From Ignisphaera sp. (GTDB lineage: Archaea; Thermoproteota; Thermoprotei_A; Sulfolobales; Ignisphaeraceae), in contig JAJHQM010000006.1 of the NCBI GenBank assembly GCA_020833345.1, forward strand, positions 1-41,960: 41,960 nucleotides of DNA, given 5' to 3'. A program made the translations under genes and the position numbers. The notes below the pieces were generated by a model. The model was not told the DNA's origin. It did no database searches and saw nothing but the letters and a program-made list of their open reading frames with translations. Positions 1-41,960 of the stretch are shown here, in pieces; positions within the stretch are counted from its first letter, which is position 1; every line of letters begins with the position of its first letter.

Positions 1-828
1 CCTGTATTTGTAGATGTTGATTATAGGAGTTTTAATGTGAGTGTTGAAGAGGTTCTTAAGAGAGTTGAAGAGGGGAATGTCAAGGCTATAGTAGCTGTGC
101 ATCTTTTTGGACACCCAGCTGATATTAAAGCGCTTAGGGATATTGCAACAGATAAGAGAATTATTCTTGTGGAGGATGTTGCACAGGCTCACGGTGCAGA
201 GGCGTGGGGTAAAAAAGTTGGTAGCTTTGGTGATGCTGCTATATTTAGTTTTTACGCAACTAAAAACATGACCATGGGAGAAGGAGGAATAGTGGTATCC
301 AATAGTAAGTCAGTTATCGAAAAAGTAAAGTTACTGCGAAACCATGGTCAGGCTGCTAGGTATTTCCATATTGAGCTGGGATGGAATTTTAGAATAACTT
401 CTATTCAAGCTGCTCTTGGAAAAGCACAGCTAAAGAAACTAGATAAGTTGAATGAGCTTAGAAGACAAAACGCTAAGATCCTTTCAAATCTTCTTAGTAA
501 TGTCAGAGGTGTTGAGCTTCCTTATGAAGCTCCGTGGGCTAAACATGTTTATCATCTATATGCAATTAAATTAAGTTCTAGAAGTGAAAGAGACTGCACA
601 TTTAATTGCATGAGTTCTAAGGGCATTGAAGTTGGTATACATTATCCAATACCTCTGCATAAGCAGCCAATATTTCAGAAAATGGAATATGAAGAATGCT
701 GCCCTATAGCTACATTACTTAGTGAAAGAGAGCTAAGCCTTCCGGTTCATCCTAAGCTATGCGAAGAAGATTTAAAACATATTGCAACTTCACTTATTGA
801 ATGTTTAGAGACATGTAAAACGCAATAG
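1..828 (+). CDS. DegT/DnrJ/EryC1/StrS-family PLP-dependent sugar aminotransferase, 5' truncated by the window edge
   Basis: Frame 1 is open from base 1 (PVFVDVDYRSFNVSVEE...). Motifs EDVAQAHGA and SFYATKNMTMGEGG (PLP lysine region) fit the family. Confidence 0.9.
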   Translation, partial: PVFVDVDYRSFNVSVEEVLKRVEEGNVKAIVAVHLFGHPADIKALRDIATDKRIILVEDVAQAHGAEAWGKKVGSFGDAAIFSFYATKNMTMGEGGIVVSNSKSVIEKVKLLRNHGQAARYFHIELGWNFRITSIQAALGKAQLKKLDKLNELRRQNAKILSNLLSNVRGVELPYEAPWAKHVYHLYAIKLSSRSERDCTFNCMSSKGIEVGIHYPIPLHKQPIFQKMEYEECCPIATLLSERELSLPVHPKLCEEDLKHIATSLIECLETCKTQ

Positions 829-865
829 CATATTTCTGCAATTTTCTATAACTAATCATCTCTTT

Positions 866-2320
866 TTAATATATCTCTGACTCGCTAGGAACATACTTAA
901 TTGTTACGCCCTGAAACTGCTCTCCAAACCATTTAAGTCTATCCTGAATAGCCTTTCTAATAGATTCGTTTATTGTGAATTGCTGTCGTGCCCATAGTAT
1001 TGAGTCTTCATCTACTTTTCCTTCACCCTTACTCGCAGCAAGTCTAACCAATGCGTCAATTTCTGCATGCGTAAACCATCTGGTGATGTTTGCTACCATT
1101 TCAGCTTTATCAGGCCCAAGTACTATGCCATACCTTTTTGCACTTCTTTGTGCAATGTACTTCCTAAATTCCCTATCCGGGTACCCCATTAGTACCACTA
1201 CATCTATTCTTCCTGGTCTTACAAGTGCTGGGTCAAGTATCTCTGGCGTATTCGTCGTAAGTATGACAAGCGGTCTGCGCTCTTCCTGCAGAAACCTTAA
1301 AAATATTGTTATCTCTGAGACATGAGTTTCATGAATAGCTATGTGTCTTCCTACAAGGAAGTCCACGTCATCTAAAAGAACTACTATATCCTTTCTCTTT
1401 CTAACACTAGCAAGAGTCTGCTCTAAGATCTTTTCCGTTAAGCCGTACCACATAGAACGATAGACGCTGGGCCTAAGCTCAACAAGCTTCATGTCTAATG
1501 CTGCAGCTATTGCTTCTGCTGTAACTGTTTTTCCAACACCTGGAGGACCTGTTATCAAAATTCCCTTAGGAGCGTAAAGTGCTTTAATAGATATGGGTTT
1601 TACAATTACAGTTTCTATACTATTCCTGAGTTTTAGAGGCATGTCACCTAAGCTCCACTGAGGCTCTTTTACAGGTATCTTAACTTTAAAGACTTCATTG
1701 AGTTCCGGGATTGTTATATCAATCACATTTAATTCTATTTTTGGCTGCAACTGAACAAAGATTGTATAAGCTCTCTGCGGGGGCAAGCTACTAAATTCTT
1801 CGCTAAACCTGTGAAGCTTATATGAAAGCAAGTTCCACGACATTTTATATAGCTGAGAGATTATGTGAAGACCCGACTTTCTATGAATATCCTTTACTAT
1901 ACCTATGAATATAGCGGGTTTTCTGCTAATGCCTTTCATGTCTTGCTTTGTAACTAATGCAACAGTGTTTAATTGCATAGCTCCTTCCTTTGATATACTC
2001 GCATAAGAAGCTATACATTGTGCATGTTGGTCATACTTCTGCAAGTAAAAAGGAATGGAGGTATATGTAAGCAGATATATTATGTAGCTTAACTCACTAT
2101 CATCAAACTTCTTTAAGTTCCTAATAGTTATCTTTTGCTTAATATTCACGCTAACAGGATTCTTTAAGTTTTTTGCAATAATATTAGCAAGACTTGCTAT
2201 CCTTACGCTGGGCTTCACTGGAATAGTCTCTACTATGAACGCCTTATACTTACTAAATTTAACTGGTGTAAATGTAACAACTTTAACATGCTCAATATTA
2301 TGACTCACTCTAAGAGCCAC
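866..2320 (-). CDS. AAA-family ATPase with a divergent N-terminal domain
   Basis: Walker A GPPGVGKT, Walker B-like VVLLDDVD, sensor ILTTNTPEILDPALVRPGRID. GTG start. Confidence 0.85.
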   Translation of the reverse strand: MALRVSHNIEHVKVVTFTPVKFSKYKAFIVETIPVKPSVRIASLANIIAKNLKNPVSVNIKQKITIRNLKKFDDSELSYIIYLLTYTSIPFYLQKYDQHAQCIASYASISKEGAMQLNTVALVTKQDMKGISRKPAIFIGIVKDIHRKSGLHIISQLYKMSWNLLSYKLHRFSEEFSSLPPQRAYTIFVQLQPKIELNVIDITIPELNEVFKVKIPVKEPQWSLGDMPLKLRNSIETVIVKPISIKALYAPKGILITGPPGVGKTVTAEAIAAALDMKLVELRPSVYRSMWYGLTEKILEQTLASVRKRKDIVVLLDDVDFLVGRHIAIHETHVSEITIFLRFLQEERRPLVILTTNTPEILDPALVRPGRIDVVVLMGYPDREFRKYIAQRSAKRYGIVLGPDKAEMVANITRWFTHAEIDALVRLAASKGEGKVDEDSILWARQQFTINESIRKAIQDRLKWFGEQFQGVTIKYVPSESEIY

Positions 2321-2411
2321 CAGTGCTGGGCTTTGCGGGAAAAAGTTTAAAATTCATTGCGAAATTATGGTGTCACAGACTTGCAAATAAGTAAAGATGT
2401 TTTCACCTTAC

Positions 2412-4250
2412 TCATACCAGTGATTTTGGATAAAACTCCTTTAACTTATTCATTACGGGCTTATAAAATCTTTGGTAGGGCTCCCCCCTTACCATTTTTT
2501 CTATAAGCTCCTTTGTTCTTACATACTTCTGCCCTTGTATTGCCTTTTCACCATGTTTCTTGATGTACTCCTCTAGCGGAACCCCATAGGTTTTTTGCGG
2601 AGTGTCTCTGTATATGTCGTTTAGAATATTAAAGGCGCAGAAAGGTATTATCCTGCCATCTGGTAATGCATAGTGTATAACGCATCTCATAACCCTCTCA
2701 ACATCATAATTCCATTCGTCCATGAAGTGCATCATTCCTATAAATAGAAACCTGTAGTGGAATTTCCCTAGAGCATCATAGTTCCTATGTATGAATATGT
2801 CCAAGAGTATAGATCTGAGCTCTTTCTTAAGTTCGTCAGGCACGTTTTCCCATAAGATGAACTTGCTTAGTATTGTCATTATGGATGACATTCCTAAGAA
2901 CTTAACTAAGAGTTTTGGCCTGTTTCTTAATGCCTCATATTTCTTATCTAAATACTCTAAAAGGCCGTAGGCGTCCACAAGCCTTGTTATGGGTATGAAC
3001 TTAACATCTCCATTAACTTTCTTAATGTACACATAAGTCGCTGCACCGCATACTGTGTGCGTTGTGAATTCAGCTCTTTTTGAAGGATCTAATAGCTCAA
3101 GAAACCTGGCTATAGGCACTGCTGCTCCTACAGGAAACCAGTCATCCTTTGTTATCTCTCCCTCGAGCTGTTTTTCAAGCTTCTCTATAACGTCTGGGAT
3201 TGTTATTCTGTACTTTGCTCTGTCTTGCTTACGCATCATACCTACTAGGCTGACAGGCTGAAAATTAATAGCCCTGACGATATCTATGTTATAAGCAGCA
3301 AGCTTAACTATGTCCCCAAGCTCATGATCATTAACCCCCCTTATGACTGTAGGCACAAAAACCACGCTAGTCATGCTGGAAGCCCTAAATACCTCAAAGA
3401 TGTATGGTATCTCCCAGTGGTTCTTGGGGTTGGTCTCAGGAGTTACACCATCAAAACTCAAGTACACAGTATTTACACCTGCTTTTCTTAAGCTCTTTGC
3501 ATATTCAATAGCTTTTGCAAAATCTTCCATGTAAAGCTGTGCGAATTTAATTCCATGCGTATTAAGCTGTATGTGCCTTACACCCACCTCCCTCAATGCC
3601 ATAACAATGTCTATCAAATCCTCTCTAAGCGTAGGCTCTCCTCCAGTAAGCTGTACAGCTACAACAACTCCCGGCTGTTTTTTAACAGCTTCAACCATTT
3701 TCTTTATTTCTTCAATTGTAGGCTCATAAACATAGCCAGCCCTTTCAGCATAGTAGAAACAGTACCAGCAGCTTAGATCACACCTATTTGTAGCAACAAT
3801 GTTTAGTAGTGCTGTATGTGATTTGTGTAATGAGCAAAGCCCGCAGCTGTAGGGGCAGGGTGCAGTAGCTGCTGTATATATGTGACCTGGTCCACGACCT
3901 TCATAATTAAACCTCTCAAATTTTCTAAACATTTCTGCATCTCCAAAGTATATCTCTTCTATTTCCCCATGTTCAGGGCACTGCCTCTTTATATACAATT
4001 TATTTTCTCTTTCAATAACAACAGCTGGAAGTAGCCTAAAGCAGTATGGGCATAGGGATGATGTGTATCTTACTATTTTTTCACCTTCATTTACTTTAGG
4101 AAGCGGCCCGCCGAAAGGAATACTCCTCTTACCTACATAGATAACGTGCTTCTCCTTGTCAACAACAGCTACAGTAATTGGCTTCTCCATAGACAATAGC
4201 TGTACACCAGAAAGTTCTTCAGGATGAGGCAGTATATAACGCTTTCGCAT
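2412..4250 (-). CDS. Radical SAM protein of the tetraether lipid synthase (Tes/MJ0619-like) family; ORF track extends to a TTG at 4313, but ATG at 4250 (MRKRYILPHPEEL) looks more likely
   Basis: CDLSCWYC (Cx3Cx2C) SAM cluster motif, TGGEPTLRED, N-terminal CPYC...CPEHGEIEE and CPYSCGLCSLHKSHT cysteine motifs. Confidence 0.8.
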   Translation of the reverse strand: MRKRYILPHPEELSGVQLLSMEKPITVAVVDKEKHVIYVGKRSIPFGGPLPKVNEGEKIVRYTSSLCPYCFRLLPAVVIERENKLYIKRQCPEHGEIEEIYFGDAEMFRKFERFNYEGRGPGHIYTAATAPCPYSCGLCSLHKSHTALLNIVATNRCDLSCWYCFYYAERAGYVYEPTIEEIKKMVEAVKKQPGVVVAVQLTGGEPTLREDLIDIVMALREVGVRHIQLNTHGIKFAQLYMEDFAKAIEYAKSLRKAGVNTVYLSFDGVTPETNPKNHWEIPYIFEVFRASSMTSVVFVPTVIRGVNDHELGDIVKLAAYNIDIVRAINFQPVSLVGMMRKQDRAKYRITIPDVIEKLEKQLEGEITKDDWFPVGAAVPIARFLELLDPSKRAEFTTHTVCGAATYVYIKKVNGDVKFIPITRLVDAYGLLEYLDKKYEALRNRPKLLVKFLGMSSIMTILSKFILWENVPDELKKELRSILLDIFIHRNYDALGKFHYRFLFIGMMHFMDEWNYDVERVMRCVIHYALPDGRIIPFCAFNILNDIYRDTPQKTYGVPLEEYIKKHGEKAIQGQKYVRTKELIEKMVRGEPYQRFYKPVMNKLKEFYPKSLV

Positions 4251-4319
4251 TTTTGCAAATATCAATTCTTTTTTAAGGTGAGAGCCTAAAGAGTCTCCAA
4301 TATTATAAAGCAATTCAAT

Positions 4320-5300
4320 GTGGTGTTACAACTGCCTCCAGAAATAATTTTTGGAGTTCCTGACACAATGATAAAGATCTGGGAGTACATGCCTGACATA
4401 AAGATAATGATTAATAGCATTAGATGGAAGTGGAGTAGGCCTGCCGTAAAGGCTGTATGGGTTGATTCAGGAGGGTATCAGGTAATGACTAAGGGGCTGA
4501 AGATTAGCGTAGATGATGTTGTTGAAAGGTACAAGAAAATCGATGGGGATTACTACATGTCGCTTGATATCCCACCAAACATGTTCTGCAAAACATCGAA
4601 GGAACTTGTCATTGAGAATATTAAGAATTTTGAGTATCTCTACACAAAGCTAGAGAAAAACATAGTACCAGTAATTCACTGCTACAATAGCTCTTTAGTT
4701 CTAGATGCCATTGATGTGTATAAAAGCTATGGGGTAAAGGTAATTGCCTATGGGGGTGCTGTGCCGCCCTCTCTTGCAAAAGGGGGCAAGGGTAGTAGAA
4801 CAACTCCACTAATATCTCTAGCTATCATCACAAAGATTTTCAATGGCTATGTACATGTACTGGGACTTGGAGGTACATCTGTTCTATATACAGCTCTTAA
4901 AAACTTGGGAATAGCATCTCTAGACTCTACGTCATGGAGAGTGAAGGCTGCGTATGGCAAAGTCATAGTCCCCGGAAGGGGAGAGAGATACGTTGGAAAT
5001 GGAAGTGCTAGGTTTGGGAGAAAAGATTTACATTTAGAGGATCTTAACATACTGGTAAAAGCACTTGAAGAAACAAGATTTCCACAAATAGATAAAGTAG
5101 AAATGTTATTAAAGTCATTCAGGGGAAGAGCTTTAATCAATGCATGGATAGTTAAGCACTATCCTCATGTATTAGAGGAAACAAATGGATATGCATGGTT
5201 AGTAAACTTTTCAGAAAAACTTGGCAACATGAGCATAAACGACCTGATAACACTCTTGGACAAAAGATTCAAGAAGATGTGCAAATATGGAAATGCGTAA
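4320..5300 (+). CDS. tRNA-guanine transglycosylase superfamily protein (short, without an evident PUA domain)
   Basis: VWVDSGGYQ (compare DSGGFQ of TGT) and GIASLDSTSW (second catalytic Asp region); no CxCxxC zinc motif. Confidence 0.7.
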   Translation: MVLQLPPEIIFGVPDTMIKIWEYMPDIKIMINSIRWKWSRPAVKAVWVDSGGYQVMTKGLKISVDDVVERYKKIDGDYYMSLDIPPNMFCKTSKELVIENIKNFEYLYTKLEKNIVPVIHCYNSSLVLDAIDVYKSYGVKVIAYGGAVPPSLAKGGKGSRTTPLISLAIITKIFNGYVHVLGLGGTSVLYTALKNLGIASLDSTSWRVKAAYGKVIVPGRGERYVGNGSARFGRKDLHLEDLNILVKALEETRFPQIDKVEMLLKSFRGRALINAWIVKHYPHVLEETNGYAWLVNFSEKLGNMSINDLITLLDKRFKKMCKYGNA

Positions 5301-5302
5301 CC

Positions 5303-7930
5303 TTAGTATTCACACACTTGGCATCCGCTATACGCTATATTCTCTATTGCTTCACTTATGCTACCCAATTGCGTTACGGTGAATGCTTTCTTTGCATTCT
5401 CCCTTGCAGGTTTTGCAAGCCTTGTTTCCTCAGCTTCTTTTTGTTGAATTTCTTGACTCATTTTAACCCCTACATATATAACTTGCTGAGCTTTTGATTT
5501 ATCTCTATACACCGTTACACCCTTGCAACCCAATGCCCAGGCTAAAATGTAGACTTCTCTCACATCATCTATTGATGCTTCAAATCTCATGTTTACAGTT
5601 TTTGAAACTCCTGCGCAAATCCATTGCTGCCACACAGCTTGGTGCAAAACATGCCACTTAGGCTCAATATCGTAAGCCGCTTTGAATAATTGTTTTAAGG
5701 TCTTCGGTATGTAAGGAATGCCTACCACACTACCCCTCTCAGCTATCAGTTTAATTATTTCCGGAGTATCAAGTTCATAACGTCTTAAATGCTCTAAGAA
5801 GAGTTTGTCAATTTCAATGAACGTACCTACACTAACATGCCTTTCAAATGCTACAGCAAACAAGGGTTCAATACTTGATGAAGTACCTGCAATGATACTT
5901 ATAGTGCCTGTAGGTGCGATACTCGTCAAAGCTCCATTCCTTAAACCAACTTCTCTTCTCAACTTTTCAACAGTATTCCAATCAACAGGTGGTCTCTCAT
6001 TAAGTAATTTCAAAACTTTTTCACTCGGTCTTAACACGATGTTTGCCTTTCTTAGTATTTCTTCTAAACTCTTAGCCGTTGTCCATGTTGGTCTATACTT
6101 TTCGGGATCATACGCTGGAAACACCCCTCTTTCTTTGGCCAGCTCTATGCTTGCAAGCGCTAAGTTATACTCAATCCACTCGGCTAGGTAATACGCTAAG
6201 TAAAGGGCATCAACACTGTCATAAGGTATTCCAAGCCTTATTAACATGTATGCCCAACCCATTACTCCAACACCTATTTTCCTAGACCTTTTAGCAGATT
6301 GTTCAAGTTGCGGTAAAGGCCACTTAGCTATGTCTATGACGTTGTCCATAAATCTCACAACAGCCTTTAAGTCTTCAGCTAACTGTTTCCATGCAATTCT
6401 AGGACTACCTTCGGAATCCATATAGACGTACTTTGCAAGGTTTATGCTTCCCAGGTTGCAGGATTCCCATGGCAAAAGCGGTTGTTCTCCACAGGGATTA
6501 GTAGCCGAGATTTTCCCGAGGTACCAAAGGGGGTGCCTATAGTTTATTGTATCTATGAAGAGAAGCCCTGGGTCTCCTGAATCCCAAGCATTCCTAATAA
6601 TTTTTTCAAATAACTTCTTAGCATCCACATAGCCTACAATAGCACCCCTATCCTCAGCTATTGCTAAAGCCTCATCAATCGCTATTATCAGTGACTCATC
6701 TAACCACACACTTCCGCCTCTAGCCTCTAGTTCATGCACTATGACCTCTTGTACCCACTCATCGCTTAAGTAGTGCCTTGCTCTTGTCATAGCATAGAAC
6801 TTGGAATCGTTGCCTAGATCAGGCCTTAAATTGGTTTTTCTTGGGTTTACTAAAGGTACTTTATCACTATTTAATACTGCTTCCATGAAGTAATCGTAAA
6901 CACCGACACTTATGTTAAAATTCTGCAAGTTAACATCCTTTAACCTTCCACTCTTAGCGTCAATAAATTTCTCTATATCTGGATGCCACACATGAAGCAC
7001 ACCCATGTTTGCCCCTCTTCTCTTACCACCTTGCTTTATTATATCAGTATTGACATCGAACATTTTCATAAATGAAAGAGGTCCGCTTGCAACGCCCCCA
7101 GTTGACGCTACTATGTCTCCTTGTGGTCTTAACTCTGAGAAATCAAAGCCTGTGCCACCACCCTGCTGAAATACTATGGCTTGAACCCTCACGGCATCGT
7201 ATATTCCCTCGCCCTCTGGAGTTACAATGGAGTCTCTAACTGGGATTACAAAGCATGCTGATAGAATGCCTAGCCTTGTTCCTGCATTCATTAGCGTTGG
7301 TGAATTGGGTAGGAATTTTAGGCTACTCATGAGCTCGTAAAACCTTTCCTCCCAGTACCTCACAACAGAAAGGCAGTTCTCGGGATCCTTTCCAGCTTGC
7401 TGACAATAGTAAAGCTCTGCTTGTGCAACAGCCCTAGCTACTCTCCTAAATAACATCTGCGGTGTTTCAGCAATTCTCATAGTATTTGGGTCTTTGAGCA
7501 GGTACCTGCTTGCAAGGACCTTAATTGCTGCAAAGGTTAGATTTAGATCTCGAGAATCTATGTCTATCTTCCTCCCCTTACCATATACATCCTTATAAAT
7601 TCTACCGAGCTCATACAATTTCGCCACTTCAAACCACTTCGGATCTTCAATGCCTTTAGTTATCATAATCCTTTCAACTCTTTCAGCAATTTCATTACTA
7701 TATACATTCTCAACATTTCTCAGCTCATTAGCAACTTCATTTGCTATAGCTAAAGCCTCTTCATCACTACATAGAGAGCCACATGAGGTCTTAATACTTC
7801 TAGCCAGCTTAGCAATGCTAAAGTGCTCCTTAGCACCACTCCTCTTAACAACTATAATACCTGCTAACCTCGCCTCCTGGGTGCTAGGCACCGGTAGTAT
7901 ATTATCATGCTGCTGTGTCACTGTTACCAC
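5303..7930 (-). CDS. nrdJ: Ribonucleoside-diphosphate reductase, adenosylcobalamin-dependent (class II)
   Basis: N-terminal ATP-cone; [55 protein letters not shown]-terminal GCQVCEY. Confidence 0.93.
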
Positions 7931-8314
7931 ACCTCAGCAATTTCAATTATGCGTTAGCAAGTTAATATCTACAGCTCTAATCAAAACTTATAATATACAA
8001 GACTTAGCTCTAATTTCTTCCTTAATGCTGAAACAAGGATTCCTGGTGTGACTAGCTGAACTTCCTTTACTACTTTGCAATGCCATTAACTGTGACCAGG
8101 CATCTTTCTATTTTCTATGCATTTCATCTTCTTCAGAGTTACACGTAATCAAAGTGAGGTACTCCGAGGAAGATCGCATTTGAAAGTGAAGTGCAAGAGA
8201 CGCTAGCAAGGGCTGTACCTCGATATGTGTTATTGCTATGAAGCTCTCTAAATTTTATAGTTTTAATAAGGTATAAAGAGCTTGGTACAGAGAAGCGGCC
8301 TTGGCGCATTTATT

Positions 8315-9124
8315 ATGGCTAAGAGAAAGAAGGAAGTGGAAAGCCCTGTTAAGGAAGTGAAAAAAGAGACTAAAAAGACTTCACCTAGCAGTAAGAGGAA
8401 AGCTGTTGATACAGAAGACTGGGTTTTAAGACATGCAGATGAATTGGTATCGCGACTTGGATTAGAATTTCTTAAGCTGAGTGCTGAGGAATACGTCTCT
8501 CTCTTAACAAAGATTGTAGATATGGTTCGAGGCGAGTCTGCAACAATTGATATTGATACTGTTGTTAGGAGAATTAAAAGAAACGTTGATAAGATATACC
8601 CCATGCTTGCTGCAACCTTACTTGAGCTAAGGACTTCTCTAGACGAAGAACAGCTAGAGTTCGTTGTTAACAATATTGGTGAAGCAGTATTAGCTTACGC
8701 ACCAAGGCTCTATAGCGAGGCTAGGAAGCTTGGGAGAGAAGATCTTATTGAAAAGCTTAGAAATACGTGGAGGCAGTATTGGGTTTTAAAGCGTTATCCC
8801 ATCCTTCCTGTTGCATGTCCTTATTGCAATTTTAACTCACTCATGCCAGATCTATCATGTGCTATATGTGGAGCTATAGTTTCCGAAAATGAATTAAAGT
8901 CATTTTTAAATTTCAAGGCTCTGCTAGAAGAATTCGCTTTGAAGGAACCCATAGAAAATGTGAAGAAGGCGTTGAGTTTTGGATATGTGTATGTAAATAG
9001 CCTTGGTATAAAGGTTCCAGGAGAGCATAGGGATGTGCTTGATATAGAGGTTTTATTAACGAGTAAGGATAAGGAGATTTTAATAGATAAGCTTAAGCAG
9101 CGTGAAGCTCAGCATGGTAATTGA
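8315..9124 (+). CDS. Conserved hypothetical protein with a CxxC...CxxC zinc-binding motif and a Lys-rich N-terminus (ORF track begins at TTG 8282)
   Basis: CPYCNFNSLMPDLSCAICG; TATA-like aattttatag at 8251-8260; overlaps the next ORF. Confidence 0.75.
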   Translation: MAKRKKEVESPVKEVKKETKKTSPSSKRKAVDTEDWVLRHADELVSRLGLEFLKLSAEEYVSLLTKIVDMVRGESATIDIDTVVRRIKRNVDKIYPMLAATLLELRTSLDEEQLEFVVNNIGEAVLAYAPRLYSEARKLGREDLIEKLRNTWRQYWVLKRYPILPVACPYCNFNSLMPDLSCAICGAIVSENELKSFLNFKALLEEFALKEPIENVKKALSFGYVYVNSLGIKVPGEHRDVLDIEVLLTSKDKEILIDKLKQREAQHGN

Positions 9125-9470
9125 AGTAAAGAATAGTGAACAAGTTAACGAATACATAGCTAGAAATAGAATAGTGCTAGTAGCATTTTTAAACTCTCAA
9201 AGGATCGCGGAGAAAGGTTATGTAGTAAAACTCCTGAGCATTATAGAGGAGGAATCTATACCCACGATACGTACAGCTCTATATGTAAGACCTAGCAATT
9301 CTGAAGTTAACGCATCTATATCTCTTAATCTTTACCTAAATGGCACATGCGTATTTTCTCAAGAGGGGCTTTTTGGACATTTAGAAAACGACTTAATAGC
9401 TTTGAAGATGGGTATTAAGGAAGTTCTCAAAAATAAAATGATTCAAGTAAAGTTTGTAAAAAGAAGCTGA
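9114..9470 (+). CDS. Hypothetical protein, possible thioredoxin-like fold without CxxC
   Basis: ATG at 9114 overlaps the upstream stop; the pattern IVLVAFLNSQ...IPTIRTALYVR...LNLYLNGTCVFSQEG resembles thioredoxin secondary structure. Confidence 0.6.
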   Translation: MVIEVKNSEQVNEYIARNRIVLVAFLNSQRIAEKGYVVKLLSIIEEESIPTIRTALYVRPSNSEVNASISLNLYLNGTCVFSQEGLFGHLENDLIALKMGIKEVLKNKMIQVKFVKRS

Positions 9471-9471
9471 T

Positions 9472-10359
9472 TTGAATATGATAAGCATAAATACAACACA
9501 GCCACTATGCACATCATGTAGAAAAAGAGTAGCTGTCTACAGGAGACTTACATCTGGCGAAAAGCTCTGTAGACTTTGCCTCTTTAGGAGTGTTGCTAAG
9601 CAAGTTAGAAAAACAATTCACTACTATAAGATGCTGAAGAAAAAAGAATCTGTGCTATACATCTTAAGGAGTGATGATATAGCACTATCTATAGAGGCCT
9701 TCGCCATAATTCACGCTGCAGCAAGGGATCTAGAGATGAGCTATAACATAATATGCCCTAGCAACATTGTAAACTGCAATGCTGTTGAAACACATATAAA
9801 GAACTTGGTTAAGGATGTGCCAATAAATGTTGTATTAACTCATCATAGCCTAGACGCTATCCCCAAGACATTTATTCACGCTCTAAAGTATGTAGAAGCA
9901 CTAGCAATAAAAATAGCTTTAGAGCGCAACTTAGGTACCATTTTAACACCTCTTTTTCGTGATGAAATGACCTTGTTATCTATATATGGTCTGCTAACAA
10001 CATCAAAAACAGTATTTGGAGAAGGACTACCTATAAAGCGTATTGGAGATGTTAAAGTAGTTAGGCCATTTTATCACGTTATTTCTACGGATGTAATGTA
10101 TTTGACAATAACCTCAGCACTGCGAGCCCTCGAGCCCCTCCATGAGCCATGTTTAAAGCTAACTATAGGTAGCGACAGGTTTATGGAAAAAGCAAGGAAA
10201 ACCTTGGCTAAATCTCCTGAGCTAATGTATTCTAGTGCTAAATCTGTTGAGCTTTTACAGAGCTTTATAACAGCAGGTTCAACACTATGCAAAGTGTGTG
10301 GCTCTTTCAGTAATAGAGAAGTTTGTGAGTATTGTGAAACTATTTTGAAATTTCTTTAA
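9472..10359 (+). CDS. TtuA/Ncs6-like protein with degenerate PP-loop
   Basis: N-terminal CTSC...CRLC and C-terminal CKVCG...CEYC zinc fingers with TtuA-like layout; the expected SGGKDS is replaced by ILRSDDIALS. Confidence 0.65.
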   Translation: MNMISINTTQPLCTSCRKRVAVYRRLTSGEKLCRLCLFRSVAKQVRKTIHYYKMLKKKESVLYILRSDDIALSIEAFAIIHAAARDLEMSYNIICPSNIVNCNAVETHIKNLVKDVPINVVLTHHSLDAIPKTFIHALKYVEALAIKIALERNLGTILTPLFRDEMTLLSIYGLLTTSKTVFGEGLPIKRIGDVKVVRPFYHVISTDVMYLTITSALRALEPLHEPCLKLTIGSDRFMEKARKTLAKSPELMYSSAKSVELLQSFITAGSTLCKVCGSFSNREVCEYCETILKFL

Positions 10360-10434
10360 GAGCTCTGCTAGACGTGGAATTTTCATGAAAACTTATATAG
10401 AACCTCTTCTAAATACAGTCTTGACGTTGGTGAC

Positions 10435-12138
10435 ATGCCTATGGCAATGTATGGAATACCCGTGTTAATATTAAAGGAAGGAACATCAAGAACTCATGGA
10501 AGAGAGGCGCTCAGGGCCAACATCATGGCTGCAAGAATACTAGCTGAAATTCTGAGGACTAGCCTTGGGCCTAGGGGGTTAGACAAGATGCTTGTTGATA
10601 GCTTTGGCGACATAACTGTAACTAATGATGGTGCTACTATTGTTAAGGAAATGGAGGTACAGCACCCAGCAGCAAAACTCTTAGTTGAAGCCGCTAAAGC
10701 TGTTGATGCTGAAGTTGGTGATGGAACTACTTCTGCAGTTGTATTAGCGGGTGCATTACTTGATAAAGCGGAGCAGTTGCTTGACCAAGGCATTCACCCA
10801 ACAACGATAATTGAAGGATACAAGAAGGCTTTAACAAGGGCTTTAGAGATTCTTGATGACATTGGTGTAAAAGTTTATGTAGGTGATCTAAGCAAGCCTG
10901 AAGAGAGAGAGAAGACTAAGGCTGAGATAAAGAAAGCTCTGTACACGGCATTAGCAAGTAAATACATAGCGACTCCTGATGTACTTGATAAGCTAATGGA
11001 CATGGCAATAGAGGCTGCATTCAGAGTTGCAGAAAAGAGACCCGATGGTACTTATGATGTTAAGCTAGATATGGTTAAGATCGAGAAGAAGAGAGGTGGA
11101 AGCTTAGCAGATAGCATGCTTGTTTATGGAGTTGTTTTGGATAAGGAGGTTGTTCACCCGGCAATGCCTAGAAGAGTTGAGAATGCGAAAATAGCTTTAC
11201 TCGACGCTCCATTAGAAATAGAGAAGCCTGATATTACAGCAAAGATTAACATAACATCACCTGAACAAATAAGAGCTTATTTAGAGGAAGAAGCAAAGAT
11301 ACTTAGAGATATGGTTGAGAAGGTTGCTAGTGTTGGTGCTAATGTTGTAATTTGTCAAAAGGGTATTGATGATGTAGCGCAACACTACTTAGCTAAGAAG
11401 GGTATTATGGCTGTAAGAAGAGTTAAGAGAAGCGACATGGAGAAACTTGAAAAAGCTACTGGAGGAAGGATTGTAACGAGTATTAGAGACCTCACAGAAA
11501 AGGATCTAGGTGAGTGCGCACTTGTTGAAGAAAGGAGAGTAGGCAATGATAAAATGGTATTTGTAGAGAATTGTAGGAATCCGAGAGCCGTAACTATATT
11601 GCTTAGAGGTGCTAACGACATGTTACTTGATGAAGTTGAGAGAAGCTTAAACGATGCCTTAAACACTGTCAGAAATATCCTTCGAGATCCCAAGATAGCC
11701 TTTGGAGGTGGAGCAGCAGAAATTGAAGTAGCAATGAGGCTAAGAAAGTGGGCTGAAAGTGTTGGAGGTAGGGAGCAACTTGCAATATTAGCGTTTGCAG
11801 ATGCATTAGAGGAAATACCATCAGTGCTTGCCCAGACAGCTGGTATGGATATACTTGAAACGGTCATGGAGCTAAGGAAGCTCCATGCTGAAGGTAAGGC
11901 TGCTGCAGGTATAGATGTGCTAAATAGTAAGGTTACAGAGGATATAAGCAAACTAAATGTTATTGAACCTGTAATAGTAAAGAAACAGATACTAAAAAGC
12001 GCAACAGAAACAGCAACAACGATACTAAAGATAGATGATGTTATTGCAGCGGCCCCAAGGAAGGAGGAGAAGGGCAGGAAGGAGGAGAGGAAAGAAGAGG
12101 AGGAAGGCAAAGAGGCCAGGACCCCCTCTCTAGATTAA
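10435..12138 (+). CDS. Thermosome subunit (group II chaperonin)
   Basis: [50 protein letters not shown]-like cttatata at about 10391. Confidence 0.96.
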
Positions 12139-12252
12139 GCATAACATCACTTCCTTAGCTATTTTCAAAATAACTTAAAATAACTTATAACTTAATTTCT
12201 AGTTTTTAAACCCTCTATAGTAACCTCTTATTATTCACCTTTGGTGCTTCTG

Positions 12253-12621
12253 ATGACAGTTAAAGAGCAAAAAGAGTCAATACTTGCAAGAACACTTCAA
12301 GAAATACGTATTGGTCCTAAAAGGCTTACAAAATATGAAAAAGCCCGCATTATAGCTGCAAGGGCATTACAATTAGCAGCCGGAGCTCCTCCTCTAATTG
12401 ATATTTCTAAGATAGAATCCAAAGATCCTATTGTCATAGCATATCTTGAGCTCTTAGCTGGAGTTTTACCGCTACTTATAAAGCGGGTAAAGCCAAATGG
12501 TGAGTATCAGCTCATACCAGTAAAGGTGTTAGTTGAAGTTGAAAAAGAAAAGATAAATAGGCTACAGGGTTTAGCAAAGGAGTTATTTGATGCGCATGAC
12601 ATTATGAAATATGTTATATAA
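12253..12621 (+). CDS. rpoK: DNA-directed RNA polymerase subunit K (RpoK/Rpb6) (ORF track begins at TTG 12241)
   Basis: LTKYEKARIIAARALQLAAGAPPLID...DPIVIAYLELLAGVLPLLIKR. Confidence 0.9.
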   Translation: MTVKEQKESILARTLQEIRIGPKRLTKYEKARIIAARALQLAAGAPPLIDISKIESKDPIVIAYLELLAGVLPLLIKRVKPNGEYQLIPVKVLVEVEKEKINRLQGLAKELFDAHDIMKYVI

Positions 12622-12691
12622 TTTCAAATAAAAGGCTTAACTCTTTAATTTCTTTTAAATTATATAATGTTTCTAAGGGTTACATTAGTCT

Positions 12692-14770
12692 ATGCCTAGA
12701 TACGACAAGAGTACCATAAACATTAATGAACTGGGAAAGTACATTCTTGTTATTGCTGAAAAACCAAAAGCAGCGCAAAAGATTGCTGAAGCTCTTTCTG
12801 CTAGTAAAAAGTTAAAAATAAATGGGGTGCCTATATGGATTACTAACTGGAATGGTCTCACACATGTAATAGCACCAGCAGCAGGTCACTTATTTACTCT
12901 ATCTACTAACGATAGAGGTTACCCTACTTTCAATTTTATGTGGGTTCCCAGATATGTAGTTGATAGAAATGCAAGGTTCTCTAAGAAGTTTTTTGATGTA
13001 CTTAGGATGTTGTCTAGGTACGCCATAGGTTTTATTAATGCGTGTGACTATGATATTGAAGGCTCACTTATAGGCTTTATGATAATTAAGCAGTTTGGTG
13101 ATGTAAGAAATGCAAAGAGAGCAAAATTTTCTAGTCTTACATCACGTGAAATACAGAGGGCATTTCTCTACCTAGAAGACATTGATTATAACATGGTTGA
13201 AGCTGGCTACTGTAGGCATGTACTAGATTGGTTATGGGGTGTGAACATATCGAGAATGCTTATGGATTTTTATAGGAAAGTTTTTGGAAAAAACATTGTT
13301 TTAAGTGCTGGAAGAGTCCAGACCCCCACTTTAGCACATGCTGTTGACATTATCCTCTCCCGAAGATGGCATGTCCCAATACCCTATGCAGTTATAGATA
13401 TAAAGGTGAAACTTGGCGATAAAGTGGTTAAGTTAGAGTATAGTGATAAGCCGTTAGAGAGTTTAGAAACAGCAAGACGCATAGCTAATGAAATTAAGCA
13501 GAACCCCTATGCAATAGTAGAAAAAGTTGTAAGAAATATTAAAACAGTAGATCCTCCACATCCGTTCAACTTACCAGATTTGCAAGCAGAAGCATATAGA
13601 ATTTACAAGGTCTCACCTTATAAGACACAAAAAATAGCAGAAGAGCTGTACTTAGAGGCCTTAATAAGCTATCCTAGAACCAATAGCCAGAAATTGCCTA
13701 CATTACTTGACAACAAGGAAATACTAAACAAACTTGCTCTAAATATTGAATACCGTAAGCTTGTAAAGGAAATTTTAAATGAAACTGGAGGTGTACTAAA
13801 GCCAAACAATGGTCCTATGGACGACCCTGCACACCCAGCAATTTACCCAACTGGTGAAAAGCCAAAAGCTTTGAAGATTCTCCATAAAAAGATCTATGAT
13901 TTAATTGTGAGAAGATATATTGCAACATTTGCAAAACCATTAAGAGTGACTAATCTCACCCTTACCATTTCTGTTAATGGTTTACAATACACGCTGTCCA
14001 TAGCTAAGGTCCTTGAACCTGGCTGGCTTAAGTATTACCCATTTTTCTCATACAATGAGAACCAGTTTTTATTGGGATACGAGATTTTTGAAGGTATGAT
14101 GATACCGATAGAAGATTTTACTATAAGAGTCTATTTCACAAAGCCTGTACCGCCACCCACAAAAATTTCTTTACTTAAATGGATGGAGAGTGTGAATATT
14201 GGAACGGAGGCTACAAGAGCTGAAATAATTGAGCTTCTGTTTAGAAGAGGTTACGTGCTGTCTAAGTCAAGATCTATAGACGCTTCTGATGTAGGTTTGC
14301 TAGTAGTGCACTTACTTAGAAAGTACGTACAGGAGCTTGTAAGTATTGATCTTACAAGGAGTTTTGAAGAAAAACTCAGAGTTATTAGAAATGGCGAATT
14401 GAAGTGCGATGAGGTAATTAGGGAGGCTATAAAGGTATTAACAGAGCACATAAGCAATGTTACCGAACTAGAAAGAGATTTAGAGAGAGAGGTATTCAAA
14501 ATCATACCTATACAAAGTGCTTCGACAGAAAATCACTGCATAATATGCAAAAGAGCTGTAGATGAGAAGGGTTTCTGCATGTTTCATCATATTGCATATG
14601 AGAAAATCTTAAAAGGATATGAGAAGTGGAAGACATTCAATTTTAACTGGCATGAGTATCTCAGGAAGCTCATAAAATTAAAATCAACAGGCGTATATGT
14701 GAAGGAGGTTGCTGAGTATTTATTGAAAAATGCTTGTTTACCGTGTAATGAGCCCAGATATTTTAATTAA
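12692..14770 (+). CDS. topA: DNA topoisomerase IA (archaeal topo I/III type) with a C-terminal CxxC...CxxH zinc motif
   Basis: AEKPKAAQKIAEAL, ACDYDIEGSLIG (acidic motif), SAGRVQTPTL, catalytic SYPRTNSQ. Confidence 0.93.
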   Translation: MPRYDKSTININELGKYILVIAEKPKAAQKIAEALSASKKLKINGVPIWITNWNGLTHVIAPAAGHLFTLSTNDRGYPTFNFMWVPRYVVDRNARFSKKFFDVLRMLSRYAIGFINACDYDIEGSLIGFMIIKQFGDVRNAKRAKFSSLTSREIQRAFLYLEDIDYNMVEAGYCRHVLDWLWGVNISRMLMDFYRKVFGKNIVLSAGRVQTPTLAHAVDIILSRRWHVPIPYAVIDIKVKLGDKVVKLEYSDKPLESLETARRIANEIKQNPYAIVEKVVRNIKTVDPPHPFNLPDLQAEAYRIYKVSPYKTQKIAEELYLEALISYPRTNSQKLPTLLDNKEILNKLALNIEYRKLVKEILNETGGVLKPNNGPMDDPAHPAIYPTGEKPKALKILHKKIYDLIVRRYIATFAKPLRVTNLTLTISVNGLQYTLSIAKVLEPGWLKYYPFFSYNENQFLLGYEIFEGMMIPIEDFTIRVYFTKPVPPPTKISLLKWMESVNIGTEATRAEIIELLFRRGYVLSKSRSIDASDVGLLVVHLLRKYVQELVSIDLTRSFEEKLRVIRNGELKCDEVIREAIKVLTEHISNVTELERDLEREVFKIIPIQSASTENHCIICKRAVDEKGFCMFHHIAYEKILKGYEKWKTFNFNWHEYLRKLIKLKSTGVYVKEVAEYLLKNACLPCNEPRYFN

Positions 14771-15256
14771 TACCCCATCTAATTGAAGCGCCTTACCAGC
14801 TATATTAACTTCACTAATGCCTCTCATGGCATTTCCTACAACTCTTTTGATATTTAAATCGAATAACAAATAGCCTGTCTGTAAAATTGCTAGCTTTCCG
14901 GCAGGGCATTCAATACTACTTCTGTATGCTATAAATGTTACTTGGTCTAGAAACTGATTGTTGTCCCCCTTGGTCATGTACAACATTTTTCCGGAGCAAT
15001 TTATTATACCAATTACTCTGTGTATCACGTACTCCCCACGATCATTTTTAAAAATTACTACATCACCTAAGTTAATGTTTCTACTTGGCAAAATTATTAC
15101 TATATCTCCTTCATAGAGTAGCGGATTCATGCTATAGCCTTCTACCACTGCTATGACAATCTGCTTCCAGAAGTAATATGCAGCATTTGCATATATGAGA
15201 AGCAATACAAAGATTATTAGTATTGTTGATTCAATTGCTTTAATTAGCTTATTCAC
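14738..15256 (-). CDS. Signal peptidase I (archaeal/ER Sec11 type)
   Basis: VEGYSMNPLLYEGDIVII (Ser) and YVIHRVIGI (His); N-terminal TM helix. GTG start shares one base with the upstream stop. Confidence 0.88.
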   Translation of the reverse strand: MNKLIKAIESTILIIFVLLLIYANAAYYFWKQIVIAVVEGYSMNPLLYEGDIVIILPSRNINLGDVVIFKNDRGEYVIHRVIGIINCSGKMLYMTKGDNNQFLDQVTFIAYRSSIECPAGKLAILQTGYLLFDLNIKRVVGNAMRGISEVNIAGKALQLDGVLIKISGLITR

Positions 15257-15579
15257 TACTCCTCTTCCTCACTAAGCTCAGATATGTCCAGCTCAATAAC
15301 GTTCTCAGTTCTAGAAGCTTCCTTTCTGCTTATCGTAAATGACTTCCTCCTCGCACCCTCAATCTCTATATCTTCACCCCCAACCTTCATCTTCGATACT
15401 ACCCCACGCCACTTAAAGCCGCAATTTGGACATTCAAACATACCCATTATTGTTACGGTGACCCTGCCTGCCGCATCAGGAAGTGGAGCAACTAACTGCC
15501 ATGTTTTTGTAGGCGATGTTACTGTAGTTCCACATTTAGGACACTTGTTAGAAGTCTTTTGAATATCTTTTTTCGGCAT
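15256..15579 (-). CDS. Zinc-ribbon protein, conserved hypothetical
   Basis: CPKCG...CPNCG pair; acidic C-terminus ELDISELSEEEE. Confidence 0.75.
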   Translation of the reverse strand: MPKKDIQKTSNKCPKCGTTVTSPTKTWQLVAPLPDAAGRVTVTIMGMFECPNCGFKWRGVVSKMKVGGEDIEIEGARRKSFTISRKEASRTENVIELDISELSEEEE

Positions 15580-15684
15580 TTTTAGTCACACAAGTGCCTT
15601 TCTTCTTGCTAAATATAAATCTTATTAAACTACTGAAAACAATTTTAGCTTTGTGTTTATTAATCTTGCTGGAGGTGCCTTGAT

Positions 15685-16974
15685 GTGAATAACCCGTTCA
15701 TCATAAGAAATGTAGATGCGCTTCAGGTACTAGACTCGAGAGGAGATCCAACAGTAGAAGTAGTTATTGAAACAGTTGGAGGTGGTATTGGAAGAGCTAT
15801 AGCTCCTGCTGGTGCGTCTAAAGGAAGATACGAGGCGGTGGAGTTAAGGGATGGTGACCTATCCAGATTCAAAGGGAGAAGTGTTCTTAAAGCTGTCTCC
15901 AACGTCATTAACTATATTGGCCCCGCAATTCACGGAATGGATGTTAGAAGACAGAGAGAGATAGATAAGATAATGATTCAACTTGATAGTACGCTCAATA
16001 AATCGAGACTAGGTGCTAATGCTATACTTGCCACGAGTCTTGCTGTGGCAAAGGCTGCCGCTGATACGGCAAAAATGCCTCTCTTTCAGTACCTGGGGGG
16101 TATAAATGCGAGAACTCTGCCCATCCCAATGCTCAACATAATTAATGGCGGTGCTCATGCAGGAAACGAGCTTGCTGTTCAGGAATTCATGATAGTCCCC
16201 ATAGGGTTCGACACGTTCTCCGATGCTATTAGGGTTGCTGTTGAGATATACAAAGAGCTTAAATCTGTATTAAAGAGTAGATATGGAGCTAGCGCTGTCA
16301 ATGTTGGAGATGAAGGGGGTTATGCGCCTCCAATGAAATACGTAAGAGAAGCTATAGAGACGCTGAGAATAGCCATAAAGAGTAGCGGCTATGATTTAGA
16401 AAAGCAAGTTAGAATATCGCTCGATGCTGCTGCTACACAGTTCTATGACGAAGACAAGAAGGCATATAAAATAGATGGAAACATGCTTACAGAGGATAAG
16501 CTTATAGAGTACTGGAGGGATTTGGCCGCTGAATACAATTTACTAAGCATTGAAGATCCATTTTATGAAGAAAGCTTTGAGGCTTATGCTCAGCTTAAAA
16601 AAGAGTTGAAGGGTAGTGTTATTGTAATTGGCGATGACTTAATTGTAACAAATGTTACAAGGCTTTTGACAGCATTAAAGCAAGGCTCTGTCTCTGGTGT
16701 TATAGTTAAACCAAATCAAGTTGGAACTCTTTCTGAAACTCTAGATTTCATAGGTGTAGCAAAAGCTAATGGTATTTATACAATAATAAGTCATAGAAGT
16801 GGAGAGAGTGAAGATAATACAATAGCTCATATTGCTGTAGCTGTAAATGGTCCATTTATAAAGACAGGGGCACCTGCAAGAGGCGAGAGAACTGCGAAAT
16901 ATAATGAACTTCTAAGGATAGAAAGGTATCTGGGTGGAGAGGCTATATATGCTAGTAAAATTGTAAGCATTTAA
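15685..16974 (+). CDS. eno: Enolase
   Basis: LDSRGDPTVEVV, GASKGRYEA, NIINGGAHAGNELAVQEFMI, SHRSGESEDNTIA. Confidence 0.97.
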   Translation: MNNPFIIRNVDALQVLDSRGDPTVEVVIETVGGGIGRAIAPAGASKGRYEAVELRDGDLSRFKGRSVLKAVSNVINYIGPAIHGMDVRRQREIDKIMIQLDSTLNKSRLGANAILATSLAVAKAAADTAKMPLFQYLGGINARTLPIPMLNIINGGAHAGNELAVQEFMIVPIGFDTFSDAIRVAVEIYKELKSVLKSRYGASAVNVGDEGGYAPPMKYVREAIETLRIAIKSSGYDLEKQVRISLDAAATQFYDEDKKAYKIDGNMLTEDKLIEYWRDLAAEYNLLSIEDPFYEESFEAYAQLKKELKGSVIVIGDDLIVTNVTRLLTALKQGSVSGVIVKPNQVGTLSETLDFIGVAKANGIYTIISHRSGESEDNTIAHIAVAVNGPFIKTGAPARGERTAKYNELLRIERYLGGEAIYASKIVSI

Positions 16975-17048
16975 ACATCAGAACTGGGTTCTTCATCATA
17001 TTAAAATTTTAATATTTTCAGCAGCGCCTCGGGCCTCATCATATAACG
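16974..17048 (-). ncRNA. Candidate C/D-box sRNA
   Basis: Minus strand: ATGATGA (17042-17036), ggcccgaggcgctg, CTGA (17021-17018), aaatattaaaattttaat, ATGATGA (16999-16993), agaacccagtt, CTGA (16981-16978). End coordinates approximate. Confidence 0.75.
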
Positions 17049-17223
17049 TGTGAAGTACAATAACTTTAACATACATCTGTTTGCCGTTAGGAAGCTAATA
17101 TTCTTTCAACATCCTTTTCATTCTTTAATTTGGTGAAGCTTTAATAGACGAAATGTACTTTGAATTAATTATGCACTTATCTAATCTAAAACCTAGGAAG
17201 CTAAGAGATTCTGGGTCTTATAC

Positions 17224-18390
17224 ATGGTAACGAATTTACCTGCTGAAGCTAAGGCTAAGTTCGTTAAGTACATGGAAGCTAAGACACCGGAAGAGAAACT
17301 AAAAGCCTTGGAGGAATTCCTTTCTGCTGTTCCTAAGCATAAAGGTACCGAAAACTTGGTTCGCTGGATTAGGAGAAGAATGGCTGAACTAAGAGAAGAA
17401 ATTGAAGAGAAGCAACGGAAAAGGGCCGGCAGTAGTGGGCTGCAGTTTTTTGTAGAGAAGGAGGGAGCCGCACAGGTAGTTCTCGTAGGATACACGAAAG
17501 TTGGAAAAAGTGCTTTATTAAAGTACTTAACAGGAGCTAAAGTTGAAATCTCAGACGCGCCTTACGCTACAAGGTTTCCTGTTGTAGGTATGATGCCATA
17601 CAAGGATATACAGTTTCAGCTTGTTGAAGCGCCATCCATAATACCTGAAGGCGGGGGTTGGAACACTAAGGTTGTAGGATTGATAAAGAATAGCGATGGC
17701 GTGATTATAGTTTTAGATGCTGCTAAGGATGCTGATTCGCAGTTAAATGGTTTGCTAAGTTTCTTAGAAGGCCATGGAGTCGTTTTAGAGAAACCCCGTG
17801 GTTACGTTGAGATTGAAAGAGCACCTTCTGGAGGAATTAGGGTGGTGAATTATGGAATATTAAAGTGCACTGAAGATAACATAGTTACACTTCTAAATAG
17901 CTATAGAATATATAATGCCATAGTTAAGGTATATGGAGAGGTAGATTTAGATGATGTTGAAAAAGCGCTTTTTGAAAGAATTGTATATAAACCTGCTATA
18001 GTCTTAGTCAATAAAGTAGACCTTATTACTGGTGAGCATGCTAAAACTCTGGAAAAGTACTTGTCCATGAAAATCCCCTTGCCATTGATGTTAGCCTCAG
18101 CTGTAAAAGGCTTTAACAAGGCTTACTTAGGTGAACTCCTCTTCAACATACTGAATATTATAAGAGTCTATACAAAACCTCCTACAGGCGAGCCTTCTTC
18201 AAAACCCCTAATACTAAAGAAAGGATCAACAGTACTAGATGTTGCAAAAGCTATACACAAAGACTTTGTAAAGAGGTTTGCATACGCAAGAATTTGGGGA
18301 AGGTCAGCAAAATATCCAGGACAAAGAGTTGGTTTAGATCATGTTCTCGATGATGGAGATATTGTTGAAATTGTACTTAAAAAATACTAA
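17224..18390 (+). CDS. DRG/Obg-related GTPase with C-terminal TGS domain
   Basis: G1 GYTKVGKS, G4 NKVD, TGS-like C-terminus (GSTVLDVAKAIHKDFVKRFAYARIWG...DGDIVEIVL). Confidence 0.9.
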   Translation: MVTNLPAEAKAKFVKYMEAKTPEEKLKALEEFLSAVPKHKGTENLVRWIRRRMAELREEIEEKQRKRAGSSGLQFFVEKEGAAQVVLVGYTKVGKSALLKYLTGAKVEISDAPYATRFPVVGMMPYKDIQFQLVEAPSIIPEGGGWNTKVVGLIKNSDGVIIVLDAAKDADSQLNGLLSFLEGHGVVLEKPRGYVEIERAPSGGIRVVNYGILKCTEDNIVTLLNSYRIYNAIVKVYGEVDLDDVEKALFERIVYKPAIVLVNKVDLITGEHAKTLEKYLSMKIPLPLMLASAVKGFNKAYLGELLFNILNIIRVYTKPPTGEPSSKPLILKKGSTVLDVAKAIHKDFVKRFAYARIWGRSAKYPGQRVGLDHVLDDGDIVEIVLKKY

Positions 18391-18458
18391 CACTATAGCT
18401 AACATAATAACTTAAAAATCTTACACAAACTACTCTGCTTTGCATTTAGGTGCATACT

Positions 18459-18770
18459 ATGGCTGTGAAAAAATTGATATTAGTTACAGCAAAACATTTG
18501 CCTCAACATAAATACTTTGAGAGCCTAGCTAAGCAACTATCTAAAGAGCTAAACGTGCCTTTAGATGTAATTGAAGAGGATTACATATTTGTGAATACCT
18601 ATGGCGAAAAAGATGAATTTGGAATGGCATGGTTACCGCAACTATTTGCTGAGATAGACGGTGAGATAAAGCCTATATTGACACGCTTACCAATTAATGA
18701 AAGGACACTTGATGTTGACCTAGAGAAGGCGAGAGCAGTAGCCCTAAGCACACTAAATGTAAAAGTATAG
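18459..18770 (+). CDS. Conserved hypothetical protein (ORF track begins at GTG 18450)
   Basis: Clean 104-codon ORF in a strand-consistent position with an upstream aataacttaaaaat promoter-like element. Confidence 0.65.
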   Translation: MAVKKLILVTAKHLPQHKYFESLAKQLSKELNVPLDVIEEDYIFVNTYGEKDEFGMAWLPQLFAEIDGEIKPILTRLPINERTLDVDLEKARAVALSTLNVKV

Positions 18771-18796
18771 TAATTGACTTCAGATTTTAATCAGCT

Positions 18797-19222
18797 CTAC
18801 TCTTCCTCTGTGTATTCTTTTTCCTCTTCTTCAGGTGTAGTAATGTTTTTAGCTAATTCCTCAAGCTTTTCCACACTATAGTTGTCTATATACGGAGCGA
18901 CAATGAAAATTTTTGAGTCAAATACACTATCATCTATCCACTCATTTTCAAAACTAATTAAATATACAGGTATTTCGAAAGACGCGTAATCTCCCTTTCT
19001 CTTAAGATTATATTGCGAGTAAAGCTCATACTGTTCCTTGCTAATGGGTAGCTTTACACTTATTTCCTGCTTATGCCTCATAATAATTAGGTCAGATTTT
19101 TGAGGATCCCACAACTCTAAAGCTTTAAGAACTACATCCTTGAGAACTTTGCTTAAATCTCCTTCAACAAGAGTTTTCTCTTTTATTTCACCTAGTTCAG
19201 CCCTCATAATAGTTACTTTCAC
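18797..19222 (-). CDS. Hypothetical protein with acidic C-terminal tail
   Basis: Soluble 141-aa ORF ending TTPEEEEKEYTEEE; no overlapping competitor ORF. Confidence 0.7.
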   Translation of the reverse strand: MKVTIMRAELGEIKEKTLVEGDLSKVLKDVVLKALELWDPQKSDLIIMRHKQEISVKLPISKEQYELYSQYNLKRKGDYASFEIPVYLISFENEWIDDSVFDSKIFIVAPYIDNYSVEKLEELAKNITTPEEEEKEYTEEE

Positions 19223-19283
19223 GCAGTATCACACTTAGGATGTTTTAGGTAAACTGATGCGGTAACACGCTTTTAAAACTATT

Positions 19284-19535
19284 TTAACCTGGTGGTAATA
19301 TTAATGAGATTGCTATAAACATAATACCTAGCATGAAGAGTACAAGACCCAGATACTTCACATTCATTCTCCAAAACGCTTTGAATAACTTTACTAAGCC
19401 TACAGTTACATAGTATATTATCACTATACCTATTAAAACTACGCCTAGCCATGCAAATACCCTTGCTAAAACGCTACCACTATTTAATACTACTGAAAAG
19501 TGACTTAGGATCTCAGATAGTGCTTCTACACCCAT
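19284..19535 (-). CDS. Small membrane protein with two predicted TM helices
   Basis: Hydrophobic segments FAWLGVVLIGIVIIYYVTVGLV and YLGLVLFMLGIMFIAISLIL; TATA-like element upstream. Confidence 0.65.
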   Translation of the reverse strand: MGVEALSEILSHFSVVLNSGSVLARVFAWLGVVLIGIVIIYYVTVGLVKLFKAFWRMNVKYLGLVLFMLGIMFIAISLILPPG

Positions 19536-19564
19536 TTTAAATACCCAAAAACTTTTGTAGCAAG

Positions 19565-19574
19565 TTTTATATAA
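19565..19574. promoter_or_regulatory. TATA-like element placed to serve the + strand sRNA and possibly the divergent small membrane protein
   Basis: ttttatataa; about 25-35 nt from both the predicted sRNA 5' end and the minus-strand ORF start. Confidence 0.5.
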
Positions 19575-19598
19575 TAAAAGTTGTGTGTCTCTTTACAT

Positions 19599-19654
19599 AG
19601 CTATGATGAAGGTTAAAAGCGCTGAAAATATGATGAAGGCCCATAGCTGATAAG
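19599..19654 (+). ncRNA. C/D-box sRNA
   Basis: ATGATGA (19603-19609), 12-nt guide aggttaaaagcg, CTGA (19622-19625), aaat, ATGATGA (19630-19636), 10-nt guide aggcccatag, CTGA (19647-19650). TATA box at a suitable upstream distance. Confidence 0.88.
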
Positions 19655-19689
19655 ATGGTTCTACACTTTTGTTAAACATTAAATAAAGA

Positions 19690-22542
19690 TCAAGTTATTT
19701 TAGAGCTTCCTGCAATGTCTTCCCATGAGATGTTCAATGCTGTAAAGAGTTGTTCTAGTGAAGTTCTCATAGCTTCTAAGTATTTCTGAACATCTATTTC
19801 TGTTATCTTAGCTAGCTGTACGGGCTTTACACCTTCCTTGGACTTCACCTTAATGTATGCAACAACATCGCCTGCTGCCATTTGCATACCATATCTCTGC
19901 AACATTAATGCAGCCTTAACATGCTGAGGTGTACTCTTTTTGTACTCCGATAAAGATTTTGAAAGTGTTGTTTGAAATGCAACCTCATCTAATGTGAGAA
20001 GCCTATGCTTTAGTAAGAGATAGTGCTTTTCAAGCTCATTTCTTATCCTGCTTATAACCTTAAAAGCGTCCTCAGGTTCTTCTATTGTTGAAAGCTCTTT
20101 AAGTATGTATGCAAAAAGTTTCTTTATAAATTCAGGTGTGTTTCTCTTCTTACCAACCATACCCTTAACGTCTATTTCACCATTGGGTAACACGCCTACA
20201 TAATTCTTCTTTAGTGCAGGAAATGCCACAAATTTGTATGTCTTATCAACTTCTAGCTCAAGACCAAATGCTTCCTCAACCCATTTCCTCAATTCATTTA
20301 ATTTCTCCTCATCGGGATTCCACACAAATAACGAGTCTGTATCACCATATAGAACATGTAAACCTAACTCCAGGGCTTTATCCTTGGTAGCAGTTATTAC
20401 CTTTCTTCCAAGGGCAGTAACACTTTCTGCTACTGATGGAGCGTAGAATGAGAAGTTCTCAGCGCCAAACACTCCATAAGCTGCATTAATGAAGACCTTC
20501 ATAGCCCTCTGAACAACATCATACCAACTCCTTATGCTCTCATCAAGACTCTTATCCTTTGCCTTCTTCTTATACAACCTAACTCTGAAGTCCCTAAGTA
20601 ACCCAACAATAGTCGATGTTATACCAGGTCTATCAAGACACACTTGGTGTATTATTCTATTTTGTTCGTCAATAACGTTCTCTACTTTGTTACAGTTACC
20701 GGGCTCGGGATCAATGGTTTCATAACTAAGATTCCACTTCTTCATTATTGACGGATATAGTGAGGCGAAGTCTAATACAGTTACATTAAAGAATATTCCT
20801 TGTGGAGGCTCCATGACTATAGCTCCAGCGTATTTCTTCCCCTTTATTATAGCCTCTGTTACCTTCTTGCTCTTTAAACGAAGTATATCGTCTCTTCTAG
20901 GAATGAGGTATCCTCTCCTTCTATGCTCCCAGTAAAACAAATTCTTTATCCAAACAGAAACCGTAGAGCGTATTAAATCCTCAAGACCAAGCTTACTAAT
21001 ACGCATTAGCAATAGCATGAGCTTCCATACCAATTCATTTGAAAAAAGTGTTAATTCAAGAGTTATTTGAGCATCTCTCAAATTGTACTTAATAAGCTCT
21101 TCTAAACTTGTTTTGCTCAAATCTGTATCAAGCTGTACTTTGCCAATGCCGAGCAATGCTTGAGCAATTGCGTCTAAATTCGTTTCCTTATATTTAGATT
21201 CAAAAGCGTAGACTTGAATTGCTTTATTACTGAAGAACTTATATAAATCTATGTGTAGTGAATTTCTAAACTTCACCTCATACTCAACTCTATTGCCTTT
21301 AATAACCTTCCTAACCTCTATACCTAACAACTCTTTATCAATACCTAGTTTCAATGCTCTACCAAAGAGGTATCTAAAGTCAAAATTATCACCATTGAAC
21401 GATATGATTATGGGATATTGTTGTATTAAGTGCATAAAGTCTAGTATCATGCTTCTCTCATTATCATATATCTCAATTTCAGTGTCTTCCGCAGAGATCT
21501 TCTTATCTACCTTCAAACCCTCTCTATTTAGTACAAAGACTTTCTTCATTCCATCATTTGTAGCAATAGCTATGGCCATTATAGGATATTCTGCTGCCTC
21601 AGGTGATGGAACCCTTCCTTCAAACGGTGTGTAAACCTCTATATCAACAGCTACTCTCTTTGGAGAGAAACCTTTCGCTTCAAATAGTTTAGCGAAGTGC
21701 AACGCTATATCTATGTATTCCTTGGACTTCAGTTCCAGGCTTTTAGTCATATCCTCTAATAGTTTTTTCTCATCTATCCCAGCTTCTTCTACAAAGTTAG
21801 GCCCTGCTGTACTATAAGGTATGCCAGGTATGAGCCTGTTGTCGTAAATGTAGTTTATATGGTATCTTATGTCAGCTTCCCAAGCCTTAGCAACCTTGCT
21901 TCTCAGGTACCTTACAGCAAGAGGATCCTTTGTAACAATTTTTGTAAGGATTCTCTTAGTGTTGTAAAGCGTATCAAATTTTTCGACAAGTTCAACATGA
22001 TCAAAAGAGGTGTGTCCAATTATTTTCTTTATTACATTATCGCTTTGATTGCTAAACTTTTCAATAGGTATGTCAGTTAAGAAGTAGGGCTTATGACCAG
22101 TTCTATCATACAGAAAGAGAAGTTCGTGAGATTTTGGATCATAGAATATTAGTACTGCTTTCTTAGCGTCACCATCGTAATCCACTTGTAATAAATATGC
22201 TGAGTTAATGCTTTCCACAACACTTCTCTTTATGAGAAAAGGCTTTGCCATGGCATTGAGGTTCGTATTTGCTGGGACTAAGACCTTAATTATGGCGGTG
22301 TTTAGAACTTTGTATTCTACCTCTTTCACATCCTCACCAATAGCTTTAGCTATAGTTTGTGTAGAACCCTGTATGCGATCTGCTGATTCTCTTTGTTTAG
22401 ATGCCTCTACTACCTGAGCCTCCTTCACTTCATTGGATTGCTCAGATGCTTTAGAAGTTTCTAGAGTGCTTGCACTCTTTGACGTTGAGCTTTCACGCTT
22501 CATGAACTCTAGCAATGACTTGTTCTTGCTACTCTTCTTCAT
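19690..22542 (-). CDS. Family B DNA polymerase, PolB1 (Dpo1)-like
   Basis: Exo motifs DIEVYT, FNGDNFDFRYL, YNLRDA; Pol motifs DFASLYPSI, KVFINAAYGVFG, YGDTDS; closely resembles crenarchaeal PolB1 around VVQRAMKVFINA...AESVTALGR. Confidence 0.95.
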   Translation of the reverse strand: MKKSSKNKSLLEFMKRESSTSKSASTLETSKASEQSNEVKEAQVVEASKQRESADRIQGSTQTIAKAIGEDVKEVEYKVLNTAIIKVLVPANTNLNAMAKPFLIKRSVVESINSAYLLQVDYDGDAKKAVLIFYDPKSHELLFLYDRTGHKPYFLTDIPIEKFSNQSDNVIKKIIGHTSFDHVELVEKFDTLYNTKRILTKIVTKDPLAVRYLRSKVAKAWEADIRYHINYIYDNRLIPGIPYSTAGPNFVEEAGIDEKKLLEDMTKSLELKSKEYIDIALHFAKLFEAKGFSPKRVAVDIEVYTPFEGRVPSPEAAEYPIMAIAIATNDGMKKVFVLNREGLKVDKKISAEDTEIEIYDNERSMILDFMHLIQQYPIIISFNGDNFDFRYLFGRALKLGIDKELLGIEVRKVIKGNRVEYEVKFRNSLHIDLYKFFSNKAIQVYAFESKYKETNLDAIAQALLGIGKVQLDTDLSKTSLEELIKYNLRDAQITLELTLFSNELVWKLMLLLMRISKLGLEDLIRSTVSVWIKNLFYWEHRRRGYLIPRRDDILRLKSKKVTEAIIKGKKYAGAIVMEPPQGIFFNVTVLDFASLYPSIMKKWNLSYETIDPEPGNCNKVENVIDEQNRIIHQVCLDRPGITSTIVGLLRDFRVRLYKKKAKDKSLDESIRSWYDVVQRAMKVFINAAYGVFGAENFSFYAPSVAESVTALGRKVITATKDKALELGLHVLYGDTDSLFVWNPDEEKLNELRKWVEEAFGLELEVDKTYKFVAFPALKKNYVGVLPNGEIDVKGMVGKKRNTPEFIKKLFAYILKELSTIEEPEDAFKVISRIRNELEKHYLLLKHRLLTLDEVAFQTTLSKSLSEYKKSTPQHVKAALMLQRYGMQMAAGDVVAYIKVKSKEGVKPVQLAKITEIDVQKYLEAMRTSLEQLFTALNISWEDIAGSSKIT

Positions 22543-22706
22543 TATAATACCCTTTATTGGTCATGAGATTAGCAAAGCACACAACATCTCTATTTTAAGT
22601 ACTATTCCATAATTAATTTATAAGTGTAGCTAGTCTAAAAAAGAATTAATTCAAAAACTATTCTTAGTTGAATTAACTGCATTAAAGTAGGCTTTAACAT
22701 GTATAT

Positions 22707-23468
22707 CTACCTCCATGGAAAAACGCCTACGAGTACTTCATATTCCATCTTCTTCTTATCGTACTCATCGCGTTTCATTACCGGCTTTGCTGGTACTCCA
22801 GCGACAACGGCATAAGGCTCAACACTTCTTGTTACAACAGATCCTGCTGCTATTACTGACCCCTTTCCTATTTTAATACCAGCAATTATTGTGCTGTTTG
22901 CACCTATTATTACATCATCTTCCACTACTGTTTCTACAATTCTTCTACTAGGCGGATACCTGTCATTAGTAAATACAACTCTAGGCGCTATAAATACTCT
23001 GGAACCTATTAACACTTTTGGTGGTATGTAAACAGCTGACTGTATTACTGTGTCATTTCCTATAGTTACATAACCATCTAGTATAGTGTAGGAACCTATC
23101 TTACACCTATTACCTATATTTACATTCTCTCTAATGAGCACATTATGACCCGTCTCACATCCATTGCCAATTGAGACTCCTTCATAAATTACCGTTCCGC
23201 GCCTAATGATACAGTTATCCCCAATAGAGCTCCCGCTACTCACTTTATCTAGCATTAAATGAAGTTCTATGCCTTCTTTCGCAACTCCTATATCTTCTAG
23301 CCTTTCCATTAACTTCACTATTTTATCTCTAGTGGGATAGCCTATCGTAACACTATCATCTATGTAAGATCTTGTACCTATCTTAGTAAGCCCATATATA
23401 CTCACATTATTACCAATAAGAACGCGCGGGCTCAGTACTACTCTTGAACCTATATACTGTTGCATCAT
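22707..23468 (-). CDS. Left-handed beta-helix (hexapeptide-repeat) acyl/acetyltransferase (ORF track begins at TTG 23486)
   Basis: Repeated [IV]GxxxxI hexapeptides; VIAAGSVVTRSVEPYAVVAGVPAKPV. Confidence 0.9.
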   Translation of the reverse strand: MMQQYIGSRVVLSPRVLIGNNVSIYGLTKIGTRSYIDDSVTIGYPTRDKIVKLMERLEDIGVAKEGIELHLMLDKVSSGSSIGDNCIIRRGTVIYEGVSIGNGCETGHNVLIRENVNIGNRCKIGSYTILDGYVTIGNDTVIQSAVYIPPKVLIGSRVFIAPRVVFTNDRYPPSRRIVETVVEDDVIIGANSTIIAGIKIGKGSVIAAGSVVTRSVEPYAVVAGVPAKPVMKRDEYDKKKMEYEVLVGVFPWR

Positions 23469-23567
23469 ACTCGCCTTGGCACACAATTGCTTAACTCAAA
23501 ACAACACAATAATATAAAAAACTTTATACTTTGGATAAATAATATTAAAAGCGAGGTGCTTACAGTC

Positions 23568-26423
23568 ATGCCAACAACAGTAAATAAGTATGTGTATCAA
23601 TTCGAAGAAGCTGATGAAAAGAATAAGAAACTGTTTGGAGGTAAAGGAGTAAGCTTAATACAGATGTCAAAGCTTGGGCTACCAGTACCACCAGGATTTA
23701 TAATAACTACAGATGCGTGTGTAGAGTTTTATACACCTAGAAAAGCTGAAATAGAAGAGCTTGAAACCGAGCTCTCAAAAAATCCCCCACCTGAAGTGAG
23801 GGACAAGGTAATTGAAAGAATCTGGAGTATTATAAACTCATTACAGCTACCTCCAGGGCTTTGGGAACAAGTAGTGGAACACATGAAAGTGCTTGAGCAG
23901 AAAAGTGGTAAGAGGTTTGGTAATCCGGAAAACCCACTGCTAGTTTCAGTGCGCAGCGGAGCTCCAATTTCAATGCCCGGCATGATGGACACAGTGCTAA
24001 ATCTTGGTCTTAATGACGATGTAGTTAGAGGGCTTGCAAAGCTTTCTGGTAATGAATGGTTTGCTTATGACGCATATAGGAGATTTATAAACATGTTTGG
24101 AAGAATTGTTCTAGGTATTGATGAAAGACACTTCAATGCGGTCTTTGAGGAGCTCAACGAGAGGTTCAAGAGGGAAGCTGAAGAGAAGTTTGTTGATGAG
24201 CTCAAGATTATCAGAGAGAAAATACCAATTTACATACCCAGATTAGATGCCCAACCACCAAGAGAACTTGCACCAAGGCTTTGGCAAAGGTCTGTAGAAT
24301 ACTTGAAGGAGCTTGTAGAGAAGTATAAAGATGTTATCAGGAAGTACTGGGGGGAGTTTCCACAAGATCCGTGGAAGCAATTAGAACTTGCAATTAAGGC
24401 TGTATTCAGGTCCTGGATGAATCCGAGAGCCATATTCTATAGGATAATGAATAAGATAACACCAGAAATGGCTCACTGCACTGCCGTAAATATAGTTACA
24501 ATGGTCTTTGGTAACATGGGTTGGGATAGTGGAACAGGCGTTGTATTTAGTAGAGATGTTGCAACAGGTGAAGATGTACTCTATGGGGAGTTCCTGCCAA
24601 ATGCTCAAGGAGAAGATGTTGTTGCTGGTGTGAGAACCCCCTACTCTGTAGCAGAACTTAAGAAAATATCACCAGAACTCTATGACCAGCTTTACAAAGC
24701 ATCAAAACTACTAGAGAAAGTCAATAAGGACGTGCAAGACATAGAGTTTACTGTTGAGAGAAGCAAGCTATACTTCCTGCAGTGCAGAGATGCCAAAATG
24801 ACCCCACTAGCAAGAGTTAAGACAGCTGTTGACATGGCTAAAGAAGGAATTTTATCAAAGGAAGAAGCTATACTAAAAGTGTCGCCGGAGCACGTCATAC
24901 AACTGCTATATCCAAGAATAGACCCTAAGGCCAAAGTAACACCAATAGCCAAAGGCTTACCGGCATCACCAGGTGCAGTTAGTGGTCAAGTAGTGTTTCA
25001 CCCTGATGATGCTGTAAGGTGGGCTAAGGAAGGTAAGAAGGTTGTGCTAGTGAGAACAGAGACAAAACCTGATGATGTTCACGGATTCTATGCTGCCGTA
25101 GGTATTTTAACAAGTAGAGGTGGTATGACAAGCCATGCAGCTGTTGTTGCAAGAGCTATTGGAAAAACTGCTGTAGTAGGCGCTGAAACCATTGAGGTGC
25201 ATGAAGAAGAAAAATACTTTAGAATAGGCAACCTTATTGTCAAAGAGGGGGACTGGATTACAATAGATGGCAATACTGGTAATGTTTACCTAGGTGTTGT
25301 CCCAACAGTAGAGGCGGGTCTTATACCAGAGCTCGCAGAGCTTTTAGAGTGGGCTGATAAAGTCAGGAGACTTGGTGTTAGAGCTAATGCTGATGTTCCT
25401 GCAGATGCTGAAATTGCTTTAAAGTTTGGTGCTGAGGGTATAGGGCTACTAAGAATAGAGAGAATGTTTAGAAAGCCTGAGAGATTAGAGTTATTACGTA
25501 AGGTTATTTTAGCCGAAAGCAGTGAAGATAGAGTCAAGTACCTTAAGCCGCTAGCAAAAATGATTAAGGAAGACTTTAAGGAGATATTTAAGATAATGAA
25601 TGGTAAACCTGTAATTGTAAGACTCATAGATCCACCACTTCACGAGTTCTTACCGAAACCAGAAGAGATTTTGAGAGAAATATACGAATTGAAGATGAGA
25701 GGATCTGATGAAAAGGTAATTAAAGAGAAGGAGTGGCTGTATAAGAGAGTGCTGGCACTGCAAGAGGCCAACCCAATGCTTGGACACAGAGGTGTAAGAG
25801 TGGGTATAACATATCCTGAATTCTACTACTACTTATCCACAGCCATACTTGAAGCAGCTGCAGAACTCAGGAAGGAGGGCTACAATCCTGTAATTGAAAT
25901 AATGATACCACAGGTAGCTGATGTTAATGAGATTAGGTATGCAAAGCAGAAGGCTATACTACCAGCTTTAGAAGACGTGAAGAAGAGGTATGGTATAGAG
26001 TTAGACATTAAAATAGGTACTATGGTTGAAACTGTAAGAGCATGCCTTACTATGGATGAAATAGCAAAGGAGGTAGACTTCATAAGCTTTGGAACAAATG
26101 ACTTAACACAAGCAACCTTTAGTTTCAGTAGAGATGATGCTGAAAATAAGTTCTTACCACTATACCTACAAGAAAAAATCATACCAGTTAATCCATTTGA
26201 AACCCTCGATATTAAAGGTGTTGGAAAGCTAATTGAAATGGCTGTTAGAATGGCTAAGAGTAACAATCCAAAAATAGAAATAGGGATTTGCGGAGAGCAT
26301 GGTGGTGACCCAACATCAATAATGTTCCTCCATAAGGTAGGACTTGACTATGTTAGTGCATCACCCTTTAGAGTGCCTGTAGCAAGGCTTGCTGCAGCTC
26401 AAGCTGCACTAAAGCAAGAGTAA
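23568..26423 (+). CDS. ppdK: Pyruvate, phosphate dikinase (start at ATG 23568, MPTTVNKY)
   Basis: FGGKGVSLIQMSKLGLPVPPGF, SVRSGAPISMPGMMDTVLNLG, catalytic GGMTSHAAVVARAIG, C-terminal FGTNDLTQATFSFSRDDAE. Confidence 0.95.
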   Translation: MPTTVNKYVYQFEEADEKNKKLFGGKGVSLIQMSKLGLPVPPGFIITTDACVEFYTPRKAEIEELETELSKNPPPEVRDKVIERIWSIINSLQLPPGLWEQVVEHMKVLEQKSGKRFGNPENPLLVSVRSGAPISMPGMMDTVLNLGLNDDVVRGLAKLSGNEWFAYDAYRRFINMFGRIVLGIDERHFNAVFEELNERFKREAEEKFVDELKIIREKIPIYIPRLDAQPPRELAPRLWQRSVEYLKELVEKYKDVIRKYWGEFPQDPWKQLELAIKAVFRSWMNPRAIFYRIMNKITPEMAHCTAVNIVTMVFGNMGWDSGTGVVFSRDVATGEDVLYGEFLPNAQGEDVVAGVRTPYSVAELKKISPELYDQLYKASKLLEKVNKDVQDIEFTVERSKLYFLQCRDAKMTPLARVKTAVDMAKEGILSKEEAILKVSPEHVIQLLYPRIDPKAKVTPIAKGLPASPGAVSGQVVFHPDDAVRWAKEGKKVVLVRTETKPDDVHGFYAAVGILTSRGGMTSHAAVVARAIGKTAVVGAETIEVHEEEKYFRIGNLIVKEGDWITIDGNTGNVYLGVVPTVEAGLIPELAELLEWADKVRRLGVRANADVPADAEIALKFGAEGIGLLRIERMFRKPERLELLRKVILAESSEDRVKYLKPLAKMIKEDFKEIFKIMNGKPVIVRLIDPPLHEFLPKPEEILREIYELKMRGSDEKVIKEKEWLYKRVLALQEANPMLGHRGVRVGITYPEFYYYLSTAILEAAAELRKEGYNPVIEIMIPQVADVNEIRYAKQKAILPALEDVKKRYGIELDIKIGTMVETVRACLTMDEIAKEVDFISFGTNDLTQATFSFSRDDAENKFLPLYLQEKIIPVNPFETLDIKGVGKLIEMAVRMAKSNNPKIEIGICGEHGGDPTSIMFLHKVGLDYVSASPFRVPVARLAAAQAALKQE

Positions 26424-26545
26424 TTACTTAGTACGGATTGTATAGTGCTACCTTCATCTACGTTTATTCAAAGTAACACTAGTAAGCTTTTTTATTTTGC
26501 TTTCCACAATACCTTACTGTATTTTAGTGAGAAGGTTTTATAGCT

Positions 26546-28756
26546 ATGTCAAAAAATGAAGTGATGTTAAGAGTTGAATCTGCTAAGCAACGCGATGTCG
26601 GCAAGAAAATCGCTAGAATTCCTAGGAAAACTTTTAAGGAACTAGGGATTGAGATTGGAGACTACATAGAAATTAGAAGTAATAAGGGTGTTACTGTTGC
26701 TCAGGCATGGCCTGCGTACCCTGAGGATGAAGGTTACGAGATTATAAGGATGGATGGATTTATGAGAGAGACTCTTGGTGTTAGTGTTGGAGATATTGTT
26801 GCTGTGAAAAAGGCTTACGCAGTTCCAGCACAAAGAGTCATTCTTGCGGCCGAAGAAACTGAATTTCTTGGAGCAGACTATGACCCAAGGTATAAAGAGT
26901 ACTTCACCAGGAACTTATCCCAATATCTAAAGAGAGAACTTCTGCAAAAACCCCTAGTTAGAGGAGACGTTGTTGTTCTTTCATATTTTGGTTACTTCGG
27001 AAATCCAATTAGACTAAGAGTCATCTCCACTACACCGGCACAAATAGTTTACGTAACTGAGACTACAGAAATTGCTGTGAGGCTAGAGCCTATCAGAGGT
27101 GCTCCTGCAGGTGTTCCAAGAGTCACTTGGGAGGATATAGGGGATCTAGAGGAGGTTAAAGAAAAAATTAGAGAGATAGTAGAGCTACCGTTGAAGCACC
27201 CAGAATTGTTTGAAAGGCTTGGTATAGAGCCACCAAAGGGGATACTACTCTATGGACCGCCAGGCTGCGGAAAAACACTACTAGCAAAGGCGCTAGCTAA
27301 TGAGACTGGAGCTTACTTTATAGCAATCAACGGCCCTGAAATAATGTCTAAGTACTATGGTGAATCAGAACAAAAGCTTAGGCAAATTTTTGAGGATGCG
27401 AGAAAGAATGCTCCAGCAATAATATTTATTGATGAGATTGATGCAATAGCTCCTAAGAGAGAGGAAGTAGTTGGTGAAGTTGAAAAGCGCGTAGTAGCGC
27501 AGCTTCTAGCATTAATGGATGGGTTAGAGGAGCGGGGTAAGGTTATAGTCATAGGAGCTACAAACAGACCCGATGCAATTGACCCTGCATTAAGGAGACC
27601 TGGAAGATTTGATAGAGAAATAGAAGTACCACCACCAGATAAGAAAGCGCGAAGAGAAATTCTAGCAGTTCACACGCGAAATGTGCCTCTAGCTGAGGAT
27701 ATTGATTTGGATAAGCTGGCTGAGATAACATATGGCTATACAGGTGCAGACCTTGCTGCATTGGTAAAGGAGGCTGCAATGAATGCTCTCAGAAGATTCT
27801 TAAAGGAGCATGCAATAGACCTTGATAAGCCAATACCTTCAGAACTTTTGCAGAAGCTAAAGGTGACAATGGCTGATTTCTATAAGGCTATGAGAAATGT
27901 TGCACCCTCACTGATGAGGGAAGTGCTCATAGAGGTACCGGAGATTCATTGGGATGATATAGGGGGCCTGGATCTTGTTAAGCAACAGCTAAGAGAAGCT
28001 GTTGAATGGCCTATAAAGTATCCACACATATTTGAGCAAATGGGTATCAGACCGCCAAAGGGAATACTACTCTATGGACCGCCAGGCTGCGGAAAAACAC
28101 TACTAGCAAAGGCAGCGGCTACTGAAAGCGGTGCTAACTTCATTGCTGTTAAGGGCCCTGAGGTACTCAGTAAGTGGGTTGGAGAGTCAGAGAAAGCTAT
28201 TAGAGAGATATTTAAAAGAGCTAGAAAAGCCGCTCCCGCGATAATTTTCTTTGATGAAATTGACGCAATAGCCCCTGTAAGGGGGCACGATGTTTCTGGT
28301 GTTACTGACAGAATAGTGAACCAGCTACTAACAGAAATGGATGGTATAGAGGCTCTCAGAGGTGTTGTTGTTATAGGGGCTACAAATAGGCCTGATTTAC
28401 TAGACCCTGCATTACTTAGACCTGGAAGATTTGATAGAATAATATATGTTCCACCACCAGACCTTAAAGCAAGGTACGAAATTCTAAAGATCCACACGAG
28501 GAAGATCCCGCTAGCTGAAGATGTAGATCTTGTTGAGCTGTCTAGAAAAACTGAGGGATATAGTGGAGCTGATTTAGAAGCGCTTGTTAGAGAAGCTGTC
28601 ATGCTGGCACTCAGAGAAGATATAAAGCCCAGGCCTATAGAATTCAAGTACTTCATCAAGGCTATGGAATATGTAAAGCCAAGCTTAACAAGAGAAAGAC
28701 TTGAGTCATATGAAAAGATTCAAGAGGAACTTGCAAAACGAATGCTCTATATGTAG
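26546..28756 (+). CDS. CDC48/VCP/p97-type double-AAA ATPase
   Basis: N-domain plus two AAA modules, each with [13 protein letters not shown] and DEIDAIAP. Confidence 0.97.
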
Positions 28757-28857
28757 CTATGCATTGGTAGATAATTAAAGTTAAAAGCTTGATAATGTTA
28801 CAGTACATTTACTCCTTTATAGTGTATAATATGGACTGCAACTAAAAGTATTGATCT

Positions 28858-31386
28858 ATGGTGGGACAAGGGTTTTTAACTATGTTGAAAAGAGAAGAGC
28901 TTTCAGTACTGCTTAAGGCTAAGCAGTATCGTCAATTTAGAAAAGAGTTTTTAAGTGAGCTTAGTAATGCATTGAATGGAAGGTATAGGCTTCTCCTTAT
29001 ACTAGCAGGGGATGATAGTAAAAAACAAGCTATTATGCTTTCAGATATACTCATAAATTTTTTCAAAAGATTTCTACAGGTAAAAGATTTCGCTAAGATA
29101 CTTTACATATATCATGACGAGTTTGATGATGCTAAGACTAGAGCAAGAACTGTTAAATCTATTGTAAATAAGTACACCAAGAAGAAAAAGATTGCTATTA
29201 AGATAGAATTTTCCGTGTATGAAACCTCTGAGAAATATCTTGGCACAACATATCAGGGACTAGTCATGGATTTAGTAAATAGCTTAAGACCCTTAGATGT
29301 GGGGAGACTTATAGGCATAGTTGAAGGCGGAGGTATAGTAGTTTTACTAACACCAAAATGGTCTGAATGGCATAACAGAAAAAACCTGTTTCAAATGTCT
29401 TTAGCAGTGCCTCAGCATCCAGAGCCAAGAAAAGTATTTGTAAGGTGGTTTAAAGAGATTACACTAAATTGTGATGGCGTCTTCGTATATGATGTTGATG
29501 CTGATGAAATAATTAAAATTGCCCCACCAAAATTGCAACCAATTGAGAGAACGAGCATTACGATTCCACATGAAACAGCCTTTCCTATAGAGCTTTACCG
29601 CCTTGCTTTAACACAAGACCAAGTAAAGGCAATAAAGTGCATCGAATCCCTTATAGAGCCTCCTCAAAAGCCTTACAAAAGGGCCACAGTAATATTAATA
29701 GCTGATAGAGGAAGGGGTAAGTCGTGTGCTATTGGAATAGCGCTAGCAGGTCTCATAAAGAGCCTCTTAGAGGTTAAGAATAAGTTAAGAATAGCTATTA
29801 CTGCCCCATCGCTAAGTAACGTCCAGTCACTAATGTTGTTAGCCACAAAAGCTCTTGATGTTGTACAATTGAAGTATAAAGAGTTAAAGAAAGGTGATAT
29901 GATTTACGAGATTAGAGGTGATAGGTTTAGCATAGAGTATTGGGAGCCTGCGGTAGTTCCTAAGCTAGATGTTGACATAGCTGTAGTTGATGAAGCTGCT
30001 GGAATACCTGTTCCATTACTACATAAGATTTGGATGAAATTTAAAAGAACAATTTTTGCTACAACAATACATGGTTACGAAGGCGCTGGAAGAGGTTTCT
30101 CTGTGCGATTTTTAAAGAGAATAAAAGAAGACAAAGAGACAATACTTACAATATACGAAATGGAAGAGCCTATAAGGTACTCAAGTGGAGATCCTGTTGA
30201 AAAATGGCAATTTAGAGTACTGCTACTCGATGCAGAGCCTGAAGAACTTGACGATATGGATTTAAAACTTATCGATGCAAAAGAATTTGTATACCTTAAA
30301 TTAGATCCAGAAGAGCTCTATAGATTAGATAATGAAAAGAAGCTGAGATCCCTATTTGGTATATATGTTCTTGCACACTATAGAAATGAGCCTGACGACC
30401 TTGCAATGATGGCTGACGCTCCACATCATAGCATAAGGGCTCTGGCTCTAAAGAATGACAAAATAATTGCAGCAGCTCAGCTAGCTGAAGAGGGCCCTAT
30501 CTCATCGGAATACCTACAGTCTCTATTGAGAGGAGGTAAGATTCCTGGAAACATAATTCCTGATAGACTGCTAAAGCATGGCAGACTCAATGAGATAGGA
30601 TCTGGTAGGGGATGGAGAATAGTCAGAATAGCTGTTCATCCAAGTGTGCAAGGAAGGGGCATAGGGTCGTTTCTTTTGCAAGAATTAGTAAAGGAGGCAA
30701 GTGAAAGGGGGTATGATTGGATTGGTAGTGGATTTGGAGCTACAGAAGAGTTATTAAGATTTTGGATAAGAAACGGCTTTATTCCATTACATATTTCACC
30801 TGATAGAAACCCTGTTAGTGCTGAGTATACTGTTTTAGTATTAAAACCATTGAATGATATGTGGCACAGAATTGTTGATATACTATATAGAGAATTTGTG
30901 ATAAAACTCTTGGAGAGCCTACATGATACATATAGAGACCTGGAGGTAGGTGTAGCATGGCAACTTTTAAAAGCCTATAACCTACGAGAGAGCTCTTGCA
31001 CAAAACCTGTACTTACACCAATTCAATTAGATAGATTGCTAAGCTATATCGAAGGACATATGACATATGAGTCGTGCTGCGACATAATAACAATTATTAT
31101 TAAGAGGTATTGGCAAAATAGTGATGAATGTAGAGTTTTATCACCATTTGAGGAAAAGCTTACAATACTTAAGGTTTTGCAGGGCTTGCCATGGGAAGTC
31201 TGTAGCGATATCCTTGGTAAGAGAAAAGCTGTTTTAATAGATGAGATGAGAGAAGTTGTGACTAAACTATTAGAGAGATATTTTGGTATTAGTAAGAAAA
31301 GCATTGACAGTTTTATAGGGCGTATAACTTTGGATTCTTATAAGCCTAGTAAAGTGGCTGGAGATGATGAGGAATGCAGTAGGTGA
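28858..31386 (+). CDS. tmcA: tRNA(Met) cytidine acetyltransferase
   Basis: Helicase-like Walker A ADRGRGKS, Walker B VVDEAAGIP, GNAT VHPSVQGRGIGSFLLQEL. Confidence 0.93.
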   Translation: MVGQGFLTMLKREELSVLLKAKQYRQFRKEFLSELSNALNGRYRLLLILAGDDSKKQAIMLSDILINFFKRFLQVKDFAKILYIYHDEFDDAKTRARTVKSIVNKYTKKKKIAIKIEFSVYETSEKYLGTTYQGLVMDLVNSLRPLDVGRLIGIVEGGGIVVLLTPKWSEWHNRKNLFQMSLAVPQHPEPRKVFVRWFKEITLNCDGVFVYDVDADEIIKIAPPKLQPIERTSITIPHETAFPIELYRLALTQDQVKAIKCIESLIEPPQKPYKRATVILIADRGRGKSCAIGIALAGLIKSLLEVKNKLRIAITAPSLSNVQSLMLLATKALDVVQLKYKELKKGDMIYEIRGDRFSIEYWEPAVVPKLDVDIAVVDEAAGIPVPLLHKIWMKFKRTIFATTIHGYEGAGRGFSVRFLKRIKEDKETILTIYEMEEPIRYSSGDPVEKWQFRVLLLDAEPEELDDMDLKLIDAKEFVYLKLDPEELYRLDNEKKLRSLFGIYVLAHYRNEPDDLAMMADAPHHSIRALALKNDKIIAAAQLAEEGPISSEYLQSLLRGGKIPGNIIPDRLLKHGRLNEIGSGRGWRIVRIAVHPSVQGRGIGSFLLQELVKEASERGYDWIGSGFGATEELLRFWIRNGFIPLHISPDRNPVSAEYTVLVLKPLNDMWHRIVDILYREFVIKLLESLHDTYRDLEVGVAWQLLKAYNLRESSCTKPVLTPIQLDRLLSYIEGHMTYESCCDIITIIIKRYWQNSDECRVLSPFEEKLTILKVLQGLPWEVCSDILGKRKAVLIDEMREVVTKLLERYFGISKKSIDSFIGRITLDSYKPSKVAGDDEECSR

Positions 31387-31391
31387 ATAAG

Positions 31392-31781
31392 ATGGGCAGA
31401 CTGTCTTGGTCACAACTTGTAGCAGAAATAATGAGAAAAAGTGAGGATGTATATATGTATTGTTCTGCTTGTTCAAGTGCTACACAATGTGCAGAGCTTT
31501 TAGAAATGGTTACACCAATTGAGATAAAGATATTAGATGGTTGCTGCGCATGCCTTATTCAAATTCTTATAGAGGGTTTTACTGAACTTCCCACATTATT
31601 TATTCAGAGCATTAGTGAAGAAGATGAGGTTGTGTATATGTTAAGTGACGTTCTTTTAGATGTTTCAGAGAGTAGCATTACTATCATACCTAAGGAGAAA
31701 GTTACTGAATATTTAGAGTATCTGAAGGAATTCGATGAAGAAAAAGCTAAAAAAATAAAGCAATTTATAGAGTCTGTGTAA
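31392..31781 (+). CDS. Hypothetical Cys-containing small protein (in-frame GTG at 31383 overlaps the tmcA stop)
   Basis: CSACSSATQC and DGCCACL; immediately follows tmcA on the same strand. Confidence 0.65.
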   Translation: MGRLSWSQLVAEIMRKSEDVYMYCSACSSATQCAELLEMVTPIEIKILDGCCACLIQILIEGFTELPTLFIQSISEEDEVVYMLSDVLLDVSESSITIIPKEKVTEYLEYLKEFDEEKAKKIKQFIESV

Positions 31782-31790
31782 ACATAAATA

Positions 31791-32480
31791 TTAAACATGC
31801 TTTAAAAATGCATTGATATGTTCATTTTCTAGAGTTGCAATACCGTAGAAGCCCATAGATATGGGGCCTGGATTTAATATAATTGTACTTTCTATTCTAT
31901 CTATGCATCTAGATTCGTGTACATGACCAGAAAATACTGCAAGAGGTTTGTAAAGTTCAATTATTTTTCTAATAGCTCTTGAGCCAATGTGCTCTCCACT
32001 AAAAGCCTTATCACACATTGTGCCATAAGGAGGAACATGCGTTACTAGCACAACTCTATTGCTTCTAGTTTTAAGATGAGATTCTGCGATTTTAGTAAGT
32101 CTTTCTTCAATAGTTTCTTCAGAATACTCAAGCAGTGTATTAAGTGGTGTTATAGTAGAACCTCCAAAGCCTATGAAGAAATAGCCTTGATACTCAGTAA
32201 CTTTTTCATGTAAATTTGTAAACATAGTTTCCTGTGCTTCAAACTCTATGTAGTGCTTTAGAATATCGATATTGCCTGGAACGCCCATAACTCTCTTAAT
32301 GTTATACTTTTTCGCAATGTCAGTTAAAGATCTAAGCATGTGTATTGTTTTATATGGGTATCTATAATGAGCAATGTCACCACAGTAAATAATAAAATCT
32401 ATCTTCTCCTCTTTCATCAATATACTCTCTATGTGCTCTAGCCTTCCATGAGCATCACTTATCACAAGAATGTTAATCAA
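31791..32480 (-). CDS. Calcineurin-like metallophosphoesterase (YfcE/MJ0936-like)
   Basis: VISDAHGR, YCGDIAHY, GVPGNIDI, VTHVPPYG, FSGHVHES. Confidence 0.9.
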   Translation of the reverse strand: MINILVISDAHGRLEHIESILMKEEKIDFIIYCGDIAHYRYPYKTIHMLRSLTDIAKKYNIKRVMGVPGNIDILKHYIEFEAQETMFTNLHEKVTEYQGYFFIGFGGSTITPLNTLLEYSEETIEERLTKIAESHLKTRSNRVVLVTHVPPYGTMCDKAFSGEHIGSRAIRKIIELYKPLAVFSGHVHESRCIDRIESTIILNPGPISMGFYGIATLENEHINAFLKHV

Positions 32481-33402
32481 CTAACTCACCTTCATCACTA
32501 TGTCTCAACACATTTTTTAGCATATCTAAACCACTTTCATCTTCAGCTTTATATAAAGCTTTTCTGAAGGCTTCTAATGGACGCGGCTCTACTCCCATAA
32601 ACTCTGCCGCCGTCTTTATGTAAACATTTTGCGTCAATTTTATCTCTTTAATGAAATTTATGTAGTTCAAATCCCTAAATATGTGATGGTCTAAGATCAT
32701 CACTTTTAGATAGGTCTCGTTTCTATCTATAAATGCATTTAAGAATTTTATAGAATGCTTCAAATCCTCTTCATAAAATGAATAGCCTAAGAGGTATGTT
32801 GGGGGTCCATCTATAATTGCTATTTCTGGTTTACAAAAGCTGTTTAATCTCATGTGTTCTTCTGAAGACCCACCTTCAATATCTGATGTAAAGAGAAGTG
32901 AGGTGTCATCTTCTACACATATGCTAATAACATAACCTAGCCTACTGTCTCTTCCGTGAGGCAGCGGCAAGCTAAGCGATATTATTGTAGATCCCACCTT
33001 AAGGCTTTTACCATCAGCAATAATAATGCTTTCAGCAAACTTCTTTATGGTGTTAAGGTATCTATGGGCCCGCATCTTTTGTGAAAAATTTATATAGCTA
33101 TTGAAGTCCTTAATCAAAAACTTCTTTCCCTTAAAAACAGAGGGGTCTACAAATCTCCCTGGATCGTGGTGATCATAATGATAATGCGTTATTATTATGT
33201 ACTCAGAGTCCCTAACTAAATCCTCTATTTTGCTAAATGTTTTCAAAAGCCACTTAACTTCTAAAACATGAGGAGGTAAACCATATCTTCTCGGTGCTAA
33301 TGCAGCTGATGGGTCTATGAATATCGTCATATTTCTTGCTTGAATAAACGTAGCTTGTGATCTAACACCTAAACTTTCAAACCCAACAAGAATTACCTCC
33401 AT
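32473..33402 (-). CDS. UPF0282-family metallo-beta-lactamase-fold protein (ORF track begins upstream at 33465; ATG MEVILVGFES at 33402)
   Basis: MEVILVGFESLGVRSQATFI...IDPSAALAPRRYGLPPH...THYHYDHHDPGRF. Confidence 0.88.
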   Translation of the reverse strand: MEVILVGFESLGVRSQATFIQARNMTIFIDPSAALAPRRYGLPPHVLEVKWLLKTFSKIEDLVRDSEYIIITHYHYDHHDPGRFVDPSVFKGKKFLIKDFNSYINFSQKMRAHRYLNTIKKFAESIIIADGKSLKVGSTIISLSLPLPHGRDSRLGYVISICVEDDTSLLFTSDIEGGSSEEHMRLNSFCKPEIAIIDGPPTYLLGYSFYEEDLKHSIKFLNAFIDRNETYLKVMILDHHIFRDLNYINFIKEIKLTQNVYIKTAAEFMGVEPRPLEAFRKALYKAEDESGLDMLKNVLRHSDEGELVD

Positions 33403-33404
33403 GG

Positions 33405-33815
33405 TTATGCACTTTGCTCTACAATAAACATTGTTAATGCATTTGCTATTTCCTTGCCATGACATGTGATAGCTGTTTGAACATGTAATACTCTTTCCCC
33501 TTTACCAATGATGCAGGCCTTAAACTCTAGGTCCCCCAAAGTATCAGGCTGCGTAATGAAGTTTATAGTATGTGAAACCGCAACTAGGTACTCATCACTA
33601 AAAATTTGCATACGTGCAATGCTTTCTGCGGCAATAATTGATAACAACGCCAGTAGAGAGCCGTGGATATTGCCATACTGATCTATAAAATCCTGTGAAA
33701 TCTCATATACAAGTTCAACACAGTTACTCACTTTATCTTCCCTAAACTCCTTGGCCTTCAAAATTTCCCTAAAAATTGCTGGGGCTCCTTCAAGGGGGGT
33801 ATGAGCTTCCGCCAT
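33405..33815 (-). CDS. PaaI-like hotdog-fold thioesterase
   Basis: GNIHGSLLALLSIIAAESIAR and downstream hotdog pattern. Confidence 0.75.
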   Translation of the reverse strand: MAEAHTPLEGAPAIFREILKAKEFREDKVSNCVELVYEISQDFIDQYGNIHGSLLALLSIIAAESIARMQIFSDEYLVAVSHTINFITQPDTLGDLEFKACIIGKGERVLHVQTAITCHGKEIANALTMFIVEQSA

Positions 33816-33857
33816 CCCTACTTCACCTCTAAACTCAACAAAACTACTATGTGTATA

Positions 33858-34628
33858 TTAATAAATATATTTATTTAGCGTATGCACCTGCCTAGAGCTA
33901 GCACCTGAAAACACTTTCTTAAGCTCCACAAATCTCATATTTTCCTTTAGAATGTGAGCAAGCGCTTCCTCAGTTATTGATGGAGCAACCAGAACTCCTA
34001 CAGCTTTGAATCCTTTTTCATGGTAAAACTCCACATACCTTTTTAACTGCAATACAGCTGCAACCCCTGCTTTCTCGTTTTTGACTTCAACTACTATTAG
34101 TGTTCCATCATCTTTCTTGAGTAGCACATCCACTTTGCCGTATGGAGTTGAAATATCTGTTCCAATTATCTTAGCGCCCTTCTCTATTACATCTGCATTC
34201 ATTGTTATTACCTTAACTATGTCAGCTTCTCTACCAACTACAACGAGACGTGTTGCAGTCAATCTACACACCCAGATAAAGTAAAGCTTACTAAATTCTA
34301 CTAGTAATTCCTCAGGGGGCTGCAATCTACGTGAAATAATAGAGAGGTTTCCATTCTTACATTCATATCGTGTTACTGATTTGGGTGGCTGCCAGTTCAA
34401 TGGCTCTACTTTTTGTGCTTCGTGAATAAGCAAGCTTCCATCAGGTTTCGCAATAAGTATTCTTAAACCATCTGGTGCATAGGAAGATGCTCTACCTACG
34501 TACTCTATGCTCATGTTACCGGCTATCACTATTACATACCTATTTTTTAATTCATTTAACCTCGCTACAAGGTCGTTGCAGAAGTTGTTTACATTTATGT
34601 TTATGCATTCCTCTGTTTGCATTAACAA
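33858..34628 (-). CDS. nucS: Endonuclease NucS (EndoMS)
   Basis: GRASSYAPDGLRILIAKPDGSLLIHEAQKVEPLNWQPP; nuclease motif KVDVLLKKDDGTLIVVEVKNEKAGVAAVLQLKRYV. Confidence 0.93.
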   Translation of the reverse strand: MLMQTEECININVNNFCNDLVARLNELKNRYVIVIAGNMSIEYVGRASSYAPDGLRILIAKPDGSLLIHEAQKVEPLNWQPPKSVTRYECKNGNLSIISRRLQPPEELLVEFSKLYFIWVCRLTATRLVVVGREADIVKVITMNADVIEKGAKIIGTDISTPYGKVDVLLKKDDGTLIVVEVKNEKAGVAAVLQLKRYVEFYHEKGFKAVGVLVAPSITEEALAHILKENMRFVELKKVFSGASSRQVHTLNKYIY

Positions 34629-35620
34629 TACCTTTTCTGAATAAATTCTTTTACAAGCTGTACAAGTTCAGGAAGTGTTTTGCTGGCTCTTATGGTTAAT
34701 GAGGCTGCCTCTTTATGCCCACCATATATTGCATTGAGCTCCTCTTTGTACTCACTTGCAAAAGCCTTGCAAAACTCTAGCGCCTTTCCATCTACAGACC
34801 TCGCAGTCACAACAAATTTTTTCTCCTCCTCCCTAATTAATAGCATTGGTATTTTGAATTTCTTTATAAACTCTGTTGACGCTATACCGAAAAGCCCTGC
34901 ATAAATCATTGATTCAGCAGCATTAAAAGCTGCTATACCCCAGTTGCACACCTTCTCAATTCTCTCTTCAATTCTCCTTAAAAGTGTTTGTAAAAGCCAC
35001 TTAGCCTTAGAGTACTTCTCATTGTATTCCTTAGAGTTCCAAAACTCAATACCCTTAACAATAGCCTCCACAGAGCCCTTAATTAAAGCTTCATTATTGG
35101 GCTCCACGGCTAATACAAGCTTTATCTTATCTGCCACGTCTCTTATATGCTCATCCTCTGCATACCCACCTTCGCAAACACTAGCAACTCTTACTAAAGC
35201 TTGCTCATACTCATTTAGATTTCGAATTAAATGTGAAGCTAAGACTTCAGGTGTTGATTGTACTTGCTTCCAGAAAACCTTTACATTGAGTTGAAGATTT
35301 CTTAGAGTATCAACAATAGGCGCAGAAGATAGGTGATGATCTACTACAACTACAGTTAGGCCCTTGATCTTTGAAAGATTTTTCAATAGCTCAACAATTT
35401 GTAATGATATTGCCAGGTCTAGTAACACAATAACTTCTATTCCTTCTTTCAAAATCTTTATAATTCTATCTAAGTCTTCATGAAGTCTCCACGGATGTGA
35501 ATATTTTAATAAAATTTTATCAGGAAAATAGTCAAGTAGAAAATGCCTTATGTAAAGTCCTGCGGATATAACACCATCGCAATCTCCATGATATATAACA
35601 GCAGATTTTACAGCCATCAT
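34622..35620 (-). CDS. DHH-family phosphoesterase (RecJ-like)
   Basis: YHGDCDGVISAGL, VVVDHHLSSAP, C-terminal YGGHKEAASLTIRAS (DHHA1-like). Confidence 0.85.
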   Translation of the reverse strand: MMAVKSAVIYHGDCDGVISAGLYIRHFLLDYFPDKILLKYSHPWRLHEDLDRIIKILKEGIEVIVLLDLAISLQIVELLKNLSKIKGLTVVVVDHHLSSAPIVDTLRNLQLNVKVFWKQVQSTPEVLASHLIRNLNEYEQALVRVASVCEGGYAEDEHIRDVADKIKLVLAVEPNNEALIKGSVEAIVKGIEFWNSKEYNEKYSKAKWLLQTLLRRIEERIEKVCNWGIAAFNAAESMIYAGLFGIASTEFIKKFKIPMLLIREEEKKFVVTARSVDGKALEFCKAFASEYKEELNAIYGGHKEAASLTIRASKTLPELVQLVKEFIQKRYC

Positions 35621-35804
35621 AACACCTAACTTGTAGCTCCTTAATGTAACGCCTCAAACCTTAATCTAATCTTAGTAAAGTAAATTTATAAGTAATTCAT
35701 AGCTTGTAAAATGTTGAAATACATGTAAAGTATTCGATAAGAATATAGCCTTAGTTAGACATTACACTACATAGAGTCTAACATTTAAACGCTTAGTGTT
35801 GTCT

Positions 35805-36848
35805 ATGGAGAGAATTGCTATAAACGCTGTTGTGCAAGCCTTTGAGGTCCTTAAGAAACAAAAGTATCACATAATTGGCTCACACAGTGCTGTAAAGAAG
35901 TGCTACTGGGTTCATAAAGCCCTTACAGAAAAAATGTTTTGTTACAAAGCTAAATTCTATGGAATAGAATCGCATCGCTGTATACAATTCTCACCCGCTA
36001 TCCTATGGTGCTGGAATTACTGTCTCCACTGCTGGCGCTACAGGTCTAGAGGTGGTGCCTGGTTTCAATTCCCTGACATTGTAGATGATCCGAGATTTTT
36101 AGTAGAAATGGCTGTGAAGGAACACAGAAGAACTGTAAGTGGTTATAGAAAGTATCCTAATGTAGACAAGAGGATGTATGAAGAGTCTTTAAACCCTAAA
36201 CATGTAGCTATAAGTTTGACCGGTGAGCCAACACTATATCCGCGATTAAGTGAACTTATAAGGGAGTTTCATAGAAGAGGCCTTACAACATTTCTTGTTA
36301 CAAGAGGAGTTAGACCAGAAGTTTTGGCAAATTTAGATGAAGAGCCTACGCAACTCTATGTATCGCTTGAGGCTTACAACTCAGAGAGCTACACTAAGTT
36401 CAATAACCCCGTATCTGACAACCTATGGAGGAAAACACTAGAGACCTTAGAGATCTTACCCAGCTTCTCAGCGCCAACGGTTATAAGAATAACCCTTATT
36501 AAAAGCTTTAACATGCATAAAGAAGCTGTAGAGTCCTGGGCAAAGCTTTTAAAAATAGCCCAGCCAACATTCATAGAAGTTAAGGCTTATATGCATATAG
36601 GAGCTTCAATAACAAGGCTTTCTAGAAGTGACATGCCTAGTCATACCGAGGTAAAAAGTATTGCTACATTACTTGCAGAAAAGCTTGGGTATAACCTTGT
36701 ATCAGAAAGCATTCCAAGCAGAGTTGTACTGCTCTCAACCTTAGACAAGCCAATTATAAGATATGGTAACCCCCCAATAACGTGGAGCGATGTTGATATA
36801 GGTGATGAAAATTCTGGAGAGTATGGGAATCTTAATGAAGCACCATAG
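35805..36848 (+). CDS. taw1: tRNA 4-demethylwyosine synthase (Taw1/TYW1) (alternative GTG start 35796)
   Basis: Radical SAM CWNYCLHCW, upstream Cys (KKC, MFC, HRC) for the second cluster, LTGEPTLYPRLSELIREFHRRGLTTFLVTRG. Confidence 0.92.
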   Translation: MERIAINAVVQAFEVLKKQKYHIIGSHSAVKKCYWVHKALTEKMFCYKAKFYGIESHRCIQFSPAILWCWNYCLHCWRYRSRGGAWFQFPDIVDDPRFLVEMAVKEHRRTVSGYRKYPNVDKRMYEESLNPKHVAISLTGEPTLYPRLSELIREFHRRGLTTFLVTRGVRPEVLANLDEEPTQLYVSLEAYNSESYTKFNNPVSDNLWRKTLETLEILPSFSAPTVIRITLIKSFNMHKEAVESWAKLLKIAQPTFIEVKAYMHIGASITRLSRSDMPSHTEVKSIATLLAEKLGYNLVSESIPSRVVLLSTLDKPIIRYGNPPITWSDVDIGDENSGEYGNLNEAP

Positions 36849-36918
36849 GTTTTATACCACTTCGCTTTACAAACTATATAATGCGAAGCTTAGAACAGTG
36901 CCTGCTTGCTGAAGCACC

Positions 36919-37932
36919 ATGTTATCAGAGTTTGCATGGATAGATAGAAATGGCGCTATAAGGGTATTTAAAAAACTTTGTATAGATGGGCATGCTAATG
37001 AGTGCATCATAAGAATTGTAACACATATTCATAGTGACCACACTCTTCATTTAGATAAAAGTATTGCATATTGCAAGCACATTGTAGGTACACCTATTAC
37101 CCTAGACATTTTAGAGGCATTAGGATACGGTGTTCCCAAGAATAAGAAGAGGACTCTGGAGTACGGCAAGGTAACGACTCTGGAAGAGTATGAGGTGAGG
37201 CTTGAGTATGCAGATCACATTCCAGGCACCGCACAGGTTGTTGTAGATCGCGAAGGGCTGGTAATAGCCTACACCAGTGACTTTAAAAATCCTGGTACAA
37301 AGACAAAGATTATTGAGCAGCCTCATGTTTTAATTATTGATGCTACTTATGGCAATCCTAAGCATGTTAGGGAGGCTGAAGACGTTGTGTGGAGTAAGTT
37401 TGTAGAGCTCTTAAGAAAGCTAATGATGCAAGGCTCTGTAGCTCTTTATGCATACTATGGTAAAGCTCAGGACGTCATGATCAAATTGAGAGAGTGGGGT
37501 ATTGATGCACCGTTTCTTCTCACTGCATCACAGTGGAGGGTGTATAAGATTATTGAGAGGTATGGATATAGGATTGAAGATGTCTTCCTCCTCGGGTCTA
37601 GGGAAGCTGAAGAGGTGAAGAAATCCGGGTGGTATTTGGAGATACGCCATACATCTGGTATTTCATTACGCAATAGCGATGCAAATTCGCACATAATTTT
37701 AACAGGAAGGTTATTGAAATCTATTGTAAAGGTGGATTCAGGTAATGTGTGGATTGTTGGTATAAGCGGTCATGCAGACTTCAATGACCTAGTGTATTAT
37801 GTAGACTTTTCAAGACCTGACTTACTTGTAGTAGACGGTTATAGAAGTGAGCATGCCCAAGCCTTTGCATCATACATTAAGGAGCATCTTGGAATACAAT
37901 CAGTTGTACTTCCAGTTGATATAACGACATAG
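36919..37932 (+). CDS. Metallo-beta-lactamase / beta-CASP-like nuclease-family protein
   Basis: THIHSDHTLHLD, ADHIPGTAQVV, AYTSDFKNPGT, GISGHADFNDLVYYV. Confidence 0.83.
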   Translation: MLSEFAWIDRNGAIRVFKKLCIDGHANECIIRIVTHIHSDHTLHLDKSIAYCKHIVGTPITLDILEALGYGVPKNKKRTLEYGKVTTLEEYEVRLEYADHIPGTAQVVVDREGLVIAYTSDFKNPGTKTKIIEQPHVLIIDATYGNPKHVREAEDVVWSKFVELLRKLMMQGSVALYAYYGKAQDVMIKLREWGIDAPFLLTASQWRVYKIIERYGYRIEDVFLLGSREAEEVKKSGWYLEIRHTSGISLRNSDANSHIILTGRLLKSIVKVDSGNVWIVGISGHADFNDLVYYVDFSRPDLLVVDGYRSEHAQAFASYIKEHLGIQSVVLPVDITT

Positions 37933-38016
37933 AGTTGACATACCATAAGCTTATTTTAAATTTATAAGAGTGGCTTACAAAAGTACAAATCAATACAGAG
38001 CCTTTGGTGTTAAAGT

Positions 38017-38349
38017 ATGGAGTATGTTTACGCAGTACTCCTACTTCATACAGCAAAAAAGGATATCTCAGAAGATAATGTGAGGAAGGTTCTAGAAGCT
38101 GCAGGAGTAGCTGTAGATGACATTAGATTGAAAGCATTAGTCGCAGCAGTTAAGGAAATAAATATTGATGAGGTGCTGAAGTCCTCATTTGCCATGCCCG
38201 TTACTCCAGTAAGTGTACCTGCAACTACAACACCAGCTGCGGCTGAGCAGAAGGCTGCTCCGAAGGCTGAGGAGAAGAAAGAGGAGGAGAAGAAGGAAGG
38301 GGTATCGGAAGAGCAGCTAGCTGAAGGACTTGCAGCACTATTTGGATAG
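38017..38349 (+). CDS. rpl12: 50S ribosomal protein P1 (L12P)
   Basis: [30 protein letters not shown]...; Ala/Lys/Glu hinge; [10 protein letters not shown]-terminus. Confidence 0.95.
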
Positions 38350-38429
38350 CCACCAGAAATAATTGTTTTAGAGTGCATAGTCATAAAAGAAAATATTTTT
38401 AATTAACATAGCTCAAGATGCTATTATAA

Positions 38430-38447
38430 CTTTGCAAATCTGCAAAG
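38430..38447. promoter_or_regulatory. Perfect inverted repeat CTTTGCA-aatc-TGCAAAG between the TATA-like element and the alaS start
   Basis: 7-bp arms and 4-nt spacer, read directly; flanked by ctattataac at 38421-38430. Confidence 0.6.
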
Positions 38448-38451
38448 AGAA

Positions 38452-41223
38452 GTGAAAGTTATTATGACAAAACCCATTAACGAGTCAATCTATGTTACAA
38501 AGATGTTTAGTGAAAAAGGGTATAAGAGAGCACAGTGTAATAGTTGCAAGGCTTATTTTTGGAGCATTGTGAGCAGAGAAAATTGCGAAGATGCACCTTG
38601 CGCCGATTACACGTTCTTCGATATCCCCGTTAAGAGAGCACTAAGTTATAGAGAGGTTAGAAATCTGTTTCTCGATTTCTTTAAGAAGAAAGGTCATGAA
38701 GTGATAGAGCCAAAGCCTGTTGTCGCTAGGTGGAGAGAAGATCTATACCTAACCATAGCCAGCATTGTCGTTTTTCAACCTCATGTTACCTCAGGAATTG
38801 TTGAGCCTCCTGCAAATCCCCTGGTGATAGCCCAGCCCTGCATAAGACTTGAAGATATAGATTCTGTGGGACTTACGTTAGGTAGGCATCTCACTAACTT
38901 CATTATGGGAGGGCACCATGCTTTTAACTATCCCAATAAATATGTGTACTGGGTTAATGAGACAGCAGAGTATGCAAAAGAGTTTTTTGTAGAAGAGCTT
39001 GGTGTGCCTGAGGAAGAACTTGTATTTAAGGAGTCGTGGTGGGAGGGTGGGGGTAACGCTGGGCCATCATTTGAAGTGGCTGTGGGAGGTCTTGAACTAG
39101 CAACGCTTGTTTTCATGATGTATAAAGTTGATGAGAGTGGCTATGTAGAACTTCCATTAAAGATAGTTGATACAGGTTATGGTATAGAGAGAATTGCCTG
39201 GTTTGTTCAGAAAACCCCTACAGCATTTCATGCTGTCTACGGAGACCTTGTAAGAGAATTCCATAGACTTCTTGACATTCCTGAACCTGATGAAGATATT
39301 CTTTATACAATGGTTAAAAAAGCTGGTAGATACAATCTTGCCAATGCAGAAGACTTCAATAAAGCTGTAGACATTGTTGCTAGTGAGTTGAAATTAGATA
39401 GTGTAGAGCTGAAGGAAGTGCTGAGGAGGGTATTTGACATTTATGCAATACTTGATCATACAAAAACCATAGCCCTTATGTTAGCTGATGGTGTAGTCCC
39501 TTCGAATAGTGGTGAAGGCTATTTAGCAAGGCTTGTCATAAGGAGAGCTCTAAGAAGATTAAGTAGACTAGGGGCTAGTGCAAGGTTAGGGGAACTAGTA
39601 AACAGGCAGATAAGTTTTTGGAGCGATATGTTCCCAAAAATGATGAAGCATAGACACATAATACTGGAGATTATTGAAATGGAAGAGGATAAGTTTAAAG
39701 AGGTGCTTTCTAAGGTATCAACAATTGCTACAAAGTACTCTACTAGGAGGAGCCCAAGTACCGAGGAGCTAATACAACTTTATGATTCGCAAGGAATACC
39801 TCCTGATGTACTTTCGCAAGAGCTTGAAAGGAGGTTTAATATCAAGCTTGAGATACCGCATAACTTTTACTCATTGGTAGCTTCACGTCATAGCAAACCT
39901 AAGGTTTTGAAGGAATTTGAAGAATTAGCAGTACCAAAAGATGTTATTGAATGGGCTAGTAAGATGCCTGAAACTAGGAAGCTATTTCACGAAGACCCAT
40001 ATATGAAGGTGTTTAAAGCTAAGGTGCTAGGTGTACATAGAAACTACGTGGTGTTAGATGCAACAGCTTTTTACCCTGAGGGTGGAGGTCAGCTTGGTGA
40101 TAGAGGGTATCTAAAATCTCAAGAAACTGCGTATAGAGTTATTGACACGAAGAAAGTTGGAAACGTTGTAATACATATTGTTGAAAATGGTGCGGGATTA
40201 AAGGAGGGTATGGAAGTTATTGGCGAAATTGATTGGAGTATTAGATATAGGAGGATGAGGCATCATACAGCTACACATATTCTACTTGGAGCACTTAGAC
40301 AGGTGCTGGGAGAGCATGTATGGCAAGCTGGTGCAGAAAAAACAGAGTCTAAGGCCAGGCTTGATGTAACGCACTACAAGGTGCCTTCAAGAGATGAAAT
40401 AGAGAGAATAGAAATACTTGCAAACAATGTAATAGACATGGGGCTGGACGTAAATATCACTTACATGCATAGAAATGATGCTGAGAAAAAATATGGATTT
40501 ACACTATACCAAGGCGGGGTGCCAATGACATCCGTAATTCGTGTTGTAGAGATACCACAGTGGGATGCTGAAGCATGTTTTGGTACACATGTTAGGAATA
40601 CTAGAGAGGTTGGTGTGTTAAAGATTATTAATGTGGATAAGATTGCTGATGGTGTTATAAGATTCGAATTTACTGCAGGAACAGCTACTGCAGACTATAT
40701 TAAGCATCTTGAGAGTAAAATTACAAGAATTGCAAGTATGCTAAATTCAAGCTTTGAAGATGTGGATAAGAGAGTTGAGGGAATAGCTAGAGAATTCGAG
40801 AATATGAGAAGTCTGCTTAAAAGCTATAGAGAATTCCATCAAAACATGTTGCTAGAGCAAATATTGAAGCACGCGGAAAATTTAGATAAGATCAAGCTTT
40901 ATACGCTAAAAACAGAGATGTACGATGAAGAGGTGCTAAAGAGTGTTATACTAAAAGCTATAAACATGATGCCAAACCTAGTACTCATAGCTTTACAACC
41001 AAAAGAGCAAAAGACTTTCCTTGAAATATCTCTAGGGCAAGAAGCAGTACAATACATAGATGCAAGAGATATTATAAAAGAACTTTCAAAACACGTAAGG
41101 ATAAAGGCTGGCGGGAAAAAAGACCATGTAACTGGTATGGTAGAGGGTATAGGAAAGGAGCTTGAAGACATTATTAGAGGAGCTATTAAAGGAATAATAG
41201 AATCCAAAATCAAACAAAAATAA
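38452..41223 (+). CDS. alaS: Alanyl-tRNA synthetase (GTG 38452 or ATG 38464)
   Basis: RNLFLDFFKKKGHEVIEPKPVVARW, FIMGGHHAFN, editing-domain HHTATHILLGALRQVLG, CFGTHVRNTREVG. Confidence 0.96.
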   Translation: MKVIMTKPINESIYVTKMFSEKGYKRAQCNSCKAYFWSIVSRENCEDAPCADYTFFDIPVKRALSYREVRNLFLDFFKKKGHEVIEPKPVVARWREDLYLTIASIVVFQPHVTSGIVEPPANPLVIAQPCIRLEDIDSVGLTLGRHLTNFIMGGHHAFNYPNKYVYWVNETAEYAKEFFVEELGVPEEELVFKESWWEGGGNAGPSFEVAVGGLELATLVFMMYKVDESGYVELPLKIVDTGYGIERIAWFVQKTPTAFHAVYGDLVREFHRLLDIPEPDEDILYTMVKKAGRYNLANAEDFNKAVDIVASELKLDSVELKEVLRRVFDIYAILDHTKTIALMLADGVVPSNSGEGYLARLVIRRALRRLSRLGASARLGELVNRQISFWSDMFPKMMKHRHIILEIIEMEEDKFKEVLSKVSTIATKYSTRRSPSTEELIQLYDSQGIPPDVLSQELERRFNIKLEIPHNFYSLVASRHSKPKVLKEFEELAVPKDVIEWASKMPETRKLFHEDPYMKVFKAKVLGVHRNYVVLDATAFYPEGGGQLGDRGYLKSQETAYRVIDTKKVGNVVIHIVENGAGLKEGMEVIGEIDWSIRYRRMRHHTATHILLGALRQVLGEHVWQAGAEKTESKARLDVTHYKVPSRDEIERIEILANNVIDMGLDVNITYMHRNDAEKKYGFTLYQGGVPMTSVIRVVEIPQWDAEACFGTHVRNTREVGVLKIINVDKIADGVIRFEFTAGTATADYIKHLESKITRIASMLNSSFEDVDKRVEGIAREFENMRSLLKSYREFHQNMLLEQILKHAENLDKIKLYTLKTEMYDEEVLKSVILKAINMMPNLVLIALQPKEQKTFLEISLGQEAVQYIDARDIIKELSKHVRIKAGGKKDHVTGMVEGIGKELEDIIRGAIKGIIESKIKQK

Positions 41224-41271
41224 AAACCCTGCACAACAAATCACTTGTTAAGACCGCCACATAAATAAAAA

Positions 41272-41349
41272 GGGCCCGTAGCTCAGCCAGGAAAGAGCGC
41301 CGGCCTTCTAAGCCGGTGGTCCGGGGTTCAAATCCCCGCGGGCCCGCCA
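41272..41349 (+). tRNA. tRNA-Arg (anticodon UCU, 41307-41309), intronless, CCA encoded
   Basis: Complete cloverleaf: GGGCCCG/CGGGCCC acceptor, GCTC/GAGC D-stem, CCGGC cttctaa GCCGG anticodon arm, CGGGG ttcaaat CCCCG T-arm, discriminator G, CCA. Confidence 0.95.
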
Positions 41350-41487
41350 CACAATTGAATACTGAAGTAAATTTAGCTCTAATTCTTACGGCAACCTTCA
41401 AGATGCCACGTACATTAAACTGTTGAGAAATCTCCTCAGAACCTTAGCTGTTACCGTATATTTGTTGTACCTGTAACCTTTAAGACT

Positions 41488-41960
41488 ATGTATAAGATTA
41501 GGTATATATTAAATTTAATGAGCTCTGAATTCCCTATAGCGATAGTTGAGGAAGGTTGTGTTGCTGTTTTTAATTATGGCTCTTCAGATCAGAACAATAT
41601 AACAATAGAACTCTGTAGGAATAGACAGGCTGTTACTAAGATTCTTGAGACTTTTGATGACTCTTGTAAAGATAAGCATCTCATACTTGCAAAAACAGGA
41701 TGTAGACTTTGTGAGTAAAATACTTGACATCTAGAGAGGAAGCTATTCATACACTGAAGAGGAGATACAATAATCTAGTTTACTTAGAAGAGCCAAAATG
41801 CATCAATACATTTACAAAGTTTATCGAAAGTATAGGACTTAAGATCATATGATCAAGAAGTGTTATGTACCTAACTGAGGCACTTAAGGAAGGCACTGCT
41901 AGTTAGCTGGTATTCCTATTGTTGTCTTCAAAAATACATATGAATGGTTTAAGAAATACC
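41488..41960 (+). pseudogene. Frameshifted remnant of a protein-coding gene of unknown family, continuing to the window edge
   Basis: Protein-like sequence moves between frames: frame 1 to about 41695, frame 2 QDVDFVSKILDI (41696-41731), frame 3 SREEAIHTLKRRYNNLVYLEEPKCINTFTKFIESIGLKII (41730-41849) then TGA, then SRSVMYLTEALKEGTAS, then frame 2 LAGIPIVVFKNTYEWFKKY. Confidence 0.6.

Follow-up and report, generated by a model that had tools for sequence, protein, structure and literature searches.

The window analysed here is a 41,960-nt stretch (contig C78) of the draft genome of an Ignisphaera sp. (G000; 1.3 Mb in 102 contigs) and contains a 154-nt gap between two minus-strand open reading frames, an 83-aa ORF (19284-19535) on one flank and the PolB1 gene (19690-22542) on the other. 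This gap houses the motif of a box C/D sRNA on the plus strand, convergent with PolB1, whose core extends over 48 nt from the C box to the D box (19603-19650) and is defined by motif, Rfam alignment and conservation. The core begins with a C box, ATGATGA (19603-19609), and a 12-nt D' guide, AGGTTAAAAGCG (19610-19621), which forms the spacer between the C box and the D' box, CTGA (19622-19625). Four nucleotides, AAAT, lead to the C' box, again ATGATGA (19630-19636), followed by a 10-nt D guide, AGGCCCATAG (19637-19646), and the D box, CTGA (19647-19650). All boxes are at consensus on inspection of the sequence, and a TATA-like stretch on the same strand, ttttatataataaaa (19565-19579), centred approximately 30 nt upstream of the C box, is a putative promoter. 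A previous sequence-only reading had described this layout, its location in a non-coding gap beside PolB1 and a TATA box about 25-30 nt upstream; re-reading matched the layout exactly, and both the gap and the TATA-like stretch were recovered.

The box C/D motif and its conservation

The boxes are ordered within the span of about 50-60 nt that characterizes archaeal box C/D sRNAs, with guide spacers of 12 and 10 nt. Under the strict C-D'-C'-D pattern, the window gives a single match and 200 Markov-simulated windows of double length give none, and a pattern of intermediate stringency was found twice where 0.005 occurrences were expected, the second being another sRNA discussed below. The covariance search that had been proposed with the sequence-only reading gave a divided answer, as the archaeal C/D models sR1 (RF01152) and sR14 (RF01145) of Rfam align to the locus end to end at E ~1e-5, but score below gathering (28.5 versus 45 and 27.2 versus 38, respectively), and no Rfam match is returned at the locus at the gathering threshold. 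The likeness to sR1 and sR14 is carried mainly by the boxes and does not amount to membership. These low scores speak for a chance motif without function, a reading of negligible probability that is in effect refuted by the rarity of the motif in simulation and by a conservation that only boxes and D' guide share.

PolB1, recovered from all but one of the order's 119 genomes (118), served as a synteny anchor for finding the sRNA in relatives, and the PolB1 relatives comprise Ignisphaera and other metagenome genomes of the Desulfurococcales. The sRNA adjoins the 3' end of PolB1 in 14 members of one family (Ignisphaera and relatives, the window's genome included). The alignment of these loci displays invariant columns at TGATG of the C box, GGTTAAAAGCG of the D' guide, TGA of the D' box, TGAT of the C' box and the entire CTGA of the D box, while the flanks are unalignable and the D guide is variable. 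The invariant core of the D' guide, GGTTAAAAGC (19611-19620), comprises nucleotides 2-11 counted from the D' box. Two further members of the family (G013 and G076) carry an sRNA with the same D' guide elsewhere in the genome, and this guide is common to families f5, f6, f8 and f9 of the order, where nucleotide 1 beside the D' box varies (G, T or A) and nucleotides 2-11 are fixed. Boxes and D' guide are conserved in relatives outside coding frames; most pattern matches outside the order lie in a coding-like context. The sequence-only reading had named unconserved boxes in relatives among the observations that would speak against an sRNA; they are near-invariant at the 14 loci, and together with the conserved D' guide, the drifting flanks and the recurrence in other families, they strongly support the motif as a genuine box C/D guide sRNA, a small archaeal guide RNA.

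In a family outside the order, three genomes (G385, L260; G345, L261; G395, L262) present a tRNA-Lys(UUU) guide immediately followed by a CTGA, GATGATGA lying upstream of it, and there it looks like the D guide of a different C/D sRNA.

The D' guide and the wobble position of tRNA-Lys(UUU)

In each of the 14 relatives whose tRNA-Lys(UUU) gene was found, the conserved core GGTTAAAAGC is exactly complementary to the anticodon loop of this tRNA, GCUUUUAACC. A search with GGCTTTTAACC gave matches in 15 of 15 family genomes, one of which is the tRNA-Lys(UUU) anticodon loop in 14 of them. The predicted duplex has 10 bp, formed by guide nucleotides 2-11 upstream of the D' box, and places nucleotide 5 of the guide (19617) opposite U34, such that the N+5 nucleotide is tRNA position 34 in the 14 relatives. 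Archaeal C/D RNPs form about 10 bp from a 12-nt spacer, and the geometry of this duplex is thus as expected. In the same register, tRNA-Lys(CUU) has a sole mismatch, C.A, located exactly at position 34, and the D' guide is, by this complementarity, isoacceptor-specific for tRNA-Lys(UUU).

The N+5 arithmetic of the sequence-only reading was correct, and its predicted site, CGCUU*UUAACCU, for which no target molecule was named, departs only in its first and last base from the actual site in the tRNA-Lys(UUU) anticodon loop, GGCUU*UUAACCC. Of the search in rRNA and tRNA that had been proposed alongside it, the tRNA half yielded this anticodon loop in relatives; rRNA was rejected as the D' target, as no match in a scan of correctly oriented 16S and 23S rRNA of relatives reached 7 bp. 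The target is taken from relatives because the window's own assembly, though rated 94% complete, yielded neither a tRNA-Lys(UUU) gene nor 16S rRNA, and its 23S is only partial. The nearest gene to tRNA-Lys(UUU) in this assembly is that of tRNA-Lys(CUU). Matches to GGCTTTTAACC on contigs C17, C30 and C64 were rejected as the genome's own tRNA-Lys(UUU), not being tRNA genes, and a split match on C30 reads instead as a tRNA-Trp with a long intron.

The sRNA therefore most likely directs 2'-O-methylation of U34 (Um34), the wobble base of the lysine tRNA that reads AAA. Guides of this kind are known, as archaeal C/D sRNAs act at position 34 of Pyrococcus tRNA-Leu(CAA), Leu(UAA), Met and Trp, and at U34 of Gln(UUG) in Sulfolobus acidocaldarius (PMC7994747, PMC7668247). 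The present sRNA shares with them the box architecture, the spacer lengths, a guide to the anticodon loop and an N+5 nucleotide at position 34 (PMC7994747, PMC7668247), but differs in that its target is tRNA-Lys(UUU). No mention of a tRNA-Lys(UUU) guide was found in the literature searched, to which the Pyrobaculum survey (Lui 2018) did not belong, so that an earlier prediction is possible; nor did this literature yield work on Ignisphaera sRNAs. The prediction of Um34 is specific and concerns the decoding of AAA and AAG lysine codons in hyperthermophiles.

The D guide and the intron of pre-tRNA-Lys(CUU)

The tRNA-Lys(CUU) gene of the window's genome (contig C26, 26169-26262, minus strand) bears a non-canonical 17-nt intron near position 45/46, and this intron contains CUAUGGGC, complementary to nucleotides 1-8 of the D guide (8 bp). 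Among the 24 tRNA genes and fragments of this genome it is the best match to the D guide, the runner-up being a 7-bp match in a tRNA-Trp intron. For the D guide, the sequence-only reading had predicted methylation of the G in CUAUG*GGCCU, a sequence that has no rRNA site over 7 bp and finds its best match in this intron. Mature tRNA-Lys was rejected as a target, offering just 5-6 bp. Pairing of 7-9 bp between a D guide and the CUU intron of its own genome is seen in eight or nine of 16 genomes from three or four genera, with 9 bp in G082, 8 bp in G000, G088, G106 and G118, and 7 bp in G034, G100 and G024; G112 has 8 bp as well, but its guide is a better fit to a 23S site (10 bp). Guide and intron also exhibit a compensatory difference, with GGCAGGCC/GGCCTGCC in G082 as opposed to GGCAGGCT/AGCCTGCC in G088, G106 and G118. 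The match is absent in G002, G013, G053, G062 and G076, and amounts to only 5 bp in G044 and G069. The second sRNA of the window served as a control, and its guides gave no such match.

In a null model that keeps the intron ends fixed and shuffles the middle, with one genome per genus, the observed sum of 33 bp compares with 16.1 +/- 2.0 expected and is reached by 0 of 20,000 shuffles. Permutation of own versus other introns across genera reaches the observed sum in 0 of 100,000 trials, or 1 of 100,000 without G112, in tests that ignore the tree and followed the spotting of the match by eye. Within genus g1, the permutation gives p ~0.05, or 32/120 with one genome for each of five types, and the shuffled-intron null 3/5000. 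Strong across genera and weaker within g1, the signal suggests that the D guide evolved in concert with the intron spliced out of the other lysine tRNA, and its interaction with pre-tRNA-Lys(CUU) is favoured with moderate confidence.

The most serious competitor, held to be possible yet rather unlikely, is an ordinary C/D sRNA in which the D' guide produces Um34 on tRNA-Lys(UUU) and the D guide is a neutral orphan with coincidental intron matches. In its favour, only one of the two guides of a tRNA-targeting sRNA usually has a target (PMC7994747), seven genomes are without an intron match and the tests within the genus are weak. Against it stand the one-per-genus shuffle, cross-genus permutations that are all at or below 1/100,000, and a register that covers nucleotide 5 in all of the D guides. 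A conventional rRNA guide, with a D guide directed at 16S or 23S and secondary tRNA matches, is distinctly less probable again. The D guide of the window has 7 bp to a conserved 16S site (UGGGCCU) and to a 23S site, in a scan from which the genome's own 16S and part of its own 23S were missing, and 10-bp matches connect the G112 guide to GACCCGGCTC of 23S and the G062 guide to a site in the 23S of G053. In the shared 16S match, however, nucleotides 1-3 stay unpaired and the register moves by one position from one genome to another; the D guides of different genera are entirely different, whereas rRNA is conserved; and the D' guide has no rRNA site that reaches 7 bp. Pairing of the D guide with the CUU intron is preferred to either account.

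Several related observations were made in the course of the comparison. In G002, G053, G062 and G076, and in G139 of family f5 (L195, L228), tRNA-Lys(UUU) and tRNA-Lys(CUU) of the same genome bear identical introns near position 45/46, suggesting gene conversion between the isoacceptor genes; the first four are among the genomes that lack a D guide match. The D guide of G139, where both lysine tRNAs contain introns, pairs at 9 of 10 positions by hand with a mismatch, corresponding to a contiguous run of 5 bp, and was not counted as support. Its introns contain GGCAGGCCTTT, which could form 10 bp with the guide at the D box of G082, a member of another family, and for which shared ancestry or intron transfer is possible. 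The D guide seen in other families, ACCAGGCTT, fits AGCCUGGU in the D-loop of tRNA-Lys(CUU) (G050, G170 and G132), a match that, with the D-loop of this one tRNA compared, is only suggestive.

A proposed two-target mechanism and other C/D RNAs

With the motif, its conservation, its complementarity and the co-variation across genera observed, it is quite probable that the locus is a free-standing box C/D sRNA gene with a D' guide that directs Um34 on tRNA-Lys(UUU) and a D guide that pairs with the intron of pre-tRNA-Lys(CUU); from these data we infer transcription, RNP assembly and methylation. A TATA promoter of its own would probably drive transcription of the gene in the direction of the 3' end of PolB1, and the RNA would, by analogy with known archaeal C/D RNPs, assemble with L7Ae, Nop5 and fibrillarin into a particle with two methylation sites. 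The D' half would generate Um34 on tRNA-Lys(UUU), stiffening the wobble nucleotide in the 3'-endo form, while the D half would bind pre-tRNA-Lys(CUU), such that both lysine isoacceptors would be addressed by one sRNA. Binding of the D guide may result in methylation of the intron, or may open the splice-site hairpin and thereby modulate splicing. The loop of the intron lies within the predicted duplex, which in the window's genome ends directly beside GGA, a putative 3' splice-site bulge in a bulge-helix-bulge (BHB) assigned by hand, and binding could therefore hinder splicing or be undone by it. Relative to the splice sites, the intron nucleotide predicted to be methylated varies in position, which would imply that selection, if there is any, acts on the pairing and not on a single methyl group. 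Functional coupling to splicing is held with less confidence than the interaction itself. The fullest proposal, that one sRNA couples the wobble modification of the UUU isoacceptor to splicing of the CUU isoacceptor through a D guide that co-evolves with, binds and possibly methylates the CUU intron, and that orphan guides more generally may have partners in pre-tRNA introns, is tentative and falls somewhat short of even odds.

C/D guides to position 34 are of a known kind (PMC7994747). A limited literature search yielded no report of a guide that acts in trans and follows the intron of a tRNA. Should the second guide pair with a tRNA intron, target searches on mature tRNAs would miss partners of this type, and such pairing could explain some orphan guides, making the orphan-guide question directly testable. 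Introns of tRNA would likewise gain a sequence-specific partner, and with it a reason for a non-canonical intron to be kept.

In archaeal pre-tRNA-Trp, an intron-encoded box C/D RNA guides methylation of C34 and U39 of its own tRNA. The proposed mechanism resembles this system in linking a C/D guide, a tRNA intron and wobble methylation, but the intron would here be the partner of a separately encoded guide and would reside on the other isoacceptor. The window's genome contains a tRNA read as CCA (Trp) on contig C30 (31259-31394, minus strand; L154), with an intron of ~60 nt that bears C/D-like boxes and resembles the known intron-encoded C/D RNA of archaeal tRNA-Trp. The same intron also includes CTATGGG, which the D guide matches over 7 bp.

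The second box C/D sRNA of the window is located on the minus strand (17042-16978) with the layout ATGATGA-14-CTGA-...-ATGATGA-11-CTGA, ends 4 nt from the stop codon of enolase and has an AT-rich palindrome between its D' and C' boxes. At least six relatives (L052, L053, L054, L056, L059 and L064) have similar sRNAs spaced comparably from PolB1, and the D' guide of the second sRNA has 9 bp to 23S sites of the ACGCCTCGG type in G053, G044 and G062.
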